Source: a bacterium (GTDB lineage: Bacteria; Acidobacteriota; Terriglobia; Terriglobales; Acidobacteriaceae). Taken from it: a stretch of 62,206 nucleotides of DNA. The stretch lies in NCBI GenBank assembly GCA_026225095.1, contig JAMFSC010000001.1:1-62206 (forward strand). Reading direction: 5' to 3'. The translations under genes and the position numbers were made by a program. The notes beneath the pieces are model-generated. The model was given only the letters and a program-made list of their open reading frames with translations. It searched no databases and was not told the DNA's origin. Below, one piece after another: positions 1 to 62,206 of this stretch (position 1 is its first letter; each line of letters begins with the position of its first letter).

Positions 1-126
1 CGCTCCACCAAAGCCAGGACCGACCAAGCCCTCGACCAAGCCATTACACAAGCCCTTCAGCAAATCTCCCCAGAAAACGCACAAGCTTGGTTCAGACTCA
101 CCCTCAACTGGGTACAGCTATCATGA
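1..126 (+). CDS. IS630-family transposase, C-terminal fragment (cut by window edge)
   Basis: The open frame runs in from the left edge and ends at TGA 124-126, giving 41 residues. The tail has the pattern of IS630/Tc1-type transposase C-termini: a lysine-threonine basic stretch, an 'AL..I....A.AWF' helix pair and a short polar end. I recognise this by pattern only; the DDE catalytic core would lie outside the window. It sits 42 bp from tRNA-Phe, which it faces. Whether the element is intact cannot be judged here. Confidence 0.55.
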   Translation, partial: RSTKARTDQALDQAITQALQQISPENAQAWFRLTLNWVQLS

Positions 127-168
127 ATTTGCTCTAACTTTCTGGGTGCCGCTAAGTGCTTTAGAATG

Positions 169-243
169 TGGTGGCCAGAGACGGGATCGAACCGCCGACG
201 CCGGCCTTTTCAGGGCCGCGCTCTACCACTGAGCTATCTGGCC
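169..243 (-). tRNA. tRNA-Phe (anticodon GAA)
   Basis: Read on the minus strand, this 75-nt stretch folds as a canonical tRNA. The 7-bp acceptor stem GGCCAGA/TCTGGCC is followed by an encoded CCA end (169-171 on the + strand). The anticodon stem CGGCC/GGCCG encloses the loop CTGAAAA, whose anticodon is GAA (phenylalanine). The T-arm carries GGTTCGATCCC. It is single, with no other tRNA next to it. A promoter-like TTGTCA-16-TATAAT lies about 150 bp upstream at 391-418. Confidence 0.96.
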
Positions 244-634
244 TTGGCAAACTACGAAAAGCGAGGGACTGCCAAGATCCATACCCTTCGATGACCCTTA
301 TGAGCAACCCGTCCCACCCGAACCATCCCTGGCCGAACGTTTGAGGGAGTTATCCGCCGGCGGGGAACCGGCGTCTCTGCTGTCTTAACCATTATAGCAA
401 TGAACGTTCATCTGACAAAACCCGACGACGATGGAGGGTGCCCGCAACCCGCCATGGCAACGGGCCAAAAAAATATGCGACTCGGAGTGACCTTCCTGGA
501 GAATCGATAGGGTCATTCAACGAAGTCGACCCCGCGCTTAGATCGAGCAATAATGGTAAATTGTAGCGCTCATCCCCCGAACATCTGCGTAGTCGAGGAG
601 CATCTACGATCATCGGTGCCTCTGGCATAACTGC
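244..634. other. Intergenic region between tRNA-Phe and the TonB-receptor terminator; no gene seen
   Basis: This 390-bp gap holds no convincing coding sequence. It contains a minus-strand promoter-like sequence (391-418), whose presumed transcript would carry a small CGCCGG/CCGGCG hairpin (around 355-375) before reaching tRNA-Phe. A short minus-strand open frame at 392-652 overlaps both the promoter and the receptor terminator and looks like chance. Confidence 0.5.
391..418 (-). promoter_or_regulatory. Putative sigma70-type promoter toward tRNA-Phe, with a palindrome in the spacer
   Basis: On the minus strand TTGTCA (418-413) is separated by 16 bp from TATAAT (396-391). The spacer holds a perfect 12-bp palindrome, ATGAACGTTCAT (400-411), which could be an operator. 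Transcription would run toward tRNA-Phe with a leader of about 140 nt. This is inferred from sequence match only. Confidence 0.4.
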
Positions 635-669
635 AAAAGGAGAAAGGCGCACTGAGTGCGCCTTTCTCC
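635..669 (-). terminator. Rho-independent terminator of the TonB-dependent receptor gene
   Basis: A perfect 14-bp stem (639-652 with 656-669, GGAGAAAGGCGCAC paired with its complement) encloses a 3-nt loop and is followed on the minus strand by TTTT (638-635). It lies 20 bp past the receptor stop codon. Confidence 0.9.
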
Positions 670-688
670 CTGAACGAGCACATTACGG

Positions 689-3600
689 TTAGAAGGTAAG
701 CCTGCCGCCTAGCTGAACCAGGCGAGGGAAACCAAGCGTACCTGTGATCTGACCAGCGCTGGCCGGGGTGCTGATGTTGAGCGCTGGGCCATTGAATTGA
801 GGGGTGTTGAAGGCGTTTAGGGCCTCCGCACGGAACTCAGCGTGGAGGCGTTCGGTGACATTGAAATTCTTATTGAGCGAGAGGTCTGAGTTGACGTAAC
901 CAGGACCGTAGCAGGTGCTCGTACGAGGCTGGTTGCCGTAGCCGAACTGCGGAGTAACGGAGAAAGCTGAGACATTGAAGTAGTTCGTGAGCCTGCCCTC
1001 CGGGCTTCCCGAACCACACGGGTTCACGCCTGGAACGATCGTTGGCCGCATTGCGCCATTGCCGAGTGAGGAATTCGTGTTGGATTGGGTGATTGGCAAG
1101 GGCGAGCCGTTCTGGAGGATGGTGATGTCATTGAAGCGCCACCCCCCCACCACCAGGTCCAATATCTTACCTGCACCGGCCATGTACTGCTTGCCGCGGC
1201 CGAACGGAAGCTCGTAGGTCCCGGAGACGGTGAAGCGATTTGGGATGTCGTTGATCGCCCGCGCATACTCTGGCGACAGGTTGTAGACATCCTGAGGACC
1301 ATTGTTGCCTGGGTTGAGCGTGCTCGTACTCGACCCGCCCCACACGTTGTCCCAGTTGGAAGACCAGGTGTATGCGGCCAGGAGCGTAATCCCGCGGCTG
1401 AAGCGCTTCTGAACTTTCACATCGAGAGCGTTGTAGTCAGACCGACCATCAGTGACCGAATCGGAGATCCCCTGGTACTCAGGGAAGGGAAGCAGCGTCT
1501 GGTAGAGAGAGACCTTCGCCGTGCTGAAGCTGCCCAGACCGGCATACGGATTGGTGGTTGTCTTTGCCGCGGTCAGCGCGGAGCCAAGCGCATACTGATT
1601 GTCCGGTAGCTGATTGATGTTGAGGCTGTTGAGCAGATTCCTGCTGTGGCCACCCACATACCCGAATTTGAACGCGATCCCAGCCGGGAACTCATGCTCA
1701 AAGGCCGCTGAATAGCTCTCGAACAGCGGTCCCCGCCGAGTCTGGTCGATGACAGTGAGAGAGGTTCCGATGTTGGTGCTCAGGCCGTTCGCGTTGCCCG
1801 TAGCCTGCGTCTGAAGCGTGGGAAAGGGGTTGCTGAGGCTGATCGTGGCAGCGGTCTGCGAGAAGCTGTTTGTGACCACATAGCCCGGAGCCAGCGATGC
1901 GGACCCGGAGTAGACGATTGGAATGTAGAACACGCCGGCGCCGCCCTTGATCACCGTGTGGTCGTCCAGCGCGTAGGCGAACCCAGCGCGCGGCGAGTAT
2001 TTGCTTCCAGTGCTGCCCGTAGTGGTGGGATATCCGTTCTGGCCAGCGAATTCCACGCCGCCCTTAGCCATCACCGATGTGCCGAACGCGTTATACGTGG
2101 CATTCCGGTCGAACCCAACCGCATAATGATTGTTGCGTTCATGCACCCCCGGCTCGTACTCGTAGCGGAAGCCCATGTTCAGTGTAAGCTTGGACGTCGC
2201 GCGGAAGTCGTCCTGGATATAGCCCGCCTGGTATGCCGTCGTGATCGCCAGTGGTGCGGGAATCACGAGCGTCCCGGAGGTCGCGTAGCCCAGGAGCATA
2301 TCGGCCGCGGTCGCTCCAGCCGTTGTATTCGCCGGGATGTTGGCGGCTGGCGCAGCCGTCAAAGTGTTATCGAAAGCAAAGGTTCCCGACGTATTGCTAA
2401 GACTGGTGAAGCTGAGACTGATGGCACGAAAGACATAGCCAGTCTTCACGCTGTGTTTGCCCAGGCTCTTCGCGACACCAACGACAAAATTGCGAGAGAA
2501 GTACACAGCCGGTCCCGAGTTGGAGGTTCCTTCGTTAGTGAGACCAGAGTCCGTCGTGATGGCCGGGAAGCCAGTCTTCGACAGCGCCGCAACATAGCTT
2601 GATGGGAAGCCAAGGGTAGCCTGGTTGAAGCCCTTGCTGATGTCCTGGGTGTCATTGGGAAAGCGGTTGAATCCGAACCCCACCGTAGCGACCGTCGTCG
2701 GATTGATGGTGATCGTGTTCTGGATCCCGAAGGCGTCCACCTTGCGGTAGAGAAGGTAGGAGCTCGAACTGCCGGCCGGGGTGGTCAAAGCATTACCGCC
2801 GGGCTCTTTGCTTCCATAATGCAGGTAGTAAAGATCGGCCAGCCACCGCGAGCCAAACTCGTGGGTCAACTTGCTGTTCAATTCGTCAGCTCGATCGCCA
2901 AGCGTATCACCGCCGTTGAAATTGAAGCCGCCATACGAGACAGTCGAGGTATTCGGGGTGGGATACGCATTGATCAGCGCCTGGCCAACGGGGTTGATGC
3001 GATTAGCCGGAATGATGTTGCCTGGAAAGGGGAGTCCCGTGGTCGGATCGTAGACGCAGCGTCCGCTGGCACACAGCCCGTTCGCGCCGACGGTCCCAAT
3101 CTCGGAGAAGTTTCCTGAACGCTCCAGCACGGTCGGAACGGCGAAGGAGTTTGCCGCGGTCAGTGGCGAACGCTGACGATAGCCCTCTTCCGTGATCATG
3201 AAGAAGGTCTTGTCCTTACCTCCAAGAATCCGCGGCAGAGGAATCGGCCCCGACAGACTTCCCACATAGCTGTAGAACTCGGCGGCGCCTCGGGGCGTCG
3301 TCGCCTGCGTCACTCCGGTGACCGGATTCTTGTAAGCCGTACGGTTGTTGAAGAACAGGTTGGCTCCCCAGTTGGTCTGGCGCGTCTCTCCCTGCAGAAC
3401 CCCGTGCAGGCTGCTTGAACCGGAGTGCAGCGTCGTGTTGAACATTCCGCCGGAGGTGCGACCGATCTCGGCATCGTAGGTGTTGGCCTGAATCTTGACC
3501 TCGTCGACCGCCTCGAGGGATGGGATGATCACGGCGCGATTCGAGAAGTCGGTGATTGGGATACCGTCGACAGAGTAATTGTTCGAGCTCAGCGGGGCCC

Positions 3601-4168
3601 CAGCAATCGAGATTGTTGAAGATCCGGATTGATCCTGAAAGCGTACAAACCGCGGATCGCCGACTGCTGTCACGTTGTTATCAAGCTTCGAGAAGAGGAA
3701 GGGGTTACGTCCGGGATTCGGAAGATTCTGCAGCTTCTGCGCATCGATCAACTGACCGTTGTAGCTGGTTCCGTTATCGACGATCGGTTCCGACGCCGTC
3801 ACCTCAATTGTCTCGTTCGTCGATCCGACCTGCAGCTTCACATCCAGAGTGACGGCGTTTCCGGTCTCAACAATAATGCCGGTCTGCGTCGTCTTCTTGA
3901 AGTTCGCGGAGCTCACATCGACCGTGTAGCTCGCCGGCTCCACCGCGTTGAACACATATTCGCCAGATCCGTTCGTGACCGTCGTGCGGCTGATCTTTGT
4001 CGATTCCGAGATCAGGAGAATGGTCGCACCTGAAATCGACGCACCCTGCGAATCCGTAACGATACCGCGGATCACGCCATAGTTCGATTGCGCAACCCCG
4101 CTGACAAACGTAGCTGCCATCAGAACCAACAGCAGCAGAAGGGAAGAGAGCTTGTTCTTTTGCCTCAA
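689..4168 (-). CDS. TonB-dependent receptor with N-terminal carboxypeptidase-regulatory-like domain (Oar-type outer-membrane protein)
   Basis: Outer-membrane beta-barrel receptor of the large Oar-like class typical of Acidobacteria, expected to take up large substrates (glycans, siderophores or peptides) using TonB energy. The substrate cannot be predicted. From the TTG start at 4168 (1159 aa) the order is: signal peptide (residues 1-26, ending around 'SGVAQ'), a CarboxypepD_reg-like beta-sandwich (about 30-115, starting 'GVIRGIVTDSQGASISGA'), a plug region (about 125-270) and a long barrel ending in an aromatic residue ('GGRLTF'). I chose TTG 4168 because GGAGGT (4175-4180) sits 6 nt upstream of it. 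The longer frame to 4237 adds a non-signal-like stretch and lacks a ribosome site. It stands alone, with its own terminator at 635-669. The TonB-family protein at 18.3-19.5 kb is a possible partner. Confidence 0.9.
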   Translation of the reverse strand: MRQKNKLSSLLLLLVLMAATFVSGVAQSNYGVIRGIVTDSQGASISGATILLISESTKISRTTVTNGSGEYVFNAVEPASYTVDVSSANFKKTTQTGIIVETGNAVTLDVKLQVGSTNETIEVTASEPIVDNGTSYNGQLIDAQKLQNLPNPGRNPFLFSKLDNNVTAVGDPRFVRFQDQSGSSTISIAGAPLSSNNYSVDGIPITDFSNRAVIIPSLEAVDEVKIQANTYDAEIGRTSGGMFNTTLHSGSSSLHGVLQGETRQTNWGANLFFNNRTAYKNPVTGVTQATTPRGAAEFYSYVGSLSGPIPLPRILGGKDKTFFMITEEGYRQRSPLTAANSFAVPTVLERSGNFSEIGTVGANGLCASGRCVYDPTTGLPFPGNIIPANRINPVGQALINAYPTPNTSTVSYGGFNFNGGDTLGDRADELNSKLTHEFGSRWLADLYYLHYGSKEPGGNALTTPAGSSSSYLLYRKVDAFGIQNTITINPTTVATVGFGFNRFPNDTQDISKGFNQATLGFPSSYVAALSKTGFPAITTDSGLTNEGTSNSGPAVYFSRNFVVGVAKSLGKHSVKTGYVFRAISLSFTSLSNTSGTFAFDNTLTAAPAANIPANTTAGATAADMLLGYATSGTLVIPAPLAITTAYQAGYIQDDFRATSKLTLNMGFRYEYEPGVHERNNHYAVGFDRNATYNAFGTSVMAKGGVEFAGQNGYPTTTGSTGSKYSPRAGFAYALDDHTVIKGGAGVFYIPIVYSGSASLAPGYVVTNSFSQTAATISLSNPFPTLQTQATGNANGLSTNIGTSLTVIDQTRRGPLFESYSAAFEHEFPAGIAFKFGYVGGHSRNLLNSLNINQLPDNQYALGSALTAAKTTTNPYAGLGSFSTAKVSLYQTLLPFPEYQGISDSVTDGRSDYNALDVKVQKRFSRGITLLAAYTWSSNWDNVWGGSSTSTLNPGNNGPQDVYNLSPEYARAINDIPNRFTVSGTYELPFGRGKQYMAGAGKILDLVVGGWRFNDITILQNGSPLPITQSNTNSSLGNGAMRPTIVPGVNPCGSGSPEGRLTNYFNVSAFSVTPQFGYGNQPRTSTCYGPGYVNSDLSLNKNFNVTERLHAEFRAEALNAFNTPQFNGPALNISTPASAGQITGTLGFPRLVQLGGRLTF

Positions 4169-4174
4169 GGTAAG

Positions 4175-4180
4175 ACCTCC
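4175..4180 (-). promoter_or_regulatory. Shine-Dalgarno site that fixes a TTG start for the TonB-dependent receptor
   Basis: GGAGGT on the minus strand, 6 nt from TTG 4168. It decides the start over the upstream ATG codons, which would place this motif inside the coding sequence. Confidence 0.75.
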
Positions 4181-4746
4181 GGGAGTTGTAATGCATTCAG
4201 ACATAGGTCTGCTGGATCGCCTGCGCAAAAATCGCAAGGCAAGCGGGTCAGATAGGGGATGGAGAGCTCTTCAAGAGACACCGCTTCCCAGGCCGCCTTT
4301 CGGCAACATCCGGGCCGGCGTCTGGAGCGTCGCTCAAGCTCTGGCTCGTCTCATCCTCGTTACAGAAACGTTGTACGGTGATGCTGGAACGTCTAAGGCT
4401 GTTGAATCTCTACAATCTGCTGGCCCAGAAAAATCTTCGGGGGATACCCTACTAAGCAAATTCAAACTACGAGACAAGTACAGCGGTAGAGGAAGGACTC
4501 CTCGTTGACGTGGTTGGGTGACTGGGAACCAAGGCACACGAACCCTGCATGAGACACCTCAAGCGTGGGCCGTTTTCAATGGTGACCCCTAAGACGTGTC
4601 CAATGACCTTTGTGGTAATGAACTCGACTTTAGCCGTGCATGAACAGTGTGTCAATACATTTCTGGCGGAAAATCCAAGAGTCAGATGACGCCAGTTCCC
4701 GCTTCTGCATCGCTAACTCTGCCCGTTCCACCCGGAGCACATCTCG
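4181..4746. other. Intergenic region upstream of the TonB-dependent receptor; no gene seen
   Basis: About 570 bp between the receptor start and the ridA terminator. Short open frames on both strands lack ribosome sites and family-like features. It presumably holds the receptor promoter and leader, but I found no clear -35/-10 pair. The composition is less C-skewed than the region after 5 kb. Confidence 0.4.
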
Positions 4747-4783
4747 CAAAACACAAACCCCGGCGAGTGGCCAGGGCTTGTGT
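4747..4783 (-). terminator. Rho-independent terminator after the exported ridA-like gene
   Basis: On the minus strand a 13-bp stem with two G-T wobbles (4782-4770 pairing with 4764-4752) and a 5-nt loop is followed by TTTT (4750-4747). It lies 34 bp past the RidA stop and ends the amine oxidase-ridA unit. Confidence 0.8.
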
Positions 4784-4816
4784 CGGCGAAGAAACCTGGT
4801 AATGCAACAAATTCGG

Positions 4817-5302
4817 TTACTTTCCCTTGACCGCGATCACTTCGATCTCCAGTAACGCCCACGGAGCCGCAAGGGCAGCCACTTGGAACGCCGAACGCGC
4901 CGGCTTGTTCGGCTGGGTCGCCGTACCGAAGTACTTCACATACTCCGACTGCATCCCCGCAAAATCCAGCTTGCCGGTCTTCGGATCCGGACCAAGAAAA
5001 ACCGTCATCTTGACCACATCCTTCATGTCGAGCCCCTGATCCTTCAACGCCGCCTGGATCTTGGCAAACACACTCGACGCCTGCGCCTTGGTATCTCCAT
5101 AGTCCGCAGCTGTTCCCTTGGCCGCATCCGCCGGAACCACCGGCGAGGCCAGCTGTCCACTCAGGTAGAACGTGTCGCCTGCCCACACGCCGGTCGCAAT
5201 CGGGCTCTTGTCCGACTGGATATGCTTCACCGTCACCTGAGACTGCATCGCCACGGGGGCAAGCAACATCGCAGCCATCATCAATCCATCTCGTAAACGC
5301 AT
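4817..5302 (-). CDS. Exported RidA/YjgF-family imine deaminase-like protein
   Basis: RidA proteins hydrolyse reactive 2-imino/enamine intermediates to keto acids plus ammonia. This 161-residue protein has an N-terminal signal peptide (about residues 1-22, hydrophobic MMAAMLLAPVA), unusual for a mostly cytosolic family, then a complete RidA fold. The substrate-binding arginine of the family is kept (about R136, in 'PARSAFQV'). The ATG at 5302 is preferred over the GTG at 5314 because GGAG precedes it at 7 nt and the signal peptide then starts correctly. The gene lies 59 bp downstream of the Tat-exported amine oxidase on the same strand, and a terminator follows both. The pairing suggests it clears imines made by that oxidase outside the cytoplasm. 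Confidence 0.85.
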   Translation of the reverse strand: MRLRDGLMMAAMLLAPVAMQSQVTVKHIQSDKSPIATGVWAGDTFYLSGQLASPVVPADAAKGTAADYGDTKAQASSVFAKIQAALKDQGLDMKDVVKMTVFLGPDPKTGKLDFAGMQSEYVKYFGTATQPNKPARSAFQVAALAAPWALLEIEVIAVKGK

Positions 5303-5361
5303 CACACACTCCACTTCGAACGGGTTACAAATCCTGGTTATAGTTGACGCATGCCAGATGG

Positions 5362-6945
5362 CTACGCGCGTACTAAGCCATCTTCCGCGCCGACAAGCCT
5401 CGCGCTCTTTACCTTGTCACTGATCATCGAGACCGCGCGCCGCGCACTCAGCGCCGCACCCTCCTGCCAGCCAACAACATGGCTCGCCGTATCGCCCGCG
5501 AAGTAGATCGGGCCATCCGCCTGGATGATCACGTCATAGCCGCTCGGTCCGCCGCCGTAAGAGCGGATCCACGATCCCTCGTTCCACTTCACGTGCCGCC
5601 ATCCGCAGAAGATCGGATTCTGCAACTCCTTGCCATGGCCTGGATGGATCTTCTCAATCGACCCACGCGACGCGGCAAATTTACCCTGCATCGACATGGC
5701 CGCGAAGGGCGTTCCCTGCTCCTCGGTGTACCCCGCAACCACGATCCCCGTCGGATGCATCAGCCGCGAACTCGGATACCAGATCGGGCTCGGCCCCTGC
5801 ATGACGAACGAGAGCCCGCCATAGATGTTATAGTCCTGCTCCCAGAAGCGCCTGCTCTCCCACGCGACCTTGTAGCTTCCTGCCGGAGTGCTCCCATCCA
5901 CCACCGCCTTGAAGTTCGGAGACAGGTCATTGGGAACCTTCTTCAGCATCTCAAACGGCATCGCGATCACGCAGTAGGCCGCTTCGATCTGCTTCGTCGC
6001 GCCCTTCTGCGTATAGCTCACCTTCACGCCTGCGGACGTCTTCCGGATCTCAGTCACCGGCGAGCCGTACTGCACAATCGGCCCCAGCGCTTTGGCGAAC
6101 GCATACGGAATCCGGTCCATTCCGCCCACCGGCTGCATCATCGTGGCCTGCCAGTCCCACGCCTCTTCGTACAGAATGCCGCCCCAGAAGTTCGCATCCA
6201 GCAACGCGTGCATGTCCATCGGCTCTTCGACCACCGGCACCTGCGTCCCTGCACCCGGCGGCGTCTTGTATCCGGCCCGGTCCGAGCCCACATACTTGCC
6301 GTCCTTGTCCAGCGGTCCATAGATCTTCAGAAAGGTCTTCATGCGGTCGCGATCCTCTGCCGTCAGATCCGCATCGAGCGCACCCTGCGCCACGCACTTC
6401 GAGAGCAGTTCGCTTACATGTCCGCGCGTATCATTCGCCGCCTTCCGCTGCGGGACTGCCTTACCACCGTTGACCTTGTCATTCTCCAGCAACGTTGAAC
6501 GCGACGTATTGATCTCTACCTCAAGCGCCACGCCCAACTCTCGACAATACCCAAGCATCGTCCAGTGTGTGCTCGGCAGACGCGCCGGACCAAGGTTCTG
6601 GTAGTTGCCCTCTTCCCATTCGATCGTCTGCGTGGTGCCGTCGACAAACTCGACCTTCGTACCCTTGCGTCCGCTCCAGTTCCGTCCGCCCGGCCTCTCC
6701 CGCGCCTCCAGCAGCGTCACGTCATAGCCCAGCTTCTTCAACTCGTACGCTGAAACAAGCCCGCCGATCCCCCCGCCCAGAACTACGACCTTGACGCCCT
6801 TGCCCGAGCCCTGTTCCGCCCGGATCGGCTCTGCCAGAGCGCCCTTCATCGGCATCAGCCCAAGTGATTGCATAGTTGCGAATGCAGCGCTGTAACCACC
6901 AGCCTGCCCAACGCGCATCAGAAAATCGCGCCTTGAAACTGCCAT
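5362..6945 (-). CDS. Tat-exported flavin-dependent amine oxidase (FAD-containing monoamine/L-amino-acid oxidase family)
   Basis: A 527-residue flavoprotein expected to oxidise an amine or amino acid to an imine with FAD and oxygen. A twin-arginine signal (SRRDFLMRVG, residues 4-13) begins the protein. The FAD-binding Rossmann motif 'VVVLGGGIGGLVSAYEL' follows at about 53-69, with 'EARERPGGR' closing the dinucleotide fold. The C-terminal FAD segment 'YFAGDTASHVVGWQEGA' is typical of the family. The start at 6945 is supported by AGAGG five nt upstream and by the correct position of the Tat signal. The exact substrate is not evident; the domain layout resembles tryptophan 2-monooxygenase and L-amino-acid oxidases. 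It probably forms an operon with the RidA-like gene directly downstream. Confidence 0.88.
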   Translation of the reverse strand: MAVSRRDFLMRVGQAGGYSAAFATMQSLGLMPMKGALAEPIRAEQGSGKGVKVVVLGGGIGGLVSAYELKKLGYDVTLLEARERPGGRNWSGRKGTKVEFVDGTTQTIEWEEGNYQNLGPARLPSTHWTMLGYCRELGVALEVEINTSRSTLLENDKVNGGKAVPQRKAANDTRGHVSELLSKCVAQGALDADLTAEDRDRMKTFLKIYGPLDKDGKYVGSDRAGYKTPPGAGTQVPVVEEPMDMHALLDANFWGGILYEEAWDWQATMMQPVGGMDRIPYAFAKALGPIVQYGSPVTEIRKTSAGVKVSYTQKGATKQIEAAYCVIAMPFEMLKKVPNDLSPNFKAVVDGSTPAGSYKVAWESRRFWEQDYNIYGGLSFVMQGPSPIWYPSSRLMHPTGIVVAGYTEEQGTPFAAMSMQGKFAASRGSIEKIHPGHGKELQNPIFCGWRHVKWNEGSWIRSYGGGPSGYDVIIQADGPIYFAGDTASHVVGWQEGAALSARRAVSMISDKVKSARLVGAEDGLVRA

Positions 6946-7323
6946 AGACACCTCTTCAAACGATTCGTGCTGCAAAGGGTTCGTGCTGCCGTCCAACTAC
7001 GTACCGAGCGCGTGCAGCGGGTGAAGACGGAGAGATCCCGCGCCACGTCCCGAATGGAAAGAAGAAGCTTCGTTGTGCAGCAAATCCCCAGGCCCAAACG
7101 AAATGGAGATCTGCGGACAGGGATGAATTGAGATCGCGTCTACGATCTTTAGGTCATGTTCTAGAGGCTATGCATCGACTCTAAACTATTTTTGAAAATT
7201 TCATCTCTTCGTGGAGGCATAGTTCCTGCCCTTCGCTCGCAGATGCGCGCTTCCGGCCAGCTCGACAGACCGTTCCCGCTCCTGCGTCCGAGGCCCACCC
7301 CTTCGCCGACTCCTTCGGCTGGC
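6946..7323. other. Intergenic region between MerR-like and amine oxidase genes; no gene seen
   Basis: About 380 bp containing the presumed amine oxidase promoter and the 3' flank of the MerR-like gene. No terminator with a T-tract and no small gene with a ribosome site was found. Confidence 0.4.
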
Positions 7324-7941
7324 TCAGCGCTCGCGCGAAGGTTCCTGGGCCGGCTCCGACCCGGGAGCCTGATCGAAGAGATCGTCCATCGGCTGCCGCG
7401 CGATCACCGGAGCAAACGAAAGATGATGAGCAGTCCGTGGCTGGCGCGCCCGAATCGTCTGAACCCGTGGAGCCATTCCCCCGCCATCCGCCGGCCCCGA
7501 AAGCATCGCGCTCAGCGCCTGCAAATCCTTGCGCAGATCCTTCAGCCGCTGAATGTGCCGTGGATCAGCCATCCCATTCGGCCCAGCCTGCGCTCCCGCC
7601 GTTGCCGACGTGGCCTCAATCGCCAGCGCCAGCTGTGGCTGCTGCGGCTCCCGGCTCCCACGCTGTTCGCCCTGGAAGACCTGCCGCGCCCCCGGAATCG
7701 TATAGCCTTCGTCGTACAGCAGGCGCTTGATCCGAAGCGCCATCTCCACATCCCGCCGCCGATAGAGTCTCTGCCCCGTCCCGCCCTTGTTAGGCTTCAG
7801 CTGCGGGAACTCCGTCTCCCAGAACCGCAGCACATACGCCGGAACTTCGCACAGCTTCGCCACATCCCCGATTCGGAAGTACAGCTTGTCCGGAATCTCG
7901 GAGTTTGACTTCGTCTGACGGATTGGCTGATTCTGGGCCAT
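7324..7941 (-). CDS. MerR-family transcriptional regulator
   Basis: A 205-residue DNA-binding regulator. Residues about 21-90 form a MerR-type winged helix-turn-helix, including 'FRIGDVAKLCEVPAYVLRFW' and 'RRDVEMALRIKRLLYDEGYT'. The C-terminal 110 residues are rich in Ala, Gln, Pro and Arg with no recognised effector domain and no cysteine pair for metal sensing. This matches the 'HTH MerR, no obvious ligand' proteins common in Acidobacteria and Deltaproteobacteria, whose targets are mostly unknown. It is monocistronic here; the upstream neighbour is divergent. Confidence 0.9.
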   Translation of the reverse strand: MAQNQPIRQTKSNSEIPDKLYFRIGDVAKLCEVPAYVLRFWETEFPQLKPNKGGTGQRLYRRRDVEMALRIKRLLYDEGYTIPGARQVFQGEQRGSREPQQPQLALAIEATSATAGAQAGPNGMADPRHIQRLKDLRKDLQALSAMLSGPADGGGMAPRVQTIRARQPRTAHHLSFAPVIARQPMDDLFDQAPGSEPAQEPSRER

Positions 7942-8223
7942 GGCTTCGCTCCGCCCGGCAACAGGCGCGTCTTGTGCGTTAGTATAGGCCAGCCGGCGGC
8001 GCTATTTCAGCGAATTCTGCGTCCGATGAGCCCTTGCAGGTTCGCCCCGCAGCTCGGCCGCACACTCACGAGCGACGCCGTAGCCCCATTCGCCCTTCAA
8101 CGAGAGCCGTCCATCGACCCCACTGAACTTTTCATCCCATCCGGCGTATCTTGGGTGGAAGCGCGGACGCACTGCGGACCATCGCGCTGCTCGTCCCGAT
8201 TCGCTGTCGTAGGAGGATAGGCA

Positions 8224-8880
8224 ATGAAGCAGCAAATTCCGTCTCGAGTTCGCATGACCCGCAACCACGCAATCGCCGCTGCCAGCCTCGTCGCAGCGCT
8301 CACCCTGGCCGGCTGCCGGATCGAATCGGACAAGCGCGGTGACGGTGAAAATGTGAAGGTCGCCACTCCCTTCGGCGGCATGCAGGTCAAGACCGACGAT
8401 TCCGTCGTCGCCACCGGCATCGGACTCCCCGTCTACCCCGGCGCGACCCTCATTAAAAAGAAGGAGAACGGCAAAGATGGCGGCGCGGCAGATGTCAACA
8501 TGAGCTTTGGTTCCTTCACCCTGCGGGTCAAGGCCATCAGCTACCACACCGACGATCCCACCGATAAAATTCTCGCCTTCTATCGTCCCGCCTTGGCCAA
8601 ATACGGGGACATCATCCAGTGCAGCCACAACCGTCCCGTCGGAACCCCAACCAAGACCTCCCAAGGGCTCACCTGCGACAACGAGCACAAAAACCACGTC
8701 CGCGTCTCCGACAGCGAAGACTCCGGAGATGCAAAGGTCGAACTCAAGACCGGTTCCCAGCAGCATCAGCACATCGTCGCCCTCGATCCCGACGGCAACG
8801 GAACCAAGATCGGCCTCGTCGCCCTCGATCTCCCCGGTAAGCTCTCCTTCGGCGACCCCAGCGACAACGACAAGCAGTAA
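8224..8880 (+). CDS. Predicted lipoprotein, unknown function
   Basis: A 218-residue protein with a signal peptide and a lipobox (LTLAGC, Cys at about residue 31), so it is likely anchored in a membrane facing the periplasm. The mature part is polar, with no domain I recognise. The ATG at 8224 is preceded by AGGAGG at a good distance. It is followed 47 bp later by a zinc-ribbon membrane protein on the same strand. The mature part starts with a short Gly-rich linker and contains a 'GLPVYPGA' turn. Confidence 0.8.
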   Translation: MKQQIPSRVRMTRNHAIAAASLVAALTLAGCRIESDKRGDGENVKVATPFGGMQVKTDDSVVATGIGLPVYPGATLIKKKENGKDGGAADVNMSFGSFTLRVKAISYHTDDPTDKILAFYRPALAKYGDIIQCSHNRPVGTPTKTSQGLTCDNEHKNHVRVSDSEDSGDAKVELKTGSQQHQHIVALDPDGNGTKIGLVALDLPGKLSFGDPSDNDKQ

Positions 8881-8927
8881 CGCTCCAAAGTCATACCCCA
8901 TCCCTCCCGGAGTGTTAGCCTCAAGAG

Positions 8928-9638
8928 GTGCGTGGATTTTGTCATCGGTGCGGAGGAGAACTGGCAGGCAATGAGGGGGAATCCACCTTCTGCCCCCATT
9001 GCGGAGCCCCGCAGCTCCGTGTCCTTGAAGAAAACGTAACCGCCGCCCAGCCCACCACCCCCGAACCCGGCACCGGATCCCTCCCCCCACCGCATCCCGG
9101 TCACGTCCGATGGGCTACCGTTGTCACCTTCGCCGCCGCCGTGGCCACCATCGCGGCCCTGCTTATGGTCGGCGTCCTCTGGCTCCCCTTCGCCTTCCCC
9201 TTTGCCTGGCTCTGGACCGTCTGCGGCGCCGTCATCGTCCTCGGCCTCTACCAGCGCCGCCATCCCGAGACTCGCGTCGATGCCGCCATCGGAGCCCGAG
9301 TCGGCCTCATCTACGGCCTCCTCACCGTCATCACCCTGGGCATCGCAGTCGCCGCCGGAGGCCTCATCGCTCGCTTCGGCCTCCACGCCATGGGCCGCCT
9401 CGACGCCTTCCTCAATATGACCCTCCAGCAGGGCATCGACCAGCAGAAGCTCCAGGCCGCGCAAAAGGGTCTCCCACCCCTCACCCCCGACCAGCTCCGC
9501 ATCTTCTTCTCGCCGGAGTTCCGCGCCGGCCTGGCCCTCAGCGTTCTCTCCGTCGCCGCCGTCTTCCTGATAGGCTTCTCCACCCTGGGCGGAGCGGTCG
9601 GAGGCTTCATGCGCGTCCGCCGCCGCCCAGCCGCCTAA
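8928..9638 (+). CDS. Zinc-ribbon membrane protein, unknown function
   Basis: A 236-residue protein. An N-terminal zinc ribbon (CHRC at about 5-8, CPHC at about 22-25) is followed by a Pro/Thr-rich linker and about four hydrophobic segments (near 62-80, 83-100, 126-150, 205-225). The start is GTG at 8928, and the zinc ribbon begins at once after it; the ribosome site is weak. Similar zinc_ribbon_2 plus DUF4199-like arrangements are widespread with no assigned role. Confidence 0.75.
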   Translation: MRGFCHRCGGELAGNEGESTFCPHCGAPQLRVLEENVTAAQPTTPEPGTGSLPPPHPGHVRWATVVTFAAAVATIAALLMVGVLWLPFAFPFAWLWTVCGAVIVLGLYQRRHPETRVDAAIGARVGLIYGLLTVITLGIAVAAGGLIARFGLHAMGRLDAFLNMTLQQGIDQQKLQAAQKGLPPLTPDQLRIFFSPEFRAGLALSVLSVAAVFLIGFSTLGGAVGGFMRVRRRPAA

Positions 9639-9666
9639 TCCAACGCCGACCAACGGAAGGCCCACG

Positions 9667-9729
9667 CGAAGCGGTATACACGCCACGAAGTGGCCGCCCC
9701 ACGCGCAGTGGGCCCGTCCGGCAGGACAG
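9667..9729 (+). repeat. Dispersed repeat family R2, copy 1
   Basis: The stretch ends in the core GCAGTGGGCCCGTCCGGCAG at 9706-9725. The same core with the same left flank ('tacacg(c/t)cacgaag') recurs at 31515-31595, with shorter copies at 28681-28705 and 32327-32360 and an inverted copy at 59311-59365. GTCC..GGAC is self-complementary. It lies just before pyrR. Confidence 0.8.
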
Positions 9730-9773
9730 TTCCTTCCCCCCGCCCGCAACTGATATCATCTGGGTCAATCGTG

Positions 9774-10361
9774 ATGAGTGAAACCACCCCCGAAACCACC
9801 CCTAGCGCCGGACCGAAGCTCCGCGAAAAGGGCCGCCTCATGTCCGCCTCCGAGATCGAGCGAACCCTCGTCCGGCTCGCCCACGAGATCGTCGAGCGCA
9901 ACAACGGCGGAACCAACCTCGGCCTCGTCGGAATCAAGCGCCGCGGCGTCCCCCTCGCCCAGCGCCTCGCCGCCCACATCGCCAAGATTGAAAAGCATCC
10001 GATCGATACCGGCGTCCTTGACATCAGCTTCTACCGCGACGACCTCTCCACCCGCGGCGTCCGCCCCGTCGTCACCCCCGGAGACCTCGGCTTCGACGTC
10101 AACGGCCGCGACATCATCCTCATGGACGACGTCCTCTACACCGGCCGCACCATCCGCGCCGCCCTCGACGCCCTCTTCGCCCACGGCCGTCCGCGCAGCG
10201 TCCAGCTCCTCGTCCTCATCGACCGCGGCCACCGCGAACTCCCCATCCAGGCCACCTTCGTAGGCCGCCACATCCCCACCTCCCGCCGCGAGATCATTGA
10301 GGTCAAACTCAACGAAATCGACGGCAGGGAAGAAGTCCTCCTCGTGGAACTCGCCGACTAG
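9774..10361 (+). CDS. pyrR: PyrR, bifunctional pyr operon regulator / uracil phosphoribosyltransferase
   Basis: PyrR binds pyr mRNA in response to UMP/UTP and has weak uracil phosphoribosyltransferase activity. This 195-residue protein shows the type I PRTase PRPP loop 'ILMDDVLYTGRTIRAAL' (about residues 119-135), the PyrR-typical 'GIKRRGVPLAQRLA' near the N-terminus and the basic 'GRHIPTSRRE' before the C-terminus. The start ATG 9774 gives a normal PyrR length with a 20-residue Thr/Pro-rich extension; GTG 9771 is possible. A -10-like TATCAT lies at 9754-9759. It heads the pyrR-pyrB-pyrC cluster. Confidence 0.93.
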   Translation: MSETTPETTPSAGPKLREKGRLMSASEIERTLVRLAHEIVERNNGGTNLGLVGIKRRGVPLAQRLAAHIAKIEKHPIDTGVLDISFYRDDLSTRGVRPVVTPGDLGFDVNGRDIILMDDVLYTGRTIRAALDALFAHGRPRSVQLLVLIDRGHRELPIQATFVGRHIPTSRREIIEVKLNEIDGREEVLLVELAD

Positions 10362-10396
10362 CCCGAAGTCCCTATCGAGGTGGAGCTCCGGAGAAC

Positions 10397-10443
10397 TCGT
10401 CATCTCGACCGGAGCGCAGCGAAGTGGAGAGACCCCCGTATTG
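10397..10443 (+). other. Intergenic element between pyrR and pyrB (possible dispersed repeat, single copy here)
   Basis: The GA-rich stretch 'tcatctcgaccggagcgcag' continued by 'cgaagtggagagaccc' looks like the short intergenic repeats seen in Terriglobia genomes, but I see only this copy in the window. A PyrR-binding attenuator cannot be recognised in the 190-bp gap. Confidence 0.3.
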
Positions 10444-10551
10444 GTCCTGGGATTTGCCGGTCCCCGTCCGAATGGACCCAAAATATTTCCGCAGCCTTCC
10501 CCGTGCCGCCGAGTCCTCCTCATCGCGACATCTCCCCTAGAATAGGAAGCG

Positions 10552-11718
10552 ATGCGTAGCCTGACGATTCACGGTTGGAATATCGGTTTTGATAAGGTCT
10601 CATTTACGAACTTGCTCAGAGAAACCTTTGCTTACGGGCTTGCCGAGGCAAAACACCTGACCGATGCCGTGCTTGACGATAGGCCCGTCGAACTTCACAT
10701 TCAGGATGCCGACTTCGAATCTTTCGCTCTCAAAGCTGGCCGGCTAGGAGCAAGAATCGCAGCTCAGAGGCCCACCTACGCCCCCGGATCCCTCCTCACC
10801 GTAGCCAATCTCCCCTTATCCGAAATAGCCTCCATCCTCACCCTCACCACCCACCTCGAATCCCTCCCCCCCGAAGAGAAATCCACCCTCCTCAAGAACC
10901 GCCGCATCGCCCTCCTCTTCTACGAGTCCTCCACCCGCACCCGAACCTCCTTCGAGCTCGCCGCCAAATCCCTCGGAGCCACCACCACCCTCGTCTCCGA
11001 TAAGTCCTCCTCCATCGAAAAGGGAGAGTCCCTCAAAGACACCGGCCTCACCCTCCGCGCCCTCGGAGCCGAGGCCATCATCCTCCGCCACAAAGCCGGA
11101 GGAGCCCCCTTCCTTCTCGCCCGCATGACCGGCCTCCCCGTCCTCAACGCTGGCGACGGCATGCACCAGCATCCCTCCCAGGCCCTCCTCGACCTCCGAA
11201 CATTACTGCAACGCCTGCATCTCCAGGACCGGCCCATCGGCTCCGACACCCTCGCCGGCAAGACCATCGTCATCACCGGCGACATCCTCCACTCCCGCGT
11301 CGCCAAATCGAACGCGATGCTCCTGCCCCGCCTCGGAGCCCGCGTCATCCTCTGCGGACCCCCGGCCCTCCTGCCCGAAGAAGCCCTCACCCTGGCCCCC
11401 GGCGTCGAGATCGCCCGCGACTTCGACGAAGCCCTCAAAGAGGCCGACGCCATCATGATGCTCCGCATCCAGCGCGAGCGCCTCGCCGGCCTCGAGATCG
11501 ACCTCAACGAATACATCGCCCGCTACCAACTCGACCAGCACGGCCTCGCCGCCTGCAAGCCATCCATCGTCGTCCTTCACCCCGGCCCCATGATCCGCGG
11601 CCTGGAGATCGCCGGCGAAGTAGCCGACAGCCCCGCCTCCGCGATCGAGCAACAGGTCGCCAACGGCCTCGCCGTCCGCGCCGCCCTCCTCGTCCGCGCC
11701 CTGAGTCCCCCCGCATGA
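10552..11718 (+). CDS. pyrB: Aspartate carbamoyltransferase with an extra N-terminal L7/L12-CTD-like domain
   Basis: Catalyses carbamoyl phosphate + aspartate to N-carbamoylaspartate, step 2 of UMP synthesis. Residues about 80-385 are a complete ATCase: carbamoyl phosphate loop STRTRTSF (127-134), HPSQALLDL (207-215) and HPGPMIRGLEI near the C-terminus. Residues 1-75 are not part of ATCase. They read like a small standalone protein ('NIGFDKVSFTNLLRE', 'GLAEAKHLTDAVLDDRPVEL') resembling the ribosomal L7/L12 C-terminal fold, with aliphatic helices around 'LAEAK'. Codon use also changes at about 10770: the first 220 bp use AGA, AGG, TTG, CTA and mixed third positions, and the rest is strongly C-ending. 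There is no stop and no new ribosome site at the junction. It lies between pyrR and pyrC. Confidence 0.93.
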   Translation: MRSLTIHGWNIGFDKVSFTNLLRETFAYGLAEAKHLTDAVLDDRPVELHIQDADFESFALKAGRLGARIAAQRPTYAPGSLLTVANLPLSEIASILTLTTHLESLPPEEKSTLLKNRRIALLFYESSTRTRTSFELAAKSLGATTTLVSDKSSSIEKGESLKDTGLTLRALGAEAIILRHKAGGAPFLLARMTGLPVLNAGDGMHQHPSQALLDLRTLLQRLHLQDRPIGSDTLAGKTIVITGDILHSRVAKSNAMLLPRLGARVILCGPPALLPEEALTLAPGVEIARDFDEALKEADAIMMLRIQRERLAGLEIDLNEYIARYQLDQHGLAACKPSIVVLHPGPMIRGLEIAGEVADSPASAIEQQVANGLAVRAALLVRALSPPA

Positions 11719-11891
11719 CCCGCCACCAGACTTGTCAAGCCCTTAAACCCACATCTCTTTCATTTCAAAGCAGATCGAGCTGGCCGAATAACCCGGCCAA
11801 TCTGCGATAATAGAGATAGGGGCAAATTCCGCCGTCCATCCGCGAGCACATGGAGCCACACTCCATTAGAGTGAACCTCGCGCTCTGCAGT

Positions 11892-11920
11892 TTGGACTTA
11901 GGTCCTTTGGTTTGAATACT
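11892..11920 (+). promoter_or_regulatory. Putative promoter of pyrC
   Basis: TTGGAC (11892-11897), a 17-bp spacer and AATACT (11915-11920, preceded by TG). The predicted transcript would start near 11927 and carry a GGGGAGG ribosome site before ATG 11951. It implies pyrC can be transcribed separately from pyrB, whose stop is 170 bp upstream. Confidence 0.5.
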
Positions 11921-11950
11921 TTGAGACCTACACAGGGGAGGGGGGTACCA

Positions 11951-13258
11951 ATGAACGATCTTCTGATATCCGGCGCCCACGCCATCGATCCCGCCACCGG
12001 CCTCGACGCCCCCCGCGACCTCCTCATCCGCGACGGCCGCATCGCCGCCATCGAACTCCCCGGCACCTTCACAGGCATCGAGTCCGCCGAGACCATCGAC
12101 GCCACCGGCCTCACCCTCGCCCCCGGCTTCATCGACATCCACGTCCACCTCCGCGAGCCCGGCCAGACCTACAAGGAGACCATCGCCACCGGAACCGCCG
12201 CCGCCGCCGCCGGAGGCTTCTCGACCGTTATCGCCATGCCCAACACCCTCCCGGTCAACGACTCCGTCGCCACCCTCGACTGGATGCTCTCCCCCACCCG
12301 CACCCCCCGGGTCCACCTCTACGCCATGCCCGCCGCCACCCTCGGCAGCATGGGCCAGCACCTCACCGACTTCGAAGCCCTGGCCAAAGCCGGAGCCCTC
12401 GGTTTCACCGACGACGGCAAGCCCATCCTCGAAGACCCCATCATGCGCGCGGCTTTACTCTCGGCCGGTCGTCTGGGCCTGCCCATCTCCCAGCACGCCG
12501 AAGACACCCGCATGACCGGCGGTTGCAGCATGAATCACGGCCCCGTCGCCTTCCGCCTCGGCCTCCGCGGCATGACCGTCGAGGCCGAATCGAACATCGT
12601 CGAACGCGACATCCGCCTCCTCCGCGAGATCGCGGTAACAGAAGGCGTCAACGCCCACCTCCACGTCCAGCACGTCTCGACCGCCAAGGCCCTCACCGCC
12701 ATCCGCCGAGCCAGGGAAGATGGTCTCCACGTCACCTGCGAAGCCGCCCCGCATCACTTCACCCTGACGGACGAAGCCATCGGCGAGTTCGACACCCACG
12801 CCAAGATGAACCCACCCCTCCGCTCCGAGTCCGACCGCCAGGCCGTCATCGCCGCCCTCCTCGACGGCACCGTCGACTGCATCGCCACTGACCACGCCCC
12901 CCACGCCGCCCACGAAAAGGAGGTCGAGTTCGAGCGCGCCCCCAACGGCATCACCGGCCTCGAGACCGCCCTCGGCCTGGCCCTGCGCATCCTCCACCGC
13001 GACCACGGCCTGTCGCTCTCCCGCGTCATCGCCCTGATGAGCGCCAACCCCGCCACCATCGTCAGTCTGAAGGACCGAGGAACCCTCACCCCCGGCTCCC
13101 AGGCCGACCTCGTCCTCTTCAGCGCAAAGGACGAATGGAGCTATGAAGCCGCGAGAACCCGCTCCAAATCCCGCAACACACCCTTCGACGGAGCCCCCAT
13201 GCTGGGCCGCGTGGCTGCAACCCTCTGCGCGGGAAAGACCGTCTTCCGCGCAGAGTAG
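11951..13258 (+). CDS. pyrC: Dihydroorotase
   Basis: Zinc amidohydrolase that cyclises N-carbamoylaspartate to dihydroorotate. The 435-residue protein has the metal-binding 'DIHVHLREPG' (HxH at about 64-66), a 'TDDGKP' loop, 'SQHAED', 'HVQHVST' and the catalytic-aspartate motif 'ATDHAPH', followed by 'APNGITGLETAL'. It is a type I (CAD/Bacillus-like) dihydroorotase. ATG 11951 is chosen because GGGGAGGGGGG precedes it, although the frame is open slightly upstream. Its stop is 7 bp from the stop of a convergent gene. Confidence 0.95.
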   Translation: MNDLLISGAHAIDPATGLDAPRDLLIRDGRIAAIELPGTFTGIESAETIDATGLTLAPGFIDIHVHLREPGQTYKETIATGTAAAAAGGFSTVIAMPNTLPVNDSVATLDWMLSPTRTPRVHLYAMPAATLGSMGQHLTDFEALAKAGALGFTDDGKPILEDPIMRAALLSAGRLGLPISQHAEDTRMTGGCSMNHGPVAFRLGLRGMTVEAESNIVERDIRLLREIAVTEGVNAHLHVQHVSTAKALTAIRRAREDGLHVTCEAAPHHFTLTDEAIGEFDTHAKMNPPLRSESDRQAVIAALLDGTVDCIATDHAPHAAHEKEVEFERAPNGITGLETALGLALRILHRDHGLSLSRVIALMSANPATIVSLKDRGTLTPGSQADLVLFSAKDEWSYEAARTRSKSRNTPFDGAPMLGRVAATLCAGKTVFRAE

Positions 13259-13265
13259 CCTCCGC

Positions 13266-14120
13266 TCAATTGGAGTCGTGGGTATGAAACAGCTTGTGGT
13301 TGATATCCGGCCAGAACTCTTTCAACGTGAAGTTCGCCCCATCGATCACCATGCTCGTCAACCATTTCTGCCCCACCTTGGTCCACGTCTGATATTTCGT
13401 CGGATAGTAGGTCGAGCTGATCCCGGCGGCAGCCCCCGCGCCAATCAACTCCGGCAGGTTAATCGTCTGGTCGCCGTTATCCTCCCGAGTAATCAACACG
13501 CGGCCGGTCGCATACCCCGCCCGCCGCAGAAAAGACCCATGCCCCAGCGTGTAGAACCGGTTATCCGTGTGGAACAGAGCCGGCCCGGCCCCGCCCACAA
13601 GGAAATTCTCATCCACTGTGTCCGCCAGGGTATGCCAGTAATATCGTCCGTACCCCTTCACGCCCTGGTGGAACTCAGGATAAGAAGCCCCATTCATCGC
13701 CACCCCCGCCTCCACCGCGGCGATGAAGAATGAGGAATAGTCGAACGTGTCGTGTCCCGCGATCACGAACTTTTCCTTCGCAGTCTGCGCCGGAAGCTTT
13801 GTATCCGCGCTCACCGACCGGAAGTTTGGCATAATCCCGAGGATCCGCTTGGTCTGAACTTTGTCGTCCGGATCGGCATGCGCCGTATCGGGAGCCCCCG
13901 AACCCTGACCATCCGCCGCAACCGAGGAAGAAGATCCCGCCATCACCGAAGGTGCATCCGGAAGCGAAACGTCGACTGAGGAAATCTGGAACGAAGTCAC
14001 AGGGGGAAGGATGGGCTGCTGCGCTGATGCAACAACGCTACCTGAGATCAATACTCCGAAGAGGACAGCCATGTGGAACGCAAAGGCTGGTCGAACTGGT
14101 AGGACACGACAAAACGGCAT
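13266..14120 (-). CDS. Secreted or envelope protein of unknown function
   Basis: A 284-residue protein with a probable signal peptide (hydrophobic residues about 15-34, cleavage near 'VASAQQ'), then a Ser/Ala-rich linker and a region with 'YGRYYWHTLADTVDENF', 'FYTLGHGSFLRRAGYA' and 'ISSTYYPTKYQTW'. These aromatic and glycine patterns are those of an uncharacterised family frequent in Acidobacteria, possibly outer-membrane associated. ATG 14072 (residue 17) is an alternative start; neither has a clear ribosome site. No catalytic motif was recognised. Confidence 0.7.
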   Translation of the reverse strand: MPFCRVLPVRPAFAFHMAVLFGVLISGSVVASAQQPILPPVTSFQISSVDVSLPDAPSVMAGSSSSVAADGQGSGAPDTAHADPDDKVQTKRILGIMPNFRSVSADTKLPAQTAKEKFVIAGHDTFDYSSFFIAAVEAGVAMNGASYPEFHQGVKGYGRYYWHTLADTVDENFLVGGAGPALFHTDNRFYTLGHGSFLRRAGYATGRVLITREDNGDQTINLPELIGAGAAAGISSTYYPTKYQTWTKVGQKWLTSMVIDGANFTLKEFWPDINHKLFHTHDSN

Positions 14121-14234
14121 AAAGCATAAGACGCTTGGCCCTGGCGAATAGATTCGGCTTTGCCCCTCGCGCCCCCGTGAAAATCCGATCCTTCGCTCGA
14201 TTCAATCCAGAAATCGCGCTGGAGGCTGTTTCTC

Positions 14235-15479
14235 CTACAGAATCCCAATCCCTTTGGCCGTACCTGCAATCACCTCCAGCGCCCGATCGATCTGCGGTCG
14301 CGTATGTTCGCTGGTCATAATCGTCCGGATCCGCGCCTTACCCTCAGGAACCGTCGGAAACGCAATCCCCGTCGCCATCACCCCCGCCTCGAACAGCGCC
14401 TTGCTGAACTCCATCGTCTTCCGCCCATCTCCCAGGATGATCGGCGTAATCGGAGTCTCCGACTTCGGTGTAGAAACCCCACCCACATCGAACCCCACCG
14501 ACGCCAGCTGCTCCTTGAAGTACGCCGTATTCGCCCAAAGCCGTTCAATCCGTTCCGGCTCCGCCTCCAGCAGGTCGAATGCGGCGATACAGGTAGCGGC
14601 CACCGAAGGCGGATGCGAAGTCGAAAACAGAAAAGGCCGAGCCCGATGATACAGAAACTCGATCAGATCCTTCGTCCCGCAAACATACCCACCCAGAGCC
14701 CCAATCGCCTTCGACAACGTCCCCACCTGCACATCGACCTTGGCCGTCGCGCCAAAGTGATCCACCGAGCCCCGCCCATTCCGCCCCAGCACTCCCGAAG
14801 CGTGGGCGTCGTCGACCATCATGATCGCCCCGTACCGCTCGCAGAGGTCCGACAACTCACCCACTGGACCAATGTCACCATCCATCGAGAACACCCCATC
14901 CGTAATCACCAGCTTCCGCCCCGGCTCGTCGGCGAGCTCCTTCAGCAGCTCCTCCGCGTGACCCACATCCTTGTGCCGAAACACCTTGATCTTCGCCCGC
15001 GAAAGCCGCGCCCCGTCGATGATGCTGGCATGATTCAGCTCGTCCGACAGGATGAAGTCCTCCTTCCCCAGGATGCTCGAGACCGTCCCCGCATTCGCCG
15101 CGAATCCCGACTGGAAGACCACGCAGGCTTCTACTCCCTTGAAGGCCGCGATCTTCTCCTCCAGCTCCATGTGGATCCGCATCGTCCCGGCGATCGTCCT
15201 CACCGCCCCCGACCCCACCCCATACTTCACCGTTGCCGCCAGCGCCGCCTCCCGCAGCTTCGGGTGGTTGCAAAGCCCAAGGTAGTTGTTGGAGGCCAGG
15301 TTGATGACCTCGCGCCCGTCGTAGTGGCACACCGGAGCCTGCTCGTCGTCGAGTACCCGCAGTTTGAAGTAGGTTCCCCGCGTCTTCAGATCGTTCATCA
15401 CCTCGGTCAGGTGGGCAAGCTGAGGACGGGTTGCGGAAGAGCTGCGAGAGGCGAGATCAGTCGGTTCCATACCAGACAT
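14235..15479 (-). CDS. kbl: Glycine C-acetyltransferase / 2-amino-3-ketobutyrate CoA ligase (alpha-oxoamine synthase)
   Basis: PLP enzyme of the alpha-oxoamine synthase family. The 414-residue protein shows 'NLASNNYLGLCNHP', 'DELNHASIIDGARLS', 'DDAHASGVLG' and the PLP lysine in 'GTLSKAIGALGGYV' (K257). Kbl joins glycine and acetyl-CoA in threonine degradation; BioF uses pimeloyl-CoA. 'VFSMDGDIGP' and the absence of bio genes nearby favour Kbl, but sequence alone does not exclude BioF. Start ATG 15479 has AAGG six nt upstream; ATG 15470 is possible. The reading frame stays open for another 1.2 kb upstream, but that part is the complement of the lipoprotein gene and is not coding. Confidence 0.88.
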   Translation of the reverse strand: MSGMEPTDLASRSSSATRPQLAHLTEVMNDLKTRGTYFKLRVLDDEQAPVCHYDGREVINLASNNYLGLCNHPKLREAALAATVKYGVGSGAVRTIAGTMRIHMELEEKIAAFKGVEACVVFQSGFAANAGTVSSILGKEDFILSDELNHASIIDGARLSRAKIKVFRHKDVGHAEELLKELADEPGRKLVITDGVFSMDGDIGPVGELSDLCERYGAIMMVDDAHASGVLGRNGRGSVDHFGATAKVDVQVGTLSKAIGALGGYVCGTKDLIEFLYHRARPFLFSTSHPPSVAATCIAAFDLLEAEPERIERLWANTAYFKEQLASVGFDVGGVSTPKSETPITPIILGDGRKTMEFSKALFEAGVMATGIAFPTVPEGKARIRTIMTSEHTRPQIDRALEVIAGTAKGIGIL

Positions 15480-15674
15480 CTTAAACCTTATCTTTCCACC
15501 ACGTAGCCGAGTCGGGTAGCCGATGCCTACCCGATCTGCATCACACCCGACATAGGAGCGTCCGGCCCGCTCCACGCAGGCCAGCACACGCAGCCTGTTC
15601 GATCGATGGCCAGCCTTTGCCGCGAGCCGCGCAACATCACATCTTCCCAACAGATCCAGTCCGAGGACAGCACG

Positions 15675-16640
15675 ATGATCTTCTTCAAGAACCCCAGCAA
15701 CCTCTTCTCCCGGTCGCGCCCCCACCTGTCCGCGATCGCGCTCACCGTTGCATTGGCTTTCCTTGCCGGCTGCAAGTCTAAGCAGGACATCGCAATCGAT
15801 CAGGCCAAGCAGCAGGCTGCGGCTACCGGTCAGGCCCAGCAGGTCGTCCTCACCGATAAGGACGGCAACACCACCACTACCGTCGTCCAGCCTCCCCTGC
15901 CCGGCCAGGCCATCCAGGCCGTCACCACCACAAAGACCACCGTCAAGAACGGTACCGTGCCCGCCGCTGCCGGAACCCCCGTCGTAGGCCCCTCCGCCAG
16001 CCCCGCAACGGACCAGGCCCTCGCCAACACGCCGGCCCCCGTCGCCGGCCCTGGTGTTCCCGCCGGCTCCGGATACGGCGCGGCGACCGCTTCCACCACT
16101 ACCCCGGCCTCCACTCCCTTCAACATTCACGTCCCCGCCGGGACCGCTCTGGTGATCCGCATCAATCAACACATCAACGTCAAGACCAGTCACGCCGGTG
16201 AACGCTTCACCGGTGAAGTCGCCGAGCCGGTTTCCGCCCGCGACTCCAACCAGGTCGTCATCCCCCGCGGAACCCACGTGAATGGTGTCATCGACGCATC
16301 CCACCGCCGCGGCCACTTCAAGGGAAGCTCCATCCTTGAACTGCGCCTCGTCTCCATGAACATGAACGGTCAGGACTACGCGCTCGACACTCACGACATC
16401 GTCCGCACCAAGAAGGGTAAGGGCAAGCGGTCGGCAGCCTTCATCGGCGGAGGATCTGGTCTTGGGATGCTCATCGGTGGAGTTGCCACCGGCGGCGTTG
16501 GCCTCGTTGTTGGCGGTCTCGCTGGCGGCGGAGCCGGCACCGCAATCGCCGGCCTCACTGGAAATCGCGACATCGACATCCCGGCTGAATCGCTCATGCG
16601 CTTCCGCCTCGCCGACGACCTCGTAGTCCAGAACCCCTAG
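15675..16640 (+). CDS. Predicted lipoprotein with a C-terminal glycine-zipper segment
   Basis: A 321-residue protein with signal peptide and lipobox (LAFLAGC, Cys at about residue 34). After a Thr/Pro/Ala-rich linker (about 75-150), a compact domain (about 150-245, 'FNIHVPAGTALVIRINQHIN') is followed by a Gly-rich hydrophobic hairpin (about 260-300) of glycine-zipper type. The fold resembles envelope proteins that carry a TrbI/VirB10-like beta domain, but I cannot assign a function. ATG 15675 has GAGG upstream and gives the lipobox at a normal distance. A terminator lies 44 bp after the stop. Confidence 0.8.
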   Translation: MIFFKNPSNLFSRSRPHLSAIALTVALAFLAGCKSKQDIAIDQAKQQAAATGQAQQVVLTDKDGNTTTTVVQPPLPGQAIQAVTTTKTTVKNGTVPAAAGTPVVGPSASPATDQALANTPAPVAGPGVPAGSGYGAATASTTTPASTPFNIHVPAGTALVIRINQHINVKTSHAGERFTGEVAEPVSARDSNQVVIPRGTHVNGVIDASHRRGHFKGSSILELRLVSMNMNGQDYALDTHDIVRTKKGKGKRSAAFIGGGSGLGMLIGGVATGGVGLVVGGLAGGGAGTAIAGLTGNRDIDIPAESLMRFRLADDLVVQNP

Positions 16641-16683
16641 CCAACGGGTATCCACCTCCCGACCAACGCACATTGACCCCTTC

Positions 16684-16714
16684 GGGCTCGCCTCCTCAGG
16701 CGGGCCCGCGTTTT
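16684..16714 (+). terminator. Rho-independent terminator of the glycine-zipper lipoprotein gene
   Basis: A 9-bp stem with one G-T wobble, GGGCTCGCC (16684-16692) and GGCGGGCCC (16699-16707), with a 6-nt loop, then GCGTTTT. Confidence 0.75.
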
Positions 16715-16740
16715 CAGGTAATTGGTCAGACCACTTGGGT

Positions 16741-17098
16741 ATAATATTCTAATAAAGTGGTATGAAATCTCCGTTTTTTGCGGGCTTGCCGCATCCATGG
16801 TTTTCTAAACGGGTTAGCAGGCGACGATGCAGATTTCCCAATGTTTCACCAGGAACTTTTTGTGTGCCGAATGTGGGCCGTTGCATGGAAAAACCGGACA
16901 GCGGGCGGTTTTTCGAAAGTGGTCTGTTCTTGTGCGTTTATCGCGCGGCTGAAACGCCGTCTCGAAACCCCTGAGCCGATTTGCAACGCAGCACCCAAGC
17001 CGTGGGCCTGGGCTCTTATGTGGCGGGCCTGCGCCTTGGAGGCCACAGTGACCTGAAACAAGCTACTCGAGCAGATTCGCTGAAGGTGTAGGGTTGTA
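16741..17098. other. Intergenic region holding an R6 element; no protein-coding gene seen
   Basis: This 360-bp stretch is AT-richer than its surroundings at its left end (TATAATATTC at about 16740-16750). It contains the R6 copy at 16798-16902. Open frames on both strands here have neither ribosome sites nor protein-like composition. Confidence 0.5.
16798..16902 (+). repeat. Dispersed intergenic element R6, copy 1
   Basis: It shares with the copies at 55405-55509 (inverted) and 57057-57127 the ordered blocks TGGTTTTCTAAA (absent in copy 3), CAATGTT(TCACC), GTGGGCCG..GCA.GG, and AAAAC(C/T)GGACAG. By eye, identity to copy 2 is about 60-65% over 105 bp. All copies lie between genes. Confidence 0.6.
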
Positions 17099-17099
17099 C

Positions 17100-17168
17100 G
17101 TTGGATGCCGTGGCGCTCCGGCCCACCTTAGCGACGATGAGACGTGTCGCGAAGGTGGGGCACCCAAC
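17100..17168 (+). repeat. Dispersed palindromic repeat R1, copy 1
   Basis: A 69-bp imperfect palindrome. The outer arms GTTGG/CCAAC and inner arms CCCACCTTAGCGAC/GTCGCGAAGGTGGG flank a short GATGAGACGT centre. It is nearly identical (about 4 differences) to the inverted copy at 45102-45170 and related to 58440-58509 and 59361-59409. It lies just past the miaA stop and could also act as a transcript end. Confidence 0.88.
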
Positions 17169-17204
17169 TCTATACCAACAGGCAATCGGCTCTAGAGAGA
17201 TGCC

Positions 17205-18149
17205 CTAAGCATCCCCTGCCATAAACCTCTCCACCACCCTCAGAGCCTGCTCCCTCACATCTTCCCCAAACCCCTCCAACCATCGAAACTCAGTCTCTCG
17301 CCGAAACCACGTCCCCTGACGCTTGGCATAGTTCCGATGCCCCTGCTGAGCCTGTCGCACTGCCTCGTCCCGTCCCATCTCACCCCGCAGGACGGCCCCA
17401 GCTTCCGCGTATCCCAGGCTCGTAAACGCCCTCTGCTCGCCATACTCTTTCAGTAGCTCGGAAGTCTCCTCCACAATGCCCGGAACCGAGAACATCGCCG
17501 CCGCCCGCCGATCGATCCGTTTATAAAGCGCCGCGCGATCCGGCCTCAGTCCGATCCGCAGAATCCTGTACCCCGTCAAGGCCTCCCGCCCAGCCTCCCA
17601 AAGCTCCGTCATCGGACGCCGCGCGGCGAGCGAAACCTCGATCGCCCGCACCAGCTTCGACTGGTCGTTCGCATGGATCAGCGCCGCCGCCGCCGGATCC
17701 AGCCGCCCCAGCACCCGGTGCAGATGCGCCGAACTCCGTTGCCGCAGCCGCTGCCGCAACTCCGGCTGAGCCGGCGGGGCAGGGAACAGGCCATCCAGCA
17801 ACGCCCGCAGATAGAGCCCTGTACCACCCGCCACAATCGGCAGCTGCCCCCGTCCCGAGATTCCCGCCAATGCCTCCCGCCCCATCCGGCTATAATCCCC
17901 CGCCGTGAACGCCTCGGTCGGCTCTGCCACGTCGATCAGATGATGTGGAACCCGCGCCCTGTCCTCGAGCGACGGTTTCGCCGTCCCAATCTCCATCCCC
18001 CGATATACCGCCACGGAATCGCACGAGACGATCTCCCCGCCCAATCGCTCCGCGAGCCACACCGCGAGCCCCGACTTCCCGCTCGCCGTCGGTCCCGCGA
18101 TCACCACCAGCGGTTTGCCCTTCCCATCCTCTACCAAAGCCGCCACCAC
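17205..18149 (-). CDS. miaA: tRNA dimethylallyltransferase
   Basis: Transfers the isopentenyl group from DMAPP to A37 of tRNAs that read UNN codons. The 314-residue protein has the P-loop GPTASGKS (19-26), 'VSCDSVAVYRGMEIGTAKP' (DMAPP/tRNA contact), 'HHLIDVAEP', 'GGTGLYLRALLDG' and the C-terminal 'YAKRQGTWFR'. All are standard MiaA motifs at normal spacing. The start is GTG 18149, and the end of a possible small membrane-protein gene overlaps it by 19 bp, so translation may be coupled. An R1 repeat lies 37 bp past the stop. Confidence 0.95.
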   Translation of the reverse strand: MVAALVEDGKGKPLVVIAGPTASGKSGLAVWLAERLGGEIVSCDSVAVYRGMEIGTAKPSLEDRARVPHHLIDVAEPTEAFTAGDYSRMGREALAGISGRGQLPIVAGGTGLYLRALLDGLFPAPPAQPELRQRLRQRSSAHLHRVLGRLDPAAAALIHANDQSKLVRAIEVSLAARRPMTELWEAGREALTGYRILRIGLRPDRAALYKRIDRRAAAMFSVPGIVEETSELLKEYGEQRAFTSLGYAEAGAVLRGEMGRDEAVRQAQQGHRNYAKRQGTWFRRETEFRWLEGFGEDVREQALRVVERFMAGDA

Positions 18150-18304
18150 CCCACCCCAAACACCCGATGCACCCCCGCCCGCGCCACGCTCAGCACCAGC
18201 ACACCCAACCCCACCCAGAGCAGCCCACGAATCTGCCGCCGCCGCTCCCGCGCCAACGCAGGGCTCTCACATCTCTTTTCACTCTTGCGATCAACCCAAG
18301 CCAA
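18131..18304 (-). CDS. Possible small single-pass membrane protein overlapping the miaA start
   Basis: A 57-residue frame from TTG 18304 to TAG 18131. The composition is protein-like: a charged N-terminus ('ERRRQIR'), one hydrophobic segment (about residues 28-43, LLWVGLGVLVLSVA), then a short basic and aromatic tail. The stop falls inside the first codons of miaA. It fills the gap between the TonB-family gene and miaA on the same strand. The ribosome site is poor, so this is tentative. Confidence 0.33.
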   Translation of the reverse strand: MAWVDRKSEKRCESPALARERRRQIRGLLWVGLGVLVLSVARAGVHRVFGVGWWRLW

Positions 18305-18343
18305 GCCGGCCCATCTTCCCCGGGCACCGGGCCCGCGACCAGC

Positions 18344-19492
18344 CTACTCCGGATTCTTGTTTACCAGGTAGTGGATGCGCAGCTCCAGGTTAGGCCCCTT
18401 GAAGTTCGCCGGCAGAGGAGGAAACACCCCCACCCCTGTGATCGAGCCCCACGCTGCCCGGTTCAATGCGTCGTCATGCGTCGATCCATCCAGAGCCATC
18501 TGGCCAAGCCTGCCGTCCGGAAGAATCGTGAATCGAATCAGCGTCTCGCCCTGTTTGTTCAGCGGTGGCCGGGCCTCTTCCGGAATCAGCGGAAGCCAGG
18601 TCGCCTTGATCTCCCGCAGAATCTTCGTCAGGTAGGGACCAAAGTCCACTCCCTCCGTATCCGAAAGCACCTCGTAGCCCGTATTCAATCCACCATGCGA
18701 CCCCGACGAGTGGTCATAGTCCGCACCACCGCCGCCGCCGCGCATCGCATTCTGCGTCGCCTGCTGAATCGCACTCCCCGCGCTCTGGGGTCTTCCGAAG
18801 TTCGGCTGTGGTCGCGGAGCATCCACCATTGCAGTCTGCGGGTTCTGTGTAGGGTGTTGCGGCAGCGGAGCCGGAGGAGGCGGTGTCTGCGCCTGCTGTG
18901 GAGCCGTCTGTTGCGGTTGCGGAGCAGGAGCCGCCTGCTGCTGTGCCGGAGCCGGAGGAGCAGGCGTCGGCGTCGGAGCCTGCCGCATCGCCTGCAGCCT
19001 CTCCAGTGTCTTCTGGTCCAGCGTCGGCTTCACCGTCTGCGCCGTATGCGGTGTCTCCGCGATCTTGTTCGAAGGCGCATGCTTCAACTTCGTCAGATCC
19101 CGAGGCGTATCCAGAAACGTCAGCTCTTTCTGCTCCGGAATCTTCGCCTTCACAAACCGTGGCTGGTGAAAGATCACCTGCGGCCCATAGATCAGGAACC
19201 ATGCCAGCGCGATATAGAAGAACAGCGAGATATAAATCGACTCGCGAAACCGCGCCCTCGACCGTTCGTCGTCCAGACGATCGATCAGGTGCATGATCTC
19301 GTGCTCTTCCAGCTCTCCGAACCGTCCCGTCCGTACCTTGACCGGGCCGCTGCCAGACTCATCCGTTGACGACCGCCCCTCGGTCGTCCGGTCCTTCTGC
19401 TGCTCATCCGTCTGGGCCGGGTTCGGCGGAATCTCTTGCGTCGTTGGCATCTGCGTCAGGGTGTGACGTTCGCCGGAGCGGAAAGGTCGCAT
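18344..19492 (-). CDS. TonB-family energy transducer-like protein
   Basis: A 382-residue inner-membrane protein expected to pass proton-motive force to outer-membrane receptors. It has a cytoplasmic N-terminal region of about 85 residues with charged helices, one membrane segment ('YISLFFYIALAWFLIYG', about 88-104), a long Pro/Gln/Ala-rich periplasmic spacer (about 150-265) and a TonB C-terminal domain ending 'ELRIHYLVNKNPE'. The long cytoplasmic segment before the membrane helix is unusual for TonB. ATG 19450 (residue 15) is an alternative start; neither has a clear ribosome site. Possible partner of the receptor at 0.7-4.2 kb. Confidence 0.85.
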   Translation of the reverse strand: MRPFRSGERHTLTQMPTTQEIPPNPAQTDEQQKDRTTEGRSSTDESGSGPVKVRTGRFGELEEHEIMHLIDRLDDERSRARFRESIYISLFFYIALAWFLIYGPQVIFHQPRFVKAKIPEQKELTFLDTPRDLTKLKHAPSNKIAETPHTAQTVKPTLDQKTLERLQAMRQAPTPTPAPPAPAQQQAAPAPQPQQTAPQQAQTPPPPAPLPQHPTQNPQTAMVDAPRPQPNFGRPQSAGSAIQQATQNAMRGGGGGADYDHSSGSHGGLNTGYEVLSDTEGVDFGPYLTKILREIKATWLPLIPEEARPPLNKQGETLIRFTILPDGRLGQMALDGSTHDDALNRAAWGSITGVGVFPPLPANFKGPNLELRIHYLVNKNPE

Positions 19493-19680
19493 CCGGAGGC
19501 TCTGGTCTTCTCTCTATCGATCGGCTGGGATGCCGGAAAAATCATCTCCCAACGCGGGCCAGTCGCTGCATCGGAACATCTCTATCCTCTCATCTTTCCC
19601 GTACCCCGAGAAAGCGGCGCATCCCCTTCAAATCTCAACCCCGAACCCGCGAAAAGGATGCGCGAACCACCCCAACGCCG

Positions 19681-19686
19681 TACACT
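19681..19686 (+). promoter_or_regulatory. -10-like hexamer exactly 6 nt before the mogA-like GTG start (probable leaderless mRNA)
   Basis: TACACT, then ACCCCG, then GTG 19693. No Shine-Dalgarno is present. The spacing puts the expected transcription start on the start codon. Confidence 0.5.
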
Positions 19687-19692
19687 ACCCCG

Positions 19693-20289
19693 GTGATCCA
19701 GCCCGTTCCAGACAAGGTCAAGCCCTTCCGAGACCACACTCGCGCCGTCGTCCTCACCATCTCCGACCGCTGCTCCCGGGGCCTGCAACTCGACGCCTCC
19801 GGTCCCGCCGTCGTCTCGCTGCTCCGCGCCGCCAGCTTGGAACACATCGAGACAGCCATCCTCCCCGACGATCAGGACCAGATCGCCGCCGCGCTCCGCC
19901 ACCACGCCCTGTCCGCCGACCTGATCGTCACCACCGGCGGAACCGGCATCGCCCCGCGCGACGTTACCCCCGAGGCCACCCGCCAGGTCTGCGACCGCCT
20001 CCTTGAGGGCTTCAGCGAACGCATGCGCGCCGTCTCGCTCGCCGAAACCCCCATGGCCCCTCTCAGCCGCGCCCTCTGCGGAACCATCCCCAACGCACTG
20101 GGCGGAAACGCAGCCGGAGCCACCCTCGTCCTCAACCTCCCTGGCAGCCCCGCCGGAGCCCGCACCTGCCTCACCGCGCTGCTGCACCTGCTGCCCCACG
20201 CCCTCGACCTCCTCGCCGGCCATACCGCACACGAAGTCGTTCACGAAACCACGCACCAGGATCACGTAAAATCAGGAGAACCAACGTGA
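19693..20289 (+). CDS. Molybdopterin adenylyltransferase (MogA/MoaB family)
   Basis: Activates molybdopterin by adenylylation before molybdenum insertion. The 198-residue protein has 'VLTISDRCSRG' (about 20-30), the MPT-binding 'TTGGTGIAPRDVTPEAT' (about 79-95) and 'NLPGSPAGAR' near the end, all family signatures. The start GTG 19693 is inferred from the -10-like TACACT 6 nt upstream and from the family N-terminus; the frame is open further upstream but that part is antisense to the TonB-family gene. Its TGA overlaps the GTG of the next gene by 3 bases (GTGA), indicating coupled translation. Its cofactor would serve the formate dehydrogenase at 52-55 kb. Confidence 0.9.
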   Translation: MIQPVPDKVKPFRDHTRAVVLTISDRCSRGLQLDASGPAVVSLLRAASLEHIETAILPDDQDQIAAALRHHALSADLIVTTGGTGIAPRDVTPEATRQVCDRLLEGFSERMRAVSLAETPMAPLSRALCGTIPNALGGNAAGATLVLNLPGSPAGARTCLTALLHLLPHALDLLAGHTAHEVVHETTHQDHVKSGEPT

Positions 20290-20975
20290 TCCCAGCCATC
20301 CTCCTCTTTGCTCTCTTCTCCCCCGCCGCCCTCTGGCACAAGTTCACGTTCTTCCTGTTCGCCCTGCTCAAACCCTTCGGCGTTTGGGGTATCGGCGCCC
20401 TCGCCATCCTCGACTCCTCCTCCATCCCCATGCCCATTGACCCCATGGTCATTGGATACGTCGCCTCCGACCACAAACGTTTTCTCATCTATTGCTTCGT
20501 GGCAGCCCTCGGATCCGCGATCGGCTCCATGGTTCCGTACTATGTCGGCCGCGCAGGCGGCGAGCTCTTTCTGCTCAAACGCATCAACCGCGCAAGGTAC
20601 GAGAAACTCCGCGACCGCTTCGAAAACCAGGAGTTCCTCGCCATCATGGTCCCCGCCATGATGCCCCCGCCCATGCCCGTCAAGCTGTTCGAACTCGCAG
20701 CCGGTGTCTTCGAGATGCGCCCCCTGGTCTACTTCCTCGCCATCTTCGCCGGAAAGTTCGTGCGCTTCCTTATCTGGGCGCTCATCGTCGTCTTCTTCGG
20801 ACCCACTATCGTCCACACCGTCATCCAGGCCTTCCACCAGCACCTTGGCATCTTCATCGGCACGGTTATCCTGGCCGTCTTCTTCCTTGCCTTCTACGTC
20901 ATCCGCCGCCTCTTCGACCGTCGCCGCGGAACTCGCTTCCCTATCGAAGACCCCACCCCATCATCCGAAGAATAA
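20286..20975 (+). CDS. VTT-domain (DedA/YqaA-like) membrane protein
   Basis: A 229-residue integral membrane protein of the VTT/SNARE-associated family, whose members are implicated in lipid scrambling and membrane homeostasis. Key features are 'LDSSSIPMPIDPMVIGYVA' (re-entrant region, about 41-59), 'GSMVPYYVGRAGGE' and 'MPPPMPVKLFELAAGVFEM'. The start GTG 20286 overlaps the mogA-like stop and has AGGAGA upstream. The C-terminal tail after about residue 205 is basic then acidic and cytoplasmic. Confidence 0.85.
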   Translation: MIPAILLFALFSPAALWHKFTFFLFALLKPFGVWGIGALAILDSSSIPMPIDPMVIGYVASDHKRFLIYCFVAALGSAIGSMVPYYVGRAGGELFLLKRINRARYEKLRDRFENQEFLAIMVPAMMPPPMPVKLFELAAGVFEMRPLVYFLAIFAGKFVRFLIWALIVVFFGPTIVHTVIQAFHQHLGIFIGTVILAVFFLAFYVIRRLFDRRRGTRFPIEDPTPSSEE

Positions 20976-21006
20976 CCATCCATTCTCTGTAACAGGGAGA
21001 CACGCC

Positions 21007-21273
21007 ATGGCCGGATGCACCCCGCAGACCTTCACCGGAATCACCGCCGCCACCCTCGCCTGCCTCCAGGCTCAAGGCGTCGCCGCCGGGGTCCCCATCA
21101 CCGGAGACACCGGAACCGCCACCACCATGGGCGTCACCATCCGCTGGAGCTACGACCCCGCGTCTGAAACCCTCGTCATCGAGTGCACCGACGCGCCCTT
21201 CTTCGTCCCCTGCAGCGTCGTCCACTCCCGCGTCTCCGAACTGATCCGGTCCTGCCTCCCCCAGGCCGTCTAG
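21007..21273 (+). CDS. Small conserved-looking protein of unknown function
   Basis: An 88-residue protein starting at ATG 21007, preceded by AGGGAGA. The sequence is Thr/Ala-rich with 'TMGVTIRWSYDPASETLVIE' in the centre and two cysteine positions near the C-terminal half. No domain is recognised. It lies 31 bp after the VTT gene and may be cotranscribed. No signal peptide is seen. Confidence 0.65.
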   Translation: MAGCTPQTFTGITAATLACLQAQGVAAGVPITGDTGTATTMGVTIRWSYDPASETLVIECTDAPFFVPCSVVHSRVSELIRSCLPQAV

Positions 21274-21305
21274 CGACCATCGGGAGTAGCACGCGCAGGA
21301 CGCCC

Positions 21306-24672
<3,367 letters not shown>

Positions 24673-24731
24673 ATCCGTGCACGAAGCCTCTGTGGGATAT
24701 AACGTTGTTCATTCCCACAGGAGACGATTCG

Positions 24732-25217
24732 ATGCTACGCAAATGGATAACGCTATCCCTCCCGCTGCTCGCCTTCTGCCTCGTATCCGCCGCGCAGGCG
24801 CCTGCCCCGATGGCGTACAAGGCCGCCGCCTCCAGCAAGTTCATCAACCTTCCCGTCCTCCCAGCCTGCATGACCGTCGCAATCCAGGAAGGCGACCCCG
24901 CCAAAGGTCCCCTGGTTGTCCTGGCCAGGTTCGAAGCCGGATGTGTCGTCCCCTGGCACTGGCACACCTTCGACGAGCGCCTGCTGATCGTCAGCGGAGC
25001 CGGCAAGGCCGAGATGAAGGACGGCAGCGCACCCATCCCGCTCCACCCTGGCGACTACATCTTCCTCCCGGTCAAGGGAATCCACCAGTTCACCGCCGTC
25101 TCGAGCGTTGAACTCTTCCTCCTCGCCGACGGACCCTTTGACATCCACTATGTAGACCCATCCGGTAAAGAGATCCCAGCCGACAAGGCCATTACCCCAG
25201 CTAAGTCCGGCGTCTGA
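24732..25217 (+). CDS. Secreted cupin-domain protein
   Basis: A 161-residue protein with a signal peptide (about 1-22, 'LPLLAFCLVSAAQA') and one cupin barrel: metal-binding 'PWHWHTFDERLL' (cupin motif 1) and 'LHPGDYIFLPVKGIHQF' (motif 2). ATG 24732 follows AGGAGA; a further ATG 27 bp upstream lies before this site. Enzymatic or binding role unknown. A -10-like TATAAC lies near 24698. It is the last gene before the reverse transcriptase. Confidence 0.85.
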   Translation: MLRKWITLSLPLLAFCLVSAAQAPAPMAYKAAASSKFINLPVLPACMTVAIQEGDPAKGPLVVLARFEAGCVVPWHWHTFDERLLIVSGAGKAEMKDGSAPIPLHPGDYIFLPVKGIHQFTAVSSVELFLLADGPFDIHYVDPSGKEIPADKAITPAKSGV

Positions 25218-25277
25218 CGCCCTGCTATCATCCGTCATGACCGGCGGAGTGCTCCAAGCCCGGCCCTCAAAGCCTCT

Positions 25278-25292
25278 CCGGGGTTACCCCGG
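25278..25292. other. Short perfect hairpin upstream of the reverse transcriptase
   Basis: CCGGGG-TTA-CCCCGG. It lies in the 100-bp gap before the reverse transcriptase. A retron msr/msd transcript would be expected in such a position, but the full a1/a2 inverted repeats of a retron are not evident. Confidence 0.35.
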
Positions 25293-25321
25293 GGCATCGT
25301 GAATTGCTGGCATCTCATCGC

Positions 25322-26747
25322 ATGATCGGCCCTGCGCTCGCACGCAGACCAGATCACGCAAGGTCAGACTCGTTGGAGCGCTCCCCTGTCCTCGCCTGGC
25401 CCCAACCCGGCCCTCCTCTCTGCCCTTGCCCGCTCCATCCTCGCCGGAGAACAGACTGCGGAGGCCATCGCCACCCGCTGCGCGCAGACCCTCGGCAAGT
25501 CTTACCCTTGGCTCCGCCCCCTCGCCACCCGCTTCCTCCAGACCGTCGCCGACCGTCCTCGCCCACGCCATCGAGAGGTCGTCCACTTCCTCCGCGCCGA
25601 CCGTCCCTTCGCAAAGATTCTCGCCCGCCGCACAAAGCTCCTCCACATCGAACGCTGGCCCCTCGAACCCCAGCCGATGCGGCCCATCGCCGCCGCCCGC
25701 GACTGGAATCTCCTACCACTCGAAACCGTCGCAAGCCTCGCCGCCTGGCTCAACCTCGACCCCCCCGACCTGGCGTGGTTTGCCGACCTCAAACGCCTCA
25801 ACACCCGCGACCCCGCCGCCGCCCGCCTCGACCACTACCTCTACCGCGTCCTCGCCAAGCCCTTCTCCCATCTCCGCCTCATCGAGATCCCCAAGCCCCG
25901 CCTCAAACAGATCCAGCGCCAGATCCTCTCCCAGATTCTCGACCTCATCCCCCTCCACCCCGCCGCCCACGGCTTCCGCAAAGGCCGCTCCATCAAGACC
26001 TTCGCCGCGCCCCACACCGGTCGCCGCGTAGTCCTCCGGATGGACCTCCAGAACTTCTTCCCCACCATCTCCGGAACCCGCATCCAGGCCCTCTTCCGTA
26101 CGATCGGCTACCCTGAACCCGTCGCCGACCTCCTCGGCGGCCTCTGCACCAACGCCACTCCCGCCATCGCATGGCGCAATCCCGGCATCGACACCACCCC
26201 CGCCGCCCTCCGCGAAGCCCGTCGCCTCTATGCCCGCCCCCATCTGCCCCAGGGAGCCCCCACCTCCCCCGCCCTCGCCAACCTCTGCGCCTTCCGCATC
26301 GACTCCCGCCTGACCGGCCTCGCCCAATCCGCCCAGGCCACCTACACTCGCTACGCCGACGACCTGCTCTTCTCCGGAGACGAAGCATTCGCAAGGCACA
26401 TCGACCGCTTCTCCCACCACGCCGCCGCCATCCTCCTCGAAGAGGGCTTCACGGTCAACCACCGCAAGACACGCATCATGCGCCAGTCCACCCGCCAGCA
26501 TGCCGCCGGTCTCATCCTCAACGAGCGCCTCAGCCTTCGCCGCGCCGACCTCGATCTCCTCGAAGCGATCCTCACCAACTGCGTCCGAAAAAGCCCCGAA
26601 ACCCAGAACCGCGAGGCCCAACCCGACTTCCGCGCCCACCTCACCGGCCGCGTCAGCTTCGTCGAGATGATCCATGCAGAAAAGGGTGCATCCCTCCGCA
26701 CCCTCCTCAACCAGATCGTCTGGCCACAAGACTGGGGAAGTCCCTGA
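25322..26747 (+). CDS. Retron-like reverse transcriptase, probably frameshifted near its 5' end
   Basis: RNA-directed DNA polymerase of the retron or retron-like bacterial type. From the in-frame ATG at 25677 there are 356 residues with the RT blocks: 'KPRLKQIQRQIL', 'HGFRKGRSI', 'VVLRMDLQNFFPTI' (first catalytic Asp), 'PQGAPTSPALANL' and 'YTRYADDLLFSG' (catalytic YADD at 226-229), then a thumb-like C-terminus. The frame stays open upstream to 25326 and encodes family-like sequence ('LARSILAGEQTAEAIATRCA', 'RHREVVHFLRADRPF'), but there is no ATG/GTG/TTG in it. The neighbouring frame offers ATG 25322 or TTG 25373 and reads 'SPVLAWP' up to a CCCC run at 25400-25403. Removing one C there joins both frames. 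It stands alone between a cupin gene and a lipid kinase. Confidence 0.85.
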
Positions 26748-26921
26748 GGCAGAGCCCTTCGCCCCACCGGATCGTCCGCCTTCCGGTAAACCGGGCGAAC
26801 GTGAGATGGTTGGAATCGGACCTCGAAACTGCCGTTTGCTCCCGGGCACGCGTCCAACCACCCACGCCGGGCATTCCGCATGGACTTGCCTCACACTTGC
26901 AACACACAAGAGGGATCACCC

Positions 26922-27851
26922 ATGCCGGAACGCGTACGAGTCGTCATGAATGAGCGTTCCGGATCCTGCATGGGCCGCGCCGCCGAGATCGAATCCGCCT
27001 TCCGCGCCCGAGGCGTCCCCTGCCAGATCGCCCCCATTCAGTCCGGCGCCAACATGACCACCACGATCCGCAACGCCGCCGCTGAGCCCGGAACCGTCGT
27101 CGTAGCCGCCGGTGGCGATGGCACAGTTAGCAGCGTCGCCTCCGCCCTCGCTGGTCGAGCCCCCATGGGAGTCCTCCCCCTCGGAACGCTCAACCACTTC
27201 GCCAAGGACCTCGGTATCCCCCCGACCCTCACCGAAGCCGTCTCCGCCCTCATCGAATCCACCCCCCGACCCGTCGACCTCGGCTCCGTCAACGGTCAGA
27301 TCTTCGTCAACAACTCCAGCCTCGGCTTCTACCCCGGCATGGTTCTCCAGCGCGAACGCCTCAAAAAAGTCGGCCTCAACAAGTGGCTCTCGCTCCTCAT
27401 CGCCTCCGCCCAGGCCTTCATCCGCTTCCGCCACATCACCGTCACCGTCACGGTGGCCCGGTCAGCCGACTCCGACGTCCCCCAGACCCTCATCCGCTCC
27501 ACCCCCTTCCTCTTCGTCGGCAACAACGAGTACGTCATGCAAGGCGCCGAAGCCGGAACCCGCAAACGCCTCGACGGAGCCCGCCTCTATCTCTACATGG
27601 CTCCCGGAGCCACCCGCCTCAGCATCCTCCGTCTTACCCTCGCCGCCCTCTTCCACCGCGTCAGCAAGGCCGAGCACTTCGAAGCCCTCTGCGTCGAAGA
27701 GTTCACCGTCCAGGTCACCCGCCGCGGCAAACATCGCCACCTCCGCGTCGCCCTCGACGGCGAGATCCGCCGCATGCGCAGCCCCCTCCACTACTGCATC
27801 CGACCCCACGCCCTCCAGGTCCTCGCCCCCATACCCGAGCCCCCCGTATGA
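26922..27851 (+). CDS. Diacylglycerol kinase-family lipid kinase
   Basis: Predicted to phosphorylate a lipid such as diacylglycerol, like YegS/DgkB. The 309-residue protein has the nucleotide-binding 'VVAAGGDGTVSSVASALAG' (GGDGT at about 64-68), 'MGVLPLGTLNHFAKDLGIP', and the C-terminal 'VALDGEI' typical of the DAGK catalytic fold. ATG 26922 has GAGGG upstream; an earlier ATG at 26880 lacks a site. Its TGA overlaps the ATG of the next gene (ATGA), showing coupled translation. Confidence 0.88.
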   Translation: MPERVRVVMNERSGSCMGRAAEIESAFRARGVPCQIAPIQSGANMTTTIRNAAAEPGTVVVAAGGDGTVSSVASALAGRAPMGVLPLGTLNHFAKDLGIPPTLTEAVSALIESTPRPVDLGSVNGQIFVNNSSLGFYPGMVLQRERLKKVGLNKWLSLLIASAQAFIRFRHITVTVTVARSADSDVPQTLIRSTPFLFVGNNEYVMQGAEAGTRKRLDGARLYLYMAPGATRLSILRLTLAALFHRVSKAEHFEALCVEEFTVQVTRRGKHRHLRVALDGEIRRMRSPLHYCIRPHALQVLAPIPEPPV

Positions 27852-28711
27852 CCACCCTCGCCCACATCTCCGACGTCCACTTCGGGCGCGAGGACCCCGA
27901 CCTCGTCGACGGCCTCCTCCACGCCCTTACCCTTGCAAGGCCGGACGCCATCGTCATCTCCGGAGACCTCACCCAGCGCGCCCGCAAATCGCAGTTCCGC
28001 TGCGCCCGCGCCTTTCTGCGCGCCCTGCCCCCGGTCCCCCACCTCATCGTCCCCGGCAACCACGACGTCTCCGCCACCAACCTGATCGATCGCCTCGCCC
28101 GCCCCCTCAAGCGCTACCGCCGCTTCATCTCCGACGACCTCACCCCCTTCCTCGATCTCCCCACCGTTGCCATCGCCGGAATCAACACCGTCCGTCTCCT
28201 CTCCACCAAAGACGGCCGCATCAACCGCAATCAGGTGGCGATCGCACGCGAGCAGCTTGGCCGAGCTGCCCCCGAGGCCTTCCGCGTCATCGTCACCCAT
28301 CACCCTATGGACTTGCCGATCGAAGACCTCAAGCACCCGCTCGTGGTCCGTTCCGCCCCCGCCATCGCCGCCTTCTCCGCCTCCCGCGTCGATCTTTTTC
28401 TCTCCGGCCACCTCCACACGGGCCAGACCGTCGTCACCAGCTCCCGCTACGGACAGGCTGCGAGTACCCCGCACTTCAGCGCCGTAGTCGCCCACGCCGG
28501 AACCGCCGTCTCCACCCGTACCCGCGGCGAGCCCAACGCCTGGAACCTCATCCACCTCAACCACAACCCCGAATCCCCGGAGATCTCAGTCGATCAGATC
28601 ACCTGGGACCTGAAAAAGAAGAAGTTCCTTCCCACCCACACCACAAGCTTCACCCGAGGCCCTAACGGCTGGTCCCTCACGCGCAGTGAGTCCGTCCGGC
28701 AAGACACCTGA
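27848..28711 (+). CDS. Metallophosphoesterase (calcineurin-like)
   Basis: A 287-residue two-metal phosphoesterase with all five motifs: 'ISDVHFG' (D9, H11), 'SGDLTQRA', 'PGNHDV', 'THHP' and 'SGHLHTGQ'. It overlaps the lipid kinase by four bases, suggesting a joint role in phospholipid or phosphoester turnover; the substrate is unknown. The last 8-10 codons are made of sequence matching the end of repeat R2 ('gcgcagtgagtccgtccggc' at 28681-28700), so the C-terminus seems to have been built from an inserted repeat. Confidence 0.88.
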   Translation: MTTLAHISDVHFGREDPDLVDGLLHALTLARPDAIVISGDLTQRARKSQFRCARAFLRALPPVPHLIVPGNHDVSATNLIDRLARPLKRYRRFISDDLTPFLDLPTVAIAGINTVRLLSTKDGRINRNQVAIAREQLGRAAPEAFRVIVTHHPMDLPIEDLKHPLVVRSAPAIAAFSASRVDLFLSGHLHTGQTVVTSSRYGQAASTPHFSAVVAHAGTAVSTRTRGEPNAWNLIHLNHNPESPEISVDQITWDLKKKKFLPTHTTSFTRGPNGWSLTRSESVRQDT

Positions 28712-28714
28712 CAA

Positions 28715-28747
28715 GAAAAGGGGGGAACGGCTCTCGCCATTCCCCCC
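28715..28747 (-). terminator. Terminator of the BamD-like gene (possibly bidirectional)
   Basis: On the minus strand, GGGGGGAA-T-GGC pairs with GCC-G-TTCCCCCC (12 bp, one wobble) around a GAGA loop and is followed by TTTTC. It lies between convergent stops, so it could also stop transcripts from the metallophosphoesterase side. Confidence 0.82.
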
Positions 28748-28769
28748 GCTCCGATCCTTCCGCCTGAAC

Positions 28770-30587
28770 CTACAGCGGATTCAGCTTCTTCAGGCCCTTC
28801 TTCTTCTTGTGCTTGCTCGAAGACTCTTCGCTCTTGTCGAACTCCGGCTTCTTGTTCTTGCCATTCGCTGCCGGAGTCTGGGCCGGCGGAGCCTGTCCCG
28901 GCTTGATGTCGTTCACCGCATCCGGAGCCGCGCCAGCCTTCTCGATCGGAGGGAGCGCCGTCGTGTTCGCTGGACCAGCAATCGGAAGACCGCCCGTCAG
29001 GGAATTTCCCGTCGGCGATCCACCAGCCGGAGCCCCAGCAGAAGACCGGGGCACATCCGCCGGGCTACCCAGCGGAGCGTCCCCAGCAGAATGCGTCACA
29101 ATCTCCGCACCCACCGACGCGCCCGGAGCGCTCAAGCCAGCCCCAACCGCAGGCTGCGCCGTCATCACCGCACCCGGACTCGCATTGGCACCGCCACTAT
29201 CCGGAGCCGGCACATCGTTCAAGCTCAAAGGAGCCGCCGCCACCGGAGCCGTCGCCGGAGTCTCGCCCGCGGATGCCGCCGCCACCGCCGCCGGAGCCGT
29301 GGCCGGCTTGGCATTCGGGTTCAGCGCACGATCGAAGTCCCCGATAATCTGCTTCCGGACATCCGGAGCCAGGGTCGGCTTCGGATCCACCAGAAGCGGT
29401 TCGCCCGCCGTCGCCGTCGCCACCACGTCCGGAGTATGCAGCACCAGCAACCGTGCCCGTCCGGCCAGCGTGTACTGCCCACGGCTGTTCTCAAGCGCCA
29501 CCGACGCCGCCAACTGGTCCGCGGTCGGCGTCGGAATCGGCACATTCATCGCCGCCAGCCGGTCCTTCGCATCCTCCACATGCGGAGAGGCCGCATGCTC
29601 CAGCACCACCTTCCGATAAGCATCCGCAGCCCGCTCATCGTAGGTCCGTTCCAACTGCGCTCGGCCCGCCTCCGGAAGATTTTTCAGCAATCGCACATAC
29701 CGTGCCTCGGCCTCATACGCATCGCCCATCCCGATCAGCACGTCGTCCGTATGGCTGAACTGCGGGTACGTATCCGCCACCGTCTGGTACCGCGCAATCG
29801 TCGCCGGCCAGTTGTCCCGCGTCGAGTAGAATCCCGCGATGCTCGCCTCACGCGTCGCCAGAACCTCCTGCACCTCGCGCAGCCGCTGCTTCGCCGGCTT
29901 CACCAGCGGAGAGTCCGGGAACTGCTGCAGCATCAACCGGTACTCCTCCTCCGCATGCACCGCCTTGGCATAGTCGCGATCCGGCTTATCCATCTGCCGG
30001 AAGTAAATATCGCCCACCCGCATCTGCGCCTCGGCCGCCTCCGGAGCGTTCGGGAAGAACGTAATGAAGTCCTTGTACTCCTGCTCCGCCTGCGTCAGCG
30101 CCGCCGTCCCGCCCTCGCGATACCAGCTATCCGCGATTGCAAGCTTGGCCCGCATCATGTACTGCGAATCCGGATACGTGTTCAGCAGCGTCTGCAGATC
30201 CAGCCGTGCCACATCGAACCGGCCCCGCTTCACCGCGATCAGAGCCTTGTCGTAGAGCTGCTTATCAGGCAGCTTCGCATCAGCTCCCGCCAGCGGATCG
30301 ACCTTCTTTTCCTTCTTGTTCGCCCGCCGCGTGTCCTTGGTCTGGACGACCTTTTCCTTCTTCGCCCGCTTCGTATTGTTTTCAGGAGTCGCCAGCACCG
30401 CCGCATCCGGTGTCGTCAACTGTGGATCCGGAACCTGTGCCGGTGCCTGCTGCGTCGCCTGTGCTGGAGTCGCCTGCGCTGGAGTCGCCTGCGCCCCTGC
30501 CACCACGCCGGTCAGCATCAAGCCCGCCACCAGCAAACCTGCGGAAAGACCAGCCCATCTCGTCGGAAAAAACACTCGCTTCGCCAT
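28770..30587 (-). CDS. BamD/YfiO-like TPR protein with long C-terminal Ala/Pro-rich tail
   Basis: Outer-membrane protein assembly-type TPR protein. The 605-residue protein has a signal peptide (about 1-32), an Ala/Gln/Pro-rich then Lys-rich linker (about 33-95) and TPR/YfiO repeats (about 100-390: 'YPDSQYMMRAKLAIADSWYR', 'AEAQMRVGDIYFRQ', 'FPDSPLVKPAKQRLREVQEV'). A low-complexity tail rich in Ala/Pro/Gly ends in a basic run (KHKKKKGLKKL). There is no lipobox cysteine, unlike classical BamD. The start ATG 30587 places the signal peptide correctly. The tail is unusual for BamD and its role is unknown. A terminator follows. Confidence 0.8.
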   Translation of the reverse strand: MAKRVFFPTRWAGLSAGLLVAGLMLTGVVAGAQATPAQATPAQATQQAPAQVPDPQLTTPDAAVLATPENNTKRAKKEKVVQTKDTRRANKKEKKVDPLAGADAKLPDKQLYDKALIAVKRGRFDVARLDLQTLLNTYPDSQYMMRAKLAIADSWYREGGTAALTQAEQEYKDFITFFPNAPEAAEAQMRVGDIYFRQMDKPDRDYAKAVHAEEEYRLMLQQFPDSPLVKPAKQRLREVQEVLATREASIAGFYSTRDNWPATIARYQTVADTYPQFSHTDDVLIGMGDAYEAEARYVRLLKNLPEAGRAQLERTYDERAADAYRKVVLEHAASPHVEDAKDRLAAMNVPIPTPTADQLAASVALENSRGQYTLAGRARLLVLHTPDVVATATAGEPLLVDPKPTLAPDVRKQIIGDFDRALNPNAKPATAPAAVAAASAGETPATAPVAAAPLSLNDVPAPDSGGANASPGAVMTAQPAVGAGLSAPGASVGAEIVTHSAGDAPLGSPADVPRSSAGAPAGGSPTGNSLTGGLPIAGPANTTALPPIEKAGAAPDAVNDIKPGQAPPAQTPAANGKNKKPEFDKSEESSSKHKKKKGLKKLNPL

Positions 30588-30731
30588 CAGCCTTTGGTCC
30601 TCGAATCTCAAACCTGAATCGCAAATCCGGTTGCGCCAGCGGTCCTGGAATCTAGACAGGGACCTGCCCACGCAATCCTCTTATTCTAAGCGCCCAGGGC
30701 TTCCAGCGCGGTAAATCGGTCCTTCAGACGC

Positions 30732-31448
30732 CTACAAACCCGCCGTAGCCCCGGTCTCCTGCCCCGTCGCTACTGGATGACCCTCTCCAGCCGCCGCCCG
30801 AGCCACCTTCAAAAACTCCCGCGCGTTCGCTTCCGTCCTGCCCTTCTGGAAGATCGCCGACCCCGCAACCAACATGTCCGCTCCTGCTTCGACCACGCTC
30901 GCCACCGTATCGTGAGCAATTCCGCCGTCGACTTCAATGCGAAAGTTCAGCCCCATCTCCTCCCGCAGCCGCGCCAGGTGCCGAATCCGCTCCACCGACC
31001 GCGGCAGAAACCTCTGCCCACCAAACCCCGGATTCACGCTCATCACCAGCACATGATGCACCATCGGAAGCACTTCCACGATCGCTTCCACCGGAGTTGC
31101 CGGGTTGATCACCACCCCCGCCAGCATCCCGTGATCCACAATCAGCTGCAGCGACCGGTTCAGATGGCGGCACACCTCCTGGTGCACACTCACCATATCC
31201 GCCCCTGCCTCCGCGAACGCCTGGATAAAAGTATCCGGATCTTCGATCATCAGGTGGCAGTCCAGCGGAAGCTTCGTCACCGGACGCAGCGCCTTCACCA
31301 TCGGAGGGCCAAACGTAATGTTGGGCACAAAATGTCCATCCATCACATCCACATGGATGATCGTCCCACCACCCCGCTCCGCCGTCCCGACCTCATCGGC
31401 CAGATGAGCAAAATCCGAAGCCAGAATCGAAAACGCCAGCTCGACCAA
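30732..31448 (-). CDS. rpe: Ribulose-phosphate 3-epimerase
   Basis: Interconverts ribulose 5-phosphate and xylulose 5-phosphate in the pentose phosphate pathway. The 238-residue TIM barrel has 'SILASDFAHLADEV', 'HVDVMDGHFVPNITFGPP', 'DCHLMIEDP', 'VMSVNPGFGGQRF' and 'IEVDGGI', i.e. all metal and phosphate ligands. The start is TTG 31448, with GGAGG 5-6 nt upstream; the frame is open to 31526 but that part runs into the neighbouring repeat. Monocistronic here. Confidence 0.95.
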   Translation of the reverse strand: MVELAFSILASDFAHLADEVGTAERGGGTIIHVDVMDGHFVPNITFGPPMVKALRPVTKLPLDCHLMIEDPDTFIQAFAEAGADMVSVHQEVCRHLNRSLQLIVDHGMLAGVVINPATPVEAIVEVLPMVHHVLVMSVNPGFGGQRFLPRSVERIRHLARLREEMGLNFRIEVDGGIAHDTVASVVEAGADMLVAGSAIFQKGRTEANAREFLKVARAAAGEGHPVATGQETGATAGL

Positions 31449-31514
31449 GACACCCTCCTCGTTCCAGACGAGTCTACCAGCCGAATCCCCGGCTTGCGAC
31501 CATCGGGAGCACCC

Positions 31515-31595
31515 AGCGAAGCCCAATACACGTCACGAAGCGACCGCCCTATCTCCACATTCATAGGCGCAGTGGGCCCGTCCCGGCAGGACAAG
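31515..31595 (+). repeat. Dispersed repeat R2, copy 2 (left of the flavin reductase-like gene)
   Basis: It matches copy 1 (9667-9729) over the left flank and the GCGCAGTGGGCCCGTC...GGCAGGACA core, with about 18 extra bases in the middle. It is in the same orientation as the shorter copy at 32327-32360 on the other side of the gene. Confidence 0.8.
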
Positions 31596-31652
31596 CACTT
31601 CGCCCGAACAATACGGAGTGTTTCTTCCTCTGTCCGCCTTCATCCTCAAACC

Positions 31653-32306
31653 ATGCACCTCACCGTCGAACCTTCCATCCTCTATCTCGGAACTCCTGTC
31701 CTCCTCATCAGCACCCTCAACCCGGACGGCACCGCCAACCTCGCCCCCATGTCCTCGGCGTGGTGGCTCGGCTGGAACTGCATGCTCGGCCTCGGTGCGA
31801 AGGCCCACACCACGCAAAACCTCCTCCGTGAAAAGGAGTGCGTCCTCAACCTGCCCTCCTCCGCCATGGCCGCCGCCGTCAACCGCCTGGCCCGCCTCAC
31901 CGGTTCAGACCCCGTACCACCCCACAAACAAGCCATGGGCTATCGCCACGAAGCGGACAAGTTCACCGCTGCTGGTCTCACCCCCACCCCATCCCACCTC
32001 GTCCGCGCACCCCGCGTCGCGGAATGCCCGGTCCAGCTCGAAGCCGTCCTCGAGACCACCCACCCCTTCGGCCATCGCCCGGACAAGCCCACCACAGCCA
32101 TCGCCTTCGAGGTCCGCATCGTCCGCGCCCACATCGACGACGCCCTCCTCGTCCCCAACGCTAAGGACCGCATCGACCCCGACCGCTGGCGTCCTCTCAT
32201 CATGAGCTTCTGCCAGTTCTACGGCCTTGGCGAGCGCCTCCACCCCTCCACCCTCGCCGAAATCCCCGAACACCTCTACCGTCCCGTCCCCACAATGAGC
32301 CGTTAG
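31653..32306 (+). CDS. Flavin reductase-like (FMN-binding split-barrel) protein
   Basis: A 217-residue protein with the start of a flavin reductase domain: 'YLGTPVLLISTLNPDGTANL' (residues about 10-29), 'MSSAWWLGWNCMLGLG' and 'NLLREKECVLNLPSS', which form the FMN-binding split barrel. The C-terminal 80 residues ('FEVRIVRAHIDDALL') complete the fold. Family members reduce flavin with NAD(P)H or detoxify xenobiotics. The ATG 31653 fits the barrel start; the ribosome site is weak. Direct repeats of family R2 lie on both sides (31515-31595 and 32327-32360). Confidence 0.83.
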   Translation: MHLTVEPSILYLGTPVLLISTLNPDGTANLAPMSSAWWLGWNCMLGLGAKAHTTQNLLREKECVLNLPSSAMAAAVNRLARLTGSDPVPPHKQAMGYRHEADKFTAAGLTPTPSHLVRAPRVAECPVQLEAVLETTHPFGHRPDKPTTAIAFEVRIVRAHIDDALLVPNAKDRIDPDRWRPLIMSFCQFYGLGERLHPSTLAEIPEHLYRPVPTMSR

Positions 32307-32326
32307 CGGTCGGCGGCCAATCTTCC

Positions 32327-32360
32327 GCAGGCGACGGGGCCCGTCCGGCAGGACAAAGCG
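32327..32360 (+). repeat. Dispersed repeat R2, partial copy 3
   Basis: The stretch 'ggcccgtccggcaggacaaa' preceded by GCGACG; only the right part of R2. It lies 20 bp after the flavin reductase-like stop. Confidence 0.7.
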
Positions 32361-32661
32361 ACCCGTCCAGTCGACGCCCCCGCCCCGCATCGAATACTCT
32401 TCAGACGAAGAAACTCGCGGCGCAGCGGGGTTCGCTTACAACGGAAATCATCGGAACGGAGAAGGCATGAGTTGCGTTCGAGATTGCCTCCGACACTCGC
32501 AAAGAAAGCAGGCCCGGTCTGCGCTCGCACTCTACCTGTCGATCCTGCCGATTCCGTCGACTCTCATGCCTGCCAACGCCATCCGAGTTCAAGACAGCGC
32601 GGTAGTCTCGAGTGCAAGGCCCACCCACGCTCTACACCCGAAGTCTCGAAAGGAGCACATC

Positions 32662-33042
32662 ATGGAGATCTCTTTTGCCCGTAGCGGAGGATTCACACCA
32701 GCAACCAATGTTTCGGGAACAATCCACTTCGACAGCAGTGGAGCGCATATCTCCGCCGCAGGAACGAGCTATCGGCGCGACCTCCCTGCGGAGGAAGCGA
32801 AGCAGCTTCAGGATCTCGCCACCGCGAAGCTCGCACAAGGCCCTGCGGAACCCGCCAACAGTCCGGTTCGCGACGGTTTCCAATACGATCTCTCAGTCAA
32901 AACCGGAGACGGAAAGACCCACAAGCTGACTCTCCCGACCGAGACCCAGGGCAGTTCGAACGCCGCCTCGAACATCACCAGTTGGGTCGAGCACGAGGCG
33001 CAAAAGATCTGGGAGCATGGTCTCGCAAACATTCAAAAGTGA
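32662..33042 (+). CDS. Emfourin-like protealysin inhibitor
   Basis: Emfourins are small slow-binding inhibitors of protealysin-like M4 proteases, encoded next to the protease. This 126-residue protein starts 'MEISFARSGGFTPA', the hallmark N-terminus, has a 'LPAEEAKQLQDL' helix and ends with 'FQYDLSVKTGDGKTHKLTLP' plus a C-terminal helix. ATG 32662 has AAAGGAG upstream; the frame upstream of it is non-coding. No signal peptide. It precedes the M4 protease by 86 bp, and an AT-rich inverted repeat lies between. Here the inhibitor comes first, so it may be made in excess. Confidence 0.85.
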   Translation: MEISFARSGGFTPATNVSGTIHFDSSGAHISAAGTSYRRDLPAEEAKQLQDLATAKLAQGPAEPANSPVRDGFQYDLSVKTGDGKTHKLTLPTETQGSSNAASNITSWVEHEAQKIWEHGLANIQK

Positions 33043-33055
33043 ACTGACTGAAAGC

Positions 33056-33081
33056 GAAAAAAATATATGCTATATTTTTTC
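33056..33081 (+). terminator. AT-rich inverted repeat between inhibitor and protease genes (attenuator or terminator-like)
   Basis: G-A7-TATA, a TGC loop, TATA-T6-C: nearly perfect dyad. It sits 14 bp past the emfourin-like stop, in an AT-rich island of about 50 bp inside GC-rich DNA. Such a hairpin with a U-rich right arm could reduce read-through into the protease gene; being almost pure A-T it is a weak stem, so a promoter or regulator site is an alternative. Confidence 0.45.
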
Positions 33082-33128
33082 TCAACTTTGTACCCTGTTT
33101 TTTTCAGAGCTTAGACAGGAGATAACCC

Positions 33129-34289
33129 ATGTGCATCCCGAATCGCGCGCATTCCATCTATTGCATTCTTCCCCCGCACATCCTGATCAATATCGCCAAG
33201 CGAGGTACACCGGAGCAGCGTGATGCTGTGCTGGAGACGCTCTCGGTGGATCAGAGCCTCCGCGCAGTCCGCTCCCAGTTTTCATTACTCGGCGGAAACA
33301 AGATCGCCCACGAGTCTCTCACCGGCACCCCGCCCCAAAAGCAGAGAACCATCTACGACGCGAAGACGACCCAGGTCCTGCCCGGCACCTTCGTCCGTGC
33401 CGAAGGTCAACCCCCGGTGGGGGACCAGGCCGTCAACGAGGCCTTCGATGGGCTCGGCAACACCTTCGACTTCTACTTCAAGTCCTACCAGCGCAATTCG
33501 ATCGACAACGCAGGCCTGCGCCTCAACGCAACCGTGCACTACGGTTCGAAGTACGACAACGCGTTCTGGAACGGGCAGGAGATGATCTTCGGCGATGGGG
33601 ACGGTGTTATTTTCAACAACTTCACCTCCTGCATCGATGTCATCGGGCATGAGCTGACGCACGGCGTCACTGGAAGCGAAGCGAACCTCGTCTACCAGGG
33701 TCAGTCCGGAGCCTTGAACGAGTCCATCTCGGATGTCTTCGGTTCCTGCGTCAAGCAGTTCGTCAAAAATCAAACCGCCGACCAGGCCGATTGGCTGATC
33801 GGTGAAGGGCTGTTGGCCAAGGGGATCCAAGGCGTCGCGCTTCGCTCCATGAAGGCTCCCGGAACGGCTTTTGACGATCCAAACCTGGGCAAGGACGATC
33901 AGCCCGCCGACATGGCGCACTACGTCCAAACGGCCTCCGACAATGGGGGCGTCCACACGAATTCAGGCATCCCCAACCACGCCTTCTACCTCGTGGCCGC
34001 CGCCATTGGGGGCTACTCATGGCTCAAGGCAGGGCAGGTCTGGTACGACACCGTGACCGACCCAAGGCTCAAGTCGAACGCCAACTTTGCGACCTTTGCC
34101 AACCTCACGATTCTCAACGCGGGCCGGCGCTACGGATCCTCCAGCCCCGAGAAAGCGGCGGTCAACAACGCGTGGCATCAGGTCGGCGTTCTCAAGCAGC
34201 CTCTCTCCGTATCCAGCCAACCGTTGAATCCGAGCCAGCGCGGCGAAACAAGGCCCAGCAACGGCGGAACCCAACCATCCCAACGATAA
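33129..34289 (+). CDS. Protealysin-like M4 family metallopeptidase
   Basis: Thermolysin-like zinc protease of the protealysin subgroup. The 386-residue protein has no signal peptide and a short propeptide with the protealysin motif 'CILPPHILINIAKRG' (about 12-26). Zinc site HELTH is at about 174-178, with the third ligand in 'NESISDVFG', and the substrate-side histidine region is 'DNGGVHTNSGIPNHAFY'. The Ser/Pro/Asn-rich tail after about 355 is low complexity. The ATG at 33129 has AGGAGA upstream. Like protealysin it would be made as a cytoplasmic precursor. The emfourin-like gene upstream fits the known inhibitor-protease pairing. Confidence 0.93.
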   Translation: MCIPNRAHSIYCILPPHILINIAKRGTPEQRDAVLETLSVDQSLRAVRSQFSLLGGNKIAHESLTGTPPQKQRTIYDAKTTQVLPGTFVRAEGQPPVGDQAVNEAFDGLGNTFDFYFKSYQRNSIDNAGLRLNATVHYGSKYDNAFWNGQEMIFGDGDGVIFNNFTSCIDVIGHELTHGVTGSEANLVYQGQSGALNESISDVFGSCVKQFVKNQTADQADWLIGEGLLAKGIQGVALRSMKAPGTAFDDPNLGKDDQPADMAHYVQTASDNGGVHTNSGIPNHAFYLVAAAIGGYSWLKAGQVWYDTVTDPRLKSNANFATFANLTILNAGRRYGSSSPEKAAVNNAWHQVGVLKQPLSVSSQPLNPSQRGETRPSNGGTQPSQR

Positions 34290-34432
34290 CCGCAGTGTAA
34301 AGAAATCCGAGCGCACGTTCAGACGCCCCGTCTCCGGAACAGCTTCATCGTCCGTGGTGTGGCGTCTACCGCGCACCGGCTGGACGCAAGTCCCCTCGTC
34401 CGAACATTCTTCGTGCGCCAGTCAGCCTTCGA

Positions 34433-35860
34433 TCACCCCGTAACCACTCCCGAACGCCCCTTGCTCCTCCGCCCAGCCTTGGCAATCACCGGAACCACCC
34501 GCTCCACGCCCTCACGCCCCTCGTGCAGAATCTTCACCCTCGCCGCCGCCACCCCATCCCGATTGGTCTCAGCCATCGCTCCCGGCTCCCCCAGCACCAT
34601 CCGCGCCGCACCCCGCAGAATCCTCCGCACCGGCCAGCCTCCATCCTCGTTGGGAAAGAAGATCTCCCCCACTCGCTGCTTCTCCGGCCTGTAGTACCAA
34701 CGGCGCAGCAGCGAAAGATGATCGCTCACCATCGCCAGGTCATTTTCCACCCCAACCCGACCCTCGAGCACCCCCAGCACCCGCCCCGCCCGCTCCTCCG
34801 GCGAATCAACCGAGCCCCCAGCCGCCTCCCCCAACGTCGTCTCCTGCAAAGGAATCGCCTGCAACATCAAAGGCTGCGCAAACAGACTCGACCCCACACT
34901 GGTCTGCTCCTTCACCGCCCGTACCCCCAGCGTAGAGAGCCGTTCCGGCCCCTCCAGGCACCCACCCTCCAGCAGAAAGACCTCCGACTCCAGCCGCTCA
35001 TCTTTGTTTGCCGAAGCCTGCACGATCACCGCCCGCAGCCTCGGAACCTCCCGCACCAGCACATCCGCAAGCCCCGCCGCGGCTTTCACCTTGGTCCACT
35101 GCTGATGCAGAGCCGCCGCCCGCTCAAAGTCCATCTCGTCGGACGCCCGCTCCCGCTCCACCGCGATCGACCCCAGCATGCTCTCCCCCCGTGTCGCCAG
35201 AAAGCGCTTCACCCCGGCCGCCTCACCTGCATACTCCTCCGCCGAACAAGCCAGGTTGCACGGCGCCAGGCACTTCTTCATCTCCTGATACACGCACCCC
35301 GGATGCTCAGGATAAGGCGCCAGATCCTCGTGACACCGCCGCAGCTTGAACAGGTCCAGCACCGCATCGCCATACCGCTCCGCCGCCGCCCGCGAAGGAA
35401 ACGGCCCATACATCTCGCCGAGCCCGCGCCGCGACAGCCGATTCGTCGCATACACGCGCGGATGCGCCTGCTCCGCCGTAAGCCGCAGGAAGAACGGCGT
35501 ATGCAGCCGCAGCCGTCTCCGCGCCTCCGCATACCCAAACGCCTCCGCCGCCGCGTGATACAGCACCAGCAGCGCTTCAAACTCCGATCCCACCGCGGTC
35601 CACTCAACCCGCGCCACCCGACCCCGCAGGTTCAACCGCTTCGACAGCACCGGCTGCCCACCCTCCGTCACCTCCGGAGCCGCCAGCAGCCGCATCGCCC
35701 GCCGCCGAAGATCCGCCGTCCGCGTCAGGTATGGCTCATCTCCCACCCGCGCCCCACGCAGACAAAGCACCCCAGCCCCCGCCGGAAGCAGCCGCAAAAC
35801 CTCCGCTGAAGTCTCAGGCGCAAACTCCGCCGAATGCTCGAATTGGAATCGCCCCGCCAC
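34433..35860 (-). CDS. UvrC-like protein with degenerate GIY-YIG motif and no C-terminal nuclease domain
   Basis: A 475-residue homologue of the UvrC N-terminal half. After an N-terminal GIY-YIG-type fold, 'YGPFPSRAAAERYGDAVLDLF' and 'CVYQEMKKCLAPCNLACSAE' match UvrC, as does a UvrB-binding-like helix pair (about 255-285). However the two GIY-YIG signatures read 'GVL' and 'YLT' (in 'GVLCLRG...PYLTRTADLRRR'), and the RNase H-like endonuclease and (HhH)2 domains are missing. The catalytic role is therefore doubtful. GTG 35860 is chosen because TACAAT lies exactly 6 nt upstream and the family N-terminus starts near here; the frame stays open to 35923. It is divergent from a bestrophin gene. Confidence 0.78.
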   Translation of the reverse strand: MAGRFQFEHSAEFAPETSAEVLRLLPAGAGVLCLRGARVGDEPYLTRTADLRRRAMRLLAAPEVTEGGQPVLSKRLNLRGRVARVEWTAVGSEFEALLVLYHAAAEAFGYAEARRRLRLHTPFFLRLTAEQAHPRVYATNRLSRRGLGEMYGPFPSRAAAERYGDAVLDLFKLRRCHEDLAPYPEHPGCVYQEMKKCLAPCNLACSAEEYAGEAAGVKRFLATRGESMLGSIAVERERASDEMDFERAAALHQQWTKVKAAAGLADVLVREVPRLRAVIVQASANKDERLESEVFLLEGGCLEGPERLSTLGVRAVKEQTSVGSSLFAQPLMLQAIPLQETTLGEAAGGSVDSPEERAGRVLGVLEGRVGVENDLAMVSDHLSLLRRWYYRPEKQRVGEIFFPNEDGGWPVRRILRGAARMVLGEPGAMAETNRDGVAAARVKILHEGREGVERVVPVIAKAGRRSKGRSGVVTG

Positions 35861-35866
35861 ACCCAG

Positions 35867-35872
35867 ATTGTA
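35867..35872 (-). promoter_or_regulatory. -10-like hexamer exactly 6 nt before the uvrC-like GTG start
   Basis: On the minus strand TACAAT, then CTGGGT, then GTG 35860. The same geometry is seen at ligA and the mogA-like gene; there is no Shine-Dalgarno. Confidence 0.5.
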
Positions 35873-35958
35873 GTCCGGAACCCCCCACCAGCTATACTCG
35901 CGCCTATCGAGCCAGCCCACCACCAGCTAGCCCATCACGAGATCAACAAGGATCAACG

Positions 35959-36867
35959 ATGATCGTCCGCTCCCGTCCCGGAGTCCTGGAGCTCTTCTCC
36001 ATCTACCGGCTCTCCATGCTCCCCCGCATCGCGCCTCAGCTCCTCGCCAACATCCTCGTCTCCATCGTCGTCATCTTCATCGAGCACCTCTGGCCCATCC
36101 CCTTCCGCGGCTGGACGGTCGCGCCCTTCACCCTTCTCGGCATCGCCCTCTCCATCTTCCTCGGCTTCCGCAACAACGCCTGCTACGACCGCTGGTGGGA
36201 GGCCCGCCGCCAACTTGGAGCCCTCGTCAGCGAGATGCGTTCCTTCGCCCGCGTCCTGGTCACCCTGCCCTCCGCCGACCTCGGCCGCCGCCGTACCATG
36301 GTCCTCGCCGCCATCGATTACACCTACGCCCTCATGAAGCACCTGCGCGGAACCCCCATGCGCGCCGAAACCGATCCCCTCACCGCCATCTCCCCTGGCC
36401 GCCCCCTCGTCCACAACATCCCCGACGCCATCCTCCGCGACATCGCCACCGCCTACGGAGCCATGCTCACTGAAGGAGAGATCGGCGAGCAGATCTACCG
36501 CGTCCTCGACGACCATCTCTCCAGCATTACTACCCTCCAGGCCGCCTGCGAGCGCATCCGAGGCACACCCACCCCCTTCGGCTACACACTGCTCGTCCAC
36601 CGCATCTCGTACGTCTTCTGCTTCCTGCTCCCCTTCAGCCTCGCCGGATCTCTCGGCTATGCAACCCCCGTCTTCTGCGCCATGGTCTCCTACGCCTTCT
36701 TCGGCCTCGACGCGTTGGGCGACCAGCTCGAAGAGCCCTTCGGCTCCTCCCTCAACGCCCTCCCGCTCCAGGCCCTCGCCAAGACCATCGAGATCAACCT
36801 CCTCGAGGCCCTCGGAGAGTCCAACCTTCCCGCCCCACCGCTCCCGGTCAACTCCGTCCTCGTCTAG
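35959..36867 (+). CDS. Bestrophin-family membrane protein
   Basis: A 302-residue bestrophin/UPF0187 protein, bacterial homologues of pentameric anion or cation channels. Seen: two N-terminal membrane helices (about 20-40 and 55-75), 'LGFRNNACYDRWWEARRQLG' (about 72-91), a signature of the family, and further helices at about 210-250 with 'FFGLDALGDQLEEPFG', the Ca2+-clasp-like acidic motif region. ATG 35959 has AAGGATC upstream. The start is 98 bp from the divergent uvrC-like start. The physiological ion is unknown. Confidence 0.9.
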   Translation: MIVRSRPGVLELFSIYRLSMLPRIAPQLLANILVSIVVIFIEHLWPIPFRGWTVAPFTLLGIALSIFLGFRNNACYDRWWEARRQLGALVSEMRSFARVLVTLPSADLGRRRTMVLAAIDYTYALMKHLRGTPMRAETDPLTAISPGRPLVHNIPDAILRDIATAYGAMLTEGEIGEQIYRVLDDHLSSITTLQAACERIRGTPTPFGYTLLVHRISYVFCFLLPFSLAGSLGYATPVFCAMVSYAFFGLDALGDQLEEPFGSSLNALPLQALAKTIEINLLEALGESNLPAPPLPVNSVLV

Positions 36868-36878
36868 GTCAGAGGACC

Positions 36879-38261
36879 TCAAGCCCCCGCGATCATCATC
36901 CCCTCAACCCGGATCGTCGGTGCGGCGCTGGCCGAACGAAACACCAGGTCATTCCCGATCGCCACAATATTCCGGTACATGTCCTTCAAATTTCCCGCAA
37001 TCGTAATCTCCTCAACCGGGTACGCGAGCTCACCATTTTCAATCCACATCCCACTCGCCCCCTGCGAGTAGTCCCCCGTCACCAGGTTCACCCCGAACCC
37101 CATCGTCTCCGTCACATAGAGCCCCTGCTTCACATCCCCGATAATCTCAATCGGCGACGCCGTCCCCGGCTCCAGGTAAAAATTCCCCGCCCCAATCCCC
37201 GGAGCCCCCGCCAGCCCCCTCGAAGCGTTCCCCGTCGACTTCATCCCCAGCTTCCGCGCCGTATAGCAGTTCATCACGTAGTTCTTCAACACACCCTTTT
37301 CGACCAGCACCGTCCGCCGCGTCGGCAGCCCCTCCCCATCGAACGGAGCCGTCCCAAACCCTCCAATCCCGTCGTGCACCATCGTCCCGTCATTGACGAC
37401 CGTCACATTCTCCCCCGCCACCTGCTCCCCCAGCAGGTCCGCGAAGAACGTCGCCTTCCGGTAGATCGCATCCCCATTCGCTGCGTCGAAGATATTCCCG
37501 ATGATCGACCGCGCAATCTCCGGCGAAAACACCACCGGCGCCGCCTGCGTCTTCACCTGCCGAGCCCCCAGCCGCCTCAGAGTACGCCGCGCCGCCTCAT
37601 GCCCGATCTCGACCGGATCCTCCAGCTTCTTCACCGTCCGCGAGCTCGAATACCAGTAGTTCCGCTGCATCCCGCCATCGGCCGCCTGCGCAATCGGAGC
37701 CGCCGAGAACCCGCAGTAAGACCGCCTGTAATCCCCCACGAACCCCCGCGAGTTCACCATCACCTTCCGCGAAGTCGACGTATCGAAGTCCCCGCCACCC
37801 GAGTTCGTGATCCGCGGGTCATACCCCATCGCCGCCTCTTCCACCCGCCGCGCCACCTCGATCCGATCCGCCGGAGGCTGTTCATTCACATCCTCAAAAT
37901 AGAGCTTCAAATCCCCCTCAAGCTGGCCAAACTCCTCCACCTCCGGAAGCCCGACAAACGGATCCTCCCCCGTAATCCGCGCCAGCCCCACCGCACCCGA
38001 GACCAGCCGTTCCAGCGACTCCGCCGAAAAGTCCGAAGAAGAGGTATTCGCCGACCGCTGCCCCAGGAACACCCGCAGCCCGATCGCCCGCGACCCCGAC
38101 TCCTTCAGCTGCTCCACCTGCCCCAGCCGCACCAGCGCCGAAAACTCCTCGCCCTCATATACCACGGCCTCGGCATCGGAAGCCCCCGCCCGCAGAGCCC
38201 GCCCTACTACATCCAAAGCCATCTGCTGCAAATCGTTCGTGACTTCGAGTTCAGTGATCAT
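36879..38261 (-). CDS. pmbA: TldE/PmbA subunit of the TldD/TldE metalloprotease
   Basis: Partner of TldD in a heterodimeric zinc protease that degrades unfolded or small proteins and matures some peptides (microcin B17, and CcdA breakdown in E. coli). The 460-residue protein lacks the HExxxH zinc motif, as expected for TldE, and has typical stretches such as 'SGSRAIGLRVFLGQRSANTS', 'YDPRITNSGGGDFDTS', 'DGEGLPTRRTVLVEKG' and 'WIENGELAYPVEEITIAG'. ATG 38261 overlaps the stop of the upstream mini-protein gene by 11 bp, indicating translational coupling. It is the last gene of a five-gene cluster that starts with tldD at 40694. Confidence 0.93.
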   Translation of the reverse strand: MITELEVTNDLQQMALDVVGRALRAGASDAEAVVYEGEEFSALVRLGQVEQLKESGSRAIGLRVFLGQRSANTSSSDFSAESLERLVSGAVGLARITGEDPFVGLPEVEEFGQLEGDLKLYFEDVNEQPPADRIEVARRVEEAAMGYDPRITNSGGGDFDTSTSRKVMVNSRGFVGDYRRSYCGFSAAPIAQAADGGMQRNYWYSSSRTVKKLEDPVEIGHEAARRTLRRLGARQVKTQAAPVVFSPEIARSIIGNIFDAANGDAIYRKATFFADLLGEQVAGENVTVVNDGTMVHDGIGGFGTAPFDGEGLPTRRTVLVEKGVLKNYVMNCYTARKLGMKSTGNASRGLAGAPGIGAGNFYLEPGTASPIEIIGDVKQGLYVTETMGFGVNLVTGDYSQGASGMWIENGELAYPVEEITIAGNLKDMYRNIVAIGNDLVFRSASAAPTIRVEGMMIAGA

Positions 38262-38583
38262 CGTTGTAGCTTTCCTCTTCTGGTTCGATTGCCAAGCTTG
38301 CGGTGCGCAGCGTTCCGTCAAAGCAATCGCCAAGAGAGCAGCCTTCGTTGCGCTGCCTATGCTCCGCACGCTCAGGCATCCTGCCGTTTTCGGAAGACGA
38401 ATAGAGGCCGACAGCCCCCTTGCACTCCGGGCAACGTAGGCGTGGATCCGCCATTCTTATAGCTATCGACGCGGCGACAGTGTGCCACCCATAGACACGA
38501 CCCAGTCCCGGGCGCTTGTGCATATGCTTTACGTCAACGATCCGCATGGACGAAGGATACAGATATTCGGAAGTAAGTATCAC
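38251..38583 (-). CDS. CxxC/EHR mini-protein B, unknown function (paralogue of 38936..39244)
   Basis: A 110-residue protein. The central part reads 'RLRCPECKGAV...AEHRQRNEGCSLGDCF': a CxxC pair, an EHR triad and a second Cys cluster that probably bind one zinc. Aligned with the second mini-protein at 38936-39244 it shares K.G.G..Y..W..V, RC..C.G.V, P..EHR and CS.G in the same order. The GTG start 38583 overlaps the nucleotidyltransferase stop (GTGA), and the stop overlaps the pmbA start by 11 bp, so it is made as part of the tldD-pmbA message. No family name is known to me. Confidence 0.78.
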   Translation of the reverse strand: MILTSEYLYPSSMRIVDVKHMHKRPGLGRVYGWHTVAASIAIRMADPRLRCPECKGAVGLYSSSENGRMPERAEHRQRNEGCSLGDCFDGTLRTASLAIEPEEESYNDDH

Positions 38584-38888
38584 ACCGCATACAGCACTTC
38601 GTGAGTCCTCTCAACCTCTCTCCGGAAGTAAGGATTGCGAATAGCCGTGCGCATGACAAGATCGACCTTCCGCGAGAACAGGTGCATCAGCCCTTCCCTT
38701 AGGCCGAAATAAGTCTCAAAGTTTTCGCCGAGTTCGAGAGGCTGGAACTCCACCAGGAAGTCGATATCACTCCGCTCCGCATCGAAGTCATCCCGCAGCG
38801 CCGACCCAAAAACGGCCAAACGGCGCACCCGATACTCACGGCAGAGCCGTTCGATCTCGGTGCGCCGTTCTGTGATCTGCGCAATCAT
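38580..38888 (-). CDS. MNT/MntA-type nucleotidyltransferase domain protein
   Basis: A 102-residue minimal nucleotidyltransferase with 'VRRLAVFGSALRDDFDAERS' and 'SDIDFLVEF' (GSx10DxD catalytic pattern, about residues 28-47), followed by the 'LREGLMHLFSRKVDLVM' end typical of MntA-type proteins. Such proteins are usually antitoxins that AMPylate a HEPN toxin, but no HEPN gene lies beside it. It is coupled at its stop to mini-protein B and 47 bp downstream of mini-protein A. It might modify a component of this cluster, which is inference only. Confidence 0.85.
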   Translation of the reverse strand: MIAQITERRTEIERLCREYRVRRLAVFGSALRDDFDAERSDIDFLVEFQPLELGENFETYFGLREGLMHLFSRKVDLVMRTAIRNPYFRREVERTHEVLYAV

Positions 38889-38935
38889 AGGCCTATCCTA
38901 CTCGATGAGGCCCAACAGCAGCGCTCTCGATCTCC

Positions 38936-39244
38936 TTACCGAACCGGATGCTCCGAGACCCGTGCCCCGCGTCCATCGGTCGCCTTGCGGAAGACCATTC
39001 CACCCGAGCAAAACTCTCCGTCGATCGCCGACCGATGCTCCACATACGGAACCGTCCCCGGCTTGCCCGTCCGGCCCAGGATCTTTACCTCACCCTGGCA
39101 GTCCTTGCAGCGAAACTCCGTATCCAGATCAGACATCGCCACGGCCACGTTCTTGACCTTCCAGAACGGCTCATAACCGCCTCCGAGCTTTACTCGTCTG
39201 CGCTTCACTTCACACTCATACATCTTCTCGCGCTCGGCTGCCAT
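38936..39244 (-). CDS. CxxC/EHR mini-protein A, unknown function (paralogue of 38251..38583)
   Basis: A 102-residue protein. It has 'EFRCKDCQGEVKILG', 'VPYVEHRSAIDGEFCSGGMV': a CxxC, an EHR and a CS.G group in the same order as mini-protein B; a conserved 'W.V....VA' precedes the CxxC. Probably one zinc is bound. ATG 39244 is 4 bp past the tldD stop and has AGGAAG upstream. It lies between tldD and the nucleotidyltransferase. No membrane segment or signal peptide. Confidence 0.78.
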   Translation of the reverse strand: MAAEREKMYECEVKRRRVKLGGGYEPFWKVKNVAVAMSDLDTEFRCKDCQGEVKILGRTGKPGTVPYVEHRSAIDGEFCSGGMVFRKATDGRGARVSEHPVR

Positions 39245-39248
39245 GGTT

Positions 39249-40694
39249 TTATCTTCCTGTTCCCCCGACCGTCATGCGGTCGAGCTTCACTGTGGGCATC
39301 CCTACGCCGACCGGCACGCTCTGCCCGGCCTTGCCGCAGGTTCCAATACCTTCATCGAGGGCTAGATCGTTCCCCACCATCGACACGTACTTCAACGCCT
39401 CCGGCCCATTCCCGATCAAGGTCGCACCCTTCACCGGCCGAGTCACCCGACCATCTTCGATCAGGTATGCCTCGCTCGCCGAAAACACAAACTTGCCGTT
39501 CGTGATGTCCACCTGCCCACCGCCGAAGTTCACCGCATAGAGCCCGCGCTTCACGCTCTTGATGATGTCTTCCGGCATATCGTCGCCGTTCAGCATGTAG
39601 GTATTCGTCATCCGTGGCATCGGGATATGGTGATAACTCTCCCGCCGCCCCGACCCCGTATTCGGCATCCCCATCAGCCGCGAGTTCAGCTTGTCCGAAA
39701 GAAACCCCTTCAGAATCCCGTTCTCGATCAGAACCGTCTCCTGCGTCGGTGTCCCCTCGTCATCCACATTCAGCGATCCACGCCGATTCGCCATCGTCCC
39801 GTTATCGACGACCGTCACCTTCGACGAAGCCACCTTCTGCCCCATCAAACCCGCAAACGCCGACGTCTTCTTCCGGTTGAAGTCCGCCTCCAACCCATGC
39901 CCCACGGCCTCATGCAGCAGCACCCCAGGCCAACCCGGCCCAAGCACGACTTCCATCTCACCCGCCGGAGCCTCCACCGCATCCAGCTGCAGAATCGCCG
40001 TCCGGGCTGCCTCCGAAGCAAAGTGCTCCGGGCTCTTCTCCCCTTCGAAGAAGTCGAGCATCACCCGGCCACCCCCACCTGAAGTCCCCTTCGAGGTATT
40101 GACCCCGTCCTTCGCAATCACAAAGACATTCAGCCGGGCCAGAGGCTGCGTATCGCTTGCAAACGTCCCATCGGACGCCGCCACAAGAATCCGCCGCAGC
40201 TCATCGTTGATCCCCGCCCGCACCTGCGTAATCCGAGGGTCGTAAGCCCGAGCCGCCCTGTCCGCCCGCTCGATCAGCTTCAGCTTCGCCGCAATCTCCG
40301 AGTCCGTCTCCGCCCCTGCAACCGGATAGAGCGAAGCCGAAGCCTCCGTATGCCGGAAGCCGCTCATTATCTCCTTTGCCGGGCCGCTCGCGATCAACGC
40401 CGCAGTCCGCGCCGCCTTCAGCAGCCGCTCACTCGAAAGATCGTCCGTATACGCATACCCGGTACGCTCACCCGAAAGCACCCGAATCCCACACCCGACG
40501 CTGATCCCCTGGCTGGCCGTCTTGACCAGGCCCTCATCCACACCCAGAGAGGTCGAAGTCACCGACTCAAAATAAAGATCCGCATACTCCCCACCCGCCG
40601 AAAGTGCCTCCCCGAGGCAGCGCTCCATCAACCGTTCCGACAGGCCTAATTTCTCGATGAAGTAACGTTTGTGGTCCGCGTGGGAAAGTGTCAT
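39249..40694 (-). CDS. tldD: TldD catalytic subunit of the TldD/TldE metalloprotease
   Basis: A 481-residue zinc metalloprotease subunit with HEAVGHGLEAD (HExxxH at 261-266). Other family blocks are 'DGVNTSKGTSGGGGR', 'VVDNGTMANRRGSLNVDDEG' and 'GGGQVDITNGKFVFSASEAY'. With TldE (pmbA, 36879-38261) it forms a heterodimer. It is the first gene of the cluster tldD - mini-protein A - nucleotidyltransferase - mini-protein B - pmbA. A HigBA-like pair lies 100 bp upstream on the same strand. In E. coli TldD/E degrades the antitoxin CcdA. Confidence 0.95.
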   Translation of the reverse strand: MTLSHADHKRYFIEKLGLSERLMERCLGEALSAGGEYADLYFESVTSTSLGVDEGLVKTASQGISVGCGIRVLSGERTGYAYTDDLSSERLLKAARTAALIASGPAKEIMSGFRHTEASASLYPVAGAETDSEIAAKLKLIERADRAARAYDPRITQVRAGINDELRRILVAASDGTFASDTQPLARLNVFVIAKDGVNTSKGTSGGGGRVMLDFFEGEKSPEHFASEAARTAILQLDAVEAPAGEMEVVLGPGWPGVLLHEAVGHGLEADFNRKKTSAFAGLMGQKVASSKVTVVDNGTMANRRGSLNVDDEGTPTQETVLIENGILKGFLSDKLNSRLMGMPNTGSGRRESYHHIPMPRMTNTYMLNGDDMPEDIIKSVKRGLYAVNFGGGQVDITNGKFVFSASEAYLIEDGRVTRPVKGATLIGNGPEALKYVSMVGNDLALDEGIGTCGKAGQSVPVGVGMPTVKLDRMTVGGTGR

Positions 40695-40794
40695 CTCTGC
40701 CTATGATAGGCTACGCATGGGCCGACGGCAACTCACCGTTCCTTCCTCCGCTCAAACCCCTTTGTTTGCCATACCCCTCTTGCCTTAACCGCGC

Positions 40795-41169
40795 TCAGGA
40801 AGAGGGAGCCACGACCTTCTTTCTCCCCCTTCCAGATTTTTCGCGCTTCTCCGTAAGATCCCCCAGCTTCAACGTGTAGGGCTTCCGATTAGGAAACTCC
40901 GCCACCAGGCGCAGCCTTCCACCCATCGCCTCCACATAGCTGCTCATCGTCGAGAGCAGCATATCCGCCCTCCGCTCCATCCGCGAGACACTATCCTGTT
41001 CCACCCCAAGAAGCTCCGCCACCCGCTCCTGAGTCAGGTGCTGCACCGACCGAAGATCCCGCAGCGTCATCTCCTCCTCGATCATCTCCTGCGTCCGCGC
41101 CGCAATCTCAGCTCGCATCTCCGGGGGAAGACTCTTCAGAACACTCTCAAGGGACATGGCCATCTTCAT
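40795..41169 (-). CDS. XRE-family antitoxin (HigA-like)
   Basis: A 124-residue helix-turn-helix protein. Residues about 40-90 ('LTQERVAELLGVEQDSVSRM') form an XRE HTH, and the acidic N-terminus 'QEMIEEEMTLRDLR' and the basic C-terminal tail suggest the antitoxin side of a type II system. The ATG at 41169 overlaps the toxin stop (ATGA). Autoregulation by the pair is expected for the family. tldD starts 100 bp downstream. Confidence 0.85.
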   Translation of the reverse strand: MKMAMSLESVLKSLPPEMRAEIAARTQEMIEEEMTLRDLRSVQHLTQERVAELLGVEQDSVSRMERRADMLLSTMSSYVEAMGGRLRLVAEFPNRKPYTLKLGDLTEKREKSGRGRKKVVAPSS

Positions 41170-41522
41170 TCTCCTTCGCGCTTCAGTTTCGCAAGGTGGT
41201 CTGCGTACCGTTCATCGGCGATCCGAATGAGCCGCTCGTAGAATCTACTCTGCTTCACTTCCGACTTACTGCCGCCCGTAAGCAGGATCGCCTTCCGTCT
41301 CGGATCGAAGGCTACCCGCCACTCACCGTCCGACAGGGTAATTCTCAACTCCTTCATGTTCGAGTAGGAGGAACCCTTCAGTGTGTCGACGTGCGGCCTG
41401 TTCAGTTGCGGGCCGAACTGTTCCAGTACTCCGGCCGCCGCGAACACCGCAACTTGTACGGCTCTGGGCTCAGCGCGAAGCTCTGCGAGATAGGCTTCGT
41501 GAACTTCAACGACCCAGTTCAT
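41166..41522 (-). CDS. HigB/RelE-like toxin (phage-derived Gp49-like family)
   Basis: A 118-residue protein with the RelE-like core: 'EVHEAYLAELRAEPRAVQ', 'VDTLKGSSYSNMKELRI', 'GEWRVAFDPRRKAILLTGGS' and 'FYERLIRIADERYADHLAKL'. These are HigB/Gp49-type mRNA interferase features. The toxin comes first and the antitoxin second (HigBA order), with a 4-bp overlap. It lies close upstream of tldD. Confidence 0.87.
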   Translation of the reverse strand: MNWVVEVHEAYLAELRAEPRAVQVAVFAAAGVLEQFGPQLNRPHVDTLKGSSYSNMKELRITLSDGEWRVAFDPRRKAILLTGGSKSEVKQSRFYERLIRIADERYADHLAKLKREGE

Positions 41523-41577
41523 TCCTACAGTATGACCTCAAATCCATATGCCGTCAAAGGCATTTTACCTTGACGAT

Positions 41578-42483
41578 CTACCGCCCCCCACTCGGATCCC
41601 CGCTCCCCGCCACATTCAGATCCACCAGTGTCCCCGGCTCCCCCGGTGGATAACAGTTCCCATCCTTCCCATAAGTCGCCGCACAAGAAGCCGTCACCTC
41701 CGGCCGCCGTGGCGACTGCGCATACTGCCACACCACCACATCCGAAATCCCACTACCCCCCCTCGCCGGTGGAGCCACCGTACACCCCGGAGCCGGACCC
41801 GCCGGCGCGCAGGCATCCTGATAAACCCAGACCGCGACCGGACGCCGATGCTCCGCCACCACATGCTCCCGAATATCCTGAATCGTCGTCACCCCCTTTC
41901 CCGGACCATCCGGAGCTGGCTGCCCACTCGCATAAACCCCCGGCCTGTAGTAGGAGGCCGCCACCGCCTCCGTCCACCCAAACAGATACGCCGCCTGCTC
42001 CTCCAGCAACCGACCACCCTCCTCCTGGTCCAGAAAGAGAATCGTCCCGGCCGGGAAACCCTCCGCCTTAGCCGCCGCAACAGCCTTCACCGCATCCTGC
42101 CGCCCCAACTCCCCCGGCTTCATCTTCGCGGCGACAATCTGCCTGTCGAACCGCCCATTCGCCAGCACCAGGAACCCGTACCCCATCGCCCGCAGCGCTG
42201 CCCGCTTGCCCAGCCAGCCGTTGGTCTTCTCCCCTGGAGGCGGAGTCAGCCAATAACCCGTATAGGCGAACTGCTTCTTCAGCCGCCCCATCGCCTCATC
42301 CCCCGGGTATTCGTTCCGATCGAACCCAACGAAGTCCGCCACAGCCGCAGCGGGCTGTGGCGTCCGTTCTTGCGGACCCGCATCCACCTTCCGCGCCCCG
42401 CAAGACCCAACCCCCGCCAACGCCATCGCCAAACCAACTTCGAGAAGCCGCAAGCACCCACCTCCAGATAGACTCTTCAACAT
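41578..42483 (-). CDS. Glycoside hydrolase-like (Rv2525c-like/DUF1906) exported protein, possible lipoprotein
   Basis: A 301-residue protein with a signal peptide and possible lipobox (VGSC, Cys about residue 28). The domain starting 'DFVGFDRNEYPGDEAM' resembles the DUF1906/Rv2525c-like TIM barrel that also includes GH25-like proteins; 'TGYWLTPPPG', 'GTILFLDQEEGGRLL' and 'YYRPGVYASG' match its strands. The active-site acidic residues cannot be placed with certainty. Expected outside the cytoplasm. The start ATG 42483 lies where the signal peptide begins. Confidence 0.72.
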   Translation of the reverse strand: MLKSLSGGGCLRLLEVGLAMALAGVGSCGARKVDAGPQERTPQPAAAVADFVGFDRNEYPGDEAMGRLKKQFAYTGYWLTPPPGEKTNGWLGKRAALRAMGYGFLVLANGRFDRQIVAAKMKPGELGRQDAVKAVAAAKAEGFPAGTILFLDQEEGGRLLEEQAAYLFGWTEAVAASYYRPGVYASGQPAPDGPGKGVTTIQDIREHVVAEHRRPVAVWVYQDACAPAGPAPGCTVAPPARGGSGISDVVVWQYAQSPRRPEVTASCAATYGKDGNCYPPGEPGTLVDLNVAGSGDPSGGR

Positions 42484-42640
42484 CGAACGTTACCAGCGCC
42501 ACCCAGTATCAACGCAACTCGGCGTCTTTTCCGTCATCCAAACGTCATCTTGGAACGTCGGCCTGTCCACCCCACCTGGCATGAGACCATCAGAGCCGAG
42601 CCGAATCCACGCAGCGATACCTGATCGAGAGCCTGAAACC

Positions 42641-43213
42641 ATGAAATTCAGTCGTCTTTCTTCCCGCCCGGCCCGCTCCTCCCCCATTGTCGTCGAAGAC
42701 CCACGCTACCCACTTGGCAAATTCGAGCGCCCCGACCCCATCACGCCCGAGATCCTCCTCTACTCCATCGGCACCCTCGCCGAGCTCCCCAGCCGTCTCC
42801 GCAACGCCACCCGAAACCTCGCCCCCGACCAGATCGATACCCCCTACCGCGCCGGCGGCTGGACCGTCCGCCAACTCGTCCACCACGTCGCCGACAGCCA
42901 CATGAACGCCTTCATCCGCATCCGCCTCGCCCTCACCGAGGATTGGCCCACCATCAAGCCCTATGACGAAAAAGCCTGGGCCCTCCTCCACGACTCCTTC
43001 TCCCCCATCGAGTGGAGCCTCGGGCTCATCGAAAGTCTTCACGCCCGCTGGGTCATGCTCCTCCAGTCCCTCGCCCCCTCCCAGTTCCAGCGCGGCTTCG
43101 TCCACCCCGAAAGCGGCCGCATGACCATCGAGACCGCCACCCTCCTCTACGCCTGGCACTCCCGCCACCACACCGCTCACATCAACAAACTCCGCGCCCG
43201 CGAAGGCTGGTAA
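42641..43213 (+). CDS. DinB/YfiT-family (bacillithiol transferase-like) protein
   Basis: A 190-residue metal-binding four-helix protein. 'RYPLGKFERPDPITPE' at the N-terminus, 'GWTVRQLVHHVADSHMNAFI' (metal His near residue 90) and 'YAWHSRHHTAHINKLR' (last His pair) match YfiT/BstA. BstA transfers bacillithiol to electrophiles, but other homologues differ in substrate and thiol use is uncertain in Acidobacteria. ATG 42641 has a weak site (GAGAG). It is followed by the VWFA pair on the same strand. Confidence 0.85.
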   Translation: MKFSRLSSRPARSSPIVVEDPRYPLGKFERPDPITPEILLYSIGTLAELPSRLRNATRNLAPDQIDTPYRAGGWTVRQLVHHVADSHMNAFIRIRLALTEDWPTIKPYDEKAWALLHDSFSPIEWSLGLIESLHARWVMLLQSLAPSQFQRGFVHPESGRMTIETATLLYAWHSRHHTAHINKLRAREGW

Positions 43214-43443
43214 ACATCAGAAGCACCATACGGCCCCCCGTTCAGGTCTGATATTTTGGGACCGTATGCAAGCGGAGGAGGCCGAAGTTTGCGCCACACG
43301 ACGACCACTCAAGCCCGCCCCCGTGCCATCCAAAATATATTCGCCGCTTCCCGCGTGGATCGGTCGCAATCCGTGTTCTCTCCCCCAAGTTCCCCTGCGT
43401 CGCATTCCTCACCGACCTCACAACCCACCCCGTGCGAGGCCTC

Positions 43444-45057
43444 ATGATCGACCTGCAGCGCCACAAGTTCTCCGTCCTCCTGCTCTCTCTCCTCTTCGCC
43501 ACCCTCCCCGCCCAGCAACCCACCCCGCCGCCCGCTCCACCCACACAATCCGCCCCGCCCTCCCAAACCCCAGGCGCCCCCCTCACCCCCGACGCCAGCG
43601 GCCTCTACACCATCCGCCGCAACGCCCGCCTCGTCATCCTCGACGTCGTCGTCACCGACCACAAGGGCAACCTCATCAAGGATCTCAAGCGCGAAGACTT
43701 CCACGTCACCGAATCGAAGGAAGACCAGACCATCCTCAACTTCGAGGAGACCGGCTCCCACCTCCCCGACCCCACCTCCGCCATCGATTCCACCGCCGAC
43801 CTCGACCGCGTCGCCCCCCGCGCCCCCGTCAACATCATCCTCCTCGACGAGTTCAACACCCGTTTCGAGGACATGGCCTTCGCCCGCTACTCCCTCAAGA
43901 AGTTCCTCGAAAAGCAGCCCGACAAGCTCACGACGCCCACCATGCTCCTCGCCGTCACTCTCGAAAAGTTCACCGTCGTCAAGGACTACACCCAGAACAA
44001 GCAGCAGCTCATCGACGCCCTCGACCACCACTTCGTCGCCTACCCCTGGCAGGCCCACCAGTTCGCCTGGGTCGCCGAGCGCTACGGAACCGCCTTCGGA
44101 ACCCTCATGCGCGTCGCCGAGGCCACCGAAGGCCACCCCGGCCACAAGAACATGATCTGGATCGGCCGAGGCTTTCCCGCCATCAACTTCGCCAACGTCC
44201 CCCTCGACGGCCAGACCCGCGTCAACAACTACGTCCAGAGCTGCGTCAACATGCTCCGCGACGCCCGCATCACCCTCTACACCATCGACCCCGCCGGCCT
44301 CCAGGTCAACAACTCCTACGGCTCCGCCGCCGAGTTCAACGATCCCTTCGGCGGCAACTACCAGTTCGCCAAACTCGCCACCGCCACCGGCGGCAAAGCC
44401 CTCTACGGACGCAACGACGTCGACGCCGAGATCGGAACCACCGTCCGCGACGGCGAAAGCTTCTACACCCTCACCTACCGTCCTGACAACACCTCCCGCG
44501 ACCCCCAGAAGTTCCGCAAGATCCAGGTCACCCTCTCCCGCCCCGACCTCATCGCCACCACCCGCGAGGGCTACTACCTCCAATACGGCCCCGGCCGCGT
44601 CGACCCCCAGAAGCCCTCCCGCCGCCTCGCCTTCGACCTCGTCTCCGCCGCCGACTCCACCATGGTCTACGACGCCGTACCCATGACCGTCCGCCCCGAC
44701 CCCGCCACCCCCGACTCCTACATCGTCCACGTCGATGCTCGCGGCCTCGTCTGGACCTTCGCCACCGATACCGAGCCCCGCAAAGCCGACATCGTCCTCA
44801 TGACCACCACCTTCGACAAGAAGGGCAAGGAGCTCAAGCGCGAGGCCCAGGCCATGAAGTTCGCCGCCCCCGCCAACATGCCCCCCACCGGTCGCATCGA
44901 GCGTGGCATCGAGGTCCACGTCAAGTTCGACCACGACCCCAAGGCCGTCCGCGCCCGCATCGTCGTCCGCGTCACCCAGACCGGCCGCCTCGGAACCGCC
45001 GACCTCCCCCTCGGCCCCCAGGCCGCCGTCACCCCGCCCCCACCCCCGACGCAATGA
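43444..45057 (+). CDS. VWFA-related domain protein, acidobacterial type (secreted)
   Basis: A 537-residue exported protein with a signal peptide (about 1-24), a Pro/Thr-rich linker, then 'LVILDVVVTDHKGNLIKDL' and 'NIILLDEFNTRF', which are the opening strands of the 'VWFA-related Acidobacterial' family. It has the expected alpha/beta middle and a beta-sandwich-like C-terminus. The MIDAS acidic residues are in 'LLDEFN'. ATG 43444 has GAGG 4 nt upstream; GTG 43432 is possible. Its TGA overlaps the ATG of the next VWFA gene (ATGA). The biological role of the family is unknown. Confidence 0.88.
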   Translation: MIDLQRHKFSVLLLSLLFATLPAQQPTPPPAPPTQSAPPSQTPGAPLTPDASGLYTIRRNARLVILDVVVTDHKGNLIKDLKREDFHVTESKEDQTILNFEETGSHLPDPTSAIDSTADLDRVAPRAPVNIILLDEFNTRFEDMAFARYSLKKFLEKQPDKLTTPTMLLAVTLEKFTVVKDYTQNKQQLIDALDHHFVAYPWQAHQFAWVAERYGTAFGTLMRVAEATEGHPGHKNMIWIGRGFPAINFANVPLDGQTRVNNYVQSCVNMLRDARITLYTIDPAGLQVNNSYGSAAEFNDPFGGNYQFAKLATATGGKALYGRNDVDAEIGTTVRDGESFYTLTYRPDNTSRDPQKFRKIQVTLSRPDLIATTREGYYLQYGPGRVDPQKPSRRLAFDLVSAADSTMVYDAVPMTVRPDPATPDSYIVHVDARGLVWTFATDTEPRKADIVLMTTTFDKKGKELKREAQAMKFAAPANMPPTGRIERGIEVHVKFDHDPKAVRARIVVRVTQTGRLGTADLPLGPQAAVTPPPPPTQ

Positions 45058-46277
45058 AGAAAGAGTTCGCACCCTTCGAGCGGATCGCCCGTCGGCACAA
45101 AGTCGGGTGCCCCACCTTCGCGACACGTCTCATCGTCGCTAAGGTGGGCCGGAGCGCCACGACACCCAACGCAGAACCCCAAACCTTCAGCAAATCTGGT
45201 CGTACTTGCCCTTCTGTCTGTCATTCCCGAAGGGAATCTGCGTTTGCCCTCCTCTACACCGCGACCAGATCCGCACTAGCCCTGACCGTCTTCACAACCA
45301 TCCTCTGCGCTGGTCAAACCACCCGCCCCATCCCCGCGCAGGAACCCATCTCCACCCTCCACTCCAACGCGACCCTCGTCCTCGTTCCCACCCTCGTCCT
45401 CTCGCCCACCGGAGAACTCGTCCACAACCTCACGCCCGAGGACTTCCGCCTCACCGACAACGGCGTCCCCCAGAAGGCGACGGTCGAAGATCAGGAGCGC
45501 CAGCCCCTCGCCATCGTCGTCGTCCTCCAAACCGGAGGCGCCGCCCGCGACCAGCTCCCCAACTACCAGCACCTCGGAACCATGATCGAGTCCCTCTCCG
45601 GCGAGGCCCCCCATAAAGTCGCCCTCATCACCTTCGACAGCGCGCCGGAGGAGCTCTGGAGCTTCCCGCTTCTGCCCGACGGCCTCACCTACGCCTTCAC
45701 CCACCCCGAACCCGGAGACGACGGAGCCGCCCTCCTCGACGCCACCTCCAGCGCCATCGATCTCCTCGACCAGCAGCCCCCCGAATCTCGCCGCATCATC
45801 CTCCTCTTCAGCCAGCCCCATGATGCAGGCAGCCACACCACCCCCGACACAGTCCTCCAACGCCTCGCCGAGACCAACACCACCCTCTACAGCCTCACCT
45901 TCTCCCCCGAGCGCAAGTGGGTCAAAGACCAGTTCACCGGCCCCCGCCACGAGAACAAGCCCTACTCCATGCCCGGCCAGCCCAACATCCTCCACACCTT
46001 CGACCTCGGAACCCCGCTCGCCAAGGCCTGGGGAGCCCTCCGCACCGACACCGCCGCCAACGTCGCCGCCCTCTCCGGCGGAGAACACCTGGTCTTCGCC
46101 ACGCGCCACGACCTCGACCAGCAGCTCTCCACCCTCACCAACCACCTGCCCAACCTCTACACCCTCAGCTTCCGCCCCACCTCTACCGAACCCGGCTTTC
46201 ACAACCTCAAGGTCGAGATTCTCCACCAGCCCCACACCCCGGAAGTCTCCGCCCGCGCCGGCTACTGGGCCAGATAA
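45054..46277 (+). CDS. Second VWFA-related protein, with an N-terminus built from inserted repeats
   Basis: A 407-residue VWFA-related protein ('LVLVPTLVLSPTGELVHNLT', then 'VVLQTGGAARDQLP'). Residues about 1-60 are odd: they contain the translation of repeat R1 (45102-45170) and then of repeat R4 (45207-45253). Only after them comes the signal-peptide-like segment 'ALALTVFTTILCAGQ' at about 73-87. No ATG/GTG/TTG lies between the repeats and that segment, except GTG within R1. Either the repeats are translated and move the signal peptide inward, or the original start has been disrupted. ATG 45054 overlaps the stop of the first VWFA gene, so coupling to it is conserved. Confidence 0.82.
   Translation: MKKEFAPFERIARRHKVGCPTFATRLIVAKVGRSATTPNAEPQTFSKSGRTCPSVCHSRRESAFALLYTATRSALALTVFTTILCAGQTTRPIPAQEPISTLHSNATLVLVPTLVLSPTGELVHNLTPEDFRLTDNGVPQKATVEDQERQPLAIVVVLQTGGAARDQLPNYQHLGTMIESLSGEAPHKVALITFDSAPEELWSFPLLPDGLTYAFTHPEPGDDGAALLDATSSAIDLLDQQPPESRRIILLFSQPHDAGSHTTPDTVLQRLAETNTTLYSLTFSPERKWVKDQFTGPRHENKPYSMPGQPNILHTFDLGTPLAKAWGALRTDTAANVAALSGGEHLVFATRHDLDQQLSTLTNHLPNLYTLSFRPTSTEPGFHNLKVEILHQPHTPEVSARAGYWAR
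45102..45170 (-). repeat. Dispersed palindromic repeat R1, copy 2 (inside the second VWFA gene)
   Basis: On the minus strand the 69 bp match copy 1 (17100-17168) with about 4 differences. The palindrome arms CCCACCTT...AAGGTGGG are intact. It is in frame and open when read on the + strand as part of the VWFA gene N-terminus. Confidence 0.9.
45207..45253 (+). repeat. Dispersed repeat R4, copy 1
   Basis: Identical over 34 bp (starting at 'tgtctgtcattcccgaaggg') to 48252-48285, with similar flanks (TTGCC before, GTTTGC after). It contains the TTCCCGAAGGGAA palindrome. It lies inside the second VWFA gene. Confidence 0.85.
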
Positions 46278-46604
46278 AGCTATCCTCCGATCGCGATAGA
46301 CTCTAGTGCAGATTGCCTGATGGTGTGGAGTCGGGTGCCCCACGCTCTGGTCTTCCGGGCTGAAGGCCCATCCTATACCAGCCTGGGGCGGAGCCCCAGG
46401 GTCCCAACCAATCCACGAACAAGGGCTGAAAGCCCGACCTATGCCCTCGTCCATGCGGCCGGCTACGTCGTCTAACCGAGCCTCCCCACCTTCCTGCAAG
46501 AGTTGTTCCTAGTTCCTAGTACGTTTCCGGAAAGCAAACGACAAAAGCTCAAGTCCCGACCTATAAGAAGCGCAACCACACCTCCAGGAGAGCCGCTCTA
46601 ACCC
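46278..46604. repeat. Intergenic region with an R1 fragment and GC-rich hairpins
   Basis: This 327-bp gap has an R1 fragment (GTCGGGTGCCCCAC at 46330-46343). Three short hairpins follow: GGGCTGAAGGCCC (46357-46369), CTGGGGCGGAGCCCCAG (46382-46398) and GGGCTGAAAGCCC (46423-46435). No gene is seen. The CAGGAGAG near 46585 may serve the next gene. Confidence 0.6.
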
Positions 46605-48224
46605 ATGCCACTTTCGACTCCCCAGACCCCAACCCAGATCGCCACCTCCCTCGAAGCCTTCCTAACCGATCACCCCACCGCCGCCCTCCTCGAAGACGGC
46701 AAGCTCCTCTTCGACATGCGCACCGCCCGCTACACCCTCTCGACCGAGCACAACCGCTGCACCCTCCATCTCTGGGATACGGAAGCCCCCGCCTCCCGAA
46801 CCCTCGTCCGCCGCGTCCTCGCCACCGAGCTCCGAAAGTCCGTTCTCCGCGTCAGCACCCGACGCTTCGGCCAGCCCCGCCCCCAAACGTTGGAACTAGC
46901 CGCCGACCGCGACCGCCGCACCCCCTCCACCCGCGACAACACCCGCACCCTCTACCTCCGCATCCTCGAACGCGTCCTCCTCCGAGCCTTCCCCGACTGG
47001 AAGCCCGACTCCTTCCGCACCGCCATGGATCTCGAAAAGTCCTTCGGCCCCGCCTACGCCCGAGGCCTCCTCATCCAGGGCCAGAACGCCTGGGCCGTCA
47101 TCGCCGTTAACCCCGAAGAGCCGCCCGCCACCATCGACGGCATCCTCACCCTCGGCATCCTCTGGCTCGCCCACTGCCGCGAGCACTCTGGAGGCCGCCG
47201 CCTCGTCCAGGGCCTCCGCCTCATCGTCCCCACCGGAACCGCAACCCTCACCCTCTCCCGCCTCGCCTGGCTCAACCAGGCTGTAGCGAAGTACGAGATC
47301 TACGAGCTCAACCCCCAAACCGAGGACCTCGAACCCCGCGACCCCGCCGACCACGGCAACCTCCACACCCATCTCCACCACGCCCCCAACCTCTCCCTGG
47401 CCCGCGAGCGCTTCGCCGACCCCGCCGCCCGCGTGATGTCGTTAGTTCCACCCGACCGATACCCAGACGTAGACCAGCGCATCCGATCTGCGACCGAACT
47501 CGCCTTTCTCGTCCATGGCCTCGAATTCGCCCGTATCCGCATCCGTCCCGCCGCCACCAGCTTCGATCTCACCCCCCACATCACCTTCGGAGCCGCCGCC
47601 AGCGAGACCGAACTCACCGAAGAGACCGAACCCGCCCTTCGTGATCTCGTCACCCAGCTCTTCGCCCGCCGCCACCCCTCCGGCGACCGCCGCGACCCCC
47701 TCTACCGCATGGCACCCGAACGCTGGCTCGAGTCCTCCCTCCGCCGCGACGCAGCCCCCCTCGAAGCCCACGACACCAAACTCCAGCTCGATCACGTCTA
47801 CGCCCAGGTCCCGGCCTTCGCCGCCGCCGACCGCGGCATGCTCGATCTCCTCACCGTCACCGAAGACGGCCGTTTAGCCGTCATCGAACTGAAAGCCGAC
47901 GAAGACCTCCACCTCGCCCTCCAGGGCCTCGACTACTGGATCCGTGTCCGCCACCACCACCTCCAGCACCCGGACAACATCACCGGCCTCGGCGAGTTCC
48001 AAAGCCACGGCTACTTCGGTGGCATCCCCCTCGCCCGCCTCCCCCCGCGCCTCTACCTCGTAGCCCCCGCCCTCCGCGTCCATCCCGCCACCGAGGTCAT
48101 CCTCCGCCACCTCTCCCCCCAGGTGGAGTGGACCCTCATCGCCCTCGACGAACGCTGGCGCACCCGCATCAAGTCCGTCTGGCGCAAACGCCACACCGAC
48201 CAACCCGCCCACTCCGACTTCTAG
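46605..48224 (+). CDS. Uncharacterised protein with a PD-(D/E)XK-type nuclease motif
   Basis: A 539-residue soluble protein. The C-terminal third carries 'RGMLDLLTVTEDGRLAVIEL' plus 'KADEDLHLALQGLDYWIRV': D414 and E428-x-K430 with a following glutamine motif give the layout of a PD-(D/E)XK nuclease (NucS/RecB-like). The N-terminal 400 residues have no domain I recognise, only regularly spaced charged helices. No partner gene is evident; it is flanked by repeats on both sides and faces dus. ATG 46605 has AGGAGAG about 13 nt upstream, so the start is moderately sure. Confidence 0.78.
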   Translation: MPLSTPQTPTQIATSLEAFLTDHPTAALLEDGKLLFDMRTARYTLSTEHNRCTLHLWDTEAPASRTLVRRVLATELRKSVLRVSTRRFGQPRPQTLELAADRDRRTPSTRDNTRTLYLRILERVLLRAFPDWKPDSFRTAMDLEKSFGPAYARGLLIQGQNAWAVIAVNPEEPPATIDGILTLGILWLAHCREHSGGRRLVQGLRLIVPTGTATLTLSRLAWLNQAVAKYEIYELNPQTEDLEPRDPADHGNLHTHLHHAPNLSLARERFADPAARVMSLVPPDRYPDVDQRIRSATELAFLVHGLEFARIRIRPAATSFDLTPHITFGAAASETELTEETEPALRDLVTQLFARRHPSGDRRDPLYRMAPERWLESSLRRDAAPLEAHDTKLQLDHVYAQVPAFAAADRGMLDLLTVTEDGRLAVIELKADEDLHLALQGLDYWIRVRHHHLQHPDNITGLGEFQSHGYFGGIPLARLPPRLYLVAPALRVHPATEVILRHLSPQVEWTLIALDERWRTRIKSVWRKRHTDQPAHSDF

Positions 48225-48243
48225 AGCCTCGGCGTCCTTGCCT

Positions 48244-48290
48244 TTGCCTTTTTGTCTGTCATTCCCGAAGGGAATCTGCGTTTGCTCTCT
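48244..48290 (+). repeat. Dispersed repeat R4, copy 2
   Basis: Matches 45207-45253 over 34 bp without change; see that entry. It lies in the gap between convergent genes. Confidence 0.85.
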
Positions 48291-48329
48291 TCTAAACTGG
48301 CACCAAATCCGCCCAAACGCGCACCAGTC

Positions 48330-49598
48330 TCAGTCGCAATACTCCCCAGCCGTCACCAGCTCCGCCGCCATCACCTCATCCTCACTCGCCACATGCGTCT
48401 CCGCTCGCGAGGTGAAGAACCCATCCACCGCCTCCAGCACCCGCGCCCCGCTCTTGGCCTCGAAGATCTGCTTCCGCAGCGCCCCACCCCCCTGCACCCC
48501 ATGCGTGAACCACGCCGCAAACTGCTTCATCTTCCCCACGCAGTCCCGCACCGACTTCTCCCGCGCCACCTGCCCCGCCGCCGTAATCGCCTCGGCCCGG
48601 GCGGCTTCGGTCGCATTTTCCAACTCAATCTCCTCGACCATCTTCTGGAAGTAGTCCCGGATCATCCGGTACCGGTCCGCATCCGTCGGCGTGTCATACC
48701 GCCCCGTCGCCGTGTACTGCGCAATCTGCCGGAAGATCCACGGATTCGCCGGAGCCACTCGCCCGATCATGACCGCATCGCACCCCGTCTTCTCCACCAT
48801 CGCCGCCGCATCCTCCGGCGTCCTCACATCCCCGTTCCCAATCACCGGAATCGAAACCGCATCCTTGACCGCCGCGATCCACTCCCACCGCGCCTGCCCC
48901 GTATACCCATCCTCCCGCGTACGAGCATGAAGCGCGACCGCATTCAACCCACAGTCCTCCGCCATTTTGGCAAGCTCAACGCAGACGATGTGGTGATCGT
49001 TCCACCCCATCCGAAACTTCACCGTAAAGGGAATCGTGATCGCCCCCCGCACCGCCTTGAAGATCTCCCCGATCAAGGGCAGATCCCGCAGCAGCCCCGA
49101 CCCCCCATTGCAAGCGACCACCCGCTTCGCCGGACAGCCCAGATTAAGGTCGACGATATCGAACCCCGCATCCTGGCAGATCCGCGCCGAGTCGGCCAGC
49201 GTAGCCGGATTGGACCCGAATAGCTGCGCCGAGATCGGATGCTCATCATCGTAGTAGGTCAGGTACCGTTTCCGCTTCGACTCCCGCATCCGCGACAGCC
49301 CGTCCGCCGAGGTGAACTCGGTCATAATCAGCCCGCACCCGGACTGCTGGTTTGTAACCAGTTCTTCCACACTTCGGCCCCCGTTGTCCCCAGCGGAATT
49401 CACCGAATACATGCTCGCATTCTTGATAAAACGCCGAAAAACCGTGTCCGTCACCCCCGCCATCGGAGCCAAAACGGTAGCCGGAGCCACCACAATTTCA
49501 CCAATCTTAAACGACGCCGGCACCCGAGCCCCCACCGGCATCGCATGTTCGACGGGCTCGTCCCACTGCTTCTTCTCGAGCGTGTACCGCTTCTTCAT
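48330..49598 (-). CDS. tRNA-dihydrouridine synthase (DusB-like)
   Basis: FMN enzyme that reduces uridine to dihydrouridine in tRNA. The 422-residue protein has 'LAPMAGVTDTVFRRF', 'AQLFGSNPATLADSA', 'DLNLGCPAKRVV' (with the catalytic Cys), 'KFRMGWND', 'ALHARTREDGYTGQARWEWI' and 'GNGDVRTPEDA'. I chose ATG 49598 because the rpmE terminator hairpin (49624-49647) covers the longer frame up to 49634. It is about 80 residues longer than E. coli DusB at the C-terminus, with a helical extension after 'VAREKSVRDCVGK'. It is downstream of rpmE on the same strand, behind its terminator. Confidence 0.92.
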   Translation of the reverse strand: MKKRYTLEKKQWDEPVEHAMPVGARVPASFKIGEIVVAPATVLAPMAGVTDTVFRRFIKNASMYSVNSAGDNGGRSVEELVTNQQSGCGLIMTEFTSADGLSRMRESKRKRYLTYYDDEHPISAQLFGSNPATLADSARICQDAGFDIVDLNLGCPAKRVVACNGGSGLLRDLPLIGEIFKAVRGAITIPFTVKFRMGWNDHHIVCVELAKMAEDCGLNAVALHARTREDGYTGQARWEWIAAVKDAVSIPVIGNGDVRTPEDAAAMVEKTGCDAVMIGRVAPANPWIFRQIAQYTATGRYDTPTDADRYRMIRDYFQKMVEEIELENATEAARAEAITAAGQVAREKSVRDCVGKMKQFAAWFTHGVQGGGALRKQIFEAKSGARVLEAVDGFFTSRAETHVASEDEVMAAELVTAGEYCD

Positions 49599-49611
49599 CT
49601 GTCGCAACCCC

Positions 49612-49647
49612 CACAAAACAAAAGGCCTCCGCACTGTGGCGGAGGCC
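49612..49647 (-). terminator. Rho-independent terminator after rpmE
   Basis: GGCCTCCGC (49624-49632 on +) pairs with GCGGAGGCC (49639-49647), loop of 6, and on the minus strand it is followed by TTTTGTTTT. This rules out an upstream start for dus. Confidence 0.88.
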
Positions 49648-49669
49648 CTCGGCTCAAAACCCCAGCCCC

Positions 49670-49915
49670 TTACTTGACCTCGGCCTTGGCCGTCTCTGCC
49701 TTGCCCGCGTCGCTCTTGGCGAACTTGCGGCGGAACCGTTCCACGCGTCCTGCTGTGTCGATCAGCTTCTGCTTACCCGTAAAGAACGGGTGGCAGGCCG
49801 AACAAATTTCAACCACAATCGCGCCCTTATGCGTAGAACGCGTATCAAACTCATTGCCACACGCACACTTCACATGCGTATCGTGATAATCCGGATGAAT
49901 CCCCTGCTTTGGCAT
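49670..49915 (-). CDS. rpmE: 50S ribosomal protein L31 (zinc-binding, C+ type)
   Basis: An 81-residue ribosomal protein with '[20 protein letters not shown]', '[15 protein letters not shown]' and '[10 protein letters not shown]': the complete L31 pattern with both cysteine pairs, so it is the zinc-containing form. A clear AGGAAA ribosome site precedes ATG 49915. Monocistronic, closed by the terminator at 49612-49647. Confidence 0.97.
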
Positions 49916-50091
49916 GTCATTTCCTGTCCAACTGAATTTTTCGGCGCGCGGATCGCTTGCGAACGGTCATACTCACGTCACATCGATGGGCCTGTCGCAC
50001 AGCCTGCGCCCCGTTTTCGCGGGTACGCGTCCAACCAGTATATAGGATTCCCACACCCTGCCGAAGGATTCATCTTGGCTCCGAACCCTGC

Positions 50092-50097
50092 GATACT
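50092..50097 (+). promoter_or_regulatory. -10-like hexamer 8 nt before the DnaC-like ATG
   Basis: GATACT, then GGAACGGT, then ATG 50106. Short-leader or leaderless start; no strong Shine-Dalgarno. Confidence 0.35.
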
Positions 50098-50105
50098 GGA
50101 ACGGT

Positions 50106-50855
50106 ATGTCAGAAGTCTGCCCCATCTGCGAAGGCGCCGGTCTCCGAATCATCCAGGAAGACGGCCGTCAGGTCGCCACGCCCTGCACCTGCCGTCTGCA
50201 GCAGCGCACCGCCCGCATGCTCGACCGCGCCCACATCCCCAAGCGCTACGAGCACTGCTCCCTCGAGTCCTTCGACACCCACTTCCCCTCGGCCAACCGC
50301 ACCCTCACCGCAGCCCATATGCGCGCACGCCGTTTCGTCGAAGGCTACCCAGTAGAGACCGCCGGCACCGGCCTCCTGCTCACCGGCTCCATCGGAGTCG
50401 GCAAAACTCACCTCGCGGTCGGAATTCTCCAGTCCCTCGTCTCCGAGCGCGGAGCAACCGGCCTCTTCTACGACTACCGTGATCTCCTCAAGCAGGTCCA
50501 GAACAGCTACAACCGCAACAACTCGACCACCGAATCCGAGATTCTGAAGCCTGTGTTTGAAGCCGAGGTTCTGGTCCTCGACGAACTCGGGGCCAACAAG
50601 CCCACCGACTGGGTCTGGGACACGGTCGCCCACATCCTCAACACCCGTTACAACGACCGCCGCACCACCATCATCACGACGAACTACGCGAATCTAGGCC
50701 CGCTCGGCTCCGATCCCGCCTCCCGCTCCCGCGAGGAGACCCTCGGAGACCGCATCGGCGAACGTATGCGCTCCCGCCTTCAGGAGATGTGCGTCGTCGT
50801 CGAGATGCAGGGCCAGGACTTCCGCCAGAAGGTCAAACGCGCCAGCTTCGCCTGA
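50106..50855 (+). CDS. DnaC/IstB-like AAA+ ATPase with N-terminal zinc finger
   Basis: A 249-residue ATPase of the DnaC/DnaI/IstB group. N-terminal CPIC (5-8) and CTC (27-29) clusters look like a zinc finger. The P-loop 'LTGSIGVGKTHLAVGIL' has K100, Walker B is 'VLVLDELGA' (about 157-165), and 'TTIITTNYA' is the sensor I region. In Bacillus-type helicase loading DnaI carries a similar N-terminal zinc domain, so a helicase-loader role is likely; no adjacent transposase supports IstB. It is the last gene before the strand-composition switch at about 51.2 kb. Confidence 0.88.
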   Translation: MSEVCPICEGAGLRIIQEDGRQVATPCTCRLQQRTARMLDRAHIPKRYEHCSLESFDTHFPSANRTLTAAHMRARRFVEGYPVETAGTGLLLTGSIGVGKTHLAVGILQSLVSERGATGLFYDYRDLLKQVQNSYNRNNSTTESEILKPVFEAEVLVLDELGANKPTDWVWDTVAHILNTRYNDRRTTIITTNYANLGPLGSDPASRSREETLGDRIGERMRSRLQEMCVVVEMQGQDFRQKVKRASFA

Positions 50856-51137
50856 GCAACAGCTCGGAGAACATCTCCATTCCACGGAGACAACGAACCC
50901 TCGCGTCCGCAACCGACCGCCTCACCTTCCTCCGGATCCTGCGCGGCAGACGCCTCTCCGCAGGATCCAGGGGAGGCACCAGAAAAAGCCCGCCATAGTT
51001 GTTGCAATCCTTCGTCATTCCACCTTTATCGGCGGAGCCGCGATAACTCTGAATCTGTAGCGCAATCGGACGGGTTACCTGCGAGCTCACGCAACGCGAA
51101 CGGCACCACCTGATGGCTCATCGCCGCCCCCGCGATT
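50856..51137. other. Intergenic region between DnaC-like gene and membrane-anchored protein; no gene seen
   Basis: About 280 bp with the inverted repeat at 50934-50968 and no credible open frame. The strand bias changes soon after it (about 51.2-51.4 kb). Confidence 0.4.
50934..50968. repeat. Perfect 10-bp inverted repeat near the strand-composition switch
   Basis: GGATCCTGCG (50934-50943), a 15-nt spacer and CGCAGGATCC (50959-50968). It lies 80 bp past the DnaC-like stop, with no T-tract. No DnaA box matching TTATCCACA was seen around it. Confidence 0.7.
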
Positions 51138-51143
51138 TAGAAT
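51138..51143 (+). promoter_or_regulatory. -10-like hexamer 8 nt before the 51152 gene
   Basis: TAGAAT, then CACGGCTT, then ATG 51152. Possible leaderless or short-leader start. Confidence 0.4.
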
Positions 51144-51151
51144 CACGGCTT

Positions 51152-51691
51152 ATGAGCGATCCCCAGATCTCCGGCGCCCCAACACCCCTCTTCACCCCGC
51201 CTTCCCCGGAGCAGAGCGGCCGTCCCGTGGGACCGATCCTCATCGCCGCGGGTGTGGTCATCCTTCTGATTGTTGTGCTGATCGTGACCACTCGCACGCG
51301 TCATACGCCCCCGGCCGGAACCATCCTGCCGCTGTCTGCAGGGGCTGGGAGCCTGGTCCTTTCGGATCTTGCGATGAGTGAGTCGACGAGTCTTTCAGGC
51401 GGCAAGTCCACCTTCATCGACGGGCATGTCAGAAATACCGGGGACCGGACGGTCACCGGGATCACAGTGCAGCTGTTGTTTCGCAATGACATGGGCCTGG
51501 CGCCGCAGGTGGAGACTCAGCCGCTGCAACTCATTCGCACCCACGAGCCTTATGTCGATACCCAGCCGGTGAGCGCCGCTCCACTCGCTCCGGGCGATGA
51601 ACGGGAGTTCCGGTTGATCTTCGAAGACATCAACAGCAACTGGAATATCAACCTGCCCGAGGTTCACATCACCGGGGTCACCACGCGATAG
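51152..51691 (+). CDS. Membrane-anchored protein with DUF2393/DUF3426-like extracytoplasmic domain
   Basis: A 179-residue protein with one N-terminal membrane helix (about 27-46, 'ILIAAGVVILLIVVLIV') and an Ig-like beta domain outside the membrane ('GHVRNTGDRTVTGITVQLLF', 'VSAAPLAPGDEREFRLIFED'). This layout fits DUF2393/DUF3426-type FxLYD proteins, whose role is unknown. ATG 51152 is taken because of TAGAAT 8 nt upstream. Its stop is 2 bp from the convergent DUF1641 stop. Confidence 0.78.
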   Translation: MSDPQISGAPTPLFTPPSPEQSGRPVGPILIAAGVVILLIVVLIVTTRTRHTPPAGTILPLSAGAGSLVLSDLAMSESTSLSGGKSTFIDGHVRNTGDRTVTGITVQLLFRNDMGLAPQVETQPLQLIRTHEPYVDTQPVSAAPLAPGDEREFRLIFEDINSNWNINLPEVHITGVTTR

Positions 51692-51693
51692 AC

Positions 51694-52152
51694 CTATCTC
51701 TTCAGCGTCTTGCCTACGGATGCGAGCAGCAGGGTCATGAAAGAGAGGCCACGGCGGCTATCTTCGCTGATGGCTCGTTTAGCCAGTTGCCAAAGGCTGG
51801 GCGCCTTTTCTTCGGCGGCGTGCTGCTGCCCCGCGGCTGCGACGGCCTTGGCGAGAGAATCGAGCGTGTCCGGGTCGATCGTCATCAGCACACGGCCTAT
51901 CCCGATCAAATTGCGAATCCCAGCAACTCCTTCGGGCAGCTTGGCGTACTCGGCCAGCTTGCCAAAGATCGTATCCTTGGCGCTGACGAGACCGTGAGCG
52001 GCATCCAGCAGGCCCTGGTCGTGAGCCGCCTGCAGCAGGTCAAAGAGCACGAGCATCGCCTCCGCGTGCTCGATCGGAGCCGCCTCCAACCTGCGTTGCA
52101 ACTCCACCTGTGGGTCGATATGCCGCGGCTTGAATGCAATCGGATTCGCCAT
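51694..52152 (-). CDS. DUF1641 protein, formate dehydrogenase companion
   Basis: A 152-residue protein with the helical DUF1641 pattern: 'LVLFDLLQAAHDQGLLDAAH' and 'GIRNLIGIGRVLMTIDPDTL'. DUF1641 genes frequently sit beside formate dehydrogenase alpha genes (as with Bacillus yrhD/yrhE). It is 34 bp downstream of the formate dehydrogenase stop with GAGAGG before ATG 52152, so the two form an operon. Its biochemical task is not established. Confidence 0.85.
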   Translation of the reverse strand: MANPIAFKPRHIDPQVELQRRLEAAPIEHAEAMLVLFDLLQAAHDQGLLDAAHGLVSAKDTIFGKLAEYAKLPEGVAGIRNLIGIGRVLMTIDPDTLDSLAKAVAAAGQQHAAEEKAPSLWQLAKRAISEDSRRGLSFMTLLLASVGKTLKR

Positions 52153-52186
52153 GCCAAGTGCCTCTCGATCTTGTATATCATTGAGT

Positions 52187-55231
<3,045 letters not shown>

Positions 55232-55604
55232 AGAACCGATGTGATGCCGGCGGAGGCTGGCCAAGTTACCCGTTCGAGAACAATACATCGGAAGTGACGG
55301 GCTTTGGAATAGTCCGGGCTTCTGTCATTGAGGGAACCCCTGATCACAGCGCCAGACTGTCCGATAATCGAAACCAAGGCATACCGCTTCGCCAAAACAC
55401 GTTTCTGTCCAGTTTTTCCGAGCAACGGCCCACGTTCTGTCCATCGAAAAACCTCTGGTGAAACATTGGCAATTCCGCAACTACATCCCATAAACCCTTT
55501 AGAAAACCACGATTACAGCGACGCATCCAAATAACGCAAAACATGCTGCTTGATGAGACAAATTCTTCCCGGTGGTCCTACCACTGTGCAGCATGGTCCA
55601 TGGT
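55232..55604. other. Intergenic region with an R6 element; no gene seen
   Basis: This 373-bp gap upstream of the formate dehydrogenase holds the inverted R6 copy at 55405-55509. It presumably also contains the formate dehydrogenase promoter, which I could not pinpoint. Confidence 0.45.
55405..55509 (-). repeat. Dispersed intergenic element R6, copy 2
   Basis: On the minus strand it has TGGTTTTCTAAA, CCAATGTTTCACC, GTGGGCCGTTGC and AAAACTGGACAG in the same order and at nearly the same spacing as copy 1 (16798-16902). Confidence 0.6.
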
Positions 55605-57029
55605 TCATCTCTGCTGGAAGTGATCGCGCAGAAGGGTAAGACCCTCGTGAGTCGTGTGAATGGTGCCCTCAAGCTGGGCGTCTTCTGCCGCTTCAAGCAT
55701 CTTCTTGAAGTCGGGTCCGGGGCGGTAGCCCGCCGCGATGAGGTCTCTTCCGGTGACGAGCAGTGCCGGGCGGAGGTCTTCGACCGGCGCAGCCTCGAAC
55801 GCCTGCCGGGCGTATTCGTAGGATCCCAACATGCCGTGGCAGGCCATGCAGTCGAGCCAGTGGAGGGCGAGGTGCTCTTCAAAGCGCGGCATGCGCAGGA
55901 AGCGGGTCAGGGTCGAACGCTTCATTCTGATCACATCACCGAAGCGCATGTGGTTCTTTATCAATGAGATGATCTGCTCGGTGTCTTCGCGGGAGAAGCG
56001 CAGGCGGGGAAGGATGACCTCGGCGATACGGACGCCGACCTCGACGTGGCCGTTGAAGCGGATGCGGTCTCCGGGGTTTTGCGGAGGCTGGAAGGTGGCG
56101 GGTTTGCCGATGTCGTGCAAGAGCGCAGCCCAGGCAAGGGTTGGGGAGGGGGCGGGCGGGAGGCGCTCGAGGAGGAACATGGTGTGGACCCAGACGTCGC
56201 CTTCGGGGTGAAACTCGGGTGGTTGCTCGACGCCGTGGAGCTTGATGGCTTCGGGGAGGATGACGGCAAGGAGACCGGAGGCATCGAGGAGCTCGAAGGC
56301 TCGGCGGGCTCCGCCTTCGGTGAGCATGCGGGTCAGTTCTTCGCGGATACGCTCGCAGCTGACCGTTGTGACGGCGTGGGCGTGGGTCTGGATGGCATGG
56401 AAGGTCCGGTCGTCGATGCGGAACCCGAGGCGGGCGGCAAATCGCACGGCGCGCAACATGCGGAGTCTATCTTCTTCAAAACGCAGGCTCGGATCGCCGA
56501 TGGCGCGGATGACTCCGGCGTCGAGGTCTTCTCTTCCTCCCACGAGATCGAGGACGGCGGCGTCGAGGTTGCGGTCGCGCTCGAAGCGGGTGGGGTCGAG
56601 GAGCATGCCGTTGATGGTGAAGTCGCGGCGGAGGACGTCTTCGCGGGGATCGAGTGAAAAGCGAACGGCGTCGGGGCGTCGTCCGTCGGTATAAGCCCCA
56701 TCGTATCTATAGGTTGCGACCTCGATTGCTTCAGCCTGGGAGTTGCTGGAATACTCGGTGGGTTCGTCAAAGACGAGGATGACGCCGAAGTGGGCGCCGA
56801 CGGCGAGGGTCTTGCGACCGAGGGTGGTGAAGAGGGCGGTGACCTCTTCGGGGGTGGCGGAGGTGGCTACGTCGTAGTCGTCGGGGGTGCGGCCGAGGAG
56901 AAGGTCGCGGACGCAGCCACCGGCGAAGAAGGCCTGGAATCCGGCGGCGGTGAGGGCGTGAGTGACCCAGGCAGCGCGGGCGTAGGACGGGTCGGTGAGG
57001 AGTGTTTCGGGATGTTCGTGTGGGTGCAT
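55605..57029 (-). CDS. CCA-adding enzyme / tRNA nucleotidyltransferase with HD domain
   Basis: A 474-residue class II nucleotidyltransferase. 'FAGGCVRDLLLGRTPDDYDVA' (active-site GGxxR and DxD) is at about 36-57, 'RRDFTINGML' and the helical 'RFEEDRLRMLRAVRFAARLG' follow, and then an HD-type metal domain 'LAWAALLHDIGKP' and a C-terminal helical part. It is either a CCA-adding enzyme or an A-adding variant; sequence motif B does not let me decide by eye. As tRNA-Phe encodes its CCA, repair rather than synthesis may be its main task. ATG 57029 has AGGAAC upstream. Confidence 0.92.
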   Translation of the reverse strand: MHPHEHPETLLTDPSYARAAWVTHALTAAGFQAFFAGGCVRDLLLGRTPDDYDVATSATPEEVTALFTTLGRKTLAVGAHFGVILVFDEPTEYSSNSQAEAIEVATYRYDGAYTDGRRPDAVRFSLDPREDVLRRDFTINGMLLDPTRFERDRNLDAAVLDLVGGREDLDAGVIRAIGDPSLRFEEDRLRMLRAVRFAARLGFRIDDRTFHAIQTHAHAVTTVSCERIREELTRMLTEGGARRAFELLDASGLLAVILPEAIKLHGVEQPPEFHPEGDVWVHTMFLLERLPPAPSPTLAWAALLHDIGKPATFQPPQNPGDRIRFNGHVEVGVRIAEVILPRLRFSREDTEQIISLIKNHMRFGDVIRMKRSTLTRFLRMPRFEEHLALHWLDCMACHGMLGSYEYARQAFEAAPVEDLRPALLVTGRDLIAAGYRPGPDFKKMLEAAEDAQLEGTIHTTHEGLTLLRDHFQQR

Positions 57030-57056
57030 CGGAGGTTCCTGAACTAGAGTGCTGGG

Positions 57057-57127
57057 CCAATGTTGGTGCGATTTCGGTTGAAAGGTGCGGATAGAAGGTG
57101 GGCCGCAGCACGGTAAAACCGGACAGC
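57057..57127 (+). repeat. Dispersed intergenic element R6, copy 3 (short)
   Basis: Contains CAATGTT, GTGGGCCGCAGCACGG and AAAACCGGACAGC in the R6 order; the TGGTTTTCTAAA block is missing. It lies in the divergent gap between the CCA-enzyme gene and tsaD. Confidence 0.5.
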
Positions 57128-57205
57128 TCCCGTACCGCGTCGGTATCCCGAGCCTGATTTCGGTCAGGACGCCTCGGCTAAGATTGAGGATAGTTGAGGT
57201 GGGTG

Positions 57206-58408
57206 ATGACTACGAGTGAATCGGATCGGCCGGGGCGACGGGGTGGGTTGATTCTCGGGATCGAGACGTCGTGCGACGAGACGGCGGCGGCGGTGGTGCG
57301 AGGTGGGCGGGATGTGATCTCGAATGTGGTGGCTTCGCAGATTGCGCTGCATGCGAACTATGGGGGGGTGGTTCCGGAGCTGGCTAGCCGGGAGCATCTG
57401 CGGAATATTGTTCCCGTGGTGCGGGCGGCGATGCGGGAGGCAAACGTTCGCTTCGAGGATCTGGATGCGATTGCGGTGACCAATGGGCCGGGGTTGGCGG
57501 GGGCTCTGCTGGTCGGGATTTTGTATGCGAAGGCGCTGGCGTTTGGGGCGGGGAAGCCGCTGATCGCGGTCAATCATCTGGAGGGGCATATTCATGCTGT
57601 GCTGCTGGAGGCTCGGCACCGGGGGGAGGAGCCGATGGCGATGCCTCTGCTGGCGCTGGTGGTCTCGGGGGGGCATACGCATCTTTACCTGGCGGAGCAG
57701 GGGGACGATGCGGCGGGGTGGACGTATCGCAACATTGGTCGGACCGTGGATGACGCGGCGGGCGAGGCGTATGACAAGGTAGCGAAGCTGCTTGGCCTGG
57801 GATATCCGGGGGGGCCGTGGATCGATGCGCTGGCGAGTTATGGGAATCCGCACGCGGTTCCGTTTCAGTTCAACGTGATCAAGGCTGGGCCGGTGCGGGA
57901 TGGGCAACCGGCTCCGAACAAGAAGGCTCCGGTGAATGAAGAGGGGGTGCGGTTCAACTTTTCTTTCAGTGGAATCAAGTCGGCGGTGTTGCGGTATGTG
58001 CAGGCGCATGGGATGCGGGAGGGGGCGGAGGCTCGGCATCGGGCGCTCTCCGCGCTCGGCGCTCCATCGGTGAGTGCCGCGCTGGAGCTTTGCGATGGGC
58101 GGACGCTGGATCTGATTGCAAGTTTTCAGTATGCGGTGGTGGGGGTTTTGATTCGGCAGACGCTGGCGGCGGCGGAGGCTTACGGGGCTCGATCGATCGT
58201 GGTGTCGGGTGGGGTGGCGGCGAATCGGGAGCTGCGGAGACGGTTTCAGGAGGAGGCTGGGAGGGCGGGACTGAGCGTCGAGTTTCCTTCGCTGGCGCTT
58301 TCGACGGACAATGCGGCGATGATCGCGGCGGCGGCGTGGCCACGGTTGCTGGCGGGGGAGTTTGCGGCGGAGGATATGGGGGCTACTCCGCAGCTCAAGT
58401 TAGGGTGA
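57206..58408 (+). CDS. tsaD: tRNA N6-adenosine threonylcarbamoyltransferase
   Basis: Transfers threonylcarbamoyl to A37 of ANN-decoding tRNAs. The 400-residue protein has 'LILGIETSCDETAAAVV', 'NHLEGHIHAVLLE' (metal HxxxH motif), 'LVVSGGHTHLYLAE', 'FSFSGIKSAVLRYV' and 'VVSGGVAANRELR'. An insert of about 25 residues after 'QAHGMREGAE' makes it longer than the usual 340. ATG 57206 is chosen because GAGGTGGGTG lies right before it; a TTG and a GTG a few codons upstream are less likely. The + strand is G-rich here. Confidence 0.96.
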   Translation: MTTSESDRPGRRGGLILGIETSCDETAAAVVRGGRDVISNVVASQIALHANYGGVVPELASREHLRNIVPVVRAAMREANVRFEDLDAIAVTNGPGLAGALLVGILYAKALAFGAGKPLIAVNHLEGHIHAVLLEARHRGEEPMAMPLLALVVSGGHTHLYLAEQGDDAAGWTYRNIGRTVDDAAGEAYDKVAKLLGLGYPGGPWIDALASYGNPHAVPFQFNVIKAGPVRDGQPAPNKKAPVNEEGVRFNFSFSGIKSAVLRYVQAHGMREGAEARHRALSALGAPSVSAALELCDGRTLDLIASFQYAVVGVLIRQTLAAAEAYGARSIVVSGGVAANRELRRRFQEEAGRAGLSVEFPSLALSTDNAAMIAAAAWPRLLAGEFAAEDMGATPQLKLG

Positions 58409-58439
58409 GTGCGGATCGGTGGTTGGTATCGAGTCTCTG

Positions 58440-58509
58440 GTTGGGTGCTGTGGCGCTCCCGCCCACCTTAGTCGCGGTGAGGCGTTGCGACGAAGGTGGG
58501 GCACCCGGC
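58440..58509 (+). repeat. Dispersed palindromic repeat R1, copy 3
   Basis: The order GTTGGGTGC...GCCCACCTTAGTCGCG...CGACGAAGGTGGGGCACCCGGC matches copy 1 with about 10 changes that mostly preserve pairing between the two arms. It lies 31 bp after the tsaD stop. Confidence 0.85.
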
Positions 58510-58547
58510 TTGGCACCAACGGGCAGTCTTACCTCGCAAGGTTGGGT

Positions 58548-59309
58548 ATGGGGGTGCGGATGATTGCTGGATTTTATGATGGGCTGGCGGAGTGGTATCA
58601 CCTGATCTTCGAGGATTGGGATCGCGCGATGTCGCGGCAGGCTGGCGTTCTGGTGCCTCTGCTGGGAGCGGGGGGGCGGTCCTTGAAGATACTGGATTGT
58701 GCCTGTGGGATTGGGACGCAGGCGCTGGGATTTGCGGCGGCGGGGCATCGGGTGGTGGGTTCGGATCTGAGCGCGGGGGCGATTGCACGGGCTCGGCGGG
58801 AGGCTTCGGCTCGGGGGCTGGGGATTGAGTTTCATGTGGCCGATATGACCACGCTGGAGGGAATTCTGGAGGGTGAGTTCGATGTGGTGGCGGCGCTCGA
58901 TAACGCGCTGCCGCACCTGGATGCGGAGGGGCTGCGGCGGGCGACGGCTGCGGTCGGGTCAAAGTTGAAATCGGGTGGGCTGTTTCTCGCGAGTATCCGG
59001 GACTATGACCGGCTGATCAAGGACCGGCCGACGTCGCAGGAGCCTGCGTTTTATGGCCGGTCGGGGGAGCGGCGGATCGTGCACCAGGTGTGGGACTGGA
59101 TCGATCGGGAACGGTATGTGGTGCATCTTTATCTTTCGGTGGAGCGTGGCGGGGAGTGGGAGACGTGGCACTTCGTCTCGGAGTACCGGTGCCTGCTGCG
59201 GGAGGAGCTTTCGGAGGCGTTGCGTGGGGCGGGATTTTCGGACGTGCGGTGGATGGGGGCGGAAGAGAGTGGGTTTTATCAGCCGATTGTGTCGGCGCGG
59301 CGGGGGTGA
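58548..59309 (+). CDS. SAM-dependent methyltransferase
   Basis: A 253-residue class I methyltransferase. The first motif 'ILDCACGIGTQALGFAAAG' (about residues 46-64), 'VVGSDLSAGAIARARREA', then 'VVAALDNALPHLD' and 'GGLFLASIRDYD' are typical. The N-terminus 'YDGLAEWYHLIFEDWDRAM' resembles glycine/sarcosine and sterol-type methyltransferases; the substrate is unknown. ATG 58548 is used; ATG 58560 is possible. Sequence upstream of it is repeat R1 and not part of the protein. Confidence 0.85.
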   Translation: MGVRMIAGFYDGLAEWYHLIFEDWDRAMSRQAGVLVPLLGAGGRSLKILDCACGIGTQALGFAAAGHRVVGSDLSAGAIARARREASARGLGIEFHVADMTTLEGILEGEFDVVAALDNALPHLDAEGLRRATAAVGSKLKSGGLFLASIRDYDRLIKDRPTSQEPAFYGRSGERRIVHQVWDWIDRERYVVHLYLSVERGGEWETWHFVSEYRCLLREELSEALRGAGFSDVRWMGAEESGFYQPIVSARRG

Positions 59310-59310
59310 A

Positions 59311-59365
59311 GCACTGTCCTGTCGGACAGGCCCACTGTGCCTATCAGTGCGGGGCGGTCACGCGC
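59311..59365 (-). repeat. Dispersed repeat R2, copy 5 (inverted), joined to R1
   Basis: On the minus strand it reads GCACAGTGGGCCTGTCCGAC and continues AGGACAGTGC, an R2 core with base changes. It abuts an R1 copy at 59361-59409, so both families can lie side by side. Confidence 0.7.
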
Positions 59366-59409
59366 TCCGTCCCACCTTGTCGCGGTGAGGCGAAGGCGGG
59401 ACACCCAAC
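59361..59409 (+). repeat. Dispersed palindromic repeat R1, copy 4 (shortened)
   Basis: CGCGCTCCGTCCCACCTTGT continued by CGCGGTGAGGCGAAGGCGGGACACCCAAC: R1 with a shorter centre. It lies between the convergent methyltransferase and pheT stops. Confidence 0.75.
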
Positions 59410-59432
59410 TTCCTCTCCACAGCTAACATGCT

Positions 59433-61598
59433 CTAACGATGTGTGGCCTCTTCGGGCGCGCGGATAGCGCCACCGAGAGCGGTGAGGGTGGCGATAATGG
59501 TGGTCCACCACTCGCCGAGTTCGGATTCAGACAGGGTGTGCTCCTGGGACTGAAATACGGCTCGGACGAGCAGGGCGTAGTGGCCTGAGGGGACAGACTT
59601 GCCCTTGCGGTCGCGGAAGATCTCGACCGGTTTGAGATCTTCGAGGCCGGGAAGGTTGAGGGCGCGGAGGGCGGATTCGATCTCCGCCCAGGGACGGGAG
59701 TCGGGGAAGGTGAAGGAGAAGTCTCGTTCGACGGCCTGGAACCGGGAGAGGCTGCGGGCGGTGACGTGGCGAAGCGGAAGCGCGTAGAGGCGGGCGAGGT
59801 CGATCTGCGCAAGATAGACGGGCTGGCGGAGCTTGCGGCGGGACGCCTCGGTGTTGGCGAGCTCGCCGAAGGTGGCGATGGGTGCGGATTCGGGTGCGAG
59901 GAAGGCCTGGGCGGCGCGGCCGGGTTCGAGCCACGCGGGCAGGGTGGCGGCGCTATAGGTGACGGACGTGGCCGCGTTCTGGGCGGGGTCTTCGAGGGCG
60001 GGGCTGAAGAGGGAGAGAACCGATTCGATAGCACCCTTCAGTTCGAAGAAGGGCGCATCCTGGGCGCTGTGCAGCGGGGTCGGCGCGCTGGTGGAGGTGA
60101 GGCCGAGGGTCAGGCTTGGATGCTCGTTGACCTGCCGGGTCGAGCCGGTGAAGATCTGGCCCTGCTCGAAGAGGCGCACCTCGCGGACGTCGCGGTTGAG
60201 GTTCAGCGCGAGCATGGTGAGCATGCCGGGGACTAGGGTGGGGCGGAGGAGCCGGGCCTCGTCGGAGAGTGGATTCTCCATCTCGATCGGACCGTTTTCC
60301 TGCGTTCCGGCGAAGAAGAATGCGGCGTCGGAGTCGCTGGCGAAGGTGCTGGAGATGGACTCCGAGAAGCCCAGGGACAAGAGGCGGCTGCGGACGGCGG
60401 ACTCCGCGGCGGCGAGGGGATGGGACTGGACGGGGAGAGGCGTGGGCAGGGTGTTGGCGAAGCGGTTGTAGCCGTAGACGCGTGCGACCTCTTCGATTAG
60501 GTCGATCTCGCGTTCGAGGTCGAGTCTCCAGCTGGGGAGCTTGACGCGGAAGAGGTCGTCCTGGGAGTCCGCCGACAGCGGGTCGGCGGGGAGGAGGTTG
60601 CAGCCGAGGCTGTGGAGATACTGCTGGACGATGGCGGAGGTGATGCCTTCGGGCGCGATGGTCTGCCCGAGGTGGCGCTGGACCTGTTTGACCGAGAGGG
60701 CGATGCGTGGGCGATCGGCGGTGCGAACCCTGACGGCACGGATGACGACGTCGATGAGAGCGCCTTCGAGGTGACCACCCGAGTGCAGGATGAGCTGCGC
60801 GACGAGATCGTTGGCGAGCGGTGCCGCGTTAAAGTCGGCTCCGCGCTCGAAGCGGTGGGAGGCGTCGGTGTGAAGGCCGTGCCGGCGGGCGCTGCGGCGG
60901 ATGCTGGCCTGATCGAACCATGCGGACTCGACGAGGATGTTGCGGGTTTCGGGGGTGATCATCGAATCCCAACCACCCATGACGCCGGCGAGCGAGAGGG
61001 CCTTGACCTCGTCGGCGATGACGAGATCGTCGTGGGCGAGGGTGCGGGTGGTTCCGTCGAGAAGCTTGAGGATCTCACCGGGGCGGGCGTGGCGGACGAC
61101 GATTCCGCCAACGATCTTATCGAGGTCGAAGGCGTGGGTCGGGTGTCCCATGGCGAGGAGGACGAAGTTGGAGGCGTCGACGGCATTCGAGATCTGCTTC
61201 TGGCCGAGCAGCGCGAAGTACTCGGCGATGCGTCCGGTGGAAGGACCGATCGAGACGCCGCGGAGGACGCGGGCGGTGAAGCGTCCGCAGAATGGCTCGG
61301 CGGCGGGCTCGATGCGAACGCGAAAGGGTGTGGCTGGGGTGGGATCGGGCAGCGTGGTGTCGAGCGACGCGAGCGGCAGGTTGTAGATGGTCGCGGCCTC
61401 GCGGGCGATGCCGTAGTGATTCATGGCGTCGACGCGGTTGGTCGTGATGTCCATCTCAAACAGATGGCCGTCGGTGAGCGGATGGACGCCTTCGACGGCG
61501 ATGCCGCGGAGGGTGAGGTCCTCGGCGAGCTGCCGGTCGTCGATGGAGGCGGGGAGGGCGGGGACAAAGCTGCGGAGCCAATGGGTGAGGATCTTCAT
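59433..61598 (-). CDS. pheT: Phenylalanine-tRNA ligase beta subunit, short form without tRNA-binding (EMAP) domain
   Basis: The beta subunit of PheRS. The 721-residue protein has the N-terminal 'LTHWLRSFVPAL', 'LFEMDITTNRVDAMNHYGIA' (B1 region), the B3/B4 editing domain ('CGRFTARVLRGVSIGP', 'VMGGWDSMITPETRNILVES'), B5 ('ALSVKQVQRHLGQTI', 'LPSWRLDLEREIDLIEEVAR') and the C-terminal FDX-ACB domain ('AVERDFSFTFPDSRPWAEI'). The OB-type tRNA-binding domain of about 110 residues usually inserted near residue 40 is absent. ATG 61598 fits the family N-terminus. pheS is not in the window. Confidence 0.95.
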   Translation of the reverse strand: MKILTHWLRSFVPALPASIDDRQLAEDLTLRGIAVEGVHPLTDGHLFEMDITTNRVDAMNHYGIAREAATIYNLPLASLDTTLPDPTPATPFRVRIEPAAEPFCGRFTARVLRGVSIGPSTGRIAEYFALLGQKQISNAVDASNFVLLAMGHPTHAFDLDKIVGGIVVRHARPGEILKLLDGTTRTLAHDDLVIADEVKALSLAGVMGGWDSMITPETRNILVESAWFDQASIRRSARRHGLHTDASHRFERGADFNAAPLANDLVAQLILHSGGHLEGALIDVVIRAVRVRTADRPRIALSVKQVQRHLGQTIAPEGITSAIVQQYLHSLGCNLLPADPLSADSQDDLFRVKLPSWRLDLEREIDLIEEVARVYGYNRFANTLPTPLPVQSHPLAAAESAVRSRLLSLGFSESISSTFASDSDAAFFFAGTQENGPIEMENPLSDEARLLRPTLVPGMLTMLALNLNRDVREVRLFEQGQIFTGSTRQVNEHPSLTLGLTSTSAPTPLHSAQDAPFFELKGAIESVLSLFSPALEDPAQNAATSVTYSAATLPAWLEPGRAAQAFLAPESAPIATFGELANTEASRRKLRQPVYLAQIDLARLYALPLRHVTARSLSRFQAVERDFSFTFPDSRPWAEIESALRALNLPGLEDLKPVEIFRDRKGKSVPSGHYALLVRAVFQSQEHTLSESELGEWWTTIIATLTALGGAIRAPEEATHR

Positions 61599-61853
61599 GA
61601 GGGCAGTGCCTAGTGTACCGCCGTGTTGCGGACTGATGAAGCCGGCCAGATTCCCCGCAGCCTGGTAGCGGCCCGAGCCCGTCTGCGGATTCACGATCGG
61701 TTTGACAGGGTGTCGCTGCTTAGAGAGAAAGGCTAAAAATTAATGCGTCACAACCTTTCGTGATGCTACATTGGACGGAGATAGTTACTTTTTCCTGCAC
61801 AATATGGTTACCTTTATGCGTTTTGTGCTGCTCTGCTTTTGAGGAGTCATCGG

Positions 61854-62018
61854 ATGATGCCGCTTTGTCCCTACTGCCGGGAACGTAATGCTGTGCGAAT
61901 CTCTCAGCGCAGTTCCATCTTTAGCGTTCTGAAGCATCTTCGCTTCAAGTCGTTCCGTTGCGACGCATGTACGCAACGGTTCTACCGGTTTCACTTCAAC
62001 AGGCGACTCGTCGCCTAG
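61854..62018 (+). CDS. 54-residue zinc-ribbon mini-protein
   Basis: The frame from ATG 61854 to TAG 62018 has GAGGAG 7 nt upstream. It encodes CPYC (residues 5-8) and CDAC (about 37-40), a classic zinc-ribbon pair, with a basic aromatic tail ('FYRFHFNRRLV'). Codon use and the good ribosome site argue for a real gene. Function unknown; DNA or RNA binding is plausible from its charge. Confidence 0.72.
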   Translation: MMPLCPYCRERNAVRISQRSSIFSVLKHLRFKSFRCDACTQRFYRFHFNRRLVA

Positions 62019-62041
62019 CTTCGCAGTTTCGGCCCACGGTC

Positions 62042-62206
62042 TCATTCCGCGCGTGCGATGGCGGCGTGATCCAGCACGGTGCGGACCGTGACCGCGAGTT
62101 CTTCCAGACGGAACGGCTTGGTGAGAAGATGCACACCCTCTTCCAGACGGCGGTCGCGGGTGAGAGCGTTGCGGGTGTATCCGGAGGAGTAGAGTACCCG
62201 AATCCC
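62042..62206 (-). CDS. C-terminal receiver domain of a response regulator or hybrid histidine kinase (cut by window edge)
   Basis: The minus-strand frame enters at the right edge and ends at TGA (62044-62042), 54 residues. 'VLYSSGYTRNAL' and 'LLTKPFRLEELAVTVRTVLD' are the end of a REC domain, with the conserved K-P dipeptide. This form usually ends hybrid histidine kinases with a PAS/HisKA front; only the last half of REC is visible, so the complete protein is not known. Confidence 0.82.
   Translation of the reverse strand, partial: GIRVLYSSGYTRNALTRDRRLEEGVHLLTKPFRLEELAVTVRTVLDHAAIARAE

Follow-up and report, generated by a model that had tools for sequence, protein, structure and literature searches.

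Small proteins of the PF27389 family are associated with tldD and pmbA, the genes for the two subunits of the TldD-PmbA metallopeptidase, and this association is the new information presented here. A total of 61 distinct genomes carry a strong family member and in 60 of them a mini-protein gene is located at tldD-pmbA, where the count combines a 250-genome sample of the bacterial family, a genus set and two further named loci. The DNA of loci L129, L131, L132 and L133 is identical to that of G505, G405, G469 and G499, respectively, and each pair was counted once. These four named records, together with the taxonomy line of two others, point to Acidobacteriaceae as the family sampled. No description of these mini-proteins at tldD-pmbA was found in the titles and abstract openings searched or in the available portions of PMC5810440, PMC10885120 and PMC1189080. 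In the available part of PMC5810440, TldD/TldE is said to occur in roughly 60% of bacterial genomes, with a function called elusive.

The tldD-pmbA locus

The locus is part of a 62,206-nucleotide stretch of DNA, referred to as the window. Its five genes were confirmed by the coordinates of their open reading frames to lie on one strand, the minus strand, in the order that had been proposed from the sequence alone:

tldD: 40694-39249, minus strand; catalytic subunit of the TldD-PmbA metallopeptidase
Mini-protein A: 39244-38936, minus strand; A-type protein of the PF27389 family with 102 aa, its gene beginning 4 bp downstream of the tldD stop
MNT-type nucleotidyltransferase: 38888-38580, minus strand; 102 aa, PF01909
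Mini-protein B: 38547-38251, minus strand; 98 aa from the homologue-supported ATG, B-type member of the PF27389 family; the open reading frame reaches GTG 38583
pmbA (tldE): 38261-36879, minus strand; non-catalytic partner subunit of TldD-PmbA

The coordinates also agree with the sequence-only reading on the 4 bp gap between tldD and A and on the 11 bp overlap between B and pmbA. A further claim, that the nucleotidyltransferase and B share a GTGA overlap, holds at the level of the open reading frames but is doubtful at the level of the genes, as homologues of B are mostly 96-102 aa long and their alignment with B begins at the internal ATG (38547; homologue listing and alignment). With this start the nucleotidyltransferase and B are 32 bp apart, and the spacing between A and the nucleotidyltransferase is 47 bp. 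Because the homologues support the later ATG, the GTGA overlap was set aside as evidence of coupling. An Rfam scan of positions 36000-42500 gave nothing at gathering scores, and the promoter and terminator scan of the locus stayed near shuffle level.

The TldD of the window was identified as the metallopeptidase by its score against NF008006 (574.5 bits; curated cutoff 513) together with the HExxxH motif; it also matches PF19289, PF19290 and PF01523 and contains the C-terminal TCGKxGQ motif. The pmbA product matches PF19289 (270.9 bits), PF19290 and PF01523, all above cutoff, and these M103 domains without HExxxH identify it as PmbA/TldE, with the equivalog NF008268 below its cutoff (347.7 versus 438). 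Across the mini-protein-carrying loci, HExxxH is kept in TldD in 59 of 60, the exception being G505 with a split tldD match, and is found in none of the 48 PmbA proteins tested. The pair thus resembles E. coli TldD/TldE (PmbA) of MEROPS family M103, where TldD likewise has HExxxH and a C-terminal Cys motif and PmbA is non-catalytic. The difference is that no accessory subunit is met in the available portions of PMC5810440 and PMC10885120, whereas small proteins are encoded here between the subunit genes.

The mini-protein family and its linkage to tldD-pmbA

That A and B are paralogues, as had been suggested, was borne out by 27% identity and by a profile-profile comparison of an A-only with a B-only alignment (probability 88.8, E 2.5e-6). 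Both groups are labelled PF27389 and, judged by their sequences, A and B both belong, as divergent proteins, to this one small-protein family. The precomputed Pfam label was read on homologues of A rather than on A itself and was present on all 120 of those listed out of 702, the best being 91% identical to A; B (P0121) is itself labelled, as are 51 of 51 proteins among the B matches listed, window B included, and six of seven homologues of the mini-protein in G516.

The pattern R-C-x2-C-x-G … H … C is kept in 88 of 88 distinct family members in the alignment. Since these C, C, H and C residues are invariant, the mini-proteins are predicted to coordinate a single metal ion, suspected to be zinc, through a Cys-Cys-His-Cys site whose putative ligands are C46, C49, H70 and C79 in A and C39, C42, H63 and C70 in B. 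Conservation runs along the entire length of both the A-type and B-type alignments. AF2 gave a mean pLDDT of 84.0 for A and 88.4 for B, with no run of three or more residues below 50, and fold searches with the mini-proteins returned no match to a solved fold (the plain Foldseek listing covers B only). Between one and three mini-protein genes occur between tldD and pmbA, where tandem duplication has given rise to A1, A2 and B.

In the 250-genome sample, the mini-protein lies at tldD-pmbA in 34 of the 35 genomes with a strong match. A-type proteins were found in 30 of 37 genus genomes searched, own genome included, and all 30 are beside tldD; among all 61 genomes searched with A, again including its own, the matches amount to 30. 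Genes of the B type follow tldD in six of six named loci. The arrangement of A and B is therefore more than chance. Scattered homologues or unconserved joints, which had been named as observations that would speak against the association, were looked for, and what was observed is linkage in nearly all carrier genomes and recurrent tight or overlapping joints. The distance from the tldD stop to the start of the first mini-protein gene is at most 30 bp in 44 of 64 loci and at most 150 bp in 62 (four duplicate records included), and A-type genes often overlap the tldD stop with their start codon, as TAATG in 17 of 60 genomes; mini-protein starts were assigned by script, which chose an inner ATG in some genomes. 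B ends inside or at the pmbA start in eight loci representing five distinct genomes, window included, where the starts in relatives are projected from alignment with the window. The one off-site genome is G415, in which the mini-protein gene is on a contig carrying neither tldD nor pmbA. G024 additionally has a copy distant from tldD, which was tallied separately.

The mini-proteins are patchily distributed. Any match was found in 43 of the 250 family genomes (35 strong), a figure that may be an undercount because 19 of up to 71 first-look candidates per genome were scored in the family samples. A TldD-family match was found in 242 of the 250 and therefore the protease works without a mini-protein. 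In 28 mini-less family genomes that were viewed directly, the profile found no mini-protein in the fetched stretch, which in 20 of them was the 3' part of tldD with downstream DNA. Presence and absence on the PmbA tree require 17 changes, at least 14 of them forced. Within the genus, loss of the mini-protein accompanies a broken-up tldD-pmbA interval, but this association was kept out of the evidence since seven of the eight mini-less genus genomes on the tree form one clade and the events are few.

Where present, the mini-proteins are under strong purifying selection similar to that on pmbA. Median dN/dS was 0.075 for A1, 0.079 for A2 and 0.085 for B, compared with 0.071 for pmbA and 0.030 for tldD; these ratios are rough as the median dS exceeds 1, and they omit pairs with saturated dS (kept: A1 45/66, A2 59/66, tldD 57/66, pmbA 54/66 and B 6/21).

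The nucleotidyltransferase and other genes of the interval

The nucleotidyltransferase matches PF01909 (46 bits), NF047752 below its cutoff (39 versus 60 bits) and PADLOC PDC-S09 (E 1.2e-37), and the motif GS-x11-DxD was read by eye. It is co-directional with its neighbours and follows A closely, which would suit a five-gene system in which it acts on the mini-proteins or on TldD-PmbA. Among all the tldD loci fetched, however, only that of the window has this gene in the tldD-pmbA interval. Counting its own genome, 17 of 61 contain a match; in the other 16, all searched for tldD except G047 and G049, no listed place adjoins a known tldD place. Of nine homologues fetched, seven were examined, and in six of these an adjacent gene is HepT-like with a score exceeding the Pfam cutoff. 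The window gene is flanked by A and B with no HepT gene beside it; it thus resembles the MntA-HepT type VII toxin-antitoxin system in matching NTP_transf_2 and, weakly, MntA, and differs in lacking the HepT partner and in being unlinked to mini-proteins elsewhere. The earlier suggestion that it modifies a mini-protein is therefore unsupported, the five-gene system was rejected as highly improbable, and the gene is likely a solitary, unrelated insertion.

Several other genes were observed in the interval of different genomes. Pfam assigned pyrophosphatase, DUF5995 and HTH genes, the last of these in G541 and G458; genes resembling SDR and MFS were recognized by eye in some genomes. HicB-like genes are present in six genomes (five by blastp and one by eye; the one scanned is PF15919). 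The interval was considered as a collector of solitary antitoxins (MNT, HicB-like, HTH); no such theme is claimed because it also houses many unrelated genes.

Possible functions of the mini-proteins

What was observed comprises the linkage, the invariance of the motif residues, strong purifying selection, gene overlaps that recur and genes duplicated in tandem. Since the motif is invariant and the address is kept in nearly every carrier genome, the mini-proteins are likely to be helpers of TldD-PmbA, and our tentative best guess is that they are zinc-binding accessory subunits. This keeps the adaptor role among those offered by the sequence-only reading. The precursor role was dropped: a RiPP precursor would have a leader/core layout, which is not seen here, and conservation covers the full length; among the predicted genes of the interval, the majority assessed by eye, no modification enzyme was noticed. 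The substrate role stays as a rival.

As clients of the protease, the mini-proteins would be short-lived regulators whose level is set by TldD-PmbA digestion. The operon linkage fits this, and there is a parallel in CcdA41, a disordered antitoxin fragment that is degraded by TldD/E in vitro while full-length CcdA is not (PMC5810440, available part). However, the same text proposes that TldD/E takes in unfolded polypeptides only, which is at odds with the compact fold predicted by AF2, and conservation over the whole mini-protein also argues against a client, so that we consider this reading quite improbable. Hardly more convincing is a regulatory role in which the mini-proteins bind nucleic acid through a CoiA_N-like zinc domain and act on the operon or on a broader gene set. 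Looser relatives of the family are located away from tldD-pmbA. Distant stand-alone members match CoiA_N (PF25164) and DUF7828/DUF7830 weakly over C-x2-C … H … C, as in G142 (DUF7828, 24.2 versus 25.7; CoiA_N, 18.9 versus 26.3), and the basic strand K14-R15-R16-R17 is kept at 90% or more in A-type proteins. This strand is missing from the B type and all the scores are under the Pfam cutoffs; A itself has no match to CoiA_N, DUF7828 or DUF7830, and B reaches 12.2 bits for DUF7830 against a cutoff of 27.5. Furthermore, unlike CoiA, the mini-proteins of about 100 aa stand alone without the nuclease part, and A and B are linked to tldD.

The mini-proteins could also be carried along in the operon while serving an unrelated function in the cell, tldD-pmbA being a tolerant slot. 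The variety of the other inserted genes, the frequent gain and loss on the PmbA tree and the off-site cases in G415 and G024 are consistent with this. On the other hand, no interval gene besides the mini-proteins was seen to keep its address over two deep clades, and linkage in 60 of 61 genomes together with overlapping stops and starts is hard to explain by tolerance alone. This reading is therefore regarded as rather unlikely.

If the mini-proteins are accessory subunits, they would be translated together with both protease subunits, would bind the TldD-PmbA shell and might control, as an adaptor or a gate, which unfolded peptide ends enter the narrow channel. Specificity of TldD/E is described as being set by access via this channel (PMC5810440, available part), which leaves room for a gatekeeper. 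The paralogues A1, A2 and B would then give different client sets. It is possible, if more doubtful, that TldD-PmbA of the Acidobacteriaceae is a three-part enzyme in which a PF27389 zinc domain is the third subunit that guards or feeds the channel and that the A1/A2/B duplication diversified its diet.

If the accessory reading is true, the mini-proteins would be the first accessory subunit of M103 peptidases known to us. A family that is locked to both subunit genes provides a handle on the regulation or client choice of TldD-PmbA, and genomes of the same genus with and without a mini-protein (30 and 7 of 37) offer natural comparisons.

Gene order and the small-protein family

A sequence-only reading had placed tldD, the small protein mini A, an MNT nucleotidyltransferase, mini B and pmbA in this order on one strand, and all five genes were found to lie so on the minus strand:

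40694-39249, minus strand: tldD, passing its NCBIfam equivalog cutoff (574.5 vs 513 bits)
39244-38936, minus strand: mini A
38888-38580, minus strand: MNT nucleotidyltransferase (PF01909 match)
38583-38251, minus strand: mini B open reading frame
38261-36879, minus strand: pmbA, with all three M103 domains in PmbA

The window coordinates agree with the 4-bp gap between tldD and mini A and the 11-bp overlap of mini B with pmbA claimed in that reading. The overlap also claimed between MNT and mini B needs a GTG start, but B homologues align from the ATG at 38547, which would put the two genes 32 bp apart. Directly upstream of tldD (40795-41522, minus strand) is a toxin-antitoxin-like pair in which a Gp49-type protein (PF05973) overlaps an HTH protein whose Pfam matches fall just under the cutoffs. 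The window also carries a thermolysin-type (M4) metallopeptidase (33129-34289, plus strand) about 2.6 kb from pmbA and a retron-type reverse transcriptase (25677-26747, plus strand; RVT_1 E 3.4e-22; in PADLOC, RT_other E 1.3e-139 and RT_outgroup 'retron' E 3e-133), after which a diacylglycerol-kinase-like gene (PF00781) comes next.

Minis A and B share 27% identity, and comparison of an A-only with a B-only alignment (probability 88.8, E 2.5e-6) confirmed that they are paralogues. The precomputed label PF27389 was observed on all 120 proteins listed among 702 A homologues and on all 51 B proteins among those listed, window B included; because the Pfam set scanned here is without the PF27389 model, the Pfam matches of the minis all remained below cutoff. 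A tree built from 88 distinct minis separates 15 rows, forming a B clade, from an A clade of 73 rows. Window A was placed in a mostly A1 clade of 28 rows (support 100/99), and window B grouped with one Granulicella protein (100/97). Residues R45, C46, C49, G51, H70 and C79 (A numbering) are invariant in 88/88. Both types occur in the interval only in the window and the Granulicella isolate bog_405 among 61 genomes, the latter having A1, A2 and B consecutively. Elsewhere in Acidobacteria genomes (loci L114, L115, L125, L126 and L127), short relatives that stand alone and carry C-x2-C … EH … C were noticed; those scanned weakly resemble CoiA_N/DUF7828/DUF7830 (for CoiA, see PMC1189080).

Linkage to tldD and pmbA

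The preference of mini homologues for tldD/pmbA neighbours held when counted, with linkage, over all sets together, in 60 of 61 distinct genomes that carry a strong mini match (66 labels, including four duplicate records and one extra copy in genome G024). A-type minis were found in 30 of 61 genomes (the window's own and relatives), all within its genus; they adjoin tldD in 30/30 carriers, with none unlinked, and seven genus members have no mini. Two minis occupy the interval in 24 of the 30 (A1 and A2, or A and B in the window) and one is shown in six. The B alignment found six loci among named genomes (Granulicella, two of Acidobacterium, Terracidiphilus and two less defined Acidobacteria), where B follows tldD in 6/6 and pmbA then follows in 5/6.

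In the family sample, any mini match was observed in 43/250 genomes. Strong matches (E <=7.6e-18) occur in 35, of which 34 are tldD/pmbA-linked; in the other, G415, no TldD/PmbA match was found on the 12.9-kb contig carrying its mini. Eight genomes match no better than weakly (E 1e-11 or worse), and none of their matches is by tldD or pmbA. A stretch reaching about 3 kb to either side, or less at a contig end, was fetched for 13 weak-match loci, these eight genomes included, and showed no TldD or PmbA match. Across 297 genomes of the phylum, 16 match the A-led alignment and nine the B alignment; strong matches are limited to the window's genus, and two from other families (G211 and G271) are weak. 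The further A-type mini of G024 (L100:4204-4512, minus strand) is far from tldD, and sensor-kinase-like and KaiC-like genes, both named by eye, share its strand.

The distance from the tldD stop to the start of the first mini is at most 30 bp in 44/64 loci, and in 17/60 genomes the mini start codon overlaps that stop as TAATG (the automatic count of 18 less G562, whose mini open frame begins further on). In eight loci from five distinct genomes, the end of mini B falls within or at the projected start of pmbA. With near-saturated dS, the minis have a median dN/dS of about 0.075-0.085, against 0.071 in pmbA and 0.030 in tldD. In mini-carrying loci, HExxxH is present in 59/60 TldD and 0/48 PmbA, and the C-terminal TCGKxGQ of TldD in 60/60. 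Loci L145 and L129 (G505 / Acidobacterium palsa_139) are the same DNA; the tldD match there is split into two blocks in different frames, and mini B downstream is intact.

Patchy presence and interval content

A TldD-family match occurs in 242/250 family genomes, against the 43 with any mini match. Direct profile inspection of 28 mini-less family genomes found no mini in the fetched stretch, which falls short of pmbA in five. Mapping mini presence/absence onto the PmbA tree (81 rows) takes 17 changes, of which well-supported branches force at least 14; shuffled labels take 24.8. From these changes and the mini-less TldD genomes it follows that the mini is often lost or gained, and that TldD-PmbA does not need it.

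The interval tolerates unrelated genes, which were seen in many mini-less gaps. Both tldD and pmbA are present in 31 mini-less loci, two from outside the family, and the gap between them is <=60 bp in nine, 61-400 bp in six and >400 bp in 16. A HicB-like gene lies in the interval or just past the minis in six mini-carrying genomes (L067, L069, L070, L073, L082 and L128; one scanned, PF15919 E 1.1e-10, four called by blastp and L128 by eye). An inorganic pyrophosphatase separates mini and pmbA in three (L176, L177 and L178; one scanned), and DUF5995-like genes lie between tldD and pmbA in five (L166, L173, L216, L225 and L228; one scanned).

The window MNT, which also matches PADLOC PDC-S09, is taken as a solitary insertion. 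Matches occur in 17/61 genomes; the window's own is one of these, and in the remaining 16 the match lies elsewhere. None was found in any other fetched tldD locus. Among seven homologue loci examined of nine fetched, six have an overlapping small downstream gene, each HepT-like above the Pfam cutoff; no overlapping HepT-like partner gene was found for the window MNT.

Possible roles of the minis

In PMC5810440 and PMC10885120, TldD/E is described as a shell whose narrow channel leads unfolded peptides to the active site, with little sequence preference. The minis may be clients of this protease, nucleic-acid regulators, or passengers in the tldD-pmbA interval. In our literature searches, no title or displayed abstract beginning described these minis or a third TldD-PmbA subunit. 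Beyond address, invariance and selection, we infer each step. Since the minis sit between the subunit genes, are held by selection and are duplicated, the best reading of such a small, folded metal-motif protein is that it serves TldD-PmbA as an accessory subunit, which would control access or deliver clients.
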